This document shows positions 1-64,000 of a stretch of DNA of 64,000 nt, one piece after another (position 1 is the stretch's first letter; each line of letters begins with the position of its first letter). The notes under the pieces are model-generated. The model saw nothing but the letters and a program-made list of their open reading frames with translations. It ran no database searches and was not told the DNA's origin. Source of the stretch: Sphingomonas brevis (lineage in GTDB: Bacteria > Pseudomonadota > Alphaproteobacteria > Sphingomonadales > Sphingomonadaceae). Position numbers and translations under genes: made by a program. The stretch lies in contig NZ_JAMGBB010000001.1 in assembly GCF_023516505.1 (NCBI RefSeq), forward strand, positions 1,674,001 to 1,738,000, given 5' to 3'.

Positions 1-718
1 CCAGGCGCGCGCCCTGCCGTTCGAAGGCGCCATGGCCAAGTCGTGGAACATGCGCATCTTCAAGCATATCCGCGCCCAGGTCGACGAAGCGTCGATGATG
101 CTGGCGCAGGAGCGCGGCCCCTGCCCCGACGCGGCCGACATGGGCGTGATGGAGCGGTTCAGCTGCAAGATGGCGATCGCGCCGACCGCGTCGATCTCGA
201 TCATCGCCGGCGGCACTTCGGCCTGCATCGAGCCGATCCCGGCCAACATCTACACCCACAAGACGCTGTCCGGCAGTTTCTCGATCAAGAACCCGTACCT
301 TGAGAAGCTCCTCACCGAAAAGTCGAAGAATGCCGAAACGGTGTGGAGCTCGATCCTCGAGCGGGGCGGCTCGGTCCAGCACCTCGACTTCCTCACGACC
401 GAGGAAAAGGACGTCTACAAGACATCGTTCGAGATCGACCAGCGCTGGCTGCTCGAGCTTGCCGCCGACCGCACGCCCTACATCGACCAGGCGCAGTCGC
501 TGAACCTGTTCATCGCCGCCGACAGCGACAAGTGGGACCTGATGATGCTCCACTTCCGCGCGTGGGAGCTGGGCATCAAGTCGCTCTATTACCTCCGTTC
601 CAAGTCGGTGCAGCGCGCCGGTTTCGCCGGCGGCGTCGAGGCCGACAACACGACCGACCTCAAGGAAATCCAGCTCGCGTCGAGCACGGATTACGACGAG
701 TGTTTGGCGTGTCAGTGA
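1..718 (+). CDS. nrdA: Ribonucleoside-diphosphate reductase alpha subunit, C-terminal part
   Basis: Large subunit of class I ribonucleotide reductase, which reduces ribonucleoside diphosphates to deoxy forms in the cytoplasm. Only the last 238 or so residues lie in the window; the reading frame is open from base 2, so the gene starts upstream. The visible part contains the conserved segment around CKMAIAPTASISIIAGGTSA and IEPIPANIY, near the substrate-binding barrel, and DKWDLMMLHFRAWELGIKSLYY. It ends in ECLACQ, whose CxxC pair matches the C-terminal redox shuttle that re-reduces the active site. nrdB follows about 950 bases downstream on the same strand, so the two form one locus interrupted by three tiny genes. 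Identification is firm. Confidence 0.96.
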   Translation, partial: QARALPFEGAMAKSWNMRIFKHIRAQVDEASMMLAQERGPCPDAADMGVMERFSCKMAIAPTASISIIAGGTSACIEPIPANIYTHKTLSGSFSIKNPYLEKLLTEKSKNAETVWSSILERGGSVQHLDFLTTEEKDVYKTSFEIDQRWLLELAADRTPYIDQAQSLNLFIAADSDKWDLMMLHFRAWELGIKSLYYLRSKSVQRAGFAGGVEADNTTDLKEIQLASSTDYDECLACQ

Positions 719-733
719 TGGTTCGTCTTGTCG

Positions 734-796
734 CCCCAGCGAAGGCTGGGGCCCATGTCCTCGACGGCATGGATGCCAGCCTTCGCTGGCATGACG
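734..796. repeat. Bipartite palindromic intergenic repeat
   Basis: Two adjacent hairpins: CCCCAGCGAAGGCTGGGG, then after a spacer GCCAGCCTTCGCTGGC, with a terminal ATGACGG. The overall plan (GTC-palindrome-spacer-palindrome-ATGACG) recurs at about 4846 and 8215. It lies just after the nrdA stop and before the next start codon, so it may also act as a transcript-stabilising or attenuating structure. It is best read as a dispersed REP-like element. Confidence 0.7.
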
Positions 797-812
797 GAAA
801 AGGATTCAACCA

Positions 813-1043
813 ATGACCACGATGCAGATCGTCGAGCTGGCCGCCGCGGCGGCCCTCGTCCTGCTGTCGGTGGTGGTCTATCGCCGCAAGGGCGCGGAGG
901 GCCAGGGCGGCTATGGCAACCAGGGCTCGGTGATCGTCCTGTTCATCGCCATCCTCCTCGCCGTCCACGGGCTCGGCCTGCTCGAATATCGGCCGTCGCA
1001 GGCAGAGATTGACCATGCCGCCGAGCAGGGAGGCAGCCAGTGA
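813..1043 (+). CDS. Small membrane protein between nrdA and nrdB
   Basis: A 76-residue protein not recognised by family. It has a hydrophobic N-terminal segment (about residues 6-22, IVELAAAAALVLLSVVVY) followed by RRKG, then a second hydrophobic stretch at about 39-57 (SVIVLFIAILLAVHGLGLL). This predicts two transmembrane helices with a short positively charged turn. Its stop codon overlaps the start of the next gene (TGATG), which suggests translational coupling. It begins after the palindromic repeat that follows nrdA. The function is unknown; its conserved-looking placement inside the nrd locus may only reflect a hitchhiking operon. Confidence 0.65.
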   Translation: MTTMQIVELAAAAALVLLSVVVYRRKGAEGQGGYGNQGSVIVLFIAILLAVHGLGLLEYRPSQAEIDHAAEQGGSQ

Positions 1044-1324
1044 TGAGCAGCACAATGAAGCGGATCGCACTCATTCTCGCCGCGTCGCTGGCGCTTTCCG
1101 CCTGCGTCGCGACCGTGACGCAGAGCACGGTCCAACCCGAGGCGCCCGGCTTCCTGCTGGGCGTGTGGCACGGCTTCGCCTTCCCGGTGACCTTCATCCT
1201 TTCGCTCTTCGTCGGCGACATCGCCATCTATGCCGTCCCCAACAACGGCCATTTCTACGATTTCGGCTATTTCGTCGGCATCTGCTTCCTGGGTGTCGGC
1301 GCGCGGAGCTCGAGGCGGCGGTGA
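1043..1324 (+). CDS. Small putative lipoprotein
   Basis: A 93-residue protein starting at the ATG of a TGATG overlap with the preceding gene; a GTG one codon earlier is an alternative. Residues 1-20 form a signal peptide ending in a lipobox-like LSAC, so Cys is probably lipidated after processing by Lgt and LspA. The remainder contains a hydrophobic segment (GFAFPVTFILSLFVGDIAIYAV) and an aromatic stretch NNGHFYDFGYFVG. The C-terminus is basic (SSRRR). The next gene again overlaps by TGATG. The family was not recognised; it resembles small uncharacterised lipoproteins of proteobacteria. Confidence 0.6.
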   Translation: MSSTMKRIALILAASLALSACVATVTQSTVQPEAPGFLLGVWHGFAFPVTFILSLFVGDIAIYAVPNNGHFYDFGYFVGICFLGVGARSSRRR

Positions 1325-1668
1325 TGGCCTATCGCGACACCGACACCGGCTTCCTGCCGCTCGACCAGCATGAGCGCCCGCCGACCATGTTCGAATGGGT
1401 CGTCGCGGCCTTCGCCGTGCTGGTCGCGGTAGTGATGGTCCTGTCGGCCATCGCCGGCGAATCCGCCCCCGTGTGGCTGCGGCAGCTGCGCCTGTGGCCG
1501 ATCGCCTTCGTCGAGCTGGCGGTGGCCTGGACCATGTGGCTCCGCGCCAATTCCAAGCGGCCCGAAGACAGCTATTCGCCGAGCAGCCTCAAGCTGCTGG
1601 CCCTCACCCTATCCCTGCTCGGTGTGGCGACGCTCGCCATCGCCACCAACCTGTTCAAAGGAGCGTAA
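1324..1668 (+). CDS. Small multi-pass membrane protein upstream of nrdB
   Basis: A 114-residue protein starting at the ATG that overlaps the previous stop codon. A longer reading of the same frame from 1009 would run through two other genes and is rejected. Hydrophobic segments at about residues 20-40 (EWVVAAFAVLVAVVMVLSAI), 55-72 and 90-108 predict three helices. The first 18 residues are hydrophilic and cytoplasm-like. nrdB begins four bases after its stop, so it is very likely cotranscribed with nrdB. No functional motif was seen. Confidence 0.6.
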   Translation: MAYRDTDTGFLPLDQHERPPTMFEWVVAAFAVLVAVVMVLSAIAGESAPVWLRQLRLWPIAFVELAVAWTMWLRANSKRPEDSYSPSSLKLLALTLSLLGVATLAIATNLFKGA

Positions 1669-1671
1669 CCG

Positions 1672-2727
1672 ATGCCACTGCTCGAAGCCCGCAAGCAGTA
1701 TAAACCGTTCGAATACCCCTGGGCGTTCGATTTCTGGAAGCGCCAGCAGCAGATCCACTGGATGCCGGAGGAAGTCCCGCTGGGCGAGGATTGCCGCGAC
1801 TGGGCGCAGAAGCTGACCGAGGGCGAGCGCAACCTGCTGACTCAAATCTTCCGCTTCTTCACCCAGGCCGATGTCGAAGTGCAGGATTGCTACCACGACA
1901 AGTACGGCCGCGTGTTCAAGCCGACCGAGATCAAGATGATGCTGGCCGCCTTCTCCAACATGGAGACGGTGCACATCGCCGCTTATTCGCACCTGCTCGA
2001 CACGATCGGCATGCCCGAAAGCGAATATGGCATGTTCCTTCAGTATAAGGAGATGAAGGACAAGCACGACTATCTGGCGACCTTCGGCGTCGACAGCGAC
2101 GAGGACATCGCCCGCACGCTGGCCATGTTCGGCGGCTTCACCGAAGGGCTGCAGCTGTTCGCCAGCTTCGCCATGCTGATGAACTTCCCGCGCTTCAACA
2201 AGATGAAGGGCATGGGGCAGATCGTCAGCTGGTCGGTCCGCGACGAGAGCCTGCATTGCGAAGGCATCACCCGCCTGTTCCACGCCTTCGTCAAGGAACG
2301 CGACTGCCTGACCAATGCGGTGCGCGACGACATCATCGACTGCTGCCAGAAGACGGTTCGGCTGGAGGATGCGTTCGTCGACCTGGCGTTCGAGTTCGGG
2401 CCTGTCGAGGGCATGACCGCCAAGGAGATCAAGAAGTATATCCGCTACATCGCCGACTGGCGGCTGGGGCAGCTGGGCTTCAAGCCGATCTATATGGTCG
2501 ACGAGCACCCCCTCCCCTGGCTCGCGCCGTTGCTGAACGGCGTCGAACACGCCAACTTCTTCGAAACCCGCGCGACCGAATATTCGAAGGCCGCGACCCG
2601 GGGCACGTGGAACGACGTGTGGGACAATTTCGACCGGCGCCAGAAGGCCAAAGCGGCGAACGACGCACCGGCCGGCGAAGGCGACGGCGAGGATATGTTC
2701 GCGAGAGCTGGAGTGGCGGCGGAGTAG
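1672..2727 (+). CDS. nrdB: Ribonucleoside-diphosphate reductase beta subunit
   Basis: Small, radical-generating subunit of class I ribonucleotide reductase, 351 residues. The diiron ligands can be placed by comparison with the E. coli enzyme: Asp67, Glu98 and His101 (ETVH), Glu158 (FTEGLQ), Glu192 and His195 (DESLH). A tyrosine sits four residues after His101 (Tyr105) at the radical position, so this is a tyrosyl-radical class Ia type rather than a Phe-type class Ic. The C-terminal tail (GEDMFARAG region), acidic then short, is where the family docks on NrdA. It starts four bases after the upstream membrane-protein gene. Confidence 0.96.
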   Translation: MPLLEARKQYKPFEYPWAFDFWKRQQQIHWMPEEVPLGEDCRDWAQKLTEGERNLLTQIFRFFTQADVEVQDCYHDKYGRVFKPTEIKMMLAAFSNMETVHIAAYSHLLDTIGMPESEYGMFLQYKEMKDKHDYLATFGVDSDEDIARTLAMFGGFTEGLQLFASFAMLMNFPRFNKMKGMGQIVSWSVRDESLHCEGITRLFHAFVKERDCLTNAVRDDIIDCCQKTVRLEDAFVDLAFEFGPVEGMTAKEIKKYIRYIADWRLGQLGFKPIYMVDEHPLPWLAPLLNGVEHANFFETRATEYSKAATRGTWNDVWDNFDRRQKAKAANDAPAGEGDGEDMFARAGVAAE

Positions 2728-2734
2728 AGGGGCA

Positions 2735-3628
2735 GTGGCAACCCTGACGGACGGCATCAAGGATCTCGTTCGTCCGCCTTTCGCAAACTACGATGTAGTC
2801 GTCTATTTCGGCTGCGGCCTATTTTCGCTGCCTTTCTTATTTCACTACATCGCTTCCCCGAAGGAGGCTGGCTTCCTAGCGCTCGAAGTTGCGACTGGCG
2901 TGCCATTCGCGGACTCCGCAATAAAGACGCTGTTTGCGCTGTTTGCGGTTTACATTCTTGGCCACCTCTTAGCGTTTTTGTCATCCCTTTTCGTGGAAAA
3001 GACTGCCGAACTCTTGTTGGGTAAGATGAGCGACGCGAGCATCCTCGGGCACCGTCGCCGGGATCAACAATCATTCGATGAGATCAAGGATTGGGTGAAG
3101 CGCCGCTGGAAGTTGGCATGGCGGAAAGGTTCTCGCGCTCGTAGCCTCATCCGCCTTCTATTCTTCTTTCCCGTCTCTTTCTCTTTTGTGTTGGCCTACG
3201 CGATAAAATGGTTCGGTTATTTCACGAGCCGAATTCCCGAGGCAGTATATGAGCGTGTAAAAACGAGGCTACAGAACAAGCGCCTCCCAACGCCCGGACA
3301 CACTAAAGATTGGTACAAGGCGACAGAGCATTACGTCATAGCCAACGACCCTACCGCCGTTCCAAGAATGTACAATTATTTGGTCATAGGCGGACTCTTC
3401 CGCTCGCTAACTTTCTTATTTGCTTGTTGCGCTTGGATGGAATTTGCCCGCCTCGTCGGTGCTTTCTATCAAGACACCTTCCCTACAGATGCGATTAGCG
3501 ATTGGCAGCCGATCGTGAAGGTAGCGATGTATAACCTTCTCTTCGCATTCAGCTTCGCATCTTATGTCAAATTCTCGAGGCGCTATGCCGAAGAAATGCT
3601 GTTCTCGTTTGCGCTTCGTAGACCTTGA
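2735..3628 (+). CDS. Multi-pass membrane protein, low-GC, unknown
   Basis: A 297-residue protein with a GTG start eight bases after nrdB, preceded by a GAGGGG ribosome-binding site. Hydrophobic segments near residues 22-40, 64-88 (LFALFAVYILGHLLAFLSSLF), 137-160 (LLFFFPVSFSFVLAYAIKWF), 217-240 and 262-280 suggest four or five helices. A long basic loop (about 95-135, many Arg/Lys) would be cytoplasmic. Base composition changes abruptly here: many TTA, ATA, AAA and TTT codons, unlike nrdB. This points to horizontal acquisition, perhaps together with the HNH gene downstream. No family was recognised. Confidence 0.7.
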   Translation: MATLTDGIKDLVRPPFANYDVVVYFGCGLFSLPFLFHYIASPKEAGFLALEVATGVPFADSAIKTLFALFAVYILGHLLAFLSSLFVEKTAELLLGKMSDASILGHRRRDQQSFDEIKDWVKRRWKLAWRKGSRARSLIRLLFFFPVSFSFVLAYAIKWFGYFTSRIPEAVYERVKTRLQNKRLPTPGHTKDWYKATEHYVIANDPTAVPRMYNYLVIGGLFRSLTFLFACCAWMEFARLVGAFYQDTFPTDAISDWQPIVKVAMYNLLFAFSFASYVKFSRRYAEEMLFSFALRRP

Positions 3629-3670
3629 TTAGGATGACGGTGACAGTGCACAAATCTTCATGAGCCGCCG

Positions 3671-4297
3671 GTGAAACGTTGCTTCAAAGGGCCGATTGTA
3701 GAAATCTTTGAGGCTGCCTCGCTCCTCAGTAACGCGGCGGACGCCCATCTGGCGGGCAATCCCGATCAGGCAGCCACGTTGCTAGTTCAAGCCGACTTGC
3801 CGGCGATTTCGGCATGGACTGAATCCATCTGGGGCAAGTCCAATCCAGAAATTCATTGGAAGATTGCGCAGGCCGATCCGTTACCGTTTCTTAGCCAAGC
3901 GCTGCGACCACAACCGCGCATGCCGGGCGCAGCGCTTCAGCGAGAAATCATCCGGCGCGACGGCTATCATTGTCGCTTCTGCGGCATTCCGGTCGTGCCC
4001 TCAAAAATCCGTCAAAAGCTGGCTCGACTGTACCCTGAGAGCGTGCGCTGGGGCCGTCGCAATCATGATCAGCATGCCGCCTTGCAATGCATGTGGCTTC
4101 AATTTGACCACCTAATTCCAAACCAGCGCGGCGGCGCCAGCACGCTCGAAAACCTGATTATCACCTGTGCGCCGTGCAACTTTGGTCGGATGGAGCAGAC
4201 GATCGAGGAAGTAGGTCTGCTAAATCCGTTCAATCGAGACATCGTCGCGAGTTGGCCCGGCTTTGATCGATGGGACGGTTTAACCCGGTTGTTTTGA
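3671..4297 (+). CDS. HNH endonuclease domain protein
   Basis: A 208-residue protein with a GTG start and a helical N-terminal region (1-85) without recognised motif. The C-terminal half is an HNH module: zinc knuckle CRFC (101-104) after RRDGYH, then the core QFDHLIP with Asp146-His147, Asn161 in LENLI, and a second zinc pair CAPC (166-169) followed by Asn. This ββα-metal fold cuts DNA in restriction enzymes, homing nucleases and mobile elements. Its composition is intermediate between the low-GC gene before it and the host background. No partner methyltransferase is adjacent, so it could be a defence, mobile-element or repair nuclease; the role is not settled. Confidence 0.85.
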   Translation: MKRCFKGPIVEIFEAASLLSNAADAHLAGNPDQAATLLVQADLPAISAWTESIWGKSNPEIHWKIAQADPLPFLSQALRPQPRMPGAALQREIIRRDGYHCRFCGIPVVPSKIRQKLARLYPESVRWGRRNHDQHAALQCMWLQFDHLIPNQRGGASTLENLIITCAPCNFGRMEQTIEEVGLLNPFNRDIVASWPGFDRWDGLTRLF

Positions 4298-4661
4298 AAC
4301 TCGGAAACTGACGCGACGGCTTCCCGGTACGCCTTCCTAAGCGCCGAACTGCAACCTCTAGCGGCCAACGCCCTGCCGCGCGCTTGCGCCCTCTCCCGAC
4401 CCGCAGCATAACCATTCCCGCAGCCGCCACGCACGGCTGCCGGGGCTAGTAATCCCGTAACCAGAGCGATGGCTGAGCGTTATCAGCCACGCACCCGCGC
4501 CTTTTTGGTCGGGGAGCCTGCGACGTATGTCCAGGAGCCTCGGTTCTAAAGGTCGTAGGGGCCGGCTCTGGTCGGTTTTACTACTCCCCGATCGCCAAGG
4601 ATCGTGGTGTGTCGAGAGCGGGGGCGGACCGCCATCTCGACCCATCGGTGGGATGGGACAA
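4298..4661. other. Intergenic region with GC hairpins, no gene seen
   Basis: About 360 bases without a convincing reading frame. It contains an imperfect hairpin (CCCGCAGCCG near 4419 pairing with CGGCTGCCGGG, one bulged base) and a second short one (GGCTGA/TCAGCC near 4470-4486), followed by a CTTTTT tract. This could be a terminator after the HNH gene or a structured RNA. Nothing matched a known RNA family on inspection. Confidence 0.4.
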
Positions 4662-4844
4662 ATGAACATCGATATCGTTTGCGGGGACTGCGGCGGAAGG
4701 AACGTCCGGCGCGATGCCTGGGCCGAGTGGGATCGCGACCGGCAGACTTGGGTGCTGGGCGAGATATTCGACTACGGCCATTGCCACGATTGCGAAGAGG
4801 AGAGCCGGTTGGAGGAACTCCCTTACGTCGGGAAAGCTCGCTGA
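4662..4844 (+). CDS. Small zinc-ribbon-like protein
   Basis: A 60-residue polypeptide with two CxxC pairs: CGDC near residue 7 and CHDC near residue 41, the standard arrangement of a zinc ribbon. The rest is acidic (EEESRLEEL) with Trp residues. An ATG three codons upstream (4653) is an equally possible start. It stands alone, followed directly by a palindromic repeat. Such peptides often bind nucleic acid or proteins; no specific role can be given. Confidence 0.6.
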   Translation: MNIDIVCGDCGGRNVRRDAWAEWDRDRQTWVLGEIFDYGHCHDCEEESRLEELPYVGKAR

Positions 4845-4845
4845 G

Positions 4846-4930
4846 CGTCACCCCGGACTTGATCCGGGGTCTGCCTTACTTTCCGGTCGCTTGAAGAAAA
4901 GGCGGATGCCGGGTCAAGCCCGGCATGACG
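4846..4930. repeat. Bipartite palindromic intergenic repeat
   Basis: It begins CGTCA and ends TGACG. Between them are two hairpins, CCCCGGACTTGATCCGGGG and GCCGGGTCAAGCCCGGC, joined by a spacer that contains GGTCTGCCTT and AGGCGGAT. The element at 8215 is nearly identical in its first arm. It lies between the zinc-ribbon gene and the convergent thermonuclease gene. Confidence 0.8.
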
Positions 4931-4942
4931 AGGTAACGCGCA

Positions 4943-5548
4943 CTAACACCAACTCTGCTTCGGCCCGCCATTGTAGCGGTAGGCTAGGCCGTCAGCGATC
5001 AGCGTGTCGGCGACCGATACGCCATCGACTTTCACGATCCTGAGCTTGCGGCCATATCGGTCCTCGTCGCGGTCGATGGTGGACAGGCTGACCACGCCGC
5101 CATTGACCAGCTGGTGCAGCCGCCGCGTCGCCCGGTCGCCAAGCGACTTTTCATCGGCGCAGCCGAAATCGTGGGTTTCCGGCGTGTCGAGGCCAACGAT
5201 GCGGATGTTCTGGCCGTGGAACCAGATGGTGTCGCCATCGACCACGCAATTGGTGCCGCCGCCGGTATGGCAATAGCCGAAGCTTTCCCGGACTCCGCGG
5301 CTGTCGAGCAGGGCCTGTTTCTCCGTGGCATAGGATGACGCGTTGCTGTCGGCCATGACCGATGCGACCCCAACCAGCGCGGCAATTGCAGCGAGCCCCC
5401 ACAGCCCGCGATACCATCCAGCCCGTGGTCGCTTCGCCTCGGGCCAATAGCTCGACAAGTCCTGCTTGCCCCCCTTGATTACCCGAAACTGTCGCCTTCC
5501 GCGCGCTCTCCCGCGCCCAGGCCCACGCCCACGTCCGTGCATCGCCAT
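4943..5548 (-). CDS. Thermonuclease-family protein, membrane-anchored
   Basis: A 201-residue staphylococcal-nuclease-like (SNase) protein. The N-terminus is unusually Arg/Gly-rich (MHGRGRGPGRGRARGRR), followed by one hydrophobic helix at about 48-66, so the nuclease domain probably faces the periplasm. Catalytic positions seen by comparison with SNase are Asp106 in VVDGDT, Arg116, Asp121 and Glu124 in GLDTPE, and Arg167 in DRYGR. The family cleaves DNA and RNA with calcium. Extra cysteines (C93, C101, C130 and the C-terminal SWC) are shared with the paralogue at 53208, suggesting disulphides outside the cytoplasm. Confidence 0.88.
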   Translation of the reverse strand: MAMHGRGRGPGRGRARGRRQFRVIKGGKQDLSSYWPEAKRPRAGWYRGLWGLAAIAALVGVASVMADSNASSYATEKQALLDSRGVRESFGYCHTGGGTNCVVDGDTIWFHGQNIRIVGLDTPETHDFGCADEKSLGDRATRRLHQLVNGGVVSLSTIDRDEDRYGRKLRIVKVDGVSVADTLIADGLAYRYNGGPKQSWC

Positions 5549-5594
5549 CCCCCTGCGAGGGCCAGCTTAACTGGGGGCGCGTTCTCTAACCATA

Positions 5595-6134
5595 TTGAAA
5601 GTTGACAGTTCGCCAATCTATTGTCGGCGCTCGGGCCGCCCCATCAGGACGGCCTCGAAGGGGGCATTAAACGTCTTGGCGACCGAGAAGCAAAAGCTGG
5701 GCGAGTTTGGGGAGAAGCTGGTGGCGGCCAGCTGCCCTTGCCCCAGATGCAAGGGTCCCAAGACCTTCAAGCGGCTTCCGCCAAATTTCAAATGTGCCGA
5801 CCTGATCTGCGATTTCTGCGGCTTCCTGGCGCAGGTGAAAGCCTGCACCGTCAAGGATGTGAATACGGCGCCCGATTCAATCCTCGGAGCTGCATGGGGT
5901 CCGCAAGAGAAGCGGATGGCTTCGGCGATCTATTTCCCGCTCTACGTCGTCGCACTCAGCGCCGACGGGAAGCTGCACGCCATCTATTATCTGTCGGCAG
6001 ACCTGCAGGAGCCCGACATCTTCGAAGCCCGTAAGCCACTAACCGCCGAGGCAAAGCGAGCGGGCTGGCAGGGGTTCTACTACCGCCTGGCCCACATCAA
6101 GGACCGGCTGGTCAGACTTTACCCTAAGCCTTAA
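5595..6134 (+). CDS. DpnI-like nuclease domain protein without winged-helix reader
   Basis: A 179-residue protein resembling the catalytic domain of DpnI and the Dam-replacing family. A zinc site is made by CPRC (49-52) and CDFC (72-75). Asp69, three residues before the second knuckle, and QVK (80-82), five residues after it, occupy the same spacing as Asp and ELK in DpnI, so a PD-(D/E)xK fold is likely with Gln in place of Glu. The block RKPL..A.RAGWQG (146-160) also matches DpnI. The C-terminal winged helix that reads methylated GATC is absent (DpnI is about 254 residues). TTG at 5676, behind a GGGGG purine tract, may be the true start. Recalled alignment, not computed. Confidence 0.72.
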   Translation: MKVDSSPIYCRRSGRPIRTASKGALNVLATEKQKLGEFGEKLVAASCPCPRCKGPKTFKRLPPNFKCADLICDFCGFLAQVKACTVKDVNTAPDSILGAAWGPQEKRMASAIYFPLYVVALSADGKLHAIYYLSADLQEPDIFEARKPLTAEAKRAGWQGFYYRLAHIKDRLVRLYPKP

Positions 6135-6195
6135 TTTTTGCTGTCCTACAGCAACCTATTTGGTTCATAGACGCCGCCCATTTTGAGGAGGCGAT

Positions 6196-6771
6196 ATGGA
6201 TTATCCACTTGGCGACGAAGCATCCGGGCCGCTGGTTTTCGCGCCCGTCGCGGTCAAACCCCGCCACGACGGCTGGACCGCCGAACGCCAGCGCGCCTTC
6301 ATCGCCGTATTGGCGGAAACCGGGTGCGTCAGCGAGGCTTGCGCCGAAGTCGGCATTACGCCTCGCTCAGCCTATCGATTGCGGGAACATCCCAAGGCCA
6401 AGGCATTCTGCGAAGCATGGGACCATGCGCTGTCCTTCGCCTCGGCCCGCCTCACCTCGATCGCGTTCGAGCGCGCCGTCCATGGCAGCGTCGAGCGCAT
6501 CTATCGGAACGGGGAACTGGTCGAAGAACGGCGCAAGCCCAGCGACAAGCTGTTGATGTGGCTGCTCGGTCAAGTCGATCCGGCCGGCTTCGGCTGGCTC
6601 AATCGCATGCCCGGCGGGGCGCCGGACTTGAGCTACTACAAGCTGCAACATGCCCGGAAGCAGATGCCGAAGGAATTGCGCAAGCTATCGGACATCGATG
6701 GTGATGATTGCCCCGCGGTGCCGAACCGCGCATCGGACCTGGACCCTTATGAGGAGGAGCAACCCGCCTGA
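6196..6771 (+). CDS. Helix-turn-helix protein, terminase-small-subunit-like
   Basis: A 191-residue protein. Residues 26-70 (GWTAERQRAFIAVLAETGC, then EACAEVGITPRSAYRLREH) look like a helix-turn-helix of the kind found in phage small-terminase or transposase-like DNA-binding proteins. The middle has an ARLTSIAFERAVHGSVERIY segment followed by charged turns (RNGELVEERRKPSDKLLMW). The C-terminus is acidic and Pro-rich. A GAGGAGG-type site precedes the ATG. Similar proteins are common as isolated genes in sphingomonads; no phage structural genes are nearby, so a regulatory or domesticated role is as likely as a viral one. Confidence 0.6.
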   Translation: MDYPLGDEASGPLVFAPVAVKPRHDGWTAERQRAFIAVLAETGCVSEACAEVGITPRSAYRLREHPKAKAFCEAWDHALSFASARLTSIAFERAVHGSVERIYRNGELVEERRKPSDKLLMWLLGQVDPAGFGWLNRMPGGAPDLSYYKLQHARKQMPKELRKLSDIDGDDCPAVPNRASDLDPYEEEQPA

Positions 6772-6787
6772 CTCGTGCGGGCGGGCC

Positions 6788-6803
6788 CACGTGCGCGCAC
6801 GTG
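6788..6803. repeat. Perfect 16-bp palindrome with two CACGTG cores
   Basis: CACGTGCGCGCACGTG reads the same on both strands and lies just after the helix-turn-helix gene. No T-tract follows, so it is not a normal terminator. It could be an operator or simply a GC hairpin. The 324-base gap 6772-7095 otherwise holds only the repeat at 6883 and the hairpin at 6976. Confidence 0.5.
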
Positions 6804-6882
6804 CGCGTTGTCACCGCGACGATTGCGACTTTTGAACGCGGCTCTTTGAAAATCTGAAGATCGACAGATGAATGCCGGGCCT

Positions 6883-6960
6883 CGTCATTGCGACCCTGGC
6901 GAAAGCCGGGGGAAGCAATCCAGACTGGATCGCTTCGTCGCTCCGCTCCTCGCGATGACG
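6883..6960. repeat. Nested palindromic dispersed repeat
   Basis: Outer arms CGTCATTGCGA and TCGCGATGACG are inverted copies with one mismatch. An inner pair GCAATCCAG/CTGGATCGC nests inside. The right arm includes CGCTTCGTCGCTCCGCTCC, a sequence style common in alphaproteobacterial intergenic repeats. It differs from the bipartite repeats at 734, 4846 and 8215. Confidence 0.65.
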
Positions 6961-6975
6961 CCCTGCTCTGGAGGG

Positions 6976-6998
6976 CGTCACGGAGTGAATCCGTGACG
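6976..6998. terminator. Perfect 9-bp stem hairpin
   Basis: CGTCACGGA, loop GTGAA, then TCCGTGACG. It sits between the dispersed repeat and the end of the minus-strand lipoprotein gene. No strong T-run lies on either side, so a terminator role is only possible. Confidence 0.35.
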
Positions 6999-7095
6999 TC
7001 GATCGACACGGCTGCGCCGGTCGTCGGCCGGCCTTCGGCATCTCTTCGACATAAACTCCCGTTTGCTGCGCAAACGCTCGCTTATGCTCGGTACC

Positions 7096-7581
7096 TCAGG
7101 ACTTTGGCGGCAGCTTCGAATCCTGCGAAGCGACGACCTGCCACTTGCCGTCGCGGAACATCCAGATGTCGTGCCAGATAAGCTGGACGTCGGGCTTGCC
7201 GTCGGCGCGCTTCAGCGACTCCTGCCCCTGTGCGATCACCGTGTCGCCGAAATGGCGGTAGTGCACATAGTCCAGCTTGCTCGACACGAAGGTGCCGTCG
7301 AGCGGCTCGGCCTGGCTCTTGATCTGGTCGGCCTTGGTGCGGGTGTCGCCCCTGGACGACACGCCGGAATAATCATCGGCGAGGATGCGCTCCATCAGGC
7401 CGGGGATCGGCCGAACCGACTGCGCGGCCCAATCTTCCTCGGCCTTCCACATGTAGGCCTCCGACTCCTTGTCGGACGGCCGCTCGGCGGCAGCCGCCTG
7501 CTTGACCTGAGCGGTTCCGTCGCCCTGCGGCGAGCAAGCCGCCATCGCCAGTGCTGCAGCGGTCCAAATCAATTTGTTCAT
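7096..7581 (-). CDS. NTF2-fold (DUF4440/SnoaL-like) lipoprotein
   Basis: A 161-residue protein with a lipoprotein signal peptide ending MAAC at about residue 16. Mature residues 40-155 look like a cone-shaped NTF2-like domain: an N-terminal helix AYMWKAEEDWAAQSV, ILADDYSGVSSRGDTRTK, and strands IWHDIWMFRDGKWQVVASQDS. These folds bind small ligands or act as accessory domains, and the sequence gives no catalytic assignment. It is transcribed alone. Confidence is good in the fold and location, low in the function. Confidence 0.75.
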   Translation of the reverse strand: MNKLIWTAAALAMAACSPQGDGTAQVKQAAAAERPSDKESEAYMWKAEEDWAAQSVRPIPGLMERILADDYSGVSSRGDTRTKADQIKSQAEPLDGTFVSSKLDYVHYRHFGDTVIAQGQESLKRADGKPDVQLIWHDIWMFRDGKWQVVASQDSKLPPKS

Positions 7582-7784
7582 GATGCCCCCCTACTCCCGT
7601 TCCGGGCGGCAGTAGCATGTTACGACCGCTCTCACCCCTGCTTAATCGCCGCCGCACCTGACCGGTGTACATCCAGGCCGGCTCTCGGCGGCTTGCGCAT
7701 TAGGCCGCTGCCCCCCGCTGTGCTACAAGCGCCCCATCGCACGGACGTCCTGACGTAAGCCTATGCGACTGAGAGACCTTTCGC

Positions 7785-7807
7785 GCTCCCGCTTACAACT
7801 CGGGAGC
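7785..7807 (+). other. Hairpin in the 5' leader of the 7820 gene
   Basis: GCTCCCG, a nine-base loop, then CGGGAGC, followed at once by CGATTTTC and, 13 bases after the stem, the ATG at 7820. It could be an intrinsic terminator (attenuator) or a structure that masks the ribosome site. If translation instead starts at the in-frame ATG 7763, the hairpin lies inside coding sequence. Confidence 0.45.
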
Positions 7808-7819
7808 CGATTTTCAGTC

Positions 7820-7969
7820 ATGATCACCAACGACAATCACGTCGACGAGATGGAGCTGGCCCGACTGGGCATCAAGCGCATCCAGTCCAGCATCTTCGCG
7901 TGGGGCGAATATCGGTACTCCAACCTGCGCGACGCGATCGCCGCCGCGAAAAGGGGAGACAGGCGATGA
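7820..7969 (+). CDS. Small hypothetical protein, first of an overlapping pair
   Basis: A 49-residue protein (MITNDNHVDEMELARLGI...) containing a Trp-Gly-aromatic segment WGEYRYSNLRDAIAAAKR. An in-frame ATG at 7763 would add 19 basic residues but would run through a stable hairpin, so 7820 is preferred. The stop overlaps the next start by ATGA. The family was not recognised; the charge pattern and spacing look like a real short gene. Confidence 0.55.
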   Translation: MITNDNHVDEMELARLGIKRIQSSIFAWGEYRYSNLRDAIAAAKRGDRR

Positions 7970-8190
7970 GCCGCGAACTGTTCGTCACGCTCGACGAGGC
8001 CGACGTAGTCAGCCGCTGCCTGGCCGAAAAGGTCGGCATTTCTGCCATCGAAAAACTGCCCGCCGGCGGAACCCGGCTGGTGTGCATGAGCGGCCATGGC
8101 GCCTCCGTCATGACCCGCAAGCTAAAATCGCACCTGATCAAGGAAGCCGTGACCCGGCAGCGGCACCGGCCGACCAGCCCGCTGTGGTAG
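7966..8190 (+). CDS. Small hypothetical protein, second of an overlapping pair
   Basis: A 74-residue protein whose ATG overlaps the preceding stop (ATGA), implying coupling. It begins MSRELFVTLDEADVVSR, has a central hydrophobic-glycine stretch (KLPAGGTRLVCMSGHGASVM) and a basic C-terminus (TRKLKSHLIKEAVTRQRHR). No domain was recognised. A bipartite repeat follows 25 bases after its stop. Confidence 0.6.
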   Translation: MSRELFVTLDEADVVSRCLAEKVGISAIEKLPAGGTRLVCMSGHGASVMTRKLKSHLIKEAVTRQRHRPTSPLW

Positions 8191-8214
8191 GTCACAAGGC
8201 GCCGAGCAGCTGAT

Positions 8215-8303
8215 CGTCACCCCGGACTTCGATCCGGGGTCTGCCTTTAATTCGACCTGGGCAAGCAAGGGAAGGCGGATGCCGGATCAAGTCCGGCATG
8301 ACA
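8215..8303. repeat. Bipartite palindromic intergenic repeat
   Basis: First arm CCCCGGACTTCGATCCGGGG, nearly the same as the element at 4846. Second arm GCCGGATCAAGTCCGGC, then ATGACA. The shared interior includes GGTCTGCCTT and AAGGCGGAT. It lies between two convergent genes. Confidence 0.8.
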
Positions 8304-8310
8304 GGCTAGG

Positions 8311-8559
8311 TCACATGAAAATATGATACGCCCTCGGCGTCCAGCCGGCCCAGCTGGCGACCGCTAGGATGATGACCATCAGCGCCATGGTGAAGACCGT
8401 GATCCCGATGATCGCGTTGCGCTGGTCGCGCTCGTTGCGCTCCTCGATGCTGATCTGCTTGAGCTTTTGCGGCGGTGGATCGCGGCGGATGCGCGACACG
8501 CGCACCTCGCCCGACGCCAGGTTGACGGTCTGCTTCGCGCTCTTGAGCGGACTAGCCAT
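8311..8559 (-). CDS. Small single-pass membrane protein
   Basis: An 82-residue protein. The N-terminal half is basic and hydrophilic (RVSRIRRDPPPQKLKQ, then SIEERNERDQRN) and probably cytoplasmic. One helix follows at about 49-70 (AIIGITVFTMALMVIILAVASW) and a short tail after it. No family was recognised. It stands downstream of the AAA ATPase on the same strand, with 36 bases between. Confidence 0.65.
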   Translation of the reverse strand: MASPLKSAKQTVNLASGEVRVSRIRRDPPPQKLKQISIEERNERDQRNAIIGITVFTMALMVIILAVASWAGWTPRAYHIFM

Positions 8560-8595
8560 GGGCAGGCAAGCTAACCGAAAGCGGTTTCAGAATGG

Positions 8596-9408
8596 TTAGC
8601 TCGGCTGCTGCATCCTGACCCGCTCTTCCGCCGCGCATTTCAGCAGGCCCATGTCGATGTCGCGGGCATCCTCCGCCGCGAGCAGCGCCGCCATCCTGAC
8701 GGCGCGGAGGATCTCGGCGCCGGTCAGGTCGAACCCGCCGGCGAGGCTGCGGAAGTCGACGTCGTCGACCTGGCCCAGCTTCACGGTGCCGAGCAGGCGC
8801 CGCCAAAGCGCCTCGCGCGCTGCCTCGTCGGGCCTGGGGAAGTCAACGATCACGTCGATCCGGCCGAGCGCACTCTGGTCCAGATCCGGGCAATGGTTGG
8901 TGGCGAGGATCGCCAGCCCCTCGAACCGCTCCAGCTTTTGCAACAGGAGGGTTATTTCGAGGTTGGCATAGCGGTCGTGAGCATCCTTGGCCTCGCCTCG
9001 CCGGGCCAGCAGGGCGTCGGCCTCGTCGAACAGCAGGATGGTGCGACTGTCCTCCGTCGCCCTGAACAGCTGCTGCAGATTCTTTTCGGTGTCGGCGACA
9101 TATTTACTGTCGATTGCGGCGAGGTCGATCCGCAAAAGTTCGAAGCCGGTCTGCTTGGCGAGCGCCACCGCCGCCATTGTCTTGCCCGTGCCGCTCGGCC
9201 CCCTGAACAGGGCGCGGAAACCGCCGTCGACGAAGCGGCTGAGGCCCCATTCGCGGAAGATGAAGGGCGGTTGGCAAAGCCAGCCGGCGATCCATGCCAG
9301 CCGCCGCTGCGCCTCTTCGGGCAGGATCAGTTCGTCGGGATCGGTGTCGATCGCGATCCGCCGGGCGCCAAGGGTGCTCAGCTGTTGTTCGTCGATCAGG
9401 CTGGCCAT
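8596..9408 (-). CDS. Solitary AAA ATPase
   Basis: A 270-residue AAA+ ATPase. Walker A GPSGTGKT lies at 70-77, Walker B ILLFDEAD at 124-131, and the sensor-1 region ILATN near 168. An arginine-finger-like R follows in LGRIDVIVDFPRPD. The lid helices end near 255. The N-terminal 60 residues carry no substrate domain, as in the single-domain ATPases linked to contractile-injection or phage-tail clusters and other AAA remodelers. No tail or injection genes are present here, so the substrate is unknown. It may be cotranscribed with the small membrane protein downstream. Confidence 0.85.
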   Translation of the reverse strand: MASLIDEQQLSTLGARRIAIDTDPDELILPEEAQRRLAWIAGWLCQPPFIFREWGLSRFVDGGFRALFRGPSGTGKTMAAVALAKQTGFELLRIDLAAIDSKYVADTEKNLQQLFRATEDSRTILLFDEADALLARRGEAKDAHDRYANLEITLLLQKLERFEGLAILATNHCPDLDQSALGRIDVIVDFPRPDEAAREALWRRLLGTVKLGQVDDVDFRSLAGGFDLTGAEILRAVRMAALLAAEDARDIDMGLLKCAAEERVRMQQPS

Positions 9409-9474
9409 CGGCAGTGCCCCCGCTTGGTCCGTCTCGCTTTTGCTTTAGTGAATGTCGGGCGAGAGGGGAATTGA

Positions 9475-9891
9475 ATGACTGACGAAGAAGAAGTCGGCGC
9501 CGTGATCGACGAGATGTACGGAATGATCTCGGGCCCGGCCGGCCCACGCGACTGGAGCCGCCAGGCCAATTGTTTCCTGCCCGAGGCGCGGCAGGTGCGA
9601 ACCTTCGTCGACCAACAGGGCCGGCCGGGAATGCTGGCGATGACCCTCGACGAATATCGCGATAACACCACGCCCTTCTTTGCCGCGAACGCCTTCTACG
9701 AGGTCGAGACCAGCCGCCGCATCGACCTGTTCGGCAACATCGCCCATGTGTGGAGCGGCTATGAAGCGCGCACCTCTCCCGACGATGCGACGCCTGAGCG
9801 GCGGGGGATCAACTCGATCCAGCTGTTCAACCATCCCGAGCATGGCTGGAGGATATTGGCGATGGTGTGGGATAACGAACGGCAGCACTGA
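9475..9891 (+). CDS. SnoaL/NTF2-like protein
   Basis: A 138-residue cytosolic protein with a helical start (EEEVGAVIDEMYGMISGP), then DWSRQANCFLPEARQV and the strand pattern FGNIAHVWSGYEART, GINSIQLFNH and WRILAMVWDNE typical of NTF2-like domains. Such domains bind small hydrophobic ligands or act as isomerases/cyclases; no catalytic set can be assigned. It is divergent from the AAA ATPase gene with a 66-base gap that probably contains both promoters. Confidence 0.75.
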   Translation: MTDEEEVGAVIDEMYGMISGPAGPRDWSRQANCFLPEARQVRTFVDQQGRPGMLAMTLDEYRDNTTPFFAANAFYEVETSRRIDLFGNIAHVWSGYEARTSPDDATPERRGINSIQLFNHPEHGWRILAMVWDNERQH

Positions 9892-9906
9892 TGTCCGGGG
9901 GACATC
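9890..9906. terminator. Short hairpin between convergent genes
   Basis: GATGTCC, loop GGG, GGACATC directly after the stop at 9891, with the convergent gene ending at 9925. There is no T-tract, so it is only a possible bidirectional terminator. Confidence 0.35.
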
Positions 9907-9924
9907 GGTGTCCGTTCGTCAATG

Positions 9925-10134
9925 CTAGACCAGCAGCCAGCCGAGCGCCGCGAAGCCGATCAGCACCGCACCCGCAATCGCCGCCTTAAGGCGCAGCTTG
10001 CGCTGCTGCCGCATCTGCTCCAGCCGCCTGACGAACGATGGCCGCACCGCCTGGGTCATGCCCTTGATGCGCATGCGGGCGGAGGTTCCCCAGCCGGGCC
10101 GGTTGCGGCGGCGGAATCGCAAATATTTGCTCAC
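9925..10134 (-). CDS. Small basic single-pass membrane protein
   Basis: A 69-residue protein. Residues 1-48 are very basic (KYLRFRRRNRPGWG, then VRRLEQMRQQRKLRLK) and would lie in the cytoplasm, perhaps touching nucleic acid or anionic lipid. One helix follows at 50-68 (AAIAGAVLIGFAALGWLLV) to the C-terminus, a tail-anchored topology. No family was recognised. Confidence 0.6.
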   Translation of the reverse strand: MSKYLRFRRRNRPGWGTSARMRIKGMTQAVRPSFVRRLEQMRQQRKLRLKAAIAGAVLIGFAALGWLLV

Positions 10135-10173
10135 GGTCGCGAACCTGTCAGAATTTCGGCGGGACGCAATTGG

Positions 10174-11001
10174 TTAAGCCGCGATGGCCCCAACTGGCAC
10201 AGCGGGGCGCTGCTTGCCCCGGTTCCAGCCCGCCCAGGCGGTCAGGGCGCCGATTACGAAGCCGGTCAGCCACACCGACAGGCTCGGAACGGCGGCGATG
10301 AGGGTGAGGAACGGCTTAAGCGCTGCCCAGTCGCCCAGTAAGAGCATGGTGATCATTTGCGCTACGATGAACCCCGCCGCGACCATGAACGGCAAGGCCC
10401 GGTTGCGATATTTCCAGCAGACCAGCAGGATGAACAGCAGCTCCAGCGCCATCGAAACCTCGATCGACGCCAGGATCAGCCAGAAATCGGCGGGACCCCG
10501 GATGGTAAGGCCCGGCAGCTCCAGGTTGAGGAGGATTCGACTGAACGGCGATTCGAACAGGAACAGCGGCGTCACCAGCATATAGCCGGCGTGGAGCCAC
10601 ACCTTCCGCCGGTGCTTGAGCGCCCGATAGTAGAAAGTGACATAGGCGGCGATGGCGATCGCCATGCCGATCAGGAACGATCCGCCGAACATCACCCGGG
10701 TCGGATCATTGGCCGCGACAAAGCCCTTGGCAGTAACGTCGATGATCCCGGCGAATCCCGCGATCAGGAAGGGGAACAGGAACAGGCTCGCCTTGCCGAC
10801 GGCCCGGTGCAGCGGAAGCTGATCCTTGTGCACCGCGACGCTCTGGAACAGCACCATCGCCACCCACAAAGTGGCGGCGACGCCATGGGCGTGGAACTGC
10901 CACGGCACCTCGGTCCACTTGGCGAAATAGCTCGGCCAGAAGCCGACCGCGATGACCGCCAGAACGAACAGGACGTAATAAGGCGCGTTGCGATATGGCA
11001 T
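10174..11001 (-). CDS. Seven-helix membrane protein, unknown
   Basis: A 275-residue protein beginning MPYRNAPYYV, chosen because an AGGGGGGAA ribosome site lies nine bases before this ATG; a longer frame to 11106 lacks one. About seven hydrophobic helices are visible. Several carry histidines (FHAHGV near 35, HRRKVWLHAGYM near 125), reminiscent of DUF2306-like or haem-binding membrane proteins. No catalytic motif was recognised. It is transcribed alone, divergent from the secreted-protein gene at 11168. Confidence 0.75.
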   Translation of the reverse strand: MPYRNAPYYVLFVLAVIAVGFWPSYFAKWTEVPWQFHAHGVAATLWVAMVLFQSVAVHKDQLPLHRAVGKASLFLFPFLIAGFAGIIDVTAKGFVAANDPTRVMFGGSFLIGMAIAIAAYVTFYYRALKHRRKVWLHAGYMLVTPLFLFESPFSRILLNLELPGLTIRGPADFWLILASIEVSMALELLFILLVCWKYRNRALPFMVAAGFIVAQMITMLLLGDWAALKPFLTLIAAVPSLSVWLTGFVIGALTAWAGWNRGKQRPAVPVGAIAA

Positions 11002-11167
11002 GGGCGCGCTTCCCCCCTCTTTTCGAGCCTGATCGCATAGCATGAAACCGCCGCGCATGCGCCAAAATCGCCGCCGCGGCACCAGTATTAACGATGATTG
11101 CAACAAGAGCCGCCGCTCCTAAGTTCTCCGCGCGTCCGAAATGGACGATCAGAGAAGGAGCGAGCTG

Positions 11168-11512
11168 ATGCGTGCTCTCTTGCTTGGCCTTGCGGCGTCG
11201 GCCGCGGCCATCCTCCCCGCGCCGGTGGCGGCGGAACAGTCAGACCATATGACGTTCGTCGCCAGGCCCGCCACGTCGTTCCATGGCGGGATCTCGGGCC
11301 GGGGCAATGATCGCGGTTTCCGCCACAGTCGCGGCGACGGCGATGGTGCGCTGCTATATTATGACCGCGAATATCAGGGCGACACCGCCTGGCGGTCGAA
11401 CAGCTTCAACGACTGGTGGCACGACCGGCCGGACAGAGCCTATCCGCGCTGGATGATGAGCAACCAGAATTGCGACCGAATGTGGTGGTCGGGCGGCGCT
11501 TTCCACTGCTGA
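11168..11512 (+). CDS. Secreted hypothetical protein
   Basis: A 114-residue protein. The ATG follows an AAGGAG site by eight bases; an ATG at 11141 is in frame but would place that site inside the gene. A signal peptide covers about 1-22 (ending PVAAEQ). The mature part is rich in Gly, Arg, Asp and Trp (GGISGRGNDRGFRHSRGDGD; NSFNDWWHDRPDRAYPRW) and ends with two cysteines (NCDRMWWSGGAFHC) that could form a disulphide. The function was not recognised. Confidence 0.65.
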   Translation: MRALLLGLAASAAAILPAPVAAEQSDHMTFVARPATSFHGGISGRGNDRGFRHSRGDGDGALLYYDREYQGDTAWRSNSFNDWWHDRPDRAYPRWMMSNQNCDRMWWSGGAFHC

Positions 11513-11524
11513 CCCAGGTCGGTC

Positions 11525-13603
11525 TCAGTCGGCCAATTGCGTGACCACGAAGGCATAGGCTTCGGCCAGCTCGTGGAGCGAATTCCAGCGGCCTGACTTG
11601 CCGCCATGACCGGCGCCCATGTTGATCTTGAGGAGCAACAGATTGGCGTCGGTCTTGGTGGCGCGCAGCTTTGCAGCCCATTTCGCCGGCTCCCAATAGG
11701 TGACGCGCGGGTCGGTAAGCCCGCCGGTGATCAGCATCGCCGGATAGGGCTTGGCCTCGATATTGTCATAGGGACTGTAGCTTTTGATCAGGTCGAACGC
11801 CGCCTTGTCGGTGATCGGATTGCCCCATTCGGTCCATTCGCCCGGCGTCAGTGGCAGCGTATCGTCGAGCATCGTGTTCAATACATCGACGAACGGCACG
11901 TCGGCGACCACCGCGCCATAGAGTTCACCAGCCTGGTTGACCGCGGCGCCCATCAGCTCGCCGCCGGCGGATCCTCCCTGCGCCGCAACCCGGCCTGGCC
12001 TGGCATAGCCCTCGGCGATTAACCCGCGGGTCACGTCGACGAAGTCGTTGAAGGCATTGGTACGGGACTTAAGCTTGCCGTCGAGGAACCATTGGTAACC
12101 AAGGTCGTCGCCGCCGCGGATGTGGGCGATCGCGAAGGCGAAGCCGCGGTCGACCAGGCTGAGGCGCGAAGTCGAAAAGCTGGGAGGGATGGCGAAGCCG
12201 TAAGCGCCATAGCCATAAACGAACAGCTTGCCGCCGCCGTCCTTGGCGAAGTCCCTCCGGCGAAGCACTGACACCGGCACCTGCTTGCCGTCGCGCGCCG
12301 CGATCAACAGGCGCTCGGTGACATATTGGCTGGCGTCATAGCCTGACGGGATTTCCTGGACCTTGCGGACGTCGAGCCGCCTGTCGGCCGGATGATAGTC
12401 ATAGACCGTTGCCGGCGTGACCATCGACGAATAGGCGAGACGGTAGCTGTCGGGCGCATATTCGGGGTTTCCGGTAAAGCTGGCGCTGTAGCTCGCCTCG
12501 CCGAACGGCACTCGCTCCTGCCCGCCGGTTGCATAATCACGCAGGAGCAGCTGATCGAGCCCGTCGACCCGCGCCGTGACCAGCAGATGATCGCGGTGGC
12601 TGGTGACTCCGCGAAGGTAGGTGCGGTCGCTGCCGGCGACCAGTTCGCTCCAGTCGCCCGGCCTGGCCGGGTCGGCGGTGACGATCCGAAAATTCACATG
12701 GTTGTCGTTGGTCAGGATCCACAGCTTTCCGTGCGCGGCATCGGCCTCATATTGTACCTCGGCCGCGCGCGGCCTGATCAGCGTCAGCGGTGCGGTTGGA
12801 TCGCTCGCCCCAACAAAGCGGAGCTCGTTCGAGCTGTTGTTGCCGGTCGAAACGAAGATCAGGCTGTCATCGGTCGACCGCGCCGCGCCGACCGAGAAGG
12901 CGATGTCGTCCTTTTCCTCATAGATCGTCAACGCCTTGGCCGGATCGTCGCCGATGCGATGATATTGGGCCCTGTAGGATCGCCACTGATCATTGACTTC
13001 GGTAAATACCAAGCCTTTGGAATCATTGGTCCAAACCGGATTGCCAATGCCGACCTTGGTCACCGTTTCAATGTCTTCGCCGGTTAACAGGTCGCGGACC
13101 ACCAGCTTGAACCGTTCCGAACCATCGTCGTCGGCCAGCGTTGCCAGCAGCTTGCCGTCGGGACTGACCGCAAAAGCGCCGAGCCGGTAATATTCCTTGC
13201 CCTCCGCTTCCTTATTTTCGCTGTAGATCAGCTGCTCATCGCCGCCGCTGGCCGGCCCTTCGGCTCCGCTCAGGACAGGCTTGCGGTACCAGTCGCGATA
13301 CTGCGTGCCTTCCTTGAACGCCGACCAGTAAAGCCAGTCGCCATCCTTGATCGGGACCGAGGCGTCATCCTCCTTGATCCGCCCTTTCATCTCCTGGAAC
13401 AGCTCTTCGACCAGGCCCTGGTGCGGCTTCATCGCCGCGTCGAAATAGGCATTCTCGGCCTTGAGGTAGTCGAGCACCTCCGGGTCCTGCACATTGGGGT
13501 AATTGGGATCGCGCAGCCAATGCCAGGGATCGTCCCACTGCACGCCGTGCGCTTCGTTCACATGCGGCTTGCGGGCGGCGATCGGTGGATTTTCGGTTGT
13601 CAT
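11525..13603 (-). CDS. ptrB: Oligopeptidase B (S9A serine peptidase)
   Basis: A 692-residue prolyl-oligopeptidase-family enzyme that cuts short peptides after basic residues, in the cytoplasm. The N-terminal half is the seven-bladed propeller and the C-terminal third an α/β hydrolase. The nucleophile Ser lies in QGGSAGGELMG, the Asp in TGGLTDPRV and the His in NMGAGHGGKSG. Acidic residues typical of the basic-specific subgroup are present in the propeller and hydrolase regions. Residues 110-117 (VLSGAEGP) are an in-frame insertion encoded by a dispersed 22-bp palindromic element. Divergent from pepP, so two peptidases share one 66-base promoter region. Confidence 0.93.
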   Translation of the reverse strand: MTTENPPIAARKPHVNEAHGVQWDDPWHWLRDPNYPNVQDPEVLDYLKAENAYFDAAMKPHQGLVEELFQEMKGRIKEDDASVPIKDGDWLYWSAFKEGTQYRDWYRKPVLSGAEGPASGGDEQLIYSENKEAEGKEYYRLGAFAVSPDGKLLATLADDDGSERFKLVVRDLLTGEDIETVTKVGIGNPVWTNDSKGLVFTEVNDQWRSYRAQYHRIGDDPAKALTIYEEKDDIAFSVGAARSTDDSLIFVSTGNNSSNELRFVGASDPTAPLTLIRPRAAEVQYEADAAHGKLWILTNDNHVNFRIVTADPARPGDWSELVAGSDRTYLRGVTSHRDHLLVTARVDGLDQLLLRDYATGGQERVPFGEASYSASFTGNPEYAPDSYRLAYSSMVTPATVYDYHPADRRLDVRKVQEIPSGYDASQYVTERLLIAARDGKQVPVSVLRRRDFAKDGGGKLFVYGYGAYGFAIPPSFSTSRLSLVDRGFAFAIAHIRGGDDLGYQWFLDGKLKSRTNAFNDFVDVTRGLIAEGYARPGRVAAQGGSAGGELMGAAVNQAGELYGAVVADVPFVDVLNTMLDDTLPLTPGEWTEWGNPITDKAAFDLIKSYSPYDNIEAKPYPAMLITGGLTDPRVTYWEPAKWAAKLRATKTDANLLLLKINMGAGHGGKSGRWNSLHELAEAYAFVVTQLAD
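13257..13278 (-). repeat. Dispersed element inside ptrB coding sequence
   Basis: On the minus strand the sequence CCTGAGCGGAGCCGAAGG, read in the ptrB frame as VLSGAEGP. A copy with 19 of 22 matching bases lies at 58336 in an intergenic space. The insertion is in a surface propeller region, between WYRKP and ASGGDEQLIY. Confidence 0.65.
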
Positions 13604-13669
13604 CGGGCTTCCTGATGCAAGGCAAAGCGACTATCTGCCTTCCTCATACAAAGAGCCTGAAAGATTGCC

Positions 13670-15466
13670 ATGTCCTCTTATGCCGACCGCCTTGCCGCCC
13701 TCCGCCAGCAGCTGAAGGAGGACCGCCTCGACGGGTTCGTCGTGCCGCTGACCGACGAACATATGAGCGAATATGTCGGTAGCTACGCCCAGCGGCTGGC
13801 GTGGCTGACCGGCTTCAAGGGCTCGGCTGGTTCGGCGGTTGTGCTGCCCGAGGAAGCGGCAATCTTCACCGACGGCCGCTACACGATCCAGGTGCGGCAG
13901 CAGGTCTCGCCGACCGAATGGAGCTATCAGTCGGTTCCGGAAACCAGCATTTCGCAATGGCTTAGGGAAAAGGCCCCGGAGGGCGCCAGGATCGGTTACG
14001 ACCCGTGGCTGCATACGGCCGACTGGGTCAAGCAGGCGACGGCACAGCTGGCAGCCAAGGGCGCCGAGCTGGTCGCGGTCAAGCGCAATCCGATCGACGC
14101 GGTGTGGGCTGACCAGCCGGAGCCGTCGAAGGCTCGCCTGGCGGTCCAGTCTGACGAATTCGCCGGCAAGAATTCCGCGGAAAAGCGCCATGAAATGGCC
14201 GACTGGCTGCATAGGGAGGGCGCCGACGCGGCCGTATTGGCGGCGCTGGATTCAATCGCCTGGACCTTCAACGTGCGCGGCCAGGACGTCACCCACACGC
14301 CGGTCGCGCTGGCTTTTGCGGTGGTCAATGACGACGGAACCGCGGACCTGTTCGTCGAAGGCCAGAAGGTCGGCGACGATGTCCGCGCCCACCTTGGCAA
14401 TGGCGTCCGGCTGCACGAACGCGAGGATTTCGAGACGTTCCTCCGCTCATTGAACGGCAAGCTGGTGGCGGTCGATCCGGAACGGTCGGTAGCGGCAATC
14501 AGCCAGGCGCTCGACGAGGGCGGGGCGAGGATCCTCAGCCGCCGCGATCCGGCGGTACTGCCCAAGGCGATCAAGAATGAGGTCGAAGTTGCCGGCCACC
14601 ATGCGGCCCAGGCTCGCGACGGCGCGGCGGTTTCGCGCTTCCTGCGCTGGATCGAGGAAGAGGCGCCGCAGGGCGGGCTCGACGAAATCATTGCCCAGGA
14701 CAAGCTGCTCAGCCTTCGCCAGGACCTCGGCAGCCTCAAGGACCTGAGCTTCGATACTATCTCGGCGTTCGGACCGAACGGCGCACTCCCCCATTACAAG
14801 GGCACCGAGGAATCCAACCTGCCGTTCACCACCGGCACGCTCTATTTGGTCGATAGCGGCGGCCAGTATCAGGACGGCACCACCGACATTACGCGCACCG
14901 TGCCGATCGGCGAGCCGACGGCGGAAATGATCGATCGCAACACAAGGGTGCTGCAGGGCCATATCGCGATCGCCACTGCGCTGTTCCCCAAGGGTACGCG
15001 CGGGTCGCAGCTCGACAGTTTCGCCCGGCGGCCGCTGTGGGAAATCGGTTGCGACTATGCCCATGGTACCGGCCATGGCGTCGGCGCCTTCCTAGCGGTG
15101 CATGAAGGTCCGCAGCGGATTTCGCCGGTCGGCAGCTCGCAGTCGGGCGGGGACGAGCCGCTCCAGGCCGGAATGATCATTTCCAACGAGCCCGGCTATT
15201 ACAAGCAGGGCGAATATGGGATCCGCATAGAGAATCTCGTTCTGGTCGTCGACAAGGGCATGGGAGCGGACAAGGAGCTGCTGGGGTTCGAGACGCTGAC
15301 TTTCGTTCCGATCGACAAGCGCCTGATCGATGCCTCGATGCTGTCGGACAGGGAGCTCGACTGGCTCAACCATTATCATGCCGAGGTGTTGGCCAAGATC
15401 GGGCCGCAACTTACTGGGGAGGACAAGGCATGGCTCGAAAAGCAATGCGCGCCGCTAAGCCGCTAG
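13670..15466 (+). CDS. pepP: Xaa-Pro aminopeptidase (M24B)
   Basis: A 598-residue creatinase-fold metallopeptidase of the long (eukaryote-like) aminopeptidase P class, removing N-terminal residues before proline. There are three domains: two creatinase-like N-terminal domains (1-300) and the pita-bread catalytic domain (about 300-540), followed by a short C-terminal extension. Metal ligands visible are Asp in LYLVDSGGQY, Asp in DGTTDITRT, His in HGTGHGVG, Glu in ISNEPGYY and Glu in GIRIENLV. It is cytoplasmic, with no signal peptide. The last 37 bases overlap a possible small membrane gene. Confidence 0.94.
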   Translation: MSSYADRLAALRQQLKEDRLDGFVVPLTDEHMSEYVGSYAQRLAWLTGFKGSAGSAVVLPEEAAIFTDGRYTIQVRQQVSPTEWSYQSVPETSISQWLREKAPEGARIGYDPWLHTADWVKQATAQLAAKGAELVAVKRNPIDAVWADQPEPSKARLAVQSDEFAGKNSAEKRHEMADWLHREGADAAVLAALDSIAWTFNVRGQDVTHTPVALAFAVVNDDGTADLFVEGQKVGDDVRAHLGNGVRLHEREDFETFLRSLNGKLVAVDPERSVAAISQALDEGGARILSRRDPAVLPKAIKNEVEVAGHHAAQARDGAAVSRFLRWIEEEAPQGGLDEIIAQDKLLSLRQDLGSLKDLSFDTISAFGPNGALPHYKGTEESNLPFTTGTLYLVDSGGQYQDGTTDITRTVPIGEPTAEMIDRNTRVLQGHIAIATALFPKGTRGSQLDSFARRPLWEIGCDYAHGTGHGVGAFLAVHEGPQRISPVGSSQSGGDEPLQAGMIISNEPGYYKQGEYGIRIENLVLVVDKGMGADKELLGFETLTFVPIDKRLIDASMLSDRELDWLNHYHAEVLAKIGPQLTGEDKAWLEKQCAPLSR

Positions 15467-15588
15467 GGCTGGTCGCGCTCGGTTGGGCGCTTGCCTGTCT
15501 TTATTTGCTGGGGCCGCGGGTGGCGCTCAACCGCGCGCTCGACACGGGTTATTCCTTGGCCGCCTGGGTCGGATCCTTCTTCGGCTGA
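15430..15588 (+). CDS. Possible small membrane protein overlapping pepP
   Basis: A 52-residue frame starting inside the pepP end. It is basic at the N-terminus (MARKAMRAAK), then one hydrophobic helix (LGLVALGWALACLYLLGP) and a short amphipathic tail. It also overlaps the convergent 15549 gene by 40 bases. No ribosome site is clear. Kept as a candidate only. Confidence 0.35.
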   Translation: MARKAMRAAKPLGLVALGWALACLYLLGPRVALNRALDTGYSLAAWVGSFFG

Positions 15589-15689
15589 TCCCGGGAATCG
15601 GTGGCGCGGGCTTGCGCCTTGCGCCGCTTTAGATTTTCGCGGAGCGCCGCGGCGAGCCGCTCAGCCTTGTCGTCCTTGCCCTTCGCCAT
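15549..15689 (-). CDS. Small highly charged protein
   Basis: A 46-residue protein beginning MAKGKDDKAERLAAALRENL and continuing with KRRKAQARA, a strongly helical, charged peptide of a kind conserved as a short orphan gene in sphingomonads. The longer upward frame runs through the tRNA-Thr gene and is rejected. Coiled-coil or nucleic-acid contact is plausible, but the function is unknown. Confidence 0.65.
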   Translation of the reverse strand: MAKGKDDKAERLAAALRENLKRRKAQARATDSRDQPKKDPTQAAKE

Positions 15690-15779
15690 GCCCGACGGCG
15701 CTAATATTCGCGAGCGCCCGGCGCAAGCGGGTTGACGGTGGGGCGGCCCTCGGCCATAGGCCCGCCGTCCTTCAGACAT

Positions 15780-15854
<75 letters not shown>

Positions 15855-15866
15855 TCATCGCAAAAC

Positions 15867-15893
15867 CGCCTGTCCGGTGGACAGGCGATTTTC
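15867..15893 (+). terminator. Intrinsic terminator after tRNA-Thr
   Basis: CGCCTGTCC, loop GGT, GGACAGGCG, then ATTTTC. The stem has nine GC-rich pairs followed by a short T-run, 13 bases after the tRNA 3' end. Confidence 0.8.
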
Positions 15894-15959
15894 GATGATC
15901 CCCCGGAGGAAAATTCCTCACATTGACGCATGCGATCCTCGCCGCCATTCCGGCACGCC

Positions 15960-16964
15960 ATGCGCTTCTTTTCAGATAATGCAGCTTCGGTCTGTCCGCA
16001 GGTGATGGCAGCGCTGGCCAAGGCCAACCATGTCGATACCGCGTACGACGGCGACACGCTGTCCGAGAAGCTCGACGGCGCCTTTTCCGACTTGTTCGGC
16101 AGAAGGGTTCGCGCGCTGTGGGCGACGACAGGCACGGCGACAAACTGTCTTGGCCTGGCCGCGCTGTGCCCGCCGCACGGCGCGATCCTGTGCCACGAAA
16201 TGGCGCATATCGAAGTCGATGAGGCGGGTGCGCCCGGCTTCTTCACGCATGGCGCCAAGCTCACTTTGCTGTCCGGCCATGGCGCCAAGCTGGCGCCCGA
16301 GACGGTCGAAGATGCGTGTGAGCGGGTGCGTGACGACGTGCACCAGGTCCAGCCCGCTGCCCTGTCGATCACCAACTCCACCGAATATGGCCTCAGCTAT
16401 TCGCCTGGCGAAGTCGCCGCGCTGGGAGAAGTCGCCCGGCGGCGCGGACTCGCCCTTCATCTCGACGGCGCCCGGTTCGCCAACGCGGTTGCCTTCACCG
16501 GCGCCGATCCCGCCGATCTGACGTGGCGCGCTGGCGTAGACGTGATGTCGTTCGGCTTCGTCAAAAATGGCGGAATGAATGCCGAGGCACTGATCTTCTT
16601 TGATCCTGCGAAGGCGGAAATAGTGCCGCGGCTCCGCAAGCGCGCCGGACATTTGCTGTCGAAGGGTCGCTATCTCGCCGCCCAGATATTGGCGATGCTC
16701 GATGATGAGCTGTGGTTGACCAACGCCCGCGCCGCAAACGCGGCCGCGGCTGCCTTGGCCGAAGCGTGCGGCCCCGAACGCCTGGTTTATCCGGTGGAGG
16801 CCAATGAGCTGTTTGTCCGGATGACCGCAGGGGAAGCCGACAGGATCCGCTCCAAGGGCTATGATTTTTACGATTGGGGACCCGGCGAGGTTCGACTGGT
16901 TACCAGCTGGGACCAGGATATGGATGCCGTGGGTCAGCTTGCCGCGGCAATCCGCTCGCTATGA
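15960..16964 (+). CDS. ltaE: Low-specificity L-threonine aldolase
   Basis: A 334-residue fold-type I PLP enzyme that splits threonine or allo-threonine to glycine and acetaldehyde. The start MRFFSDNAAS fits the family; an ATG ten codons upstream (15930) is in frame. Visible features are TTGTATNCLGL at the cofactor phosphate cup, LHLDGAR with the Asp that contacts the PLP nitrogen, and SFGFVKNGG with the Schiff-base Lys202. Length and motifs match the β-eliminating-lyase-like bacterial branch. Its stop overlaps the start of the transporter gene (ATGA), so the two are coupled, perhaps linking amino-acid breakdown with export. Confidence 0.92.
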   Translation: MRFFSDNAASVCPQVMAALAKANHVDTAYDGDTLSEKLDGAFSDLFGRRVRALWATTGTATNCLGLAALCPPHGAILCHEMAHIEVDEAGAPGFFTHGAKLTLLSGHGAKLAPETVEDACERVRDDVHQVQPAALSITNSTEYGLSYSPGEVAALGEVARRRGLALHLDGARFANAVAFTGADPADLTWRAGVDVMSFGFVKNGGMNAEALIFFDPAKAEIVPRLRKRAGHLLSKGRYLAAQILAMLDDELWLTNARAANAAAAALAEACGPERLVYPVEANELFVRMTAGEADRIRSKGYDFYDWGPGEVRLVTSWDQDMDAVGQLAAAIRSL

Positions 16965-17905
16965 GCGGGCCACCCGCCGGAACAAGCCGGGTCGACGCGT
17001 CGATCGTCATTCCGTTCATCATCTTCACTGCTATCTGGGGTTCGACCTGGATCATCATCCGCGACCAGGTCGGAAGCGTTCCGCCGCAATGGTCGGTCGC
17101 CTATCGCTTCATGATTGCCGCGGTGGCCATGGCGCTGGTCGCAAAATTGAAAAAGCAGTCGCTGAAGATGGACCGCGGAGGCCTGATCGCGGCAACCGTG
17201 CTCGGCGTCACCCAGTTCAGCGTCAACTTCAACAGCGTCTATGCCGCCGAGCAGTTCATCACTTCGGGCGTGGTAGCGACGGTTTTCGCCATCCTGCTGA
17301 TCCCCAACAGCCTGCTTGCATGGGCCTTCCTCGATCAGAAACCCAATCGTCGCTTCCTGGCGGCGGGGGTGGTCGCGGTGTGCGGTGTCGGGCTGTTGTT
17401 CCTGAATGAATTGCGCAGCAGTCCTGTCAGCAACCAGCACATCGCTATCGGGCTTGGACTCACGCTGCTCGGCCTGATGGGGGCGTCGTCGGCGAACGTC
17501 TATCAGGCCGGCAAGGAAGCGCGGCGCCATCCGTTGTTGGCGTTACTGGCCTGGTCGATGGCGATCGGCGCGATCATCGATTGCATCCTTGCCTTCATCA
17601 TCGCCGGTCCGCCGGTGGCCGAAGCACGGCTCGGCTATTGGGCCGGCGTAATCTACCTGGCCCTATTCGGTTCAGTGCTCTGCTTTGCGCTTTATTTTCC
17701 GGTTGTCCGCAAGATCGGGCCGGGCAAGGCCGCCTATTCGAGCGTGATGGTGCCGATCATCGCCATGAGCCTGTCGACGCTGTTCGAAGCCTATCGCTGG
17801 AGCCCGCTGGCGATCGCCGGAGCAGCACTCGCACTCGGCGGGATGCTCCTTGCGCTCGCCGGACGGCGGCGCCCGATGCTTGTGACGGCGCCCGACGCCG
17901 CCTAA
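16961..17905 (+). CDS. EamA-type (DMT superfamily) transporter
   Basis: A 314-residue inner-membrane protein with ten predicted helices in two EamA repeats. The first starts IPFIIFTAIWGSTWIIIR, a hallmark of RhaT/EamA carriers, and the second follows GLGLTLLGLMGASSANVYQ. The start is the ATG overlapping the ltaE stop; a longer frame from 16874 lies in ltaE. Members export amino acids, nucleotides or metabolites, but the substrate cannot be predicted. The coupling with threonine aldolase makes an amino-acid-related solute plausible. Confidence 0.88.
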   Translation: MSGPPAGTSRVDASIVIPFIIFTAIWGSTWIIIRDQVGSVPPQWSVAYRFMIAAVAMALVAKLKKQSLKMDRGGLIAATVLGVTQFSVNFNSVYAAEQFITSGVVATVFAILLIPNSLLAWAFLDQKPNRRFLAAGVVAVCGVGLLFLNELRSSPVSNQHIAIGLGLTLLGLMGASSANVYQAGKEARRHPLLALLAWSMAIGAIIDCILAFIIAGPPVAEARLGYWAGVIYLALFGSVLCFALYFPVVRKIGPGKAAYSSVMVPIIAMSLSTLFEAYRWSPLAIAGAALALGGMLLALAGRRRPMLVTAPDAA

Positions 17906-17914
17906 ATCCCCTTG

Positions 17915-20518
17915 ATGTCCGACGTCATCGACCTTGCCGAAGCTCCGGTCACTCCGGAACATGTCGCCATTTATCGCCAGGATTATCGTCCTCCCGATTG
18001 GCTGGTGCCCAACGTATCGCTGGATTTCGAGCTCGACCCGGAACGAACGCGCGTCCGCTCCAAACTCCGAGTCACCCGCAACGGCGATCATGACCGGCCG
18101 TTAAGGCTGGCGGGTAATGGGTTGAGGCCGCTCGCCGTCAAGGTCGACGGCAGCGAGGCCCGCTGGACGCTGGATGGAGAGACACTGGTAATTGAACTGA
18201 CCGGCATTGAAGCGACCATCGAAACCGAGGTCGAGATAGCTCCCTCCGCCAACAGCAAGTTGATGGGGCTATATGCTTCAGGAGGATTGCTCTGCACGCA
18301 ATGTGAAAGCGAGGGATTCCGCCGAATTGCATTCCATCCCGACCGGCCCGATGTGCTGTCGCGCTACAGCGTGAGAATGAGCGCAGATAAGTCGCGCTTC
18401 CCGATCCTGCTCGCCAACGGCAACCTCGTTGCGTCGGGCGCCGGAGAGGGCAATGGCCACTGGGCCGAATGGGATGACCCCTTCCCCAAGCCCAGCTACC
18501 TCTTTGCCATGGTTGCCGGCGACCTGTCCGCCAACCGCGACCGTTTCACCACCATGAGCGGGCGGGAAGTCGATCTCGCCATCTGGGTACGCGAAAAGGA
18601 CCTCCCCAAGACCCGTCACGCGATGGAAAGCCTCAAGGCGGCGATGCGCTGGGACGAGGAAGTCTATGGCCGTGAATATGACCTCGACCTGTTCAACATC
18701 GTCGCCGTCGACGATTTCAACTTTGGCGCGATGGAGAACAAGGGCCTCAACATTTTCAATTCGCGCTATGTCCTGGCTGACGAAGACACCGCGACCGATG
18801 CTGATTTCGACAATATCGCCGGGGTCGTGGCACATGAATATTTTCACAATTGGTCGGGCGACCGAGTCACCTGCCGCGACTGGTTCCAGTTGAGCCTGAA
18901 GGAAGGCTTTACGGTCTTCCGCGACCAGAGTTTCTCCGGCGATATGGGATCGAAGGCGGTTAAGCGGATCGATGATGTCCGCCTGCTCCGCGCGGCGCAG
19001 TTTCCCGAGGATTCGGGCCCGCTGGCCCATCCCGTGCGGCCGGAAAGCTATATCGAGATCACCAATTTCTACACTGCCACCGTCTACAACAAGGGCGCCG
19101 AGGTTATCCGCATGATGCGGACGATCCTGGGCGACGAGGCGTTCCGGAAGGGCAGCGATCTCTATTTCGAACGGCACGACGGCCAGGCGGTGACCTGCGA
19201 GGATTTCGTCACCGCGATGGAGGACGCCAGCGGAATCGACCTCGGCCAGTTCCGGCTGTGGTACAGCCAGGCCGGGACGCCAACGGTCGAAGCCCGGATC
19301 GACCATGATGCTGCTTCGGGTCAAGCAACGCTTCACTTGTCGCAGGCCGTTCCCGACACGCCCGGCCAGACCGGAAAGGCACCGATGGTGCTGCCGCTCA
19401 AGACGGCACTGATCGGCGCGGACAGCGGGGAAGCGTTGCGCGAGGAACGGTTGATCCTGCTCGACCGGGAAGAGGCGACTTTCACCTTCGACGGCATCGG
19501 CGAAACTCCGCTGCTGTCGATCAATCGCGACTTTTCCGCGCCGGTCCTACTCAATGCCGACCGCCGGCCGGGCGAGCTCGAGCGGCTGGCCGAAGTCGAT
19601 GCCAATCCCTTCGCCCGTTACGAGGCGTTGCAGGAGCTAATGTACCGGGCGCTGATTGCTGGAGCCCGGGGCGAGGATGCCGATCCGGCGCCGGTAATCG
19701 CGGCGATGCGTGGAACATTGCAATCCAATGCCCTCGATCCCGCCTTCAAGGGCGAGGCATTGTCCATGCCGACCGAGGGACTGATCGGCGACCGCATGGA
19801 CCTGGTTGACCCCGAAGCAATCCACGCCAGCCGCGACGCGCTTCGCCAGGCCGTCGGCAAGGCGCTGGCCGACGATTTGGCGCGCGCGCAGGAACAGCAC
19901 GCGTCAGGGGACGACCTGTCGCCCGGCGCGAAGGGGATCCGCCGGCTGAAGTCGGTTTCACTGGGCCTTCTGGCTGCCGGTGATCCCGCTCGCGGAGCGG
20001 CCCTGGCCAAGGCGCAATATGATGCCGCGGACAATATGACCGACCGGCAGGGAGCGCTGGCTATTTTGGCGAGCCTCGGCGGGCCGGAGCGCGACGCCGC
20101 CTTCGCCGGCTTCCACGAACGATACAAGGAAGACAGCCTGGTGCTCGACAAATGGTTCGCCCTGCAGGCCGCGGCCCAGCGCGCCGATACCATCGATGTT
20201 GTCGAGGAGCTTGCCCGGCACCCGCAATTTAGTGCGCGAAATCCGAATCGTTGGCGCGCCTTGGTCAGCCATTTCGCAGCCAACCAATGGGCATTCCATC
20301 ACGCGTCAGGCCGCGGTTACCGCTTTGTCACCGACATGATCCTGGAGGTTGATCGCATCAATCCCCAGGTCGCGGCGCGGCAGGTCCCGTCGCTTGGCCG
20401 GTGGAAGCGGTTCGAGCCGAACCGCGCCGCGCTGATGCGCGCCGAACTGGAGCGGATTGCCGCAACCCCCGGCCTTAGCAAGGACGTGTTCGAACAGGCG
20501 TCGAAGAGCCTCGCTTAG
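17915..20518 (+). CDS. pepN: Aminopeptidase N (M1)
   Basis: An 867-residue zinc aminopeptidase of the bacterial PepN type. The exopeptidase motif GAMEN occurs in FNFGAMENKGLNIFNS and the zinc motif HEYFHNW at His307-Glu308-His311, with the distal Glu in LKEGFTVF. A tyrosine for transition-state binding (TATVYNKG) is also visible. The C-terminal helical domain spans about residues 540-867. The ATG is chosen over the TTG one codon earlier. It is cytoplasmic and supplies free amino acids from peptides, together with PepP and PtrB nearby. Confidence 0.95.
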   Translation: MSDVIDLAEAPVTPEHVAIYRQDYRPPDWLVPNVSLDFELDPERTRVRSKLRVTRNGDHDRPLRLAGNGLRPLAVKVDGSEARWTLDGETLVIELTGIEATIETEVEIAPSANSKLMGLYASGGLLCTQCESEGFRRIAFHPDRPDVLSRYSVRMSADKSRFPILLANGNLVASGAGEGNGHWAEWDDPFPKPSYLFAMVAGDLSANRDRFTTMSGREVDLAIWVREKDLPKTRHAMESLKAAMRWDEEVYGREYDLDLFNIVAVDDFNFGAMENKGLNIFNSRYVLADEDTATDADFDNIAGVVAHEYFHNWSGDRVTCRDWFQLSLKEGFTVFRDQSFSGDMGSKAVKRIDDVRLLRAAQFPEDSGPLAHPVRPESYIEITNFYTATVYNKGAEVIRMMRTILGDEAFRKGSDLYFERHDGQAVTCEDFVTAMEDASGIDLGQFRLWYSQAGTPTVEARIDHDAASGQATLHLSQAVPDTPGQTGKAPMVLPLKTALIGADSGEALREERLILLDREEATFTFDGIGETPLLSINRDFSAPVLLNADRRPGELERLAEVDANPFARYEALQELMYRALIAGARGEDADPAPVIAAMRGTLQSNALDPAFKGEALSMPTEGLIGDRMDLVDPEAIHASRDALRQAVGKALADDLARAQEQHASGDDLSPGAKGIRRLKSVSLGLLAAGDPARGAALAKAQYDAADNMTDRQGALAILASLGGPERDAAFAGFHERYKEDSLVLDKWFALQAAAQRADTIDVVEELARHPQFSARNPNRWRALVSHFAANQWAFHHASGRGYRFVTDMILEVDRINPQVAARQVPSLGRWKRFEPNRAALMRAELERIAATPGLSKDVFEQASKSLA

Positions 20519-20524
20519 GCTAGC

Positions 20525-21124
20525 CTAGTTGCCGACCCATTGTGCGACATCGATCGCGACGCGATTGGCCGCGGCATTGATCGCCGGGGCGACGCTGGCC
20601 GCCGTGCCGTCGGCCGACTCCCGAGCCTCGAAGCGCCGCGTTTCGACCGCATTGGCGCCGGCGCGGGTCTTGGCCGCATCGTAGCGGACCACGACCATAC
20701 CCTCCTGCGCATCATAGCCGAAGCGCGACAGACTGCCGGTGATGGTCATGCCCGGATCGAGCGAAGACTGCTTCGGGTCGAGGACCACCCGGTTGGTAAC
20801 CCGGGTAACGGTCTCGGTCAGCAGATCCTGGAATAGCTTGTCCGGTGTATCGACCCAGGTCAGGTCCTGCACATAGGCGATGGCGATTGGGCCCGAATGG
20901 ACCGGAACGCGATTCGTGCGGATCTCCTTGGGCACGAGCGGCAATTCGATCATCACCGCTTCCCCGGCCTTCGCCGTGCGAGCAATGCTGTCAGGCGCAG
21001 GCGATTGCGGCGTCAGGGTCAGCAGCCAGGGCGGCGCCTTGCCCCCGCCGCCGAGCAATCCGGCGCAAGCGGTCAGCGAAATGGCCAGCGCGATTGGCGC
21101 GGCTAGACGCAACATTGGGCTCAT
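20525..21124 (-). CDS. ABC-type transport auxiliary lipoprotein (MlaB/PqiC-like)
   Basis: A 199-residue lipoprotein with signal peptide and lipobox LTAC at about 16-19. Mature residues resemble the DUF330/ABC-transport-auxiliary family: a strand after the anchor (WLLTLTPQ), VMIELPLVPKEIRTNRVPV, and a C-terminal helical part. Last gene of the mla operon; its ATG overlaps the mlaD stop. It probably sits in the outer membrane and helps the MCE protein pass phospholipid. Confidence 0.85.
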   Translation of the reverse strand: MSPMLRLAAPIALAISLTACAGLLGGGGKAPPWLLTLTPQSPAPDSIARTAKAGEAVMIELPLVPKEIRTNRVPVHSGPIAIAYVQDLTWVDTPDKLFQDLLTETVTRVTNRVVLDPKQSSLDPGMTITGSLSRFGYDAQEGMVVVRYDAAKTRAGANAVETRRFEARESADGTAASVAPAINAAANRVAIDVAQWVGN

Positions 21125-22074
21125 TGTTTCTTCCCCGGTTTATAGTCGGGCAGCTTCGGTGGCCCTAGCGCCCCGCCAACGCCATTTTCATCGAGCCGCT
21201 GGGTGAAACCCTGCAACGAGGTAGTGAGATCGCGCAGGTCGCGTACCAGCCGATTCATCTCTGGCAGCGTATTCTTGCTGAAATTCTGTACGCCCGGCCG
21301 AGCGTCGCCGACCATCGCATCCAGGTTCTCCGCGCTATGCTGAACCGCGGCGATCGCCTTGCGCAAATCCTCCGCCGCCGGCTTCCCTTGCTCGTTGATC
21401 ATCTGGTTGGTGCTGTCGGCCAGCACTCCGACCCGCTGCGCGGCGATTCCGGCGTTGCGCGCCGCAATCCGTGCATCGCCGATCGCGTCGGCCAGGTCGG
21501 GCGCGCGTGCGGCCAGCACCGCCGTGGTCTTGTCGACATTCTCGAGAATGTCGGAGATCGAATTTTGGTTCTTGTCGCTCAGCAGTTCCGTCAGCCGCTC
21601 GGTCAGGCGCTGGATGCGGTCGATCAGTTCCGGAGCGCTATTGAGCAGGGCACCGAGTCCGCCCGAACTGGCCGGGACCACCGGACAGCCTTGCGGTCCA
21701 GCCTGGGTCAGTGGCCGGGCGCCCTTAACCGCGCCTTCCAGCGCGATCTCGCTGACGCCGGTGAAGCCGACTCCCTTGATCTGAGCGGTGGTGCCCTGAA
21801 GCACCGGCGTTTCCGCGTCGACGACAACCCGGACCCAGACGAACTCCGGACGGTCCGGCAACAAGCTGATCTTTTCGATCTGCCCCACCGGCACGCCCTG
21901 GAAGTTGACCGAAGAGCCCTTATTGAGGCCCTCGACGCCTTGGCTGAAATAGATGTCGAAGCATTTGGTCGTCTTGTTCGACAGGCCAGCGAGCCAGACA
22001 ATGAAGATCAACAGGCCGGTCAGCAGGGCCAGCGTGACGGCGCCGACAAGGACATGGTTCGAACGCGTTTCCAT
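21121..22074 (-). CDS. mlaD: MCE-domain protein of phospholipid transport
   Basis: A 317-residue periplasmic substrate-binding subunit. One N-terminal helix (about 9-31, LVGAVTLALLTGLLIFIVWL) is followed by a single MCE domain (about 38-125) with GVEGLNKGSSVNFQGVPVG and GFTGVSEIALEG. A long helical C-terminal part follows (160-300) with heptad-like spacing and NQMINEQGKPAAEDLRKAI. Members form hexamers that carry lipids between membranes. It is cotranscribed with mlaE and mlaF upstream. Confidence 0.92.
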   Translation of the reverse strand: METRSNHVLVGAVTLALLTGLLIFIVWLAGLSNKTTKCFDIYFSQGVEGLNKGSSVNFQGVPVGQIEKISLLPDRPEFVWVRVVVDAETPVLQGTTAQIKGVGFTGVSEIALEGAVKGARPLTQAGPQGCPVVPASSGGLGALLNSAPELIDRIQRLTERLTELLSDKNQNSISDILENVDKTTAVLAARAPDLADAIGDARIAARNAGIAAQRVGVLADSTNQMINEQGKPAAEDLRKAIAAVQHSAENLDAMVGDARPGVQNFSKNTLPEMNRLVRDLRDLTTSLQGFTQRLDENGVGGALGPPKLPDYKPGKKQ

Positions 22075-22080
22075 GGTCGT

Positions 22081-22863
22081 CTATTGCCTCTTCAAACTGG
22101 CGACGGCAGCGCGTCCGCGTGGCCCGTTAAAATATTCTTGAATCCAAGGATGGTCCAAGGCGAGCAATTCTTCAATCGTTCCTACTGCAACGACCTTTTG
22201 GTCGGCGAGCACCGCCACCCGGTCGCAGATCGCCCAAAGCGTGTCGAGGTCGTGAGTGATAAGGAACACGGTAAGCTCAAGCTTGTGCTTGAGGCCCTCG
22301 ATCAGCTCGTCGAATCCGGCCGCGCCGATCGGGTCGAGACCGGCAGTCGGCTCGTCGAGGAACAATAGCTCGGGATCGAGCGCCAGCGCCCGGGCGAGGC
22401 CGGCACGCTTTTTCATGCCGCCCGACAGCTCCGACGGATATTTCGGGCCCGCATTGGCCGGGAGCCCCGACATCGCAATCTTGTAACTGGCGATTTCGTC
22501 GAGCAGCGGCTCCTTGATGAACGGAAAATATTCGCGGATCGGCACCTCGACGTTTTCGGCGACGGTCAGCGTCGAGAACAAGGCGCCGTTCTGGAACAGC
22601 ACCCCCCAGCGGCGGCGGATGTTCTTGGCTTCGTCTTCCTCCCGGCCAATCATGTTCTCGCCAAGCACTTCGACTGTGCCGTCGTCAGGCGTCTGGAGGC
22701 CGATGATCGAGCGCATCAGCACCGACTTGCCGGTGCCCGAACCTCCCACCACGCCAAGGATTTCACCGCGGCGCACGTCAAGGTCCAGGCCATCGTGGAT
22801 GACCTGCTCGCCGAAGCTGTTCTTCAGTCCGCGGATTTGAATGACGACGTTCGGATCGCTCAT
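22081..22863 (-). CDS. mlaF: ABC transporter ATP-binding subunit of Mla system
   Basis: A 260-residue ATPase. Walker A GGSGTGKS follows GEILGVV, the signature is LSGGMKKR (in YPSELSGGMKKRAGLA), Walker B LLFLDEPTAGLD, and the switch histidine is in LITHDLD. The start MSDPNVVIQ overlaps the mlaE stop by ATGA; the longer frame upstream is rejected. It powers lipid movement through MlaE. Confidence 0.94.
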   Translation of the reverse strand: MSDPNVVIQIRGLKNSFGEQVIHDGLDLDVRRGEILGVVGGSGTGKSVLMRSIIGLQTPDDGTVEVLGENMIGREEDEAKNIRRRWGVLFQNGALFSTLTVAENVEVPIREYFPFIKEPLLDEIASYKIAMSGLPANAGPKYPSELSGGMKKRAGLARALALDPELLFLDEPTAGLDPIGAAGFDELIEGLKHKLELTVFLITHDLDTLWAICDRVAVLADQKVVAVGTIEELLALDHPWIQEYFNGPRGRAAVASLKRQ

Positions 22864-23963
22864 AGCCAGCCGATCGAGCTGAAGAAGATCGCGAAGACGG
22901 CGTCGAGAATTATCACGAGGAAGATCGCCTGAACCACGGCGTTGGTGGTCCTTATGCCGACCTCCTCCGAATTGCCTTCTACCAGCATCCCTTGGAAGCA
23001 ACCGGCAAGCGCGATGATGCCACCAAAAACCGGTGCCTTGATCAGCCCGATCCAAAGGTCATGGAGGGGAACCACCTCTTGAAGGCGCTGGATATAGGTT
23101 AGCGGCGGGATATCGAGTGAGATCCAGCAGAATATGCCGCCGCCAAGAAGCGACATGATCATCGCATAGAAAGCAAGAAGCGGCATCATCACCACTGCCG
23201 CGAGCATGCGGGGAATTACCAAGGCTTCGATTGGAGACACGCCAATGGTGCGCATCGCATCGACTTCTTCGGTGATCTTCATCGTACCGAGTTGAGCGGC
23301 GAAGGCAGAGCCCGATCGCCCGGCGACCATGATCGCCGTCATCAACACGCCAAGCTCGCGGATCGTGATGCGGCCGATGAGGTTGATCGTATAGACTTCG
23401 GCCCCGAACTGCTGGAGCTGAACTGCGCCCTGTTGGCCAATGACGATGCCAATCAGGAAGCTCATCAGCCCGATGATTCCCAGGGCGCGGACGCCGACCA
23501 CGTCGAACCGCTGGATCACGGCATTGAGGCGGAATCGCTTGGGCCGGCGGATTATCGCTGCGACTCCGATGAGCACCGAACCGAGGAATCCGACCAGGCC
23601 AACAAGCGTGGTGCCGGACTCCGCAACCCATTCGCCCAGCTCGTCCAACACGCGAACGGCACCGGGCTTCTCTTCCGGCCTGACCTGGGCTGGATGATCG
23701 GCTTCGGCGACTTGATCGAGGAGGCCGGACACGTCCTTGCTGGCGCCCACCACCTTGGCGCCACGGTCCCTAACCGTCCGGTAGATCAGCCAGGCGCCGA
23801 CCGTGTCGACCTTTTCGACCCCGCTGAGGTCGATGGTAAGCGGATCGGGCATTGCCTCGATTTCGCGTTGCGTCGAGCCGGCGCGCGAAATGGTGAGCGA
23901 GCCGAGGACGCGATACGGCTGCCCCCCGGCTGCAGGATCTGATGTGGTCGACTGGGACGCCAT
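22860..23963 (-). CDS. mlaE: Mla permease with N-terminal STAS domain
   Basis: A 367-residue fusion. Residues 1-105 resemble a STAS domain (TIDLSGVEKVDTVGAWLIY), the role played by separate MlaB in E. coli. Residues 130-367 are the MlaE permease with GIVIGQQGAVQLQQFGAE, the conserved IRELGVLMTAIMVAGRSGSA and FAAQLGTMKITEEVDAM coupling helices, and five or six membrane segments. The ATG at 23963 fits better than 24020. First gene of the mla operon, divergent from the lipid-enzyme operon at 24058. Confidence 0.93.
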   Translation of the reverse strand: MASQSTTSDPAAGGQPYRVLGSLTISRAGSTQREIEAMPDPLTIDLSGVEKVDTVGAWLIYRTVRDRGAKVVGASKDVSGLLDQVAEADHPAQVRPEEKPGAVRVLDELGEWVAESGTTLVGLVGFLGSVLIGVAAIIRRPKRFRLNAVIQRFDVVGVRALGIIGLMSFLIGIVIGQQGAVQLQQFGAEVYTINLIGRITIRELGVLMTAIMVAGRSGSAFAAQLGTMKITEEVDAMRTIGVSPIEALVIPRMLAAVVMMPLLAFYAMIMSLLGGGIFCWISLDIPPLTYIQRLQEVVPLHDLWIGLIKAPVFGGIIALAGCFQGMLVEGNSEEVGIRTTNAVVQAIFLVIILDAVFAIFFSSIGWL

Positions 23964-24057
23964 CGGGCGCGACCCTGCTCGAAATCGCCAGACGCAGCAA
24001 GAGCGGGCGTAATTTGCCACTTTGTTGCCAGAGTTGATGCCTTATAGCGCGTCCACG

Positions 24058-25188
24058 ATGACCAATGATGCGGCGAGCGCGGCCAAGCCATTGTTCGTGA
24101 CGGTCGGGGATAACCCCGCCCGGGCATTTGGCATGAGCGCCGCGGACCGGGCAAATGCGATGGCGGTCCAGGCCGGGCTTGAGCCGGGCGGCCAGCCCTC
24201 ACCAGGTCGATCGACGGTTTACGCCGATCTCAATTGGGCCTGGGACCCGGAATGGCTCGGTGCGCTTGCGGAAAAGCCGGGGGGAGCGCTGGTGAAGAAC
24301 GGCCACCCGGTGTTGGCCAATGTCCCCGCCGGAGGGGATCCCGCACCCTTGCTCGCCGCGATGCTGGCAGGCGATCGTTACCAGGGCGCGCTCGAGCAGA
24401 TTGACGCCGACACCACCGATTTCAGCTACCGCAAGCTGCGCAAGCGCGAACGACCGTTCGTGATGCCGCTCGACCCAGCCGATCCCGAGCCGGTCGAGCG
24501 CGCTGCCTATGACGCCAGCTACAAGGGGGTAACCGACGTGTTGACCCTCTATCTTTGGCGGCGCCTCGCCTTCTACTTAACGCGATGGGCGGCGCAGGCT
24601 GGAATGACGCCCAATACGGTGACCGCGATTGGCTTTGCCCTTTGCGCTGCCGCCTTCTTCCTGTTCATGTACGGCTGGTATTGGACGGGCATCGCGGCCG
24701 GATTCGGTTTCATGGTGCTCGACACGGTCGACGGAAAGCTGGCCCGCTGCACCGGGCAATCGTCGCACTGGGGCAATATCTTCGACCATGGCGTCGATCT
24801 GGTCCACCCGCCCTTCTGGTGGTGGGCCTGGGCCGAAGGCCTGGAAGCCTATGGCCGTCCGTTCGAGCGGGTCTACGAGCTGCTGATCGTCGGGGCGATC
24901 GTGTTCGGCTACGTCGCGCAGCGGGTCATCGAGGGGATATTTGTCCGCCGCTACGGGATGCACATCCACGTCTGGCAGCAGGTCGACAGCCGGTTCCGGC
25001 TGATCACCGCGCGGCGCAACCCCAACATGGTCATCCTTGTCGCCGCACTGCTGGTCGGCCGCCCCGACCTGGGCATCGAACTGGTCGCGCTATGGACTAT
25101 CCTCTCGCTGATTTTCCATGCGGTGAGGCTGGCTCAGGCCAACGCCCGCCACGACCGCGGCCGGACTGTCACCAGCTGGCTGGCATGA
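24058..25188 (+). CDS. CDP-alcohol phosphatidyltransferase with N-terminal extension
   Basis: A 376-residue membrane enzyme. The complete signature D-x2-D-G-x2-A-R-x8-G-x3-D-x3-D occurs from Asp222 to Asp247 (DTVDGKLARCTGQSSHWGNI, then FDHGVD), so the catalytic aspartates are intact. About six helices surround it. The first 165 residues are soluble and unlike PgsA or PssA; they are placed as the cytidylyltransferase part of archaeal inositol-phosphate enzymes but lack that motif. The nucleotidyltransferase and HAD phosphatase genes follow, suggesting synthesis of an unusual polar lipid head group. Substrates are unknown. Start ATG 24058; 24022 is possible. Confidence 0.88.
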   Translation: MTNDAASAAKPLFVTVGDNPARAFGMSAADRANAMAVQAGLEPGGQPSPGRSTVYADLNWAWDPEWLGALAEKPGGALVKNGHPVLANVPAGGDPAPLLAAMLAGDRYQGALEQIDADTTDFSYRKLRKRERPFVMPLDPADPEPVERAAYDASYKGVTDVLTLYLWRRLAFYLTRWAAQAGMTPNTVTAIGFALCAAAFFLFMYGWYWTGIAAGFGFMVLDTVDGKLARCTGQSSHWGNIFDHGVDLVHPPFWWWAWAEGLEAYGRPFERVYELLIVGAIVFGYVAQRVIEGIFVRRYGMHIHVWQQVDSRFRLITARRNPNMVILVAALLVGRPDLGIELVALWTILSLIFHAVRLAQANARHDRGRTVTSWLA

Positions 25189-25207
25189 CCGGCTGGGCAA
25201 CGCGGGC

Positions 25208-25975
25208 ATGACCAGTTGGACGGCGCTGGTACTGGCCGGATCGAGGCCTGGCATCGATCCGTTTGCCCAAGCCCATGGGACGGACCTAAAGGCGCTGATC
25301 CCGGTCGGTGGCGTGCCGATGGTCGTGCGGCCGGTACAAGCTCTCCTGACTGCGCCAAACATCGATCAAGTGCGGGTACTCGCGCAGCATCGCGACCGGA
25401 TTGCCGCGGCCCTACCAGCTGACCCGCGACTGTCCGTCGAGCCGTCCGGCGAGACGATCGCAGCAACCATCGCAGCCTATTTGGCCGATCCGACAACCCG
25501 CTATCCGCTGCTAGTGACGACCGCCGATCACGCCCTGCTCGATCCGGCGATGATTGCCGATTTCTGCGCCAGGGCCGACGGAGCAGATCTTGCGATCGGT
25601 TTGGTCGAGCGAGCGCCGCTAATGGTCCGCCTGCCCCAAACACGGCGGACCTGGCTCAAATTTCGCGGCGGTGCCTATTCCGGTGCCAACCTGTTCGCCT
25701 TCGGGAGCGCCAAGGCCGCCAGTGCCGTTGAATTGTGGCGCTCGGTCGAACAAGACCGCAAGAAGGGCTGGCGGATCATTGGCGCGCTGGGTTTGCCGGC
25801 CTTGATTGGAGCGGCGCTGCGACTGCGTACACTCGATGAGACCCTGGCCGCCGTCGGCCAGCGGCTCGGCATCTCAATCCGCAAGGTGGAGCTAAGCAAT
25901 CCGCTGGCTGCGGTCGACGTCGACAAGCCCGATGACCATCAGCTGGTCACCGCCATTCTCGAAGGGCGCGCATGA
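25208..25975 (+). CDS. MobA-like nucleotidyltransferase
   Basis: A 255-residue GT-A-fold NTP transferase. The N-terminal ALVLAGSRPGIDPFA and KALIPVGGVPMVVRP correspond to the LAGGxGxR...K-PL signature in a diverged form. Residues 85-105 (PLLVTTADHALLDPAMI) hold the metal-binding aspartate. The C-terminus VDVDKPDDHQLV matches the family end. It likely activates a phosphorylated alcohol or sugar with CTP or another NTP for the membrane transferase upstream. The next gene overlaps by four bases. Confidence 0.85.
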   Translation: MTSWTALVLAGSRPGIDPFAQAHGTDLKALIPVGGVPMVVRPVQALLTAPNIDQVRVLAQHRDRIAAALPADPRLSVEPSGETIAATIAAYLADPTTRYPLLVTTADHALLDPAMIADFCARADGADLAIGLVERAPLMVRLPQTRRTWLKFRGGAYSGANLFAFGSAKAASAVELWRSVEQDRKKGWRIIGALGLPALIGAALRLRTLDETLAAVGQRLGISIRKVELSNPLAAVDVDKPDDHQLVTAILEGRA

Positions 25976-26637
25976 CCGATCTCGCTATTTACGACATGGA
26001 CAGGACGGTCACGCGCTACGCGACCTACACCCCGTTCCTGCTCCATTGCGCGGTCCATCGCGCGCCGTGGCGCCTGCTGCTGCTTCCGTTCGCGATCCTG
26101 TCGATGCTCGCCTATGCTATGAAGTTGATCGATCGCGGCCGCCTGAAAGAGATCAATCACCGGCTTCTGCTGGGCCGCATCCGTCACCCTGCCGAATTGA
26201 AGCCGCTGGTCGATAGTTTCGCCGCGAAGCTACTAACCCGCAATGTCCGGCCGGGCGCTCGCCAGGCCATTGCCCGCGACAAAGCGGAGGGGCGGCGAGT
26301 GGTAATGGCTACTGCCAGCTATCGATTCTACGCCCGCGAAATCGCCGAGCGACTGGGGTTCGACGATTGCATCGGCACCAATGCGGTCCTCGGCCTCGAC
26401 AGCCAGGTTCACGCCAAGATCGACGGCGAAAATTGCTACGGGCCGGCCAAGTTGCGGATGATCGAAGACTGGCTGGCCAAGGCCGGCCTGGCGCACGGTC
26501 ATGTCCGTTTCTACTCCGACCATGCGAGCGATGCGCCGGTGTTCGAATGGTCGGACGAGCCGGTAGCGGTCAATCCGCACGACCGGCTCAGGAAGCTCGC
26601 CACCGAGCGAGGCTGGCGCATCGAGGATTGGGGCTGA
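25972..26637 (+). CDS. HAD-IB phosphatase (PgpC/SerB-like)
   Basis: A 221-residue HAD hydrolase. Motif I is DMDRTVT (nucleophile Asp8, general acid Asp10), with Arg where most have Gly. A hydrophobic hairpin at about 22-50 (HCAVHRAPWRLLLLPFAILS) resembles the membrane-associated cap of PgpC. Motif II is VVMATAS and motif IV YSDHASDAP. The setting fits removal of a phosphate from a phosphatidyl-X-phosphate made by the upstream transferase. It overlaps the nucleotidyltransferase stop (ATGA). Confidence 0.86.
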   Translation: MTDLAIYDMDRTVTRYATYTPFLLHCAVHRAPWRLLLLPFAILSMLAYAMKLIDRGRLKEINHRLLLGRIRHPAELKPLVDSFAAKLLTRNVRPGARQAIARDKAEGRRVVMATASYRFYAREIAERLGFDDCIGTNAVLGLDSQVHAKIDGENCYGPAKLRMIEDWLAKAGLAHGHVRFYSDHASDAPVFEWSDEPVAVNPHDRLRKLATERGWRIEDWG

Positions 26638-26674
26638 GGCTCGGCCGTCCGGGAGACGGACGAACGCCAGCCTC
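26636..26674. terminator. Two-level hairpin between convergent genes
   Basis: Outer arms GAGGCT/AGCCTC enclose an inner stem CGTCCG-GGAGA-CGGACG. It occupies the whole 37-base space between the HAD gene and the convergent PLP-enzyme gene. It lacks T-tracts but is placed as a bidirectional terminator. Confidence 0.45.
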
Positions 26675-27964
26675 CTAGACGGCCCTCAAGGCATTATCGA
26701 AGTCGGCAATCAGGTCCTCGGCCTTCTCGACGCCGATTGAAATCCGCACCAGATTGTCGCTGATTCCCAGCGCCGCCTTGCGGTCGTCAGGCACCGACAA
26801 ATGGGTCATCGCTGCTGGCGCCGAAGCCAATGTTTCGGTGCCCCCCAGGCTGACCGCCAGGTTGGCGATCTTGAGCCCGTCGAGGAAGGCGAAGGCCTCG
26901 CGCTCGCCGCCCTTGAGGTAGAGCGAGAAGGTCGATCCGGCGCCAGTACAATGGCGCTTGTAGATATCTTCCTGACGCGATCCGGGCTCAAGGAAACCGA
27001 GATAACCAACGCTTTCCACCTTGGGATGGTCGCGCAGGAAGGCGCAGATCTTCTCGGCGCTTTCGCCGGCGCGAGTCATGCGAAGCTCCAGCGTTTCCAG
27101 GCTGCGCAGCAGCATCCAGGCGGTATTCGGATCGCAGATGCCGCCCATCACGTTGCGCATCAGCCGGATCTTGTCGAGCAAGGCCCGCTTGCCGACCAGC
27201 CCGCCGGCGACGAGGTCGCTGTGCCCGCCGGCATATTTTGTCAGGCTGTAGACGCTGATGTCGGCGCCATCATTGAGCGGCTTGGCCCACAGCGGCCCGA
27301 GAAACGTATTGTCGATCGCGATCGGCGGCAGTTCCGCCTGGCCAGCGAAGGCCTCTGCGCGGGCCGCCGCGACCGCTTCCACGTCAACCAGCGCATTGGT
27401 CGGATTGGCCGGGCTTTCAAGGTAGATCATCGCCACCCGCCCCAGTTCCTTGGCCCGGGCCATGACCTCATCGAGCTCCTCGCGCGTCGCGCCGGCCGGG
27501 AAGTCGACGTAATGGATTCCGAATTGCGGGAAGATCTTGTTGATGATCGTTTCCGTCGCCGCATAGAGCGGGCCGGAGTGGATAACGACGTCGCCGGGCC
27601 GGACGAAGGTCAGCAACAGGATGGCAATGGCCGTCATGCCGCTGGAGAAGGTCAGTGCCGCTTCGGCATCCTCCCAGATCTTGAGCCGGTCTTCGAGGAT
27701 TTCCTGGTTGGGACCGTTAAAGCGCGAATAGACCAGACCCTCAGCCTTGCCGCCCGAGCCATGCTTGTTGGTGATCCCTTCAAAGAAACGTTTGCCCTCG
27801 GCCGCGGTCTCGAACACGAAGGTCGAGGTAAGAAAGATCGGCGGCTTCAGCGATCCCTCACTGAGGCCCGGATCGAACCCATAACCCATCATCAGCGTCG
27901 ACGGATCGAGCTTGTGGTTGCCGATATGCGTTTCCATGTCCTTGGGGCGACGGCTTTCAGTCAC
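26675..27964 (-). CDS. Cystathionine gamma-synthase family PLP enzyme
   Basis: A 429-residue trans-sulfuration enzyme. A GTG start follows AAGGAGA by six bases. Features: FSSGMTAIAILL at the cofactor phosphate loop, YLESPANPTN, IDNTFLGPLWAKPL with the PLP Asp, and SLTKYAGGHSD with the Schiff-base Lys. An insertion (FEGITNKHGSGGKAEGLVYSR) near residue 62-82 is typical of a subgroup annotated only as cystathionine gamma-synthase family protein. It may be a homocysteine/cystathionine synthase or a methionine gamma-lyase; motifs alone do not decide. Confidence 0.9.
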   Translation of the reverse strand: MTESRRPKDMETHIGNHKLDPSTLMMGYGFDPGLSEGSLKPPIFLTSTFVFETAAEGKRFFEGITNKHGSGGKAEGLVYSRFNGPNQEILEDRLKIWEDAEAALTFSSGMTAIAILLLTFVRPGDVVIHSGPLYAATETIINKIFPQFGIHYVDFPAGATREELDEVMARAKELGRVAMIYLESPANPTNALVDVEAVAAARAEAFAGQAELPPIAIDNTFLGPLWAKPLNDGADISVYSLTKYAGGHSDLVAGGLVGKRALLDKIRLMRNVMGGICDPNTAWMLLRSLETLELRMTRAGESAEKICAFLRDHPKVESVGYLGFLEPGSRQEDIYKRHCTGAGSTFSLYLKGGEREAFAFLDGLKIANLAVSLGGTETLASAPAAMTHLSVPDDRKAALGISDNLVRISIGVEKAEDLIADFDNALRAV

Positions 27965-27997
27965 TTAAAATCTCCTTGGGCCGCGCCTTAGCCCCGG

Positions 27998-28762
27998 CTA
28001 GCCCGATAGGCCAATCAAACTAATTTGCCGTCCATAAGTAGGTTCGTTGCGGTGGGTCGCGCGGCGATAGCTGTAGAACCGGTTCTCAAGCTCATAAGTG
28101 TCGAGCCCGGCTGCTTCGATTTTCCGCACTCCTGCGGCCGCCAGGCGAGCGATCAGATATGCTTCCAGGTCGAAATGCGGCGTATCCCTTGGACCTTCGC
28201 TGAAGAATCGCTCGTTGGCCGGATCGTCCGCGACGAGCTGTTCGGCGAATTCGTGACCAACCTCGAAGCTGGCCCTGGCCAGGCAGGGGCCGATGGCGGC
28301 GGAGATATTCTCGACTTTCGCACCGAGTGTCAGCATCGCCGCGATCGCCTGGTCGGTGACTCCTGCCGTCGCACCGCGCCAGCCGGCGTGGACCGCGGCG
28401 GCTACGCCCGACTGCCGGTCGGCCATCAGGATCGGAGCGCAGTCGGCGGTAACGACGCCCAGCAGCAGGCCAGGCCGGTCGGTTACCAAGGCGTCGGCTT
28501 GTGCGCGCTCGTCATAGGGCAGGGCTTCGGTGACAATCACCGCGGTCGGCGAATGGATCTGATAGACGCTGGCGATTGGCGTCCCGGGCAGGATGGCATC
28601 GGCCGCCAGCCGGCGGTTGGCCTCGACGATGTTCGGGTCGTCGCCGCTGCCCGTGCCGCAGTTGAGGCCGGCTACCGCTCCGGTCGATAGTCCACCCCCG
28701 CGCCCGAAAAAACCGTGCGCCACGCCCTCCAACGCTCGCGCCCGGACAATGTCGAGACTCAC
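27998..28762 (-). CDS. pgeF: PgeF/YfiH-type peptidoglycan-editing or purine-processing protein
   Basis: A 254-residue multicopper-polyphenol-oxidase-like (LACC1) family protein. Conserved segments are HGFFGRGGGLS, VYQIHSPTAV, TADCAPILMADR and VHAGWRGATAGV, with the zinc-binding His and Cys residues. Known members act as purine nucleoside phosphorylases/deaminases or as peptidoglycan editors. It overlaps the GNAT gene start by four bases, last of a four-gene chain with lgt. Confidence 0.9.
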   Translation of the reverse strand: MSLDIVRARALEGVAHGFFGRGGGLSTGAVAGLNCGTGSGDDPNIVEANRRLAADAILPGTPIASVYQIHSPTAVIVTEALPYDERAQADALVTDRPGLLLGVVTADCAPILMADRQSGVAAAVHAGWRGATAGVTDQAIAAMLTLGAKVENISAAIGPCLARASFEVGHEFAEQLVADDPANERFFSEGPRDTPHFDLEAYLIARLAAAGVRKIEAAGLDTYELENRFYSYRRATHRNEPTYGRQISLIGLSG

Positions 28763-29268
28763 AATTTCAGCCTCATGACGATGTCCTCGTCGGCGTGGTT
28801 GCCGACCATGAAAGCGTAGGTCCCTTCCGGTTCGAAGCCATATTTCTCATAGAAGCGGCGGGCACGGTGATTTTCGGTGAACACCGAAAGATAGAGATAA
28901 TCAGCGCGCTGGTCTCGCGCGCGGTCGATCACCCAATCCATCAGCGACTGGGCAATACCGCGACCCTTCATCTCCTCAACGACATAGAGCTGGCGAAGCT
29001 CTGCCGCTTCGCCCCTTGGCTCGAACGGTAAGTGTGGCGGGCCGAGCTTCGCATAGCCGACCAGCTTGCCGCCACTTTCGGCGACGCGCACTTCAAACGC
29101 CGGGTCGTTGAGTTCCCTGTCCCAATTCTCAGGCGAATGATTTTGGAGAAACGCCTCGACGTCGCTCGTTTCATAAAGGTGCCCGAAAGTGTGCATGAAC
29201 GTGCTGGCGCCGAGTTCGGCCAGCGCTTGCGCGTCGGTTCCATCGGCCAAACGATATTCGACGTTCAT
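28759..29268 (-). CDS. GNAT-family N-acetyltransferase
   Basis: A 169-residue GNAT protein starting [10 protein letters not shown]; nine codons upstream are rejected because the preceding gene overlaps there. Acetyl-CoA motif A is LYVVEEMKGRGIAQSLMDWVI with the R/Q-x-x-G-x-G/A-like KGRGIAQ, followed by LSVFTENHRARRFYEKYGF typical of motif B. The target is unknown. It overlaps both neighbours by four bases. Confidence 0.9.
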   Translation of the reverse strand: MNVEYRLADGTDAQALAELGASTFMHTFGHLYETSDVEAFLQNHSPENWDRELNDPAFEVRVAESGGKLVGYAKLGPPHLPFEPRGEAAELRQLYVVEEMKGRGIAQSLMDWVIDRARDQRADYLYLSVFTENHRARRFYEKYGFEPEGTYAFMVGNHADEDIVMRLKL

Positions 29269-30245
29269 GCCCCCAACCCTGCCACGGCTGGCCACCCCTT
29301 GCCGGTCAGCCCTATCACCTTGAACAATTGTCCCATCTCGCCCTCGTCACACAGCCGCCGCCGGGCGGCCGCGATTCGATCCGTATCCTGTGGATTTTTG
29401 GCAGCCAAGGCCATTGCGCGCGCACCGATGCCAAGCGTTTCGAGCCAGGTTCCCTGACTGACAGCCCGGCTTGCCTGAACGTCGCCGATCTTCGCGGCTT
29501 GGGCCAACGCCGCGAAATCGACATGGGCAGTCAGGTCCTGCTCGCCTGAATGATCGAGGGCATAGGAAAATGCATGGCTTCGGACGGCCTGCAGCGTGTC
29601 GCCCTGTTCGCCGCGGCAATAGCCATAGTCGATGATGATGGCCGCGCCGCCATGTGCCGCGAGATGCTGGGCGAGCTGCGTCGTCACTGCGTCGCGCGCG
29701 GGCGAGATCTCCTCGATTGGTCCATCGCGGTCAAAGGCGAGTCCGCCCCCGGCAATGATGACATGCCGCTCGCGCCCCTCGACGAACTGCCGGATCGGCA
29801 GCGCATCGAAGAATTCATTAGCGACGAGCAGCAGCGGTGATTTCGGCAGGTCGCCAAGTTCATCGTGAAACTTCGCTCCTGGGAGGCGCTTGGCCTGCTC
29901 CTCGCGCAATCTGGGACTGGTCTCCACCAGGTGCATTTGGCCAGCGAAACCCGCCCGCCGAAGCACCCGCAGCGCATCTTCGGCCAACGTGCCCCTGCCC
30001 GGGCCGAGCTCGGCATAGACCGCGTCGTCGGGCCGGCCGGCGCGCACCCACACATCCGACAGCGCCGCACCGACCAGCTCACCGAACATCTGGTGGATTT
30101 CGGGCGCAGTGGTGAAGTCTCCGCCCGCGCCAAGCGGATCGCGAGTGGCGTAATAGTAAGCGTTGCAGGCCTCCATATAGGCCTCGACGCTGAGCGGTCC
30201 CTCGCTCCGGATGCGCTCCGCCAGGGCGCGCCCGAGCGGCGTCAC
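29265..30245 (-). CDS. MidA/NDUFAF7-like SAM methyltransferase
   Basis: A 326-residue COG1565 protein with a GTG start overlapping the lgt stop. Motif I is [11 protein letters not shown], with [10 protein letters not shown] before it and [16 protein letters not shown] after. The C-terminal [23 protein letters not shown] and [11 protein letters not shown] match the family, whose mitochondrial member methylates an arginine of complex I subunit NDUFS2. A similar role in NDH-1 assembly is an inference. Confidence 0.9.
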
Positions 30246-31132
30246 GCCACGCTGGCCGTCCCGGCCGTTGGCTCGACCCGCTCGCGCCGCTTCCTGGCGG
30301 TCATGATCAGGTAGAGGCCGCCTAGGATCATCGGCAAGGTCAGCCACTGGCCCATGTGCAGGCCCGTCGCCTGGGCAAAGCCGGCCAGCTGCGTATCCGG
30401 CTCGCGGATGAACTCAATGCCGAAGCGGAAAATGCCGTAGAACAGGATGAAGGCGCCAACCAGCTTGCCCGGCTCGTAGCGCGACTTGGTCCGCCAGAAC
30501 ATGAACCATAGGATGGCGAACAGGACGAGGCCCTCCAGCCCGGCTTCGTAGAGCTGGCTGGGATGACGCGCCGGGCCAAGCACCTTGCCGTAAACGGTCA
30601 TCTCCTCGAACCTGACGGCCCAGGGCACGTTGGTCGGTGCGCCCCACAATTCCTGATTCACGAAGTTCGCGAGACGGCCGAAGAACAGGCCGAACGGTAC
30701 GCAGCAGGCGACGTAATCGTGGATCCGAAGCCAGGGCAGGCCCTCCTTGCGCGCAAGGTAGAGGATCCCGACCGATGTGCCGATTACTCCGCCATGGAAG
30801 CTCATCCCGCCGTCCCACAGTTTCAAAATGTCGAGCGGATGCGCGAGATAGAAGGGCAGGTTGTAGAACAAAACATAGCCGAGCCGGCCGCCAAGAATGA
30901 TGCCGAGCGCCGCGTAAAAGACGAGATCGTCGGCGTGGCGGCGGGCCATCGGCGCGCCGGGCTGCTTCAGCAATTTCAGGAGGTACCAATATCCGACGAA
31001 GATGCCGGCGAGGTAAGCGATGCTGTACCAGCGAAGCTGGAACCAGCCAATCTCGAACACGGTCGGCTTCAAACCCAAATCCGGGAAGGCGATCGCCGTG
31101 GATGCCGCGATCGTCGATACCAACACACTCAT
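30242..31132 (-). CDS. lgt: Prolipoprotein diacylglyceryl transferase
   Basis: A 296-residue inner-membrane enzyme that transfers diacylglycerol to the lipobox Cys. Seven helices are predicted. The Lgt signature appears as [16 protein letters not shown], with HGGVIG (the catalytic His) and [13 protein letters not shown] also conserved. First of a tightly overlapping set lgt - methyltransferase - GNAT - pgeF. It is needed for the several lipoproteins in this window. Confidence 0.95.
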
Positions 31133-31194
31133 GGGCTTCCCCTTGTCGTTGCCGCCTCATAGGGTGACGATCACGAAACGCCAAGGAGTGACGG

Positions 31195-32865
31195 ATGGCA
31201 GCCACCGACCTGGATCGGAGCTATGACGCGGTGATGGCCGCGGTCACTGGTCCAGGCGGGCGGGTGATCCTGTCCAAGGACGAGCTAGGCCGGACGATCG
31301 TTTCGAACTTCCCGGCGACCCTTCCGCTTTTTTTCAAGACCTTTTGTGCATTAAACGGACCGGTTGAGGGGATCATCGCCGGCGAAGAGCGCCTGACCTT
31401 CGCCAGGCTCGATGAGATTTCGGACGACATTGCTCGAGGTTTGGTCGCTCGTGGCATTGGCAAGGGCGACCGGGTTGGAATCGCCATGCGCAACTGCCCG
31501 GCCTGGGTCCTTTCCTACATGGCCGCGATCAAGGCTGGAGCGGTTGCAACGCTGCTCAACGGCTGGTGGCAGCCCGACGAGCTGGAACAGGCGTTGCAAT
31601 TGGTCGATACGAAGCTGGTCCTCGCCGACGCGCCGCGGGCCGAACGGATTGCAGCGACTTGTTCCAGTTGCATCGTCGAGACCATCGCAATTGATCTGCC
31701 CGCCGAGGAAGCATTTGCCGAATTGATTGCCAGCGGATCGGAAAGCACGCCCTTGCCCGACGTCGGGCCCGATGACGATGCGACGATCCTGTTCACGTCG
31801 GGCTCAACCGGCGAGGCCAAGGGCGCGCTATCAACGCATCGATCGGTGACCACCGCCGTCTACGCCTATTCGACAGCGCTGATGGTGCTTCGAGGAATTC
31901 TGGAATCGGAAGGCCGCCTCCCGGCCAACCCGCTCAAGACTCTGGTCGTGGTTCCGCTATTCCATGTGACGGGGGAAGTGCCGGTCATGCTGAATAGCTT
32001 CGTGATTTCGCGCAGCATGGTCCTGATGACCAGGTGGGACGCCGGCGAAGCACTTCGGCTGATCGAGAAGGAACGGATCACCTATTTCGTTGGCGTTCCG
32101 ACGATGAGCCTGGAGCTGATGAATCATCCCGACCGGGACAATTACGACCTCAGCACATTGACCGACATCGCGGGCGGGGGCGCGCCGCGGCCGGTCGCCC
32201 ATGTCGAACGGTTGCGCAACGCCTTTCCAGCGGCACAGCCGGCGCTGGGTTATGGCCTCACCGAAACCAATGCCGTCGGCTGCGGAAATTTCTGGACCAA
32301 TTATTCGGCCAAACCCGCCTCGACCGGCAGGGCTCAGGTTCCATTTGCGGAACTTGCAATCCTCGGCGAAGGGGACCGCCATTTGCCGGCCAATGAGCGC
32401 GGTGAAATTGCCATCCGATCGGCGGCAAACATCAAATGTTATTGGGACAACCCGGAGGCCACGGCCGCTGCCTTCACGTCCGACGGTTATTTCAAGACCG
32501 GCGACATCGGCTACGTCGACGCGGACGGTTATCTGTTCATCGTCGACCGCAAGAAGGACATCATCATTCGGGGCGGGGAGAATATTTCGGCCGCGGAGGT
32601 CGAGGCGGCGCTCTATGCTTGCGAGGGTATTTGCGAGGCAGCTGTGTTTGGCGCGCCCGATGACCGATTGGGGGAAGTTCCAGTGGCCGTCCTGCATCGG
32701 CGAGAGGGCAGCAGCATCAGCGAGGATGAGCTGCGCCAATTCCTGCAAGGCCGGCTAGCGGCGTTCAAGATTCCGGCTCGAATGATATTTTCGGATACAC
32801 CCCTTCCTCGCCTTGGCACGGGCAAGATCGACAGGGTCACATTGAAACAGCATTACGGCCAATGA
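31195..32865 (+). CDS. Class I adenylate-forming acyl-CoA ligase
   Basis: A 556-residue ANL enzyme. The P-loop is ILFTSGSTGEAKGAL, followed by the A-region YGLTETNAVG and the hinge DRKKDIIIRGGENIS with the C-terminal lysine segment LGTGKIDRVTLKQH. The family makes an acyl-AMP and then an acyl-CoA; the substrate is unknown. Its stop overlaps the start of the molybdoprotein gene. A steroid, aromatic or long-chain acid is possible. Confidence 0.88.
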   Translation: MAATDLDRSYDAVMAAVTGPGGRVILSKDELGRTIVSNFPATLPLFFKTFCALNGPVEGIIAGEERLTFARLDEISDDIARGLVARGIGKGDRVGIAMRNCPAWVLSYMAAIKAGAVATLLNGWWQPDELEQALQLVDTKLVLADAPRAERIAATCSSCIVETIAIDLPAEEAFAELIASGSESTPLPDVGPDDDATILFTSGSTGEAKGALSTHRSVTTAVYAYSTALMVLRGILESEGRLPANPLKTLVVVPLFHVTGEVPVMLNSFVISRSMVLMTRWDAGEALRLIEKERITYFVGVPTMSLELMNHPDRDNYDLSTLTDIAGGGAPRPVAHVERLRNAFPAAQPALGYGLTETNAVGCGNFWTNYSAKPASTGRAQVPFAELAILGEGDRHLPANERGEIAIRSAANIKCYWDNPEATAAAFTSDGYFKTGDIGYVDADGYLFIVDRKKDIIIRGGENISAAEVEAALYACEGICEAAVFGAPDDRLGEVPVAVLHRREGSSISEDELRQFLQGRLAAFKIPARMIFSDTPLPRLGTGKIDRVTLKQHYGQ

Positions 32866-34988
32866 AGCTGCCCGCGGTCGATCGCCGTACCCTGATGATC
32901 GGTGGCGGAGCAGGTGTCGGGCTGGTCGTCGCCTTCCTGGCCTGGCCAAGGCGGGAAGGCAGCCCGCTTCGTCCCGGCAAGCGCGATTTTGTGTTCGACC
33001 AATATTTGAGGATTGGTGTGGACGGGCGCGTCACGCTGGCGGTGCCGCAGGTCGAAACTGGCCAGGGAATTTGGACCGGTCTCGCGCAGATCACCGCCGA
33101 CGAGCTTGGCGCGGCGTGGAACAGCATGGCGATAGAGCCGGCGCCCCATGGCGATGCCTATGCCAATCGACTGATCGCCCATGATTACGCGGTGACCACT
33201 CGCATCACGGCCGAGTCCAGTTCCGTCCGCGCCTTTGAACAACCGATGCGCGAAGCTGCGGCGATGGCAAGGACAATGCTCTGCGCCGCGGCGGCCGACC
33301 GCTGGGGCGTCAATGCGACCGAATGCGACACCGACGGCGGCTTCGTGATCCATGAGGGCAAGCGGCTTGGCTTCGGCGAGGTTTCGGCCGACGCCGCCGC
33401 TCAAACTCCTCCGGACGAGGCGCAGCTTAGGACAGTCGGCAGCGGCAAGCTTTCGGGCGAACCGCTGCCACGGCTGGACCTGCCTGCCAAGTCGGAAGGC
33501 AGCCTGCGCTTTGCCGGGGATGTCCGCTTGCCGCGAATGATCTTCGCCTCGGTGCGCATGGCGCCACCCGGCGGTCGGCTGGTCGGCTTTTCGCGCAATG
33601 CCGCGAAAGGACAACAGGGCCTGATCGACCTGGTGGTGGGCGAAAAATGGCTTGCCGCTTTAGGCAAGACATGGTGGGCCGCCGATCGCGCGCTGACCCG
33701 CGCCGCGCCTCGCTTCAACGGCCTCGCGAACGACGACCCTACCCGCGGACTCAAGAATAGCCTTGCCCAGGGCGATTCAACACGGCTTTTCGAGCAGGGC
33801 GACTATGAGGCCGTCTCCAGGGGCAGCCGGCCGCTCGCCGCGACCTATTCGATTGCCGCAACCCCTCACCATTCCCTTGAACCGCCGGCCGCGGTCGCCC
33901 GACTCACCGACGGCCGGCTGGAAGTTTGGGCGGGGACGCAAATCCCGGACCTTGCCCGGACCGCCGCCGCCAGGGCGGCCGGAATTTCCGCAAGCGACGT
34001 CGCCCTTTACGCAATGCCTGTCGGCGATGGGTCCGGCGGTGCAATGGACCTCGCCATTATCGAAATGGCGGTCGAACTGGCACAGCGCAGCGGCCGGCCG
34101 GTCAGCTTGTCACTGCCACCGGATGTTGCGCAGAATCAGGATGCGGTTCGGCCGCCCATGCTGGCCAAGCTGGCAGCACTACCCGCGCCTAACGGAACAA
34201 TCGCCGCCTGGAGCACTCGCGTGGCAGGGATGCCCGGATTGGAGGGGTCGCTTGCTCGGGCGCTAGCCAAGAAGCCGCCGCCATTTTCGCCGCGCGGCGC
34301 CACGCCGCCCTACGGCATTGCCAATATCAGGATTTCCGCGGTGGAGGCCGAGGTACCACTTCGCACCGGCTATATGCGTGGCGGCGATGAAGCGATGCTC
34401 GCTTTTGCTACTGAAAGCTTCGTCGACGAGTTGGCGCGCGCACTCCACGCCGAGCCGCTGGCTTTTCGAATTGGCCAGCTTGGCGGATCGCCGCGGCTCG
34501 CACAGGCAATCAGCACTGCCGCTGCGATCGGCGGATGGGACGGCGGCGCCGCCGGTAGCAGCATGGGCCTTGCCTGCGCCTCACTGTTCGGATCGCATAT
34601 CGGCCTGCTGGCCCAAGCGACAATCGCCGCCGATCAGCAAATCAAGGTCTCGCGACTGGTGGCGGCAGTTGACGCCGGCCGCATCGTCAACCCCAATCTG
34701 GTTCGGCAACAAATCGAAGGCGGGCTACTCGCGGCACTAGCCGCCGCTACGATTCCGGCCTTCGAAAATATCGCCGGAATGCCCCGCGCGGTGCCGATGG
34801 CCGCCGGCTATGAGCGACTGCGCGACGTGCCCGAGATTGAGGTCGAGATCATCCAGAGCAGCGACGAGCCCGGCGGCGTCAGCGGGCTTGGAATGGCGGT
34901 GCTGGCCCCGGCGGTCGCCAATGCCATTGCCGCGGGCACCGGCAGGCGCTTGCGCAATCTGCCGTTCAGCCCGATGGCGGCGGCATGA
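32862..34988 (+). CDS. Isoquinoline 1-oxidoreductase-like molybdopterin-binding subunit
   Basis: A 708-residue protein of the xanthine-dehydrogenase family (IorB branch). An N-terminal Arg-Arg signal (DRRTLMIGGGAGVGLVVAF) suggests Tat export. Conserved parts are VPQVETGQGIWTGLAQI, the SSRAF-like and QGLIDLV regions, and a C-terminal EIEVEIIQSSDEPGGVSGLG with the active-site Glu region. The small [2Fe-2S] subunit (IorA), usually adjacent, is absent from this locus. Starts inside the CoA-ligase stop and ends overlapping hemH (ATGA). Confidence 0.82.
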   Translation: MKLPAVDRRTLMIGGGAGVGLVVAFLAWPRREGSPLRPGKRDFVFDQYLRIGVDGRVTLAVPQVETGQGIWTGLAQITADELGAAWNSMAIEPAPHGDAYANRLIAHDYAVTTRITAESSSVRAFEQPMREAAAMARTMLCAAAADRWGVNATECDTDGGFVIHEGKRLGFGEVSADAAAQTPPDEAQLRTVGSGKLSGEPLPRLDLPAKSEGSLRFAGDVRLPRMIFASVRMAPPGGRLVGFSRNAAKGQQGLIDLVVGEKWLAALGKTWWAADRALTRAAPRFNGLANDDPTRGLKNSLAQGDSTRLFEQGDYEAVSRGSRPLAATYSIAATPHHSLEPPAAVARLTDGRLEVWAGTQIPDLARTAAARAAGISASDVALYAMPVGDGSGGAMDLAIIEMAVELAQRSGRPVSLSLPPDVAQNQDAVRPPMLAKLAALPAPNGTIAAWSTRVAGMPGLEGSLARALAKKPPPFSPRGATPPYGIANIRISAVEAEVPLRTGYMRGGDEAMLAFATESFVDELARALHAEPLAFRIGQLGGSPRLAQAISTAAAIGGWDGGAAGSSMGLACASLFGSHIGLLAQATIAADQQIKVSRLVAAVDAGRIVNPNLVRQQIEGGLLAALAAATIPAFENIAGMPRAVPMAAGYERLRDVPEIEVEIIQSSDEPGGVSGLGMAVLAPAVANAIAAGTGRRLRNLPFSPMAAA

Positions 34989-35971
34989 GTGCCAACGTCA
35001 ACAATGTAGCGGTGCTGCTGACCAACCTCGGCACGCCGGACGCGCCGGAACCGAGCGCCGTGCGCCGGTACCTGGCCGAATTCCTGTCGGACCCAAGGGT
35101 CGTCGAAATTTCGCCCAAGATCTGGAAGCCGGTGTTGTACGGCGTCATCCTGAGAACCCGCCCGGCCAAGTCAGCCAGGGCCTACCGCGAAATCTGGACC
35201 GATGAAGGCTCGCCGCTGATGGCCATTTCCAAGCGCCAGGCCGAAGCGCTCCGCAATCGCTATGGCGATGCACTCTGCGTCGGCTTGGCGATGCGTTATG
35301 GGGACGCGTCGATCGGCTATGCCTTGTCGAAGATGGTCGACCACGGCTTCAACCGGATTTTGGTAGCGCCGCTCTATCCTCAATATTGTGCCGCCACGAC
35401 CGCCTCGGCGATGGACGCGGTCGCTGCCGAGCTCGCGGCGATGCGTTCTCAGCCGGCGATCCGCACTCTGCCGCCCTATTTCGACGATCCGCTTTACATC
35501 GATGCATTGAAGGCCAGTCTCGATCGACAGATGGCCGCGCTCGATTTCACGCCCGAAAGGCTCCTCCTCAGCTTTCATGGCATGCCAGAGCGGACGCGCA
35601 CGCTAGGCGACCCTTATTATGAACAGTGCCGGGCGACTGCGTCGCTGCTGGCGAAGAAGTTCGCCTTGCCGATCGACGTCGCATTTCAGTCGCGGTTCGG
35701 CCGGGCCCGATGGCTTCAGCCAGCGACCGAGGCGGTGCTCGCTTCATACCCCGCGCAGGGCGTTAAGCGCATTGCCATCGCCGCGCCCGGATTTTCCGCC
35801 GATTGCCTCGAAACGCTGGAGGAGCTTGGGATTCGCGGCCGAGAGACGTTCCTCCACGCCGGTGGCTCCCATTTTGCCCTGATCGATTGCCTCAACGACA
35901 GCGCCGAGGGGATGGCGATGCTCGACGCCTTGATCCGGCGCGAGCTTGCCGGATGGTGGCCCCCGGCCTAA
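34985..35971 (+). CDS. hemH: Ferrochelatase
   Basis: A 328-residue enzyme that inserts ferrous iron into protoporphyrin IX, the last step of haem synthesis. The catalytic His198 lies in LLLSFHGMPERT and the paired Glu276 in APGFSADCLETLEEL. MLLTNLGTP-like VLLTNLGTPDAP opens the protein. Length fits the bacterial family. It is translationally coupled to the molybdoprotein (ATGA). Confidence 0.95.
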   Translation: MSANVNNVAVLLTNLGTPDAPEPSAVRRYLAEFLSDPRVVEISPKIWKPVLYGVILRTRPAKSARAYREIWTDEGSPLMAISKRQAEALRNRYGDALCVGLAMRYGDASIGYALSKMVDHGFNRILVAPLYPQYCAATTASAMDAVAAELAAMRSQPAIRTLPPYFDDPLYIDALKASLDRQMAALDFTPERLLLSFHGMPERTRTLGDPYYEQCRATASLLAKKFALPIDVAFQSRFGRARWLQPATEAVLASYPAQGVKRIAIAAPGFSADCLETLEELGIRGRETFLHAGGSHFALIDCLNDSAEGMAMLDALIRRELAGWWPPA

Positions 35972-36003
35972 CGCAATCCGATAACAGAAAACAGGAGAGA
36001 GTC

Positions 36004-36726
36004 ATGGCGCGAGTGGCGATCGTAACCGGTGGAACGCGTGGCATTGGCGAAGCAATCAGCGTCGCCCTTAAGGACATGGGTATGAAGGTTGCCGCCAACT
36101 ATGCCGGCAATGATGACCGGGCCCGCCAGTTCACGGACCGCACCGGCATCCTTACTTATAAGTGGGACGTCGCCGATTTTGATGCGTGCCAGCAGGGCGT
36201 CGCCCAGGTCGAAGCGGAGCTCGGGCCGGTCGACGTGCTGGTCAACAATGCCGGCATAACCCGCGATTCGACGATGAAGCGGATCGATCATCAGAAGTGG
36301 CAGGAAGTGATCGACACCAACTTGGGTGGCTGCTTCAACATGGCCAAGGCGGTGTTTGAAGGGATGCAATCCCGAAATTACGGGCGGATCGTCAATATCG
36401 GTTCGATCAACGGCCAGGCCGGCCAATATGGCCAGGTCAACTACGCCGCGGCCAAGTCCGGCATCCACGGCTTCACCAAGGCGCTGGCCCAGGAAGGCGC
36501 GCGCAACAATGTGACCGTCAATGCCATCGCTCCGGGCTATATCGACACCGACATGGTCGCCGCCGTGCCGGAAGATGTGCTGGCCAAGATTGTCGCCAAG
36601 ATCCCGGTCAACCGGCTTGGGAAGGCGTCGGAAATCGCACGCGGAGTCGCCTTCCTCGTCGACGAGAATGCCGGCTTCGTCACCGGATCGACGCTGTCGA
36701 TCAACGGTGGCCAGCATATGTATTGA
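36004..36726 (+). CDS. phaB: Acetoacetyl-CoA reductase
   Basis: A 240-residue SDR. The cofactor motif is TGGTRGIG, and the sequence also has NNAG, Ser in NIGSINGQ and YAAAKSG. The composition and the sequence GQAGQYGQVNYAAAKSG match NADPH-dependent acetoacetyl-CoA reductases of PHB synthesis, consistent with the PHA-system gene at 59707. GGAGAGA lies before the ATG. The next gene overlaps its stop by TGATG. It may instead be a 3-oxoacyl reductase, but PhaB is preferred. Confidence 0.88.
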   Translation: MARVAIVTGGTRGIGEAISVALKDMGMKVAANYAGNDDRARQFTDRTGILTYKWDVADFDACQQGVAQVEAELGPVDVLVNNAGITRDSTMKRIDHQKWQEVIDTNLGGCFNMAKAVFEGMQSRNYGRIVNIGSINGQAGQYGQVNYAAAKSGIHGFTKALAQEGARNNVTVNAIAPGYIDTDMVAAVPEDVLAKIVAKIPVNRLGKASEIARGVAFLVDENAGFVTGSTLSINGGQHMY

Positions 36727-36965
36727 TGGCTCTCGGCTCGCCGACGAAGCGCTCCGTCACCATCGCCGGTCATGAAACTTCGATAAGCCTGGAGCCGATG
36801 TTCTGGAAAGCGTTGGAGCGGGCCGCTGAGGACGAAGCGTTGCCGGTCAATGCGCTCATCGCCCGGATCGACGTCGAGCGATTGGAGACGCCCGGGAAGG
36901 CTCCCAACCTGACGTCAGCAATCCGCCAGTGGCTATTTGTTCGCCAGGGCTCGCCGAACCGCTGA
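36726..36965 (+). CDS. Ribbon-helix-helix domain protein
   Basis: A 79-residue RHH protein. The strand RSVTIAGHETSISLEP is followed by helices MFWKALERAAEDEALPVNALI and NLTSAIRQWLFV, the pattern of the RHH_4-like family. It may bind DNA and regulate its own operon with phaB. It is coupled to phaB and overlaps the convergent ATP-grasp gene by 33 bases. Confidence 0.8.
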   Translation: MALGSPTKRSVTIAGHETSISLEPMFWKALERAAEDEALPVNALIARIDVERLETPGKAPNLTSAIRQWLFVRQGSPNR

Positions 36966-37781
36966 AGCCAATGCGCCGCTGTCCGGCGCATGCTGCAGCC
37001 ACAGCGCCGGCTCGATCAATTCAAGCTCGATGATCGCCAGGGCCCCTGATCCGTCGCGGATCATGTCGACGCGGGCATAGGCTGCATCCGCCGGCGCGGC
37101 TTGCAGCGCGGCCCCTGCCAATTCGATCGCGCCGGGCGGGGGCGCACAGGGCATTTCAGAACCGCCGAGGTGCGGTTGGACGCGATAATCGCCTTGCCTG
37201 GGCCGCTTGACGACGGCGTGGCTGAATTCGCCGCCGAAGAACATGATCGAATATTCACCCTCCTCCGCGATCGAGCGGAGGAACGGCTGGATCATCATCG
37301 CCCGGCCCCGCGATTCTTCAGGCAGCGGGTCGTGTTCCTGAAGGCGATGCGTTCCATCGGCAGATGCCGAGATCGGCGGCTTGATGACCAGTTCCGCGCC
37401 AAATTCGGCACGGGCGTCAGCCAGGGCCGCGTCGTCGATCTGCTCGGCGATCCGGGTCGGAATGACCGCCAGCCCCTTCTGGGCCAGCTCGGCGAGGTAC
37501 CGCTTGTCGCTGTTCCAGCGCAGCAGGGGCACTGGGTTCAGGACCTTCCGCCCCTCCGCTTCGAGCCGATCGAGCAAGCCATGCCAGCGCGGCGGATCGA
37601 GATGATAGCCCCAGGCGACGAGCGGCATGACCAGGTCGAACCCGTCCAGATCGCCGACGTCGCTCCACGGCCGCGGCTCGACCTCGATGCCTCCGCTTCG
37701 AAGCGCATCGGCCTCGACGTCATAGGCCCACTTCCACTCCTCCCAAAAATTGGGAGCGGGGGTCAGGACTGCGGCCTTCAT
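36933..37781 (-). CDS. ATP-grasp enzyme
   Basis: A 282-residue protein starting MKAAVLTPAP, its ATG overlapping the gdh stop. ATP-grasp fold: LNPVPLLRWNSDKRYLAELA, KPPISASADGTHRL, IAEEGEYSIMFFGGEFSHAV, and a C-terminal ARVDMIRDGSGALAIIELEL with metal ligands. It is similar to RimK/glutathione-synthetase-like ligases that join a carboxylate to an amine. No partner peptide was seen. Located after gdh; substrate unknown. Confidence 0.85.
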   Translation of the reverse strand: MKAAVLTPAPNFWEEWKWAYDVEADALRSGGIEVEPRPWSDVGDLDGFDLVMPLVAWGYHLDPPRWHGLLDRLEAEGRKVLNPVPLLRWNSDKRYLAELAQKGLAVIPTRIAEQIDDAALADARAEFGAELVIKPPISASADGTHRLQEHDPLPEESRGRAMMIQPFLRSIAEEGEYSIMFFGGEFSHAVVKRPRQGDYRVQPHLGGSEMPCAPPPGAIELAGAALQAAPADAAYARVDMIRDGSGALAIIELELIEPALWLQHAPDSGALASAVRRALANK

Positions 37782-40700
37782 CAGCGCGACAATAGAATTC
37801 GGGCCTGGCTGGCGATTTGCGCCAGCATTGCCGGCGATACCGATCCAACCAGCTTGGCCCGGTCGACCAGTGCCCGGAACTGGGCGATGCGCCTGGGATT
37901 GCGCTCGACCCAACGTTCGACGCTTTCGTCGGGCTCTTCGCTGCGGACCCGGCTGATGAAGTCGATCCGGACCTGCTCGAAGTCGCGCATCAACCCGGCC
38001 ACCAGCAGGCGTTCCCAATTGTCGGCTGGCATATACCGCTGGACCTGCTGCTGGGCCCAGTCGAGACCGAGAACCTCGCCGAGCCTGGTGTAAGCCCGAG
38101 TTACCGCCAACTCGTCGAGGTTCTTGCGCGCGCCGAGCGCGGCAATGCCGAAAATGCCATCGAGCTCATACAGCCGCACGAGCCGATCGGTAATATCCTT
38201 GCCGGCGCCAAGCTCCTCGAGCTGGGCACGACGGGCGGCTGCTTCGCCGCGCACTTCGGCGCGGATGAGCCCAGCGGTCTTGGCGGCGACCTTGTCGAGG
38301 CCCGGCTTCAAGAGCTCGGCGATTTCCTTGACGGTTGTCCCGCCGGCGCCCGCACGGATCACGTCACCGATGTGCGACCGGACAAATCTGGCGGCCAGGG
38401 CGAACAGCCGGATGCGCGCCGTTTCCGGGACCTTCGCCGCCTCGATCTTGGCCCACAGGCTCTTGAGGTCGAGCAGTCGCTCGGCGACCAGAAAAGCGGC
38501 GACGACCTGCGGCAGGCCAACGCCTTCCTCTTCGGTCATGTCGAGCGGCAGGCTGGGCCCAAGCCGGTTGACGAACCGGTTGGCGACCTTGGTGGCGATA
38601 ATCTGATGCCGCAGCCGGTGCGCGCGGATCGCGGTGGCATGCTTCTTTTGCATAGGCTCCGGGAAGGCGGCCATCAGGTCGGCCTCCATGGACGGATCGT
38701 CGGCCAGCTTCAGCTCTTCGGCGGCGTCCTGCAGGGCCATTTTCGACATCGACAGGATGACCGCCAGTTCGGGCCGGGTCAGGCCCCGCCCCTCGTGGCC
38801 GCGGCGGAGCAGGACGTCACTGCTTTCGAGGCCCTCGACCTTGCGGTCGAGCCGGCCCGACGCCTCGAGCATTTCGATCGTCCGGACGAAGCCCGGAATG
38901 CCCGCCGTGCCACGCGATTCCGCAATCGACAATGCAATCGACTGAAGGCGATTATCTTCCAGGACCAGGTCCGACACTTCGTCGGTCATGCTGGCAAGCA
39001 GCTTGTTGCGCGTCGCTTCGGCCAGCTTCCCATTGCGCATTTCGCGGTTCAGCGGGATCTTGATGTTGACCTCATTGTCCGAACAATCGACGCCGGCCGA
39101 ATTGTCGATAAAGTCGGTATTGATCCGTCCGCCAAACGAAGCGAATTCGATCCGTCCCGCCTGATTTATCGCCAAATTGGCGCCCTCGCCGATCACCTTG
39201 GCGCGGAGATCCTTGGCATCGACGCGCAGCGCATCATTGGCCGGGTCGCCAACCTGAGCGTTGGTCTGGTGCGACGCCTTGATGTAGGTGCCGATGCCGC
39301 CAAACCAGATGAGGTCGATCGGCGCCTTCAGGATCGCCGAGATCAGGCTGATCGGATCGACGGTCGCTTCATCGATACCCAGGGCTGCCTGCGCTTCCTT
39401 GGTAAGATCGATCGCCTTCAGGCTGCGCGGGACGATCATCCCGCCCTTCGACATGGCCTTGCGGTCATAATCATCCCAGCTCGACCGAGGCAGGTTGAAC
39501 ATGCGGTCGCGCTCGGCCCAGCTCTTGGCCGGATCGGGATCCGGATCGATGAAGATGTGGCGGTGGTCGAAAGCCGCGACTAGCTTGATCGCCTTGCTGA
39601 GCAGCATGCCGTTGCCGAAAACATCGCCCGACATGTCGCCGCAGCCGACCACCCGTACCGGCTCACTTTGAACGTCGACGCCCATCTCCAGGAAGTGGCG
39701 CTGAACCGAGATCCATGCGCCCTTGGCGGTAATGCCCATCGCCTTATGGTCGTAGCCGTTGGAGCCGCCGCTGGCGAAAGCGTCGCCCAGCCAGAAATTA
39801 CGGTCGAGCGCGATGGCATTGGCAACGTCGGAGAAGGTCGCCGTGCCCTTGTCGGCGGCGACGACGAAATAAGGGTCCTCGCCGTCGTGAATGACGACGT
39901 CGGCCGGATGAACGACCTTGTCGTCGACGATATTGTCGGTGACCGAGAGCAGCGAGCGGATGAAGATTCGATAGCTTTCAGTTCCTTCCGCCAGCCAGCC
40001 TTCGCGGTCGACCGCAGGGCTGGGCAATTGCTTGGGATAAAAGCCGCCCTTGGCGCCAGTTGGCACGATCACCGCATTCTTGACCAGCTGTGCCTTCATC
40101 AGGCCGAGAATTTCCGTGCGGAAATCGTCACGCCGGTCGGACCAGCGCAACCCGCCGCGGGCAATCGGCCCGCCGCGCAGGTGAATGCCCTCGACGCGCG
40201 GACTGTAAACCCAGATCTCCCGGTACGGTACCGGCGCCGGCAGCCCCGGTACCTGCTTGCTTTCGATCTTGAACGCCAGCGCTTCGGCCGCCTGGGGGGC
40301 GAACGCGTTGGTGCGAAGCGTCGCTCCGACCACGGCGCGCATTTGCCGCAGGATGCGATCGTCATCGATTCCGCTGACCGAATTGAGCGCCTCGGCGAAG
40401 TCGGCCGCCGCTTGCTTGACTGCGGCTTCGCGGCCGCTGGCCGCCTTGGGGTCGTGCGATACGGTGAACAGCCGGACTAGTGCGCCGGCAGCCGTCGGAG
40501 CGCGGCGCAACGCGTCGACTACGGTGGCAAGGCTGAACGCCACGCCGGTCTGGCGCATGTAGCGGAACCAGGAACGCAGCCAGACGACGGGCCTGGGGTC
40601 GAGGCCCGCGTAGAGCACCAGCTGGTTGAAGGCGTCATTCTCCGCCTCGCCGCGCAAGACGTCGGCAATGGCTGGCTCGATGACGTCGGCCCGCGCCATT

Positions 40701-42427
40701 ACCGCGTCGACCGAGGTGTGATCCGACAGTTCCAGCAAACAGGCATGGATATGCAGCTTGGTCTCGCCATCGAGCTCGATCGGGAACTCGGCGAGCACGC
40801 GGAAACCGAAATTCTCGAGCACCGGAACGACTTCCGAGAGCGGGATCAGGCCTTGCCGGTAGATTTTGAGCCGCAACTGCCGTTCGGTATCGTCGGGATG
40901 CCGGAAGAAGCGCGCATCGCGATCGCTGGGATCGGCCAGCCGCTGAAGGCGCAAGATATCCTCGGCCGCCTCGAACGGGCTGGTACGGTTGCGGTAGAAA
41001 TCGGGAAAACGGTCGGCAAAGGTCAGTGTCAGGCGTGTGGCGCGGCCCGCGCCGACCCGCTCGATCAGCGCCTCTTCGACGTTCGGAGTCCAGCCGCGGA
41101 CCATCGCATCGAGCTGCCGGTTTAGCTCCCTGACGTCCGGCGTCGGATCGCTTCTCTCGATGTCCAGCGTATAGCGAACCAGCGCGAGGTCCCCCTCGCC
41201 CAGTTCGACCGACCAGCTGGTCACCGGCCGCTTGGTGACCACTTCCAGCAGGTCAGAAATCGCCAACCGGCGCTCGGTGTTGAGCTCGTCGCGCGGCAGC
41301 CAGACGAAGGCGAACAAATGGCCGCCCAGGATGCTCCGGGACAATAGCAGCGCCGGGCGCGGCCTGTCGGCCAACGACATCGCCATCATGACCAGGTCGC
41401 GGCCGCTATCCTGGCTTAGATTTACCAGCAGGTCCCGCGGCACGGACGCCACGGCGTGGCGCAACGCCTTGCCGCTGTGGCCATGCGGATCGAACCCGAA
41501 TTCCTCGTCGAGGTCCTGGAGGCGCCGCCTAAGCAGCGGCACGTCCTCGGTCGGCTGGATCAGCGCCTGGCTGGTCCACAGCCCGGCATGGACGCCGATG
41601 CCGGTCACTTTCCCGTTCTCGCGGATTGGAACGACGATCAGGTCGAGCGGGACGCGCCGGTGCACGGTCGACCGGCGCTCGGCCTTGGCAATCAACGGAA
41701 TTGCGCCGCCCGCCTCGAAATAGCGAATGGCCCCAACCGAGCCGCCCTTGTCGGTCGGAGCGCCGGGAATGGAGAAGATGCCAAGGCAACCGGATGAATT
41801 CTCGCCTGGGCGCTCGACCTCGTAACCGAGCAGCGTCAGCGCCCCGTCGGCGAACCAGTTGAGCAACGCGGATCCCTCGGGATCCTCGATCTTGGCGGCA
41901 TCTGCACGCATTTGCGCCTGCATCTGCGGCCAGTCGCGTACCGCCGCGCGAACATCGGCCAACACCGCATGAAGGTCTTCGACCAGCTCGCGCCGGCCGC
42001 GGGCGTCGGTACGATCGAGCTCGATGTACATCATCGATTCGCGCCGGCTCTTGTCGTCACAAAGCGGTTCGAGCGCCTGCAGCACGCCGCTGTCATCGCG
42101 GTCTACGCATACTACTGGATGAAGCAGGCGATGGACGGTCAGTTGCCGCCCGGCGATCGCATTGGCGACAGAGTCGACCAGGAACGGCATGTCGTCATTG
42201 ATGATGCCGAGACGCATCCGCCGTCGGCCGGCCTCGCCGCCGGTTGATTCGAGGCGGATCGAAACATTGCCCTTGCGGCGCTTGTGCGCGACCTCGGCAA
42301 TAAATCGGGCCGCTTCCTCCCGATCCTCAGCGCTGAAACCGTCCAATTCTCCGGCCAGGGCGTTGCCTACCAGGGCTTGCTCAAGGGCGTCGACCGTCTG
42401 GCCTTCAGCGCGCGTGATAACCGTCAT
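37781..42427 (-). CDS. gdhB: NAD-specific glutamate dehydrogenase, large type
   Basis: A 1548-residue GDH of the 180-kDa class, which oxidises glutamate to 2-oxoglutarate. The N-terminal half (1-700) holds ACT-like regulatory domains. The catalytic core has GGLRWSDRRDDFRTEILGLM, KNAVIVPTGAKGGF with the catalytic Lys, and GDMSGDVFGNGMLLS plus VGEGANL-like IGEGANLAINQAG. Length fits the family (about 1550-1600). It is expected to need allosteric activation. The short ATP-grasp gene downstream overlaps it by one base. Confidence 0.96.
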   Translation of the reverse strand: MTVITRAEGQTVDALEQALVGNALAGELDGFSAEDREEAARFIAEVAHKRRKGNVSIRLESTGGEAGRRRMRLGIINDDMPFLVDSVANAIAGRQLTVHRLLHPVVCVDRDDSGVLQALEPLCDDKSRRESMMYIELDRTDARGRRELVEDLHAVLADVRAAVRDWPQMQAQMRADAAKIEDPEGSALLNWFADGALTLLGYEVERPGENSSGCLGIFSIPGAPTDKGGSVGAIRYFEAGGAIPLIAKAERRSTVHRRVPLDLIVVPIRENGKVTGIGVHAGLWTSQALIQPTEDVPLLRRRLQDLDEEFGFDPHGHSGKALRHAVASVPRDLLVNLSQDSGRDLVMMAMSLADRPRPALLLSRSILGGHLFAFVWLPRDELNTERRLAISDLLEVVTKRPVTSWSVELGEGDLALVRYTLDIERSDPTPDVRELNRQLDAMVRGWTPNVEEALIERVGAGRATRLTLTFADRFPDFYRNRTSPFEAAEDILRLQRLADPSDRDARFFRHPDDTERQLRLKIYRQGLIPLSEVVPVLENFGFRVLAEFPIELDGETKLHIHACLLELSDHTSVDAVMARADVIEPAIADVLRGEAENDAFNQLVLYAGLDPRPVVWLRSWFRYMRQTGVAFSLATVVDALRRAPTAAGALVRLFTVSHDPKAASGREAAVKQAAADFAEALNSVSGIDDDRILRQMRAVVGATLRTNAFAPQAAEALAFKIESKQVPGLPAPVPYREIWVYSPRVEGIHLRGGPIARGGLRWSDRRDDFRTEILGLMKAQLVKNAVIVPTGAKGGFYPKQLPSPAVDREGWLAEGTESYRIFIRSLLSVTDNIVDDKVVHPADVVIHDGEDPYFVVAADKGTATFSDVANAIALDRNFWLGDAFASGGSNGYDHKAMGITAKGAWISVQRHFLEMGVDVQSEPVRVVGCGDMSGDVFGNGMLLSKAIKLVAAFDHRHIFIDPDPDPAKSWAERDRMFNLPRSSWDDYDRKAMSKGGMIVPRSLKAIDLTKEAQAALGIDEATVDPISLISAILKAPIDLIWFGGIGTYIKASHQTNAQVGDPANDALRVDAKDLRAKVIGEGANLAINQAGRIEFASFGGRINTDFIDNSAGVDCSDNEVNIKIPLNREMRNGKLAEATRNKLLASMTDEVSDLVLEDNRLQSIALSIAESRGTAGIPGFVRTIEMLEASGRLDRKVEGLESSDVLLRRGHEGRGLTRPELAVILSMSKMALQDAAEELKLADDPSMEADLMAAFPEPMQKKHATAIRAHRLRHQIIATKVANRFVNRLGPSLPLDMTEEEGVGLPQVVAAFLVAERLLDLKSLWAKIEAAKVPETARIRLFALAARFVRSHIGDVIRAGAGGTTVKEIAELLKPGLDKVAAKTAGLIRAEVRGEAAARRAQLEELGAGKDITDRLVRLYELDGIFGIAALGARKNLDELAVTRAYTRLGEVLGLDWAQQQVQRYMPADNWERLLVAGLMRDFEQVRIDFISRVRSEEPDESVERWVERNPRRIAQFRALVDRAKLVGSVSPAMLAQIASQARILLSR

Positions 42428-42510
42428 GTCCGCTTTTGCTCCGCATCTCTCGCGATGCGGCGCGGCCTAGTCCTACGCGCCTGTGAAGGCAACAGTGGGA
42501 AGGGGAAAGT

Positions 42511-43890
42511 CTAGCGCGCCGCGCGGCGCAGTGCGCGGTCGAGCATCGCGCTGTCGGCGACCAGTTCAACCACTTCATGGACACCGTCGGCGTTGCGGCG
42601 GGTCAGGACCAGCGCGAATTCCTGGTTGGTCTGGAGCTGGGCAAGCGAAAGCGGAGCGGCATCGCGCAGCGCGGTCTTGCCCAGTTCAAGCTTGTCTTCG
42701 GCCGGCTGGTCCGGGCGGCGAGCCCTGCGCTCGGCGGCGACCAGCCCTTTGAGGCCGCCCTCGGCCTGCTCAACAAATATTTGAAAGCCGCCGAAGTCGA
42801 CATTCTCGCGCTCGGCATAGCTCAGCGCGGCAGCGAACTCGGTCAGGCGGGTTTTGTCATAGTCGACCCCGAACACCAGCTTGACGATCGGGGTCATCGG
42901 CGCACGAAGCTGGGCCTTCACCCCGGCATCGTCGAGGATTTCGGCATAATCGTCGGGAACACGCTTGGCGGCGACCGCGAAATCATAGGCCATGGCAAGC
43001 GTGCGGTAGAGCGCGGCACGGCTGCGGCCGTCCTGCTGCTTGCAGACTTCGGCGCTTTCTCGGGCTGCCCACAGACGGTCGGCAAGGCCGGCATCGTCAT
43101 TCAGCTCGATCGCCGGGTCTTCCTCGTCCGCTTCGGCGGCTGCTTGTTCCGGCTCGGCCAACGGCCCGTCTTCCCACACCAGATGCGGGGTCGAGACGGG
43201 GTTTTCGGGTTCGGCATCCGGATCGAACGGGACATCGATCCCGATCTCGGCAACCGGGAGAGCCTCGGTCAGCTCAAGCGTATCGTCGGCATTTTCGTCA
43301 GACTCTTCGGCTTCGACAGCGAGCGGCGGCAACTCGGCGCGGATCGTCTGGGGAACCTCGGCGGCCTCGCCCAGGTCCTTCCAATTGATGACCCCGTAGA
43401 TAAAATCGATCGTGTCGCCGTCAGAGCTGAACGGCATCAGGATGCCGCGATAGCAGATGTTGCGCTGCCGCTGGTTGACGAATTCCGCCTCGAACCCGAC
43501 CGGAGCGCGGTTGGCGATGATCTGCATATAATGGTCGGTCAGCCGCGACAGCAGCGATCGACCGGGGACGTCCTCAATCGACTTGATGTCGTCGCCGATC
43601 CCGCACTCCTCGCGGATCGAGGTGCCGATATAGGGAGTTGCCGGGTTGTCGCTGCCCTCGGTGAAGTCGAGCAAAACCGAATGCGGGCCGAAATCCTGGA
43701 TGCTGTCGGGTTCGAGATCTTCGATCGACGGATAGTCGCGGCCCTCGAGCAGCGAACACCAATAATTATAGGCTCGCACGTGCATGCGGCGCTCATCCGC
43801 CCCGATAGCGTTCGAGATATCGTGCTCCGGCTCGACAACCGCTGCAGCCGGCTGGTCAAACTCGCTCGGATGGTCGGAATAGCTGTCCAC
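42511..43890 (-). CDS. PAS-domain protein with acidic linker
   Basis: A 459-residue protein. A GTG at 43890 follows GGGA; a TTG two codons earlier is an alternative. Residues 35-170 resemble a PAS_5-like domain (YWCSLLEGRDYPSIEDLEP, LLDFTEG, SLLSRLTDHYMQIIANRAPVG). An acidic, low-complexity linker rich in Glu and Asp occupies about 190-280. The C-terminus is helical (AALSYAERENVDFGGFQIFVEQ). It has no output kinase or DNA-binding domain. Upstream of gdh; any regulatory link is speculative. Confidence 0.75.
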   Translation of the reverse strand: MDSYSDHPSEFDQPAAAVVEPEHDISNAIGADERRMHVRAYNYWCSLLEGRDYPSIEDLEPDSIQDFGPHSVLLDFTEGSDNPATPYIGTSIREECGIGDDIKSIEDVPGRSLLSRLTDHYMQIIANRAPVGFEAEFVNQRQRNICYRGILMPFSSDGDTIDFIYGVINWKDLGEAAEVPQTIRAELPPLAVEAEESDENADDTLELTEALPVAEIGIDVPFDPDAEPENPVSTPHLVWEDGPLAEPEQAAAEADEEDPAIELNDDAGLADRLWAARESAEVCKQQDGRSRAALYRTLAMAYDFAVAAKRVPDDYAEILDDAGVKAQLRAPMTPIVKLVFGVDYDKTRLTEFAAALSYAERENVDFGGFQIFVEQAEGGLKGLVAAERRARRPDQPAEDKLELGKTALRDAAPLSLAQLQTNQEFALVLTRRNADGVHEVVELVADSAMLDRALRRAAR

Positions 43891-44043
43891 GCGCAAAATT
43901 CCCGCAAATCCCCGTTTCCGAGCCAGTTTTGTCCAAAAGTGGTTGCTAAACCGTTAAGGTTAACAGGCCGATGAAAGGGCAGTCCGCAGGCTTGCCCGCG
44001 TGCGGCGGCGCGTGTAGGGGCGCATCCGCAAGCCCCTGGGCAT

Positions 44044-44119
44044 GCCGCTTTAGCTCAGCTGGTAGAGCACATCATTCGTAATGATGGGGTCAGGTGTTCG
44101 AGTCACCTAAGCGGCACCA
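44044..44119 (+). tRNA. tRNA-Thr, anticodon CGT
   Basis: Acceptor GCCGCTT/AAGCGGC, D arm GCTC-AGCTGGTA-GAGC, anticodon stem CATCA/TGATG with loop TTCGTAA and CGT at 44077-44079, T arm AGGTG-TTCGAGT-CACCT, A and encoded CCA. All stems pair. It is convergent with trpA, eleven bases away. Confidence 0.95.
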
Positions 44120-44129
44120 TTACTAATCC

Positions 44130-44924
44130 TCATTCCGCGCAGCGCGTGGTTGCACCTTTCAATTCTGAAACCAGGCTGCTCACCCGGGCCGGCGAATAAT
44201 CTGATTGCGCCGCCGCGCTGACAATCGCCGAGCCGCAGATAACACCCGCCGCGCCGGCCTTCAGCGCAGCACGAACATGGGCTGGCTCAGAAATGCCGAA
44301 GCCAAATATCGGTGGCGGCGCGTCCGCCGCCTTCAGCCGCAGGATCAACTCTGCATCGAATTCACCTACCGAGTGAGTGCCGGTGATCCCCGCCCGGCTG
44401 ACGCAATAGGTGTAAGCCTTGCTCATTGCGGCGATGCGCCTGAGCGCCGCTTCCGGTGTGTTGGCCGCCGCGATCAGCACCGGTTCGAGCCCGGCCTGCT
44501 CCGCCCGCCGCGCGAATGGCTCCGCCTCGATCGCCGGGACGTCGGCGATCAGCAGGCTATCCGCCCCGGCTTTCGCCGCTTCATGCATGAAGCCACGTCC
44601 CGGCATGACCAGATTGGCATAGGTCAAAATCCCGACCGGGACGTCCTGGTGGCGAATCCGGAAATCGGCGATGAGTCCAAGGCAGTCAGCAACCCTGGCT
44701 CCCGCCGCCAGCGCCCGCTGCGCCGCGGCCTGGATCACCGGCCCGTCGGCCACGGGGTCCGAAAAGGGAATGCCCACCTCAATCATGTCGGCCCCGCCTT
44801 CGACGGCGGCATCGAGCAGCGCGGCGCTCGTGGCAAGATCCGGATCGCCGAGCACCAGAAACGCACCGAAGGCGGCATCGCCCTGCGCGGCCAATCGCTC
44901 GAACATGCTGGCATAGCGGCTCAT
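44130..44924 (-). CDS. trpA: Tryptophan synthase alpha chain
   Basis: A 264-residue TIM-barrel lyase that releases indole from indoleglycerol phosphate to TrpB. Catalytic Glu is in [16 protein letters not shown] and Asp in [28 protein letters not shown] and [15 protein letters not shown] are conserved phosphate-binding parts. The ATG overlaps the trpB stop. Last gene of the trp operon here. Confidence 0.96.
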
Positions 44925-46096
44925 TGCCGCTTCCCCAGCAGAGCCTCGGCCTGAATGACGTCTTTGTCTCCCCTGCCCGAAAGACTGACGACGATGATGG
45001 AATTGTCTTCGGCCGTCTCCGCCAGTTGCATTGCATGCGCGACCGCGTGGCAGGATTCGAATGCGGCGATAATCCCTTCACTTTGCGCCAGGCTTGCGAA
45101 GGCGGCGATCGCCTGCCGATCTTCGATCCCGACATAGCGGGCGCGCCCGCACTCCTTGAGAAAGGCGTGCTCCGGACCGACCGCCGGATAGTCGAGCCCG
45201 GCGGAGACGGACCAGCTATCCCGGACCTGGCCCTCCTCATCCTGAAGCAAGAAGGTCTCGGCGCCATGCAGAATGCCTGGCGAACCCCGCAACAGGGTGG
45301 CGCCATGGTCAGTACCATCCAGCCCTCGGCCGGCCGCCTCGACGCCGATAAGCTCGACAGCGGCGTCCTCGACGAAGTCCGCGAAGATACCGATCGCGTT
45401 CGACCCGCCGCCGACGCAGGCCACCACCGTGTCCGGCAAACGCCCCTCGGCACGCAGAATCTGCGCCCGGGCCTCCGTACCGATTACTCGCTGGAATTGG
45501 CGGACCATCAGCGGAAACGGATGCGGGCCAGCGGCCGTGCCCAAGAGATAATGGGTGTCGGCAAAGCTGGCGCTCCAGTCGCGCAGGGCCTCGTTGATCG
45601 CATCCTTAAGGGTGCGACCGCCGCTCATCACCGGCACGACCTCAGCGCCCATCAACTCCATGCGGAAGACGTTGTGGCGTTGCCGCTCGACGTCCTCGGC
45701 GCCCATATAAATTCGGGTTTCAAAGCCGAACAGCGCGCCGGCGATCGCGGTTGCGACGCCATGCTGCCCGGCCCCGGTTTCGGCAATCAGGCGGCGCTTC
45801 CCCATCCGTTTTGCAAGCAGGGCCTGGCCGAGCACCTGATTGGTCTTATGGGCTCCGCCGTGCAGTAAATCCTCACGCTTTAAATAGATTCGCGCCTTCC
45901 CGCGGGTAAGGTTGCGGCACGGCGTCAACGGGGTTGGCCTGCCTGCATAGGTGGAGAGGAGCTCGTCGAGTTCCGCGCGAAAGCCCGGGTCTTGTTCGGC
46001 GTCAAGGAACGCGGCCTCGAGCTGCTCAAGGGCAGGAACGAGAATCTCGGGAACGAAGCAGCCGCCGAAGCGGCCGAAGCGGCCATCCATCAACAT
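44921..46096 (-). CDS. trpB: Tryptophan synthase beta chain
   Basis: A 391-residue PLP enzyme joining indole and serine. The Schiff-base Lys is in [17 protein letters not shown], the glycine loop in [12 protein letters not shown], and [12 protein letters not shown] and [10 protein letters not shown] are typical. The length is usual. It overlaps trpCF upstream and trpA downstream, so the complex subunits are made together. Confidence 0.97.
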
Positions 46097-47460
46097 TGCA
46101 GGCTTCCTCGGCTTGGCAGGCGAAGCTCTTCGAACAGGGCCCGCAGTTTGGCAGGGTCTTTCCGGCCGGGCGTGGCTTCCACGGAAGAGCAGAGATCGAC
46201 CCCATAAGTCCCGACGCGTTGGGCGGCGCGAGCATTGGCCGGCCCGATTCCACCGGCAAGAAAGCCGTTAGGAAGATCGGGGTGAGCTGCAATCAGATCC
46301 CAGTCAAAAGCCTTTCCGGTACCGCCGGCTCGACCGGCGAGCCTGGTATCGAACAGCGTTCGATCGGCTCCGGTCGGCGTGGGCTCGACCACATCGTCGA
46401 CACCCGAGACCGCCCAAATCTCGCAGTTGGCGGCAAACCCCTTGCGCAGCTGCTTGAGGTCGTGGCGGCCGTGCAGCTGCACGGCCCGCAGCGCATGTTC
46501 GCTTGCAATACGCACAATCTCGGCAGCGGTTACGTCGCCAAATACGCCAACCGGAAGGACACCTCGCTCGCGCGCAATTGCCGCTAGCCCGGCGGCCTCT
46601 TCGCCGACGCGCCTCGGGCTTCCATCGACGAAGACGAAGCCGGCGTGAGTCGCACCGGCCGCGGCAGCGGCCGCGACATCGGCGCTCCTGGTCAGGCCGC
46701 AGATCTTGACCGGTCCGAACACCAGCGCACGGGCGGCCTGGGCGATGTCGCTCGATGCCATCAACGAGGATCCGACCAGATAGGCATCCACCTTTTCCGA
46801 GAGCCGTTCGACGTCGCGCCGCGAACGGATACCGGATTCGCTGACGACGATGCGATCCTCAGGAACAAGGCCTGCCAGCCGCTCGGTCACGGCCAAGTCG
46901 GTTTCCAGGGTCCGGAGATCGCGGTTGTTGATGCCGATGATCCTGGCATCAAGCGCGATCGCACGTTGCAATTCCGCCCGGTCATGAACCTCGACAATCA
47001 CATCCATGCCGAGCCGCCGCGCTTCGGAAATCACGTCGGCCGCTTCATCGTCGTTCAGCGCGGCGAGGATTGCCAACACGGCGTCCGCGCCGTGCGCGCG
47101 GGCTTCGGTGACCTGTTTCGCATCGATAACGAAGTCCTTCGCCAGGATCGGCCCGGCGAAACCAGCTCGAACAGCCCTCAGATCGTCGAGCGATCCTGAG
47201 AAATAGGGCTCGTCGGTCAGCACGCTGATCGCGTCCGCCACGGGTGCGTAGGCGGCGGCCGCCTCGGCCACTCCGACATTGCCGCGGTGGCCGGAAGGCG
47301 ATGCCTTCTTCACTTCCATGATGAAGCGCGCGCCTCGGCGGGCAAGAGCCGATCGCAGGCTCTTTCGTGTCGGCTCGGGGTCGAGCGTTACGCCTTGGAG
47401 CCGAGCGCTGACATCCTGCCGCTTGCGGCGAACGATCCCGTCGAGGACGCATTCAGCCAC
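46090..47460 (-). CDS. trpCF: Fused indole-3-glycerol-phosphate synthase / phosphoribosylanthranilate isomerase
   Basis: A 456-residue two-domain protein. Residues 1-245 are TrpC ([50 protein letters not shown]). After the short ARALVFGP linker, residues 250-450 are TrpF ([12 protein letters not shown] with catalytic Cys, [22 protein letters not shown] with Asp, [11 protein letters not shown]). A GTG at 47460 overlaps the trpD stop and fits the TrpC start; ATG 47481 is in frame. Fusion is usual in enterics, unusual for an alphaproteobacterium. Confidence 0.93.
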
Positions 47461-48523
47461 GGGTCGCCTCAATATAGGCATCGAGCACGTTGCCGGCGCG
47501 TCCGGATAGCAGCTCCTCGCGCGCAAATTCCGCTCCGTCGCGCAAGCTCGATGCCCTTCCGGCAGCCAGCAGCAGGACGGCGGTGTTCAGGATGGTAATA
47601 TCCTGCTCCGCGGCGCTGCCGCCACCGTCCAGCAACGATCGCAGGCGCGCGGCATTCTCCGCCACGTCGCCGCCGGTCACGACGCTGAGCGGTGCCCGCT
47701 GAAGGCCAGCATCTTCGGGCGCAATCAGTATTTCGGCAAATTCGCCGTTCGACAGGCGAATTGCCCGGGTCTCGGCATGCAGTGCGACTTCATCCAGTCC
47801 CGAACCATGGACAACGAGCGCCTCGTCGACGCCCATCGCATCGAGCGTTTGCGCGATCCGCCGCAACATCCTTGGATCGGCCACGCCGAGCAACTGGACC
47901 GACGGTCTCGCCGGATTGATGCATGGGCCGAGCAAGTTCATCACCGTGCGCACATGCAATTGACGCCTCACCAGCGCCGCATGCTTCATTCCCGGATGAT
48001 AGGCTGGCGCGAACAGGAAACAGAATCCGGTCTGGTCCAGCGCCCTTCGGGCGGTTGTCGGATCGACGTCGATTCTCGCACCGACCGCTTCAAGCACGTC
48101 GGCCGAACCACATCGCGAACTGACGCTGCGATTGCCATGCTTGGCGACCGGCAAGCCGCAGGCCGCGGCGACGAATGCGACGGCGGTCGAAACGTTGATC
48201 AGTCCCGAACTGTCGCCGCCAGTGCCGCAGCAATCCGCGAACTGATAGTCCGGCCGGTCGAATGGCAGCGCCGCCGCGAACAGCCCGCGTGCGGCACCGA
48301 TCATTTCCTCGGCAGTTTCGCCCTTCATCCTGAGCGCGATCAGCATGCCCGCGATCTCGGCCGGCTCGAGTCTGCCGAGCACCAGCCGCTCGAACAGATG
48401 CTCTGAATCGTCGGCCGGAAGATCCTCGCCCGCCAGCAGGCGCGGCAGCGGGTTCGGCACCGGGCCGGTGTCGGCGACGGGGTGACGGCTGGGCGGAGCC
48501 GTCAAATGGGCTTGGGTCAACAT
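47453..48523 (-). CDS. trpD: Anthranilate phosphoribosyltransferase
   Basis: A 356-residue enzyme transferring phosphoribose to anthranilate. Conserved CGTGGDSSGLINVSTA binds PRPP, KHGNRSVSSRCGSADVLEA is the anthranilate region, and LFAPAYHPGMKHAALVRR is typical. The N-terminal 25 residues are an extension with Pro and Ala. ATG follows GAGAGGA by six bases. First structural gene after the attenuator. No trpE or trpG is in the window. Confidence 0.95.
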   Translation of the reverse strand: MLTQAHLTAPPSRHPVADTGPVPNPLPRLLAGEDLPADDSEHLFERLVLGRLEPAEIAGMLIALRMKGETAEEMIGAARGLFAAALPFDRPDYQFADCCGTGGDSSGLINVSTAVAFVAAACGLPVAKHGNRSVSSRCGSADVLEAVGARIDVDPTTARRALDQTGFCFLFAPAYHPGMKHAALVRRQLHVRTVMNLLGPCINPARPSVQLLGVADPRMLRRIAQTLDAMGVDEALVVHGSGLDEVALHAETRAIRLSNGEFAEILIAPEDAGLQRAPLSVVTGGDVAENAARLRSLLDGGGSAAEQDITILNTAVLLLAAGRASSLRDGAEFAREELLSGRAGNVLDAYIEATRG

Positions 48524-48540
48524 GGGAAAATCCTCTCGGC

Positions 48541-48567
48541 AAAGAAAAACCCGCCAAAAAGGCGGGT
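48541..48567 (-). terminator. trp attenuator terminator
   Basis: On the minus strand ACCCGCC, loop TTTTT, GGCGGGT, then TTTTCTTT: an intrinsic terminator 18 bases before the trpD start codon and 38 bases after the trpL stop. Placement between a Trp-rich leader and the operon is that of an attenuator. Confidence 0.88.
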
Positions 48568-48605
48568 CGAAGGTCGGTCAGTAAGTGTCGATGCAGTCGA
48601 TCAGC

Positions 48606-48737
48606 TCACCAGCCGCGCCATCGCGCCGCGAGGTTCATTTCACGCCACCAAAGCCAAGCCGAACCCGCAGCGGCGGGCTGGAAATGATTGGCGAGGGCGC
48701 GAAATTCCGTCACGCCCCAAGCCTCGTTCTTGCCCAT
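48606..48737 (-). CDS. trpL: trp leader peptide
   Basis: A 43-residue frame from ATG 48737; GTG 48713, behind a GAGG site, may be the real start and gives 35 residues. The C-terminus SAWLWWREMNLAARWRGW has five Trp codons in the last 16 residues, one more at residue 7, far above chance. The stop is followed by a 38-base spacer and a hairpin with T-run, then trpD. Ribosome stalling at Trp codons would prevent the terminator from forming when Trp-tRNA is low. This is a classic transcription-attenuation leader. Confidence 0.85.
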   Translation of the reverse strand: MGKNEAWGVTEFRALANHFQPAAAGSAWLWWREMNLAARWRGW

Positions 48738-48786
48738 CCAATTGTCAAGAAGCACGGCAATGGCAGCGTTTTATCCTTGAATGATT

Positions 48787-48817
48787 GCCCTCGCTTGTCC
48801 GGCGGACAAGCGAGGGC
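48787..48817 (-). terminator. Fourteen-pair hairpin after the UrcA gene
   Basis: GCCCTCGCTTGTCC, loop GGC, GGACAAGCGAGGGC: a perfect 14-bp stem 23 bases after the stop of the minus-strand UrcA gene and before the trp leader. The following tract is weakly T-rich (AATCATTC). It is probably a terminator. Confidence 0.6.
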
Positions 48818-48840
48818 AGGCATTGCGCGCAATCGAAAAT

Positions 48841-49242
48841 CTATCGCGCAGCGATGCGGATCGCGGCCGCTGGGATGGCGCTGTAGCCGTTGAGCGCTAT
48901 CTCATTGGCCCTGGCAACCGCCTGGGCGATCTGCGGATTGGCGTTATTCCATGCGCCCTGTGCGCAGTTGTAATAGGCACCGTCCTGCAACGCCGCCCGA
49001 TTTTCATAGAGGCAGACGTCCCTGACGGCACCGGCGACACGGGATTTCAACAACCCGGCATCACGCGATTGGGCCAGGTTGAGATCGGCATAGCTGACAT
49101 GGGCTGTGCGGATATTTTCCTGGGGTTCGGCATAGACCACCACCGGTTTTTCCTGGGCGGCCGATACCGGCATGGCGAATGCAAGAGATGCCGCGACCCC
49201 TGACAAAACGGCTGCGGTAACAGTGTTAAAGCGGGTAAGCAT
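48841..49242 (-). CDS. UrcA-family secreted protein
   Basis: A 133-residue protein starting MLTRFNTVTAAV with a signal peptide to about residue 28. The UrcA motif is VSYADLNLAQSRDAGLLKSR followed by VAGAVRDVC, with a second Cys in YYNCAQGA. Family function is unknown; it is abundant in sphingomonads and Caulobacter-like bacteria. A second copy lies 211 bases upstream. Confidence 0.85.
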   Translation of the reverse strand: MLTRFNTVTAAVLSGVAASLAFAMPVSAAQEKPVVVYAEPQENIRTAHVSYADLNLAQSRDAGLLKSRVAGAVRDVCLYENRAALQDGAYYNCAQGAWNNANPQIAQAVARANEIALNGYSAIPAAAIRIAAR

Positions 49243-49453
49243 CTCGTCTTCTCCCTCATTACGGTCACGAAGAGGTGACCGGGAGATGCCCTTAGGATCG
49301 ATTGATTGCACCCGCGCTTCGATGGCGTTGCAGGGGGATTTCGGCGGGGGCTGTTCGTCGCTGCCAAGCGCCTTGATATTTCGACCGGTGGCCGGACGGT
49401 CGCATCGGTTTCGTCACATTTGCGTTCCGTCCGGCTGGTTCAACTCGGCTCGC

Positions 49454-49798
49454 TCAACGGCCATAGGCCAGTCGCGACGCCTGCACATAGGCCCGCGTAA
49501 TTTGCGGCCGTGCCCCGCCCCAGGCCCGGTCGGCGCACATATGATAATCCTTGGCGAGATTGTCTTTCCCCTGGAAATCGCAGACCTGGCGCACGGCTCG
49601 CTCGACGCGCTCGTCCAAGATCTTGCGATGGGCGATGATGTTCAAATTGAGGTCGCGATAGGACACCATCCGCATCTGCGACCCTTGCGGAAGGCCGCGG
49701 ACAACCACTTCATGATCTTGCGCGATGGCGGGGGCGATCGGGATGGCTAGCGAGGCAGCCATCATCGCCGCAGTGACTCGAATAAGATGAACCGACAT
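49454..49798 (-). CDS. UrcA-family secreted protein
   Basis: A 114-residue UrcA protein. ATG follows AAGGGAGA. Signal peptide about 1-26 (ending PAIAQDH). Motif VSYRDLNLNIIAHRKILDER and VRQVC, with second Cys in YHMCADRAWGG. A paralogue of the downstream protein, with shared RPQITRA/NPQIAQA ends. Role unknown. Confidence 0.85.
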   Translation of the reverse strand: MSVHLIRVTAAMMAASLAIPIAPAIAQDHEVVVRGLPQGSQMRMVSYRDLNLNIIAHRKILDERVERAVRQVCDFQGKDNLAKDYHMCADRAWGGARPQITRAYVQASRLAYGR

Positions 49799-49986
49799 GG
49801 GTAGGTCTCCCTTTCCTTCGCCGCTCGGATGGGAGAGCTGGACGCCAGCAACTGGCCTGTCGCCGGCAAGTGCTCGCGGCGACGCCGTGAGCGCCGGTAC
49901 TATCGGCGCGCTCAAGGATGGTCTCTCCATCCGCGCCTACAACGTTTCGCGGGGCGCGATGTTCAGATTATCAGCTAAACCGGCCG

Positions 49987-51285
49987 TCAGGTCGCGGGCA
50001 GGATCCGGCCTGTGCAGCTGCCGAAGCCGATCGGCACCGCGCCATCGGCGATGCAGCGGGCCCACAGCGTCAGTTCGTCGCCGTCTTCGAGGAAGCTGCG
50101 GGTCTCGCCGCCGGGCAAAGTGATCGGCGCTTTGCCGCCCTGGCTGATCTCCAGCAGAGAGCCCAGTCCGCTCTCTTCGGCGGTCGACAGCGTGCCGGTG
50201 CCGATCAGGTCGCCGGGCTGGAGGTTGCAGCCGTTGGAAGCATGGTGGGTAACGATTTGCGCCGCCGACCAGTACATCGCTGTCGCCGCCTCGCCCTTGC
50301 TGAGGACATGCGGCTCGGCCCCGGCCGCACGCATCCTGGCGGTCTCAAGGGTAACGGCCAGCTCGATGCCCAGCCCGCCGGCGGCCTGGTCGGCCTCGTC
50401 GAGCAGATAAGGCAAGGGCGCGGGATCGCCCTCGGGGCGCGGCGGCATGGCCTTACGGAACGGCGCCAGCGCCTCGGCGGTGACCATCCACGGCGAAATG
50501 CTGGTCAGGAAATTCTTGGCCAGGAACGGACCAAGCGGCTGATATTCCCAGGCCTGGAGGTCGCGCGCCGACCAGTCGTTCAAGAGGCAATAGCCGGCGA
50601 TATGGCCGCCCGCCTCTCCGATCGGGATAGTGTTGCCCAGCTCATTGCCGCAGCGGATGAAGATGCCGAGCTCCAGCTCATAGTCGAGCCGGCGGCTGGG
50701 GCCATAGTCGGGCGCTTCCGCGTCGGGCGGCTTGCGCTGTCCCTTGGGTCGCACCACCGGCGTGCCCGAAACGCGCACCGAGCTTGCTCGGCCGTGATAG
50801 CCGATCGGCACATATTTATAGTTGGGGAGAAGCGGATTGTCGGGCCTGAACTGCCGGCCGACGTTGGTCGCGTGATGGATGCCGACGTAAAAATCGGTGT
50901 AGTCGTGAATGTCGCACGGCAAATGCATCTCGACCGTGGCGGCGCGGACCAGGTGAGGCTCGGCCGAGGGCCGGTAGCGCTCGTCGCTAAGCAGGCCCGA
51001 CAGTTTCCTGCGCAATTCGCGGGCGTCGTCCGGCCCGTGGGTGAACCAGGCGTTGAGCGTCGACAGGCCGAGCGCGAGCTTCCAATGATCGTCGAGCAGG
51101 CCGGCCGCCGAAGCGCCCTTCAAGTCGAAAATCATTTCGCCGATCGCAACTCCAATCCGCGGCTCCTGCTTCCCAACCGAGAATACACCGAGCGGCAAGT
51201 TCTGGATCGGGAAATCGGGATGGCCATTGGCGCTTTCGACCCAGCTGGTCCGCGCCGGGTCATGGGTTTCGTCAATCTCGCTCAT
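49987..51285 (-). CDS. fahA: Fumarylacetoacetase
   Basis: A 432-residue enzyme hydrolysing fumarylacetoacetate to fumarate and acetoacetate, the last step of tyrosine breakdown. The N-terminal domain is about 1-125 and the catalytic β-roll starts around YTDFYVGIHHATNVGRQFRP. Metal and catalytic residues are in YELELGIFI, LNDWSARDLQAWEYQPLGPF and GTGTLS. It overlaps the VOC gene stop by four bases. maiA lies on the other strand at 54204. Confidence 0.95.
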   Translation of the reverse strand: MSEIDETHDPARTSWVESANGHPDFPIQNLPLGVFSVGKQEPRIGVAIGEMIFDLKGASAAGLLDDHWKLALGLSTLNAWFTHGPDDARELRRKLSGLLSDERYRPSAEPHLVRAATVEMHLPCDIHDYTDFYVGIHHATNVGRQFRPDNPLLPNYKYVPIGYHGRASSVRVSGTPVVRPKGQRKPPDAEAPDYGPSRRLDYELELGIFIRCGNELGNTIPIGEAGGHIAGYCLLNDWSARDLQAWEYQPLGPFLAKNFLTSISPWMVTAEALAPFRKAMPPRPEGDPAPLPYLLDEADQAAGGLGIELAVTLETARMRAAGAEPHVLSKGEAATAMYWSAAQIVTHHASNGCNLQPGDLIGTGTLSTAEESGLGSLLEISQGGKAPITLPGGETRSFLEDGDELTLWARCIADGAVPIGFGSCTGRILPAT

Positions 51286-51836
51286 TCAGCCAATGAGCCA
51301 GGATCGACATGGAGCCATTGGGCGTGCTTCGGCGCCTTCTTGGTCCGGCTCCATTCCTCGAGCATCAATGGGGCAACGCGCTCGAGCTCGGCATATTGTT
51401 CGTCCGTGCCGATATTGCACGCAAGCTCAAGCCGGTGGCCGTTGGGATCAAAGAAATAAATCGAGCGGAAAATACCGTGAAACGTCGGTCCGAGCACATC
51501 GACGCCCTGGGCCTCGATATGCGTTTTGGCGGCCAGCAATGAGTCAAGGTCGGCGACTTCGAACGCAATGTGCTGCACCCATTCGGGCGTATTGGGGTCC
51601 CGGCTCATTTCGGGCTGGTTGGGAAGCTCGAAGAACGCCAGGACATTGCCCCCACCGCAGTCGAGGAACACATGCATGTAGGGATCGTAAGCGCCGGTGG
51701 AGGGGACATGATCCTCAGCAAATGCATTGGTGTAACGCATGCCGAGCACCCGTTGGTACCAGGCGACGGTTTCGCCTGCGTCCTTGCAGCGATAGGCGGC
51801 GTGATGGATGCGGTTCAAGGCGAACGGATGGCTCAT
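51282..51836 (-). CDS. VOC-family dioxygenase-like protein
   Basis: A 184-residue vicinal-oxygen-chelate fold protein. Putative metal ligands are His in NRIHHAAYRC, His in WVQHIAFEV and Glu in NGHRLELACN. Length fits a single two-motif unit. It is coupled to fahA by a four-base overlap, so a role in homogentisate or aromatic breakdown is plausible, although it is too small for 4-hydroxyphenylpyruvate dioxygenase. Confidence 0.85.
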   Translation of the reverse strand: MSHPFALNRIHHAAYRCKDAGETVAWYQRVLGMRYTNAFAEDHVPSTGAYDPYMHVFLDCGGGNVLAFFELPNQPEMSRDPNTPEWVQHIAFEVADLDSLLAAKTHIEAQGVDVLGPTFHGIFRSIYFFDPNGHRLELACNIGTDEQYAELERVAPLMLEEWSRTKKAPKHAQWLHVDPGSLAE

Positions 51837-51893
51837 GCGTCGTCGCGTTACGCTGGCCCGCCAAATATTTCAAACCGCCAGTCGGGAAGTATG

Positions 51894-51926
51894 GGGTCGG
51901 GCCTCGTGCTTTGGGAGTCCCGACCC
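51894..51926. terminator. Hairpin between VOC gene and small membrane gene
   Basis: GGGTCGGG and CCCGACCC separated by 17 bases, just below the end of the 51937 gene on the minus strand. There is no T-tract. A possible terminator. Confidence 0.4.
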
Positions 51927-51936
51927 ATTAGGTTCA

Positions 51937-52137
51937 TCAGTTGACGTTGACCTCGATCTTGTCGGGGATGTTGATGTCAGTCTTGTCGGCACCGAAGCCG
52001 AGCTGGTCCCGGAAGAGGAACAACAGCACCAGCACGACGATCACCAGCAGCACTACTGCCAGCACTCCGCCGCTTCCGCCGCCACCATCGGTTTCGACGA
52101 TGGTTACATGTTCTTTCGAGTTATTGTCGTCGGCCAT
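51937..52137 (-). CDS. Small single-pass membrane protein
   Basis: A 66-residue protein. A Gly-rich acidic N-terminus (VTIVETDGGGGSGG) precedes a helix (VLAVVLLVIVVLVLLFLF, about 25-42). The tail is short and charged (KTDINIPDKIEVNVN). No domain was recognised; resembles small stress-associated membrane peptides. Confidence 0.65.
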   Translation of the reverse strand: MADDNNSKEHVTIVETDGGGGSGGVLAVVLLVIVVLVLLFLFRDQLGFGADKTDINIPDKIEVNVN

Positions 52138-52267
52138 GATTTACTCCCTGAAATTCCATTTTCGCTGCGAAACGAACGATTGCTTTCCCCGCCGGTTCCC
52201 ATCAAGCCCCCGTATGGAACGATGCAGCCCGTCATTCGCTTGAGGCGCTCAGCCGAGGGAGCATATC

Positions 52268-52852
52268 GTGAGTCGTACTGCCTTGATCCTGGCCATTTCG
52301 GTGGCTTGCGCCGCATGGGGCAAAGCCCAGTCGGATAATACGGCCGAGCCTTCGCCCATCGCGGAAGCAAATAAGGTTGAGCCCGCGCCGGTCGATCCGG
52401 AAACGATCAGGCCAGGCGAGCCTGGCGGCCTGCCGGACGACCGCACGCCGCTTGAGGAACCCAAGGGGCCGATCGACCCGAAGAGCGCCGAGGGAGCAGG
52501 CCAGGTCATGCAAATGTTTGGCGGCCTGCTCGAACAGCGCAAATTCGCCGAAGCGTATCGGCTGTGGTCCGACAATGGCCGCGCGAGCGGGCTGACCCAG
52601 GCACAATTCGTCGCCGCCTATGACAAATATGCCGAAATTCATTCGGAAGTCGGAAAGCCCGGCAACAGCGAGGGTGCCGCCGGCTCGATCTACATCGACG
52701 TCCCCTTCCGATTGTACGGCAAAACGACAAGCGGAGCGCCGTTCAATCTGGTAGGGACCATGACTCTTCGGCGAGTCAATGATGTGCCCGGATCGACCGA
52801 GGAACAGCGCCGCTGGCACATTGCCAGGAGCGACCTCGATGCACGGCCCTGA
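52268..52852 (+). CDS. Secreted hypothetical protein
   Basis: A 194-residue protein with GTG start. Signal peptide about 1-20 (ending AAWGKAQ). Proline- and acid-rich linker 25-75 (EPSPIAEANKVEPAPVDPE), then a compact domain (GLLEQRKFAEAYRLWSDNGR, ...GSIYIDVPFRLYG, ...GTMTLRRVNDV) that may be NTF2-like. Periplasmic. The family was not recognised. Confidence 0.7.
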   Translation: MSRTALILAISVACAAWGKAQSDNTAEPSPIAEANKVEPAPVDPETIRPGEPGGLPDDRTPLEEPKGPIDPKSAEGAGQVMQMFGGLLEQRKFAEAYRLWSDNGRASGLTQAQFVAAYDKYAEIHSEVGKPGNSEGAAGSIYIDVPFRLYGKTTSGAPFNLVGTMTLRRVNDVPGSTEEQRRWHIARSDLDARP

Positions 52853-52908
52853 CGCATCCGAAATCATTCTGGTTCGTTTGGCGTAACATAGCTCGAAGGA
52901 GGACAGCG

Positions 52909-53151
52909 ATGAGCGGATTTGAGGACATTAAGGAACATATGGAAGTGATCGGCGCCGATGGCGTCCATGTCGGCACGGTAGACCGGATCGACGGCGACCG
53001 GATCAAGCTGACCAAGTCGGAAAATATCGGCAGCCATGAAGGCCATCACCATTTCATCTCGCGCGGCCTCGTCGCCGAAGTCGAAGGCGACAAGGTGCGG
53101 CTGTCGGCCAATGCCGATGTTGCGGTGACCTTCGAGGAAGAGGGTCAGTAA
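52909..53151 (+). CDS. DUF2171 protein
   Basis: An 80-residue protein with AAGGAGG before the ATG. It has the pattern IKEHMEVIGADGVHVGTVDR, IKLTKSE, HHHFISRGLVAEVEGDKVRL of the DUF2171/PRC-barrel-like family. The histidine cluster may bind metal. Small stress-linked genes of this kind are frequent in sphingomonads. Function unknown. Confidence 0.8.
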   Translation: MSGFEDIKEHMEVIGADGVHVGTVDRIDGDRIKLTKSENIGSHEGHHHFISRGLVAEVEGDKVRLSANADVAVTFEEEGQ

Positions 53152-53207
53152 CACCCTAACCGACGTGGACTGGCGCAGACGGATGATCTGAGTCAAAGTC
53201 CGCGCCG

Positions 53208-53726
53208 ATGTTCAGGAAGAAGCACTTCACGCCGCACCGGCGGCCGCCGTCGTTCAAACCCCAACGGCGCGACATTCGGCAACTGCTCTGGCTCGCGCCA
53301 TTGCTGTTGCTCGCCGGCGCATTGCTCGACCCGTCGCTGATCGAACCGGTCGGCCCTCTCGGTGCGACCGAAGAGGTTGCTGCAACCTTTACCCGATGCG
53401 GTCCGGGACGGGGCTCCGCCTGCGTCATCGACGGGGACACGTTCAAGCTTGGCGACCGCAAGATCCGCATCACCGGGATCGACGCACCGGAACTTGCCGA
53501 ACCGCGCTGTCCGGCCGAGGCGGCGCTGGCCCGCCGCGCCGCCGACCGCTTGCTTGTGCTGCTCAACGAGGGACCGTTCGTCATGGTCGCGCATCGCCTG
53601 CAACGGCAGGATCGGCGCGGCCGCGACCTGATGGTCATCCGCCGCGACGGCAAGTCGATCGGCGGCCAGTTGATGGACGAGGGCCTGGCCCACCGTTACA
53701 TCGGCTCGAAGCGGAGCTGGTGTTAG
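53208..53726 (+). CDS. Thermonuclease-family protein, second copy
   Basis: A 172-residue SNase. A basic N-terminus and one helix (about 25-42) imply a membrane anchor. Active residues by comparison: Asp77 in VIDGDT, Arg87, Asp92 and Glu95 in GIDAPE, and Arg139 in DRRGRD. Paralogue of the 4943 protein with the same CxxxxxxxCVIDGDT layout and C-terminal SWC. It follows the DUF2171 gene by 56 bases. Confidence 0.88.
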   Translation: MFRKKHFTPHRRPPSFKPQRRDIRQLLWLAPLLLLAGALLDPSLIEPVGPLGATEEVAATFTRCGPGRGSACVIDGDTFKLGDRKIRITGIDAPELAEPRCPAEAALARRAADRLLVLLNEGPFVMVAHRLQRQDRRGRDLMVIRRDGKSIGGQLMDEGLAHRYIGSKRSWC

Positions 53727-53776
53727 GCCGGTGCGGGGCACTGGCCATACCCCAACACGGTGCTGATCTCGCAGCC

Positions 53777-54178
53777 ATGAACCGCCCCATGTTCGAGCAT
53801 CGCATCATCGCGCCAGCCGACGCCATCGACGAGCTTGGCCATGTCAACAATGCGGTCTGGGTCCAGTGGATTCAGGAAGTAGCGCTAGCACATTGGTACA
53901 GCGTCGCGGCGCCTGACCATCAGGACGACTACATCTGGGTCGTGGTCCGGCACGAGATTGATTATCTCCGCGCCGCCTTCGAAGGCGATGTGCTGACCGG
54001 CCGGACCTGGGTCGGCGAGGCGCCCAGGGGAGCCCGGTTCGACCGGCACATGGAATTCGTCGGCGAGGACGGCAAGGTCCGGGTCCGCGCAGTCACGCAA
54101 TGGGCGATCATCGACAAGGCCAGCGGCCGGCCGATCCGAGTCCCACCCGAAGTCATCGCGCCCTTTATTGACGAATGA
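53777..54178 (+). CDS. Acyl-CoA thioesterase (4HBT hotdog)
   Basis: A 133-residue hotdog-fold protein. Catalytic-type pattern DELGHVNNAVWVQWIQEVAL with the Asp/His/Asn set of 4-hydroxybenzoyl-CoA-like thioesterases, then VVVRHEIDYLRAAFEGDVL. Substrate unknown. It sits 25 bases before maiA. Confidence 0.85.
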   Translation: MNRPMFEHRIIAPADAIDELGHVNNAVWVQWIQEVALAHWYSVAAPDHQDDYIWVVVRHEIDYLRAAFEGDVLTGRTWVGEAPRGARFDRHMEFVGEDGKVRVRAVTQWAIIDKASGRPIRVPPEVIAPFIDE

Positions 54179-54203
54179 GGCCAAGCAGGCGCAGCATCCG
54201 CCG

Positions 54204-54839
54204 ATGGCTCGCGCGCTGCTCTATGACTATTTCCGCTCTTCAGCGGCATATCGCGTGCGCATCGCGCTCAACCTCAAGGGCATCGATTATGACCAGCGGC
54301 AAGTAAACCTGGCCAAAGGCGGTCAGAAGGAAGCCTCCTATCGCGCCCTCAATCCCCAGGGGCTGGTGCCGATGCTGGAGATCGACGGCCATCGGCTGAC
54401 GCAAAGCCTGTCGATCATGGTATATCTCGACCAGAAGTTTCCGGAGCCTCGGCTGATGCCGGCCGATGCGGCCGACGGCGCCCATGTTCGCGCGATGGCG
54501 CTGACGGTCGCCTGCGACATCCATCCGCTCAACAACCTTCGCGTCCTCAAATATCTGCGCGGCGAGCTGGGGGTCAGCGAGGAAGCCAAGGACGAATGGT
54601 ATCGCCATTGGGTGGCCGAGGGTCTTGCGGCACTTGAGGAAATGGCGAAGCCGCACGCGGGAGCCTTCCTGTTCGGCGATGCGCCGACCATCGCCGATAT
54701 CTGCCTGGTTCCGCAGCTCTACAATGCACGGCGCTTCTCGGTGCCGCTTACGGCCTATCCCACCTTGCGTCGCGCCGACGAAACCGCCAGCGCTCATGCG
54801 GCCTTTGCTGCCGCCCACCCTGACCGACAGGAGCAGTGA
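54204..54839 (+). CDS. maiA: Maleylacetoacetate isomerase
   Basis: A 211-residue zeta-class glutathione transferase that isomerises maleylacetoacetate to fumarylacetoacetate. The active-site Ser-Ser lies in LLYDYFRSSAAYRVRIAL; NPQGLVPMLEIDG and the C-terminal FLFGDAPTIADICLVPQ are typical. Start ATG 54204 is chosen because it gives the normal N-terminus. It supplies the substrate of fahA, encoded nearby on the other strand. Confidence 0.92.
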   Translation: MARALLYDYFRSSAAYRVRIALNLKGIDYDQRQVNLAKGGQKEASYRALNPQGLVPMLEIDGHRLTQSLSIMVYLDQKFPEPRLMPADAADGAHVRAMALTVACDIHPLNNLRVLKYLRGELGVSEEAKDEWYRHWVAEGLAALEEMAKPHAGAFLFGDAPTIADICLVPQLYNARRFSVPLTAYPTLRRADETASAHAAFAAAHPDRQEQ

Positions 54840-54840
54840 A

Positions 54841-55656
54841 ATGAACAGGGTTGATAATATCAGCCGCGGAATGGACGACCTGAAGGCGCTCGCCGAGGTC
54901 GAAATTCCCAGCATGAAGGGCAAGGTCAGCGACGAGGAATGGGAAATCCGGGTCGATCTCGCCGCGGCCTACCGGCTGGTCGCGCATTATGGCTGGGACG
55001 ATCTCATCTTCACCCACCTGTCTGCGCGCATTCCGGGTCCCGAGCATCACTTCCTGCTCAATCCCTATCAGCTGATGTTCGAGGAAGTGACCGCCAGCTC
55101 GCTGGTCAAGGTCGACATTCACGGCAACCCGGTCGAGCCGACTCCCTTCATCACAAACCCGGCCGGTTTCACCATCCATTCGGCGGTGCACATGGCGCGC
55201 GAGGACGCCCATGCGGTGATGCACCTCCATACCCCGGCCGGACAGGCGGTCAGCGCCCATGAAGAAGGCCTGCTGCCGTTGACCCAGACTGCGATGATCA
55301 TCCGCGGCGATCTGGCCTTCCATGATTATGAGGGGATTGCGGTCGACCTTGACGAGCGCGAGCGGATTGTTGCCGACCTTGGGGACAAGGATGCCATGCT
55401 GCTCCGCAATCACGGGACCATGGCGGTTGGCCGAAACGTCGGCGAATGCTTCGTGAAGCTCTACTTCCTCGAGCGCGCTTGCCAGGCGCAGATCATGGCG
55501 CTCTCCGCCGGCGACAAGGTCAACAATCCCCCGCAGGGCGCCGCCGAGATTGCCGGCCAGCAGGGTGCCGCGGGACTCTCGATTGCGGCCAATATGCTCG
55601 CCTGGCCCGCCCTGAAGCGGAAGGCCTATCGGCTCGATCCGGGTTTCGCGAGCTGA
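54841..55656 (+). CDS. Class II aldolase/adducin family protein
   Basis: A 271-residue protein. The zinc motif HLH occurs in [30 protein letters not shown] opens the fold and [12 protein letters not shown] is the third ligand region. Members aldolise phosphorylated sugars or are regulatory. No sugar-kinase partner is nearby. It begins two bases after maiA and ends one base before the next gene. Confidence 0.88.
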
Positions 55657-55657
55657 G

Positions 55658-56803
55658 TTGGCGAGGATCGCGGCAAGCGTTGGCGACTTTCGTGCGCTCG
55701 CCAAGGCGCGACTGCCCCATTTTCTGTTCGAATATATCGACGGCGGCTCCTACGACGAGGTAACGCTCAGGCGAAATATCGAGAATTTGCAGTCGGTTAC
55801 GCTGAAGCAGCGCGTGATGCGCGACGTATCGGCGATCGACCTGGCGACCAACCTGTTCGGCACGGATTACACACTGCCGGTTGGTCTTGGCCCGGTTGGA
55901 ATGTCGGGCATGTATGCCCGGCGCGGCGAAGTTCAGGCCGCGCGGGCAGCCAAGGCCGCCGGCCTACCCTTCTCCCTGTCCTCGCTCAGCGTCTGCCCGG
56001 TGCGCGAGATTGCCGCCGAGTTGAAGGCGCCGTTCTGGCTGCAGCTCTACATGATCAAGGACCGAGCGTTCCTTACCGATCTTCTCGCTGTCGGCCGCGA
56101 CGCAGGCTGTTCGGTCCTGCTTCTGACCGTCGACCTGCCGGTGTCGGGCAGCCGCTATCGCGACGCCCGTTCGGGCCTGTCCGTGCCTGCCGGCGCCCGC
56201 GCATCCTTTCGCCGTTTCTGCCAATCGGTCGCAAAGCCCCGCTGGGCCTGGAACGTCGGCCTTCATGGCAGGCCGCACAGCCTCGGCAATCTCGAGCCGG
56301 TACTTGGGGCCAATACGGGCCTGGAGGATTATTTCGGCTGGATCGGCGCCAATTTCGATCCGTCCATTAGCTGGGCCGACCTTGCCTGGGTGCGCGGCCA
56401 GTGGCCCGGACCGATCGTCATCAAGGGCGTGCTCGATCCCGGCGATGCCCGGGCCGCGCTCGATCACGGCGCTGACGGCATTGTCGTTTCCAACCATGGC
56501 GGGAGGCAGCTCGACGGGGCCATGTCGACCGCGCAGGCCTTGCCGGGCATCGCCGACGCCGTCGCCGGCCGCGTCCCGCTGCTTGTCGATGGCGGAGTCC
56601 GGTCCGGCCTCGACGTCGTCCGGATGCTGGCGCTCGGCGCCGATTTCGTCCTGCTCGGCCGCGCCTGGGCCTATGCCCTGGCGGCCGACGGCGAAGCGGG
56701 CGTCGCCCATCTCCTGAAACTGATCGAGGCGGAAATGCGCGTCGCGATGGCGCTGACCGGCTGCACCAGGATCGAAGAGGTTCGTCCCGGGATATTGGCC
56801 TGA
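55658..56803 (+). CDS. lldD: FMN-dependent alpha-hydroxy-acid dehydrogenase
   Basis: A 381-residue TIM-barrel flavoenzyme with TTG start. FMN and substrate residues are in [36 protein letters not shown] (catalytic His) and [19 protein letters not shown]. It is probably L-lactate dehydrogenase but could act on another 2-hydroxy acid, so lldD is a tentative symbol. It is coupled to the aldolase gene. Confidence 0.9.
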
Positions 56804-56832
56804 TCTTTGCGCCGCTTGGCTCGCTCTACGAG

Positions 56833-57279
56833 CTAGGCGGGAAATACTGCGGAGAGGCGATCGACCGCGGATTTCAGTTCGCGCACGCTCTGCTCCGCCT
56901 CGCCCTGCGAAACATGACTGCGGCTCACGCCGTCACGATCCAGGGCTTCCAGCGTCAACAGCCATTGGCCGTGGCTATCGACATAGATTTTGCCCGCACC
57001 GTGGACGATGAAATTGCGGTCGCTGGCCTGAAGCTTGAAATCCTCAAGCGCTTTCGCTTGCTTCGGTTGGCTTTTGACGAGCTCCGCGAGGCGCGCAATG
57101 CGCTGGCCGAAGAGCAAGGGCATTGATTTGCCGCCAAGCTTCTTGAGGAGCGCCTGTCCTATAATAAGTTCCCCGCGCGCAATCTGGTTGACGCACCGGC
57201 CACGCCAACGATTTGCGTCGTCGATGGCCTGGCGATGCGCTTCCTTAAACAGAATGGCGATATCGCCGTGCGCGTTCAT
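56833..57279 (-). CDS. Conserved hypothetical protein
   Basis: A 148-residue protein from MNAHGDIAIL; earlier starts in the same frame exist and none has a good ribosome site. It is mostly helical (ILFKEAHRQAIDDANRWRGR, LIIGQALLKKLGG), with a central RFIVHG-like NFIVHGAGKIYVD segment. No family was recognised. It lies beside the hotdog gene on the same strand. Confidence 0.55.
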   Translation of the reverse strand: MNAHGDIAILFKEAHRQAIDDANRWRGRCVNQIARGELIIGQALLKKLGGKSMPLLFGQRIARLAELVKSQPKQAKALEDFKLQASDRNFIVHGAGKIYVDSHGQWLLTLEALDRDGVSRSHVSQGEAEQSVRELKSAVDRLSAVFPA

Positions 57280-57310
57280 CGCAAATTCGTAATCGCCCGA
57301 CAGTTGAGAT

Positions 57311-58045
57311 CTAGTTAGCGCCCCCTCCCGGCAGCCGATTGATTTCGATCCAGAGTGCCTTGGCGAGTGCGACGACGTCGCCCGCCTCATCGTGGATTAC
57401 CGTCGCGCTATGGTGCTTGCGGCCTTCGCGGCTCAATTCCCAGGAGGTAATGCTAAGCCGCTCGCCAGGTGTCACCTTCCGGTCGACCCTGCCCGCCAGC
57501 CGGGCCAGCAACGCCAGCGGCCGCGGCTCGCACAGGCCGAAATAGCTCGGGCAATCGAGCGCCGCCCAGATAAATCGCTCTTCGATATGGCCATGGTCGT
57601 CAGCGAATTCCGCGGGCGCGGACCATTCCGCTACCGCGACGTCGCGGTGCGGGCTCTCGCCGGGATAGATGCAGAGTCCGTCGCCCGGCCCGCGCTCGGT
57701 GCCGCACACGAAGCATCCGGGGATCGGATGGCCGGAAGGACCCGGAAAACTCATCGCCGCAGCTTCCAGTTCGTCTTCCGTCGGGGGACCCGGCAGGTCG
57801 AAATCGAATGGTTCGTCATAAGGCCGTCCGCGGGCATAATTTCGCTCCGCATCGAACAGCATTACTTCGGCATCGTCGCGGCGGCGATGAAGCGGCACGT
57901 CGAGCGGCGGCGGCGCCAGCAGCGTAACCTCGGCCGGACCGTCGATCCACTCGGCCACCAGCCCGACCACATAACCGCCATTGCCGGAGGCGGGCGGCCC
58001 GCGGAAACGGTGCGCGATATGCACTTCATCCGACTGGCTGGTCAT
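57311..58045 (-). CDS. Hotdog-fold thioesterase-like protein
   Basis: A 244-residue protein starting MTSQSDEVHI. HRFRGPPASGNGGYVVGLVA is the first hotdog motif; CFVCGTERGPGDGLCIYPG marks the second repeat with a conserved Cys pair. It is a known but uncharacterised thioesterase-superfamily type. Function not known. The upstream start at 58147 lacks support. Confidence 0.75.
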   Translation of the reverse strand: MTSQSDEVHIAHRFRGPPASGNGGYVVGLVAEWIDGPAEVTLLAPPPLDVPLHRRRDDAEVMLFDAERNYARGRPYDEPFDFDLPGPPTEDELEAAAMSFPGPSGHPIPGCFVCGTERGPGDGLCIYPGESPHRDVAVAEWSAPAEFADDHGHIEERFIWAALDCPSYFGLCEPRPLALLARLAGRVDRKVTPGERLSITSWELSREGRKHHSATVIHDEAGDVVALAKALWIEINRLPGGGAN

Positions 58046-58183
58046 GGCGTGCAAGATTAGGCCGCGAGACCGGTCAGGGCAATGCGCGTGGGCCGGACCC
58101 ATCGCGGCACCTTGACCATCCCGCGGATGGTCAAAATGAATCACCATTTCGGACCATGCCCCGCATGGCCCTGAAAATGATGA

Positions 58184-58260
58184 TGGTCGGGGAGAGAGGA
58201 TTCGAACCTCCGGCCCCTGCCTCCCGAAGACAGTGCTCTACCAGGCTGAGCTACTCCCCG
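58184..58260 (-). tRNA. tRNA-Pro, anticodon CGG
   Basis: Minus-strand cloverleaf with acceptor CGGGGAG/CTCCCCG, D arm GCTCAGCCTGGTAGAGC, anticodon stem CTGTC/GGCAG and loop TTCGGGA (CGG), T arm GGAGG-TTCGAAT-CCTCT with one wobble pair, A and CCA. All parts are complete. Confidence 0.95.
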
Positions 58261-58335
58261 ACCGGGCTCCCGGACCAGACGGTCCGGTGCAGGGCGAGCG
58301 GCCTCCTAGCTGGCGAGTCCGGATCGCGCAAGCCA

Positions 58336-58357
58336 TGTCCTGAGCGAAGTCGAAGGA
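58336..58357 (+). repeat. Dispersed 22-bp element, intergenic copy
   Basis: CCTGAGCGAAGTCGAAGG on the plus strand. It matches the element inside ptrB (13257) at 19 of 22 positions. It lies downstream of the ferredoxin-reductase gene. Confidence 0.65.
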
Positions 58358-58365
58358 GGTGCGGG

Positions 58366-59676
58366 TCAGCGGCCCAACGTTTTTAGCCAGTCCTCGTGCC
58401 GGACCATCTTTTCGCGTGGGCAACCCGGGCGCGCAGCGGCCACTTCGGCCGCTTCGATAGTGCGCCAATCGGCAAAGCTGGTTGCCTTGAGCCCGCGCTC
58501 GCCGAGCAGCGCCCGCAATCCCTCCGCCCCCGGCTTTCCGCCACCCGATCCGGGCGGCATCGCGGCCGCGATCCGATCGGCCACTTCATAGCCGTCGGGA
58601 CGATTGGTGCCGATCGTGCCGGTCGGTCCGCGCCTCGCCCAGCCCACAGCGTAGAGCCCGTCGGCGATCCTGCCCTGGTCGTTGGCGAACTTGCCACCCC
58701 GTTCGTCGTAAGGAACGCCGTCGATCCTTGGGGTCTGGTAGCCGATCGAGGTGACGATCAGGCTCGCCGGCACCTCATAGATCTCGCCCGTACCCTGGGC
58801 CGCGCCGCTGTCGTCGAGCACGGTCCGCTCGACAATCAACCGCTCAGCCTTGCCGTCGCCTTCGATCCTGAGCGGCTTGGCGAAGAAGTCGAAGACGATC
58901 CGCTTGGCCTTCGATGCGTCCGGCCCCGAGCTCGCGAACTCCCGCAAGATGGTGATCGACTTGCGATGTCCCGGCTCTAGCGTCTCGTCGGCTTCGACCG
59001 GCGGGAAGTCGGCGGCCTCGACGACCGGCGTCGCCACTTCCAAATGGCCGAGCTCGCCCAATTCCTTGGGAGTCATCGAAATCTGGTGCGGTCCGCGGCG
59101 ACCGAGAATCGTCACCGTCTGGATCGCCGAATGGTCGAGCGCATCCAGCGCATGGGCGACGATGTCCGACCCTTCGAACTCATGACGGTTCTTGGACAGG
59201 ATACGCGCGCAATCGAGCGCGACATTGCCGTTGCCGATGACCGCCGCATTGGCGCTTCTGAGCGGTGGATCCAGGTCGGCGAAATCGGGATGGCCGTTGT
59301 ACCAGCCGACGAACTCGGCCGATCCGACCACGCCCGGCAAATCCTCGCCGGGGATGCCGAGCTTGCGATCGTGCGGCGCCCCAATCGCCAGGATCACGGC
59401 GTCGTACAGAGTGCGGAGTTCATCGGCGGACACATCCCTGCCGACCGCGACATTGCCGACGAATTCGACCGTGTCGCCTTCGGCAACCTGGTCGTAGCGT
59501 TTGGACACCGCCTTCAGCGACTGGTGGTCGGGCGCAACGCCGAAGCGGATCAGGCCATAAGGCACGGGATAGCGGTCGACGATATCGATCCGGGCCTGAT
59601 CGCCATAGGCCTTGGCCAGCGCCTCGGCGGTATAGAAGCCGGCCGGCCCGGAACCCACGATCGCGAAATGCCGCAT
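58366..59676 (-). CDS. fprA: Ferredoxin-NADP reductase (adrenodoxin-reductase-like)
   Basis: A 436-residue flavoenzyme. FAD motif GSGPAGFYTAEAL, then DRYPVPYGLIRFGVAPDH; NADP motif VIGNGNVALDCARIL; and a C-terminal GWARRGPTGTIGTNRPDG typical of the adrenodoxin-reductase group. It would supply electrons to ferredoxins that serve P450 or other oxygenases. Confidence 0.92.
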   Translation of the reverse strand: MRHFAIVGSGPAGFYTAEALAKAYGDQARIDIVDRYPVPYGLIRFGVAPDHQSLKAVSKRYDQVAEGDTVEFVGNVAVGRDVSADELRTLYDAVILAIGAPHDRKLGIPGEDLPGVVGSAEFVGWYNGHPDFADLDPPLRSANAAVIGNGNVALDCARILSKNRHEFEGSDIVAHALDALDHSAIQTVTILGRRGPHQISMTPKELGELGHLEVATPVVEAADFPPVEADETLEPGHRKSITILREFASSGPDASKAKRIVFDFFAKPLRIEGDGKAERLIVERTVLDDSGAAQGTGEIYEVPASLIVTSIGYQTPRIDGVPYDERGGKFANDQGRIADGLYAVGWARRGPTGTIGTNRPDGYEVADRIAAAMPPGSGGGKPGAEGLRALLGERGLKATSFADWRTIEAAEVAAARPGCPREKMVRHEDWLKTLGR

Positions 59677-59706
59677 GCCGACTCCCCTGTTGCCTCAGGG
59701 AAGAGC

Positions 59707-60027
59707 CTAGTCGCGCTTGTCCTCAAGCAGCAAGTCGCTGCCCTTGAGCTTCATCATCTGCTCGATCGGTCCGGCGAACAATGCGAGCATCCCGGGCAGC
59801 TGGATATGGCAATGGACCTTGGTCTCCTCGACGTCGATCCGCGCCTCGACCGCCTGGCCCATGGCATGAACGGTGAGGTCGAGTCGCTCGCCAGACCAAT
59901 TGGCGTCGATATGACTGGCCCCACCCGGAATCTGATCCTTGAGCTTGTGGATGTTGGTGGCGATCCGGCGGTGGGCCTCGTCACGGCCAAGCTTGTGCGG
60001 AATATCGACGTCGATCGGGCGCTGCAT
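59707..60027 (-). CDS. Polyhydroxyalkanoic acid system family protein
   Basis: A 106-residue protein of the PHA_gran_rgn type: HKLGRDEAHRRIATNIHKLK opens, a β-layered middle (HIDANWSGERLDLTVHAMG) and LKGSDLLLEDKRD end. Known as a granule-region or cyclase-like small protein. It fits with phaB at 36004. Confidence 0.82.
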   Translation of the reverse strand: MQRPIDVDIPHKLGRDEAHRRIATNIHKLKDQIPGGASHIDANWSGERLDLTVHAMGQAVEARIDVEETKVHCHIQLPGMLALFAGPIEQMMKLKGSDLLLEDKRD

Positions 60028-60085
60028 GGCCGAAACATGCGGTGCGCGGCGTTGCTTTTCAATCGCCGGAGAGTTCTTATGGGCA

Positions 60086-60820
60086 ATGACCCGCTGGCTA
60101 ATCGCGATGTTGATGCTGTTGTCGGCCCCGGCGCTTGCCCAAAGCCCCCAGGCGATGCCGCAGTGGAATCCGGCGGCGCCCTATGTCACAGCCGGGCAGG
60201 ATGAGCCCGGCTACCGCGCCTGGGTAGGCAGAGTGTCGTGGCGCCCGGTCTATGTGAAGGCCTTCAACGATTATCTGACGACCTATGGCGTCGGCGGAGT
60301 CGTGCCGACCTGGCAGCTGCTGCGCACTGCCACCGACTGGGAGAAATGCGGCGCCGAGCCCTATGAGATTCCACCGCCTGGCGCGTGGCCAAACATCGTC
60401 GCCGCGCTGCGCTACGTCGGCGCCTATGTGATTCCCCGGATCGGCCCGGTCGAGGTCGTGTCGGTTTACCGCAACGAGCGCCTCAACTCTTGCGCCGGCG
60501 GAGCGCCGGAGAGCACCCACAAGCTGCTTGGAGCGGTCGACATGGTGCCGCTGAGGCCGATTACCCGCGAAGCGCTAATGACCCGCTTGTGCCAGATCCA
60601 CCTGGCTAGCGGCGCGCAATTCTACGTCGGCCTCGGGCTCTACAAGGGCATCCGGTTTCACGTCGACGCCAAGAAGTTTCGCGAATGGGGCATGGCGGGC
60701 GCCCAGGGGCATTTCGGCTGCACGGCGGTGCTGGCCGAGGGACCAATGCCCTTCCCCATCGCTCCGCCGGACTTCGCCGGTGTTCCCGTCTCTCCCGATC
60801 CTTCGGCGCCCCGCAACTGA
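60086..60820 (+). CDS. M15-like D-Ala-D-Ala carboxypeptidase-type protein
   Basis: A 244-residue secreted protein. Signal peptide about 1-19 (MTRWLIAMLMLLSAPALAQ). Zinc-peptidase M15 motif STHKLLGAVDMV (His and Asp ligands) and FHVDAKKF (second His) after SVYRNERLNSCAGGA. It probably trims peptidoglycan peptides in the periplasm. ATG 60086 is preferred over upstream frames. Confidence 0.8.
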   Translation: MTRWLIAMLMLLSAPALAQSPQAMPQWNPAAPYVTAGQDEPGYRAWVGRVSWRPVYVKAFNDYLTTYGVGGVVPTWQLLRTATDWEKCGAEPYEIPPPGAWPNIVAALRYVGAYVIPRIGPVEVVSVYRNERLNSCAGGAPESTHKLLGAVDMVPLRPITREALMTRLCQIHLASGAQFYVGLGLYKGIRFHVDAKKFREWGMAGAQGHFGCTAVLAEGPMPFPIAPPDFAGVPVSPDPSAPRN

Positions 60821-60886
60821 GGGTTGCGGAGGAGGCAATTGGGCTTCATCGTCCGCCGGCGATTTTCCGGGGAGCGAGAGTTTCCG

Positions 60887-62485
60887 ATGCTGCGTCCAGT
60901 TGCTTTTGCTGCCTTGTTGCTATCGGGCGCCGCCAGCGCACAGACTTTTTCCGCCGAGCGGGTCCACGCCGATGTCGCCTTCCTCGCCGATGATCTGCTC
61001 GAGGGCCGTGCCACGGGAAGTCGCGGCTATGACATCGCTGCCCATTATGTCGCGTCGCGATTCGACGCGCTGGGTCTGAAACCCGGCGGCAAGAACGGCT
61101 GGTACCAGCAAGTACCGTTCGTCACCGCCTCGGCCGATCCCGCCAAACCATCATCCCTGACCATTAACGGAACCCGCTTCGCCAACAACGAGCATATCAT
61201 CATCGGCCCGACTGTGGCCGCGGCGGTGATCGACCAGGCCGCACCCCTGGTGTTCGTCGGATACGGCCTTGAGAATGAATCGCTCGGCCTCGACGATTAT
61301 GGCGGGCTCGACGTTCGCGGAAAAATAGTCGTCTACCTGTGGGGAACGCCGGAGGGCCTTCCAAGCGAAATTGCGGCGACGCTCAACGACAAGAAGAGCG
61401 AGCTGGCCGTATCAAAGGGCGCCGTCGGAGCGATCAGCATCGCTTCGCAATCCCTGTTGCAGATTTTTCCCTGGGACAGGATCGTCAAGAACAGCGCCCT
61501 GCCGCGGATGCGCTGGGTCCATCCCGATGGCCATGTTGAAGACCCGACCGCCGCGCTCCGGCTGAGCGCCTTGATCGATAGCACCGCGGCCGAGGCATTG
61601 TTCAAAGGAAGCCCGTTTGAGAAGAATCTCGCCGCCGTCCTGGCCGACAGGAAGGCTCGGCCGAAGGGATTTGCCCTGCCCGCCCAGGTCCGGGTGGAGC
61701 GTTACAGCGTGATCGACAAGGTTCAGGGCGCCAATGTTCTCGGACTGCTCGAAGGCACCGACCCACAGCTAAAGAATGAGGTAGTGATGCTGAGCGCGCA
61801 CCTCGACCACCTTGGCATCATGCCGGTCGACCAGGCTGACAGGATCGCCAACGGGGCGATGGACAATGCCGCCGGCGTCGCCACCATGCTGGAGGCGGCG
61901 CGCGCTTTCGTCGACAGCGGGCAGCGGCCGAAGCGTTCGATCCTGTTTGTCGCCCTGACCGGCGAGGAGAAGGGCCTCTACGGCTCGGAATATCTCGCCA
62001 AATATCCCGAGCCCGCGGGCAAGAAGCTGGTCGCCGACGTCAACCTGGACGAGCCGTTGCTGACCTATGACTTCTCCGACGTGATCGCCTTTGGCGCGGA
62101 GCATTCGACCATTGGCGCGACGGTCGGCCGTGCGGCATCACGGATGGGGCTCAAATTGTCACCCGATCCGGCCCCGGATCAGAATAGTTTCGTCCGGTCA
62201 GACCATTATAGCTTCGTCAAGGAAGGAACCCCGGCCGTCATCCTGTCTACCGGCTACGCCAATGGCGGCGAGGCGGCATGGAAGGAATATGAGGACAAGC
62301 ATTACCACGATCCCAGCGACGACCTGTCGCAGCCAATCAATTGGGAGGCTGGGGCCAAATTCGCGCGGATCAATTATCTGATCGCGCGCGATCTGGCCGA
62401 CGCGCCGCAGGCCCCTCGCTGGTATTCCGGGGACTTCTTCGGCGAAAAGTTTGCGCCCAACGCGGCCAAGGCGCCAAAACCCTAG
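60887..62485 (+). CDS. Secreted M28-family peptidase
   Basis: A 532-residue zinc aminopeptidase-type enzyme with signal peptide (MLRPVAFAALLLSGAASAQ). The central 100-260 region is a PA-like insert. Zinc ligands: His in LSAHLDHLG, Asp in GAMDNAAGV, Glu in ALTGEEKGLYGSE, a later Asp in VNLDEP and the last His in HYHDPSDD. Probably periplasmic. It begins 66 bases after the M15 gene. Confidence 0.9.
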   Translation: MLRPVAFAALLLSGAASAQTFSAERVHADVAFLADDLLEGRATGSRGYDIAAHYVASRFDALGLKPGGKNGWYQQVPFVTASADPAKPSSLTINGTRFANNEHIIIGPTVAAAVIDQAAPLVFVGYGLENESLGLDDYGGLDVRGKIVVYLWGTPEGLPSEIAATLNDKKSELAVSKGAVGAISIASQSLLQIFPWDRIVKNSALPRMRWVHPDGHVEDPTAALRLSALIDSTAAEALFKGSPFEKNLAAVLADRKARPKGFALPAQVRVERYSVIDKVQGANVLGLLEGTDPQLKNEVVMLSAHLDHLGIMPVDQADRIANGAMDNAAGVATMLEAARAFVDSGQRPKRSILFVALTGEEKGLYGSEYLAKYPEPAGKKLVADVNLDEPLLTYDFSDVIAFGAEHSTIGATVGRAASRMGLKLSPDPAPDQNSFVRSDHYSFVKEGTPAVILSTGYANGGEAAWKEYEDKHYHDPSDDLSQPINWEAGAKFARINYLIARDLADAPQAPRWYSGDFFGEKFAPNAAKAPKP

Positions 62486-62537
62486 GGTTGTGCTACGCCG
62501 ATAACACACCACATGGCCTCCAACTTGAGGGGTACCC

Positions 62538-64000
<1,463 letters not shown>

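Follow-up and report, generated by a model that had tools for sequence, protein, structure and literature searches.

The window, i.e., the whole 64,000-nucleotide stretch of Sphingomonas brevis DNA subjected to analysis, carries on its minus strand four genes of tryptophan biosynthesis: trpD for anthranilate phosphoribosyltransferase (47453-48523; PF00591, 296 bits; TIGR01245, 380.5 bits), a trpCF fusion (46090-47526; PF00218 and PF00697), trpB (44921-46096; PF00291, named by its size and its place in the operon), and trpA (44130-44924; PF00290, 236 bits). The trpD start at 48523 is preceded by GAGAGGA (48531-48537), spotted by eye as the likely ribosome binding site of this gene, and farther up by the terminator hairpin ACCCGCC-TTTTT-GGCGGGT (48549-48567), found by terminator scan and in the sequence itself, whose arms are designated below as strands 3 and 4, with a U-rich tail at 48541-48549; in the hairpin, its tail, and their place before trpD the sequence matches what a previous sequence-only reading of the locus had described. 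Upstream of the hairpin lies a leader frame of 35 codons (VTEFRALANHFQPAAAGSAWLWWREMNLAARWRGW) followed by UGA (48606-48713), which opens with GTG, is predicted to be leaderless and ends with SAWLWWREMNLAARWRGW directly before the stop at 48606. Three of its five UGG codons (48654-48656, 48648-48650, and 48645-48647) form the first cluster W-L-W-W (48645-48656), proposed as the stall site, and the other two (48618-48620 and 48609-48611) fall within strand 2, GCGGCGCGATGGCGCGGCTGG (48609-48629), which encodes AARWRGW and is mostly near-invariant in 28 leaders of one alignment (A1). With 5 tryptophans in 35 residues against 4 in 1489 across the four downstream trp proteins, the richness of the leader in this residue is more than chance. 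The frame remains open farther up, to ATG 48737 and GTG 48755, and the earlier count of 43 codons was taken from the former; the Trp-rich minus-strand frame and the terminator before trpD thus stand as described, with the frame now counted from GTG 48713. Beyond the leader, two small minus-strand frames (48841-49311 and 49454-49930) look alike and have signal-like starts; no Pfam family was found for either, and we take them to resemble UrcA-type proteins.

Using the window's trpD as a query, matches were obtained in 67 of 71 genomes of its own genus (g1) and in 22 of 26 genomes of a sister genus (g54), and 87 trpD loci from 86 genomes of both genera were compared. A Trp-rich leader of the same layout is present upstream at 81 of them, mostly close before trpD and in some cases about 3.2 kb up, before aroF-trpE-trpG (aroF encoding DAHP synthase; PF00793, 271.7 bits). 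Of the remaining six, one is a contig end; the other five have trpG directly next to trpD and a short flank, and in four of these a leader turned up farther upstream, ahead of aroF-trpE. A search for the same leader before trpD in relatives had been suggested together with the initial proposal, which named missing conservation of Trp codons or terminator as the outcome that would speak against it; both turned out to be conserved. Every feature is present in 78 of the 81 leaders: the terminator pattern has no match in two (L085 and L110), and TTGAC is absent in one (L071). The Trp cluster and the C-terminal end (AARWRGW, AARWRWR, AARWRD, HRW, and similar) are kept in most leaders, the first half of the peptide is variable over the whole set, and its length ranges from 19 to 52 codons. 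Rather similar peptide starts, MTxLxAIAA in many, were seen in 19 leaders ending with RWRD or alike. The leader of G322 has a worn look and no clear terminator. A close trpD also occurs in several named records, among them those of Sphingomonas arenae, Sphingomonas edaphi, and a Sphingomicrobium MAG; S. arenae SYSU D00720 carries trpE at another place, and in S. edaphi DAC4 trpE was not found. Some individual arrangements were also registered: in G337 (L175, G337:C83), the leader stands between trpG and trpD, in the order trpE C-terminal tail, trpG, leader, trpD; in G361 (L154), aroF-trpE-trpG and trpA-trpB-trpCF-trpD face each other, each with its own leader; and in G053 (L151), aroF-trpE and trpD are placed back to back, again with a leader each.

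The window genome (2.59 Mb, 99.99% complete) keeps trpD to trpA, and TrpE was not detected in it. It encodes a single chorismate-binding protein versus two in the trpE-bearing G077 and G274; in one model this protein exceeds the PabB cut-off, and it falls far short of the TrpE cut-offs, and the TrpE of G077 used as a query matches in the window genome only PabB, with 34% over half the length. A search for the N-terminal domain of TrpE (Anth_synt_I_N) was dropped as evidence of absence, since it missed the TrpE of G077 too; this protein barely passes the model (24.1 bits at a cut-off of 23), which makes the search too insensitive. It had been remarked at the outset that such leaders in rhizobia usually sit before trpE(G), and this also holds for relatives with the complete operon, where the leader precedes aroF-trpE-trpG, the window genome being one without detectable trpE. 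Across the genus TrpE is present in 36 of 71 genomes, in 13 of them in one run with trpD (with the leader before aroF-trpE in 12 of the 13) and in the remaining ones elsewhere, often with its own leader. No TrpE match was obtained in the other 35 genomes of the 71, some of which are incomplete, and in 25 of the 53 of good quality. Kynureninase is encoded in the window genome (TIGR01814, 262.9 bits at a cut-off of 246.4), and in the genus it matches in 29 of 35 TrpE-less versus 4 of 36 TrpE-bearing genomes (Fisher p 6e-10, a value inflated by relatedness), or 20 of 25 versus 1 of 28 if only those of good quality are considered; matches were counted from 195 bits, weaker ones in G344 and G345 and a fragment in G350 being left out. 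A test with independent pairs on the TrpD tree (67 rows) offered six well-supported pairs, too few for adequate power, with kynureninase changing as expected in a mean of 1.9 of them and in the opposite sense in none (median p 0.5). Among the 9 of 26 sister-genus genomes searched, kynureninase occurs in 6 of 6 TrpE-bearing and 2 of 3 TrpE-less ones.

A covariance model built from 58 of the 78 leaders detects two of them in the window genome, the one before trpD with 95.8 bits and a second with 80.7 bits, on the minus strand at G000:C1:1918198-1918332 (L222:8199-8333). The latter is followed by a C-terminal remnant of trpA and then by genes for a permease of the TauE/SafE type and a 2OG-Fe(II) oxygenase, the kynureninase gene being in divergent orientation. 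In the nearest relative, G342, kynureninase is divergent to an uninterrupted series of leader, trpD, trpCF, trpB, trpA, permease, and oxygenase. The simplest reading of these two gene orders is that the operon once resided at the kynU locus and was copied to its place in the window, the trp genes having probably been lost at the old site.

The ability of the leader RNA to switch between alternative structures was assessed mainly with a model in which folding was confined to RNA downstream of the ribosome; for the stalled state the ribosome was set at the last codon of the first cluster and covered 12 nt beyond it. The mean probability of strand 3 pairing was 0.81 with the ribosome at the Trp cluster versus 0.17 with the ribosome at the stop codon, and the stalled state exceeded the stop state in 76 of 78 leaders, the exceptions being L005 (G145) and L090 (G324). 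Dinucleotide shuffling of the stretch from the ribosome to strand 3 gave a difference of 0.07 versus 0.64 observed, and 81 of 1560 shuffles reached the observed one. For the window leader the values are 0.62, which is below the mean, and 0.06, its difference being reached by 1 of 20 shuffles; here CCGC of strand 3 (48562-48565) pairs in the stalled-ribosome fold with GCGG (48626-48629). The gap between the Trp cluster and the strand 2 motif amounts to 11-17 nt in 66 of 78 leaders, roughly a ribosome's reach. The other model, masking the footprint and allowing pairing across the ribosome, yielded little contrast (means of 0.59 at the first Trp codon, 0.45 at the stop, and 0.50 with no ribosome). 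In the equilibrium fold of the full RNA of the window, the terminator forms in every state (0.99-1.00), and over the 78 leaders in the stalled state it reaches at least 0.9 in 48 and stays below 0.5 in 25; since the terminator wins at equilibrium, capture of strand 3 by an antiterminator must be kinetic. GCGG-CCGC is the consensus pairing in the sister genus, and GCG-CGC together with GGU-ACC in 28 leaders of g1, with no covariation: in two consensus folds, made for aligned groups of 28 and 20 of the 78 leaders, compensatory changes were found for 0 of 10 pairs (6 of them between strands 2 and 3) and 0 of 5. A test for mutually exclusive 1:2, 2:3, and 3:4 stems had been proposed from the sequence, and of these the terminator and, in one model, the stall-dependent contrast for strands 2 and 3 were recovered, the 1:2 stem not being seen for the window. 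Without a ribosome strand 3 is mostly free, the state expected from a 1:2 stem, in 15 of 19 RWRD-type leaders and in 20 of 59 others; in the window it is then mostly paired (0.58), with no classical 1:2 stem. Tentatively, CGCGCCCTCGC (48691-48701), noticed by eye, may be regarded as strand 1, complementing 48614-48624 with one mismatch, a pairing to which the window folds give no support.

Where the leader transcript and its translation begin is suggested by the upstream sequence. TTGACA at 48743-48748 has the properties of a -35 element and is followed after 17 nt by GAGGCT (48720-48725), a weak -10-like hexamer assigned by position, with 6 bases separating it from GTG 48713; the consensus promoter scan of the window scored no sigma-70 promoter. 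Of the 81 leaders, 80 have TTGAC at a distance of 29-34 nt upstream of the start codon, a spacing partly dependent on the selection of leaders, which made use of TTGA[CT] 24-34 nt upstream, all of them falling at 29-34; the 120 nt preceding each of the 78 full leaders contain only two other TTGAC in total. This arrangement points to a leaderless message, the start in the window being presumably GTG 48713 and not ATG 48737. It might alternatively be supposed that the transcript begins farther upstream and the leader is translated by ordinary initiation from ATG 48737, with 43 codons, or from GTG 48755, as the frame is open to there and ATG is a start commoner than GTG. We find this improbable, because with TTGACA at its place ATG 48737 falls inside the promoter spacer, ahead of the -10 position, because the frame of G342 opens merely one codon before the equivalent GTG, and because a Shine-Dalgarno-like word precedes the start in just 6 of 80 leaders.

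The nature of the unit itself may be interpreted differently as well. The most serious competitor, in our opinion unlikely, assumes that the main action is in trans, exerted by the peptide or by the leader RNA released on termination (about 170 nt), as with rnTrpL and peTrpL of Sinorhizobium meliloti, cis attenuation serving only to produce the RNA. In that system, rnTrpL also starts at the leader ATG and acts in trans on trpDC mRNA (PMC7298713), and the similar peptide starts of the 19 RWRD-type leaders could stem from conservation of either the peptide or an RNA strand 1; against this stand the variability of the first peptide half and of the length over the complete set, and the fact that the features kept throughout are those fitting cis folding. 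Still less credible, and in fact very improbable, is the idea that what stands before trpD is a relic in decay, the operon having been moved here and having become dispensable with the loss of trpE: the missing TrpE and the second leader with its trpA remnant at the kynU locus, where G342 has the whole operon, are compatible with it, but all four trp frames and the leader of the window are open, and the trpD leader scores higher in the covariance model than the second copy. As to fortuitous Trp codons beside an ordinary terminator of the upstream gene, the terminator scan does predict that 0.8 hairpins of this kind would arise by chance over a region as long as this one; the occurrence of the leader before trpD or aroF-trpE in two genera refutes this explanation, leaving it a practically negligible probability.

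The reading we prefer, and consider very probable, is that of a ribosome-mediated transcription attenuator through which the availability of charged tRNA-Trp determines how strongly trpD-trpCF-trpB-trpA is expressed. In this scheme we infer the promoter, the start site, stalling, and termination itself. Transcription would start at or next to GTG 48713, and the leader would be translated from a leaderless message. When Trp-tRNA runs short, the ribosome would stall at W-L-W-W with its front edge halted just short of strand 2, and the free strand 2 would capture strand 3 (48561-48567) as polymerase makes it, precluding the terminator. If Trp-tRNA is ample, the ribosome would reach the stop codon and cover strand 2, strands 3 and 4 would pair, and transcription would end near 48541. 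Stalling attenuation of this operon had been put forward from the beginning, and the idea is well supported by conservation, which extends to the leader, its spacing, and the terminator, as well as by one of the two folding models, its start codon and peptide length having required revision. As TrpE was not detected, trpD is the first encoded pathway step seen and hence a natural control point.

Apart from trp genes, the leader was encountered before functionally different partners. It directly precedes the permease also in G197, G330, G326, and G340, and TonB receptors in G307, G346, G348, and G333 (L237, L238, L239, and L244, that of G333 being worn), relatives lacking a match to TrpE; the TonB-dependent receptor is followed by an amidohydrolase in L237 and L239. 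G313, whose trp operon is still complete, has a leader (L241:1233-1374) about 100 nt before a FadL/OmpP1-like porin. The leader was also found before trpG alone in G362, before aroF in G356, and before aroF-trpE-trpG in G044 of a further genus (g45). Among 14 further copies tested, TTGAC lies 29-32 nt before a start in 9, and 12 of the 13 amenable to folding show the stalled state above the stop state; TTGAC is not in place for the permease leader of G340 and the trpG leader of G362, and the TonB-receptor leader of G333 has no stop codon at the expected position. At an E-value of 0.01, the covariance model has matches in 33 genomes of the family, out of 298 when those of the two genera are counted in, and in 14 of 289 genomes of the class, weak hits beyond those inspected, as well as G565, being left out of the counts. 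Nine hits outside the expected places were inspected, and seven look like chance. G329:C1:74728 and G313:C1:2131554 proved to be a tRNA-like stretch with a hairpin, and G129 (inside a long frame), L226, and L228-L232 were rejected on inspection. In G658, from another alphaproteobacterial family, a Trp-rich leader with a terminator stands before trpD (L227:8979-9126), and the contrast between stalled and stop states failed for it (0.47 vs. 0.54); G565 of the same genus also matches the model.

These copies lead to a broader proposal, which we regard as possible while leaning somewhat against it, namely, that in this genus duplications of the leaderless Trp attenuator have given rise to a small regulon dependent on Trp-tRNA supply and embracing aroF-trpEG, trpDCFBA, the TauE/SafE permease with the 2OG-Fe(II) oxygenase, TonB receptors, and the FadL-like porin. 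In the many members without anthranilate synthase, the window genome among them, the attenuator would govern salvage: kynureninase would make anthranilate from scavenged kynurenine, trpDCFBA would rebuild Trp from it, and the permease and receptors would import the precursor or Trp. Nine genomes, four of them less than 90% complete, have a leader ahead of the permease or of a TonB receptor, and TrpE was found in none of the nine. The permease family is represented in 19 of 35 TrpE-less versus 2 of 36 TrpE-bearing genomes of the genus, counts that mix two genomic settings because some matches are adjacent to cytochrome bc1-like genes and have no leader. This applies to at least six of them (L250 and L252-L256, with Pfam confirmation for L252), which lie beside Rieske and cytochrome b genes with neither leader nor oxygenase. 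Against the salvage reading count G312 and G334, which are TrpE-less and have kynureninase but no trpD match, and G145, G317, G321, and G352, where TrpE is missing and trpD is kept with no kynureninase; the latter enzyme may simply serve Trp breakdown. Trp codons in the copies suggest what genes of unknown substrate respond to, and in this sense the copies give substrate predictions for the TauE/SafE permease and TonB receptors, and a kynurenine-to-Trp route in free-living soil bacteria is suggested as well. Overall, one attenuator design becomes traceable over about 80 species as the operon splits, loses trpE, and moves.

The type of control considered here is already known. The Trp_leader family of Rfam (RF00513) works via Trp codons, mutually exclusive hairpins, and a terminator; the window leader shares with it the Trp codons and the terminator and scores 18.9 bits, under the gathering score of 41. 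The Rfam scan of 18 loci with these leaders returned no family except tRNA, and the leader family is absent from Rfam. Attenuators of proteobacteria were reportedly surveyed by Vitreschak and colleagues. Among the open-access papers listed for Trp attenuation in Sphingomonadaceae and their relatives, or in connection with TonB or kynureninase, no such description was found. uORFC-13-1, considered as a possible lead, was discarded, being of Acholeplasma origin and unrelated (PMC8632094). The closest counterpart within Alphaproteobacteria is trpL/rnTrpL of S. meliloti, which has a leaderless frame starting at ATG with adjacent Trp codons and then a terminator, located before trpE(G), the sole attenuated one of three trp operons, and encoding a peptide of 14 residues (PMC7298713). 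The window leader resembles it as a Trp leader followed by a terminator and predicted, from a fitting promoter spacing, to be leaderless too, and differs in its position before trpD instead of trpE(G), in its 35 residues, and in that many g1 genomes have two copies, some before uptake genes. Action in trans is known for rnTrpL. Another parallel is provided by Chlamydia caviae, C. felis, and C. pecorum, where anthranilate synthase is missing, kynureninase is present and fills this gap, and the rest of the pathway is kept, the partial operon being headed by trpR and having kynU inside (PMC3937554). Like C. caviae as portrayed there, the window genome has kynureninase and trpD to trpA and lacks a TrpE match; unlike the chlamydial case so described, a Trp attenuator is found in place of trpR, and kynU stands beside the operon (G342) or beside the leader with the trpA remnant (window genome). 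The salvage regulon, if true, would represent a free-living counterpart of the C. caviae cycle controlled by attenuation.
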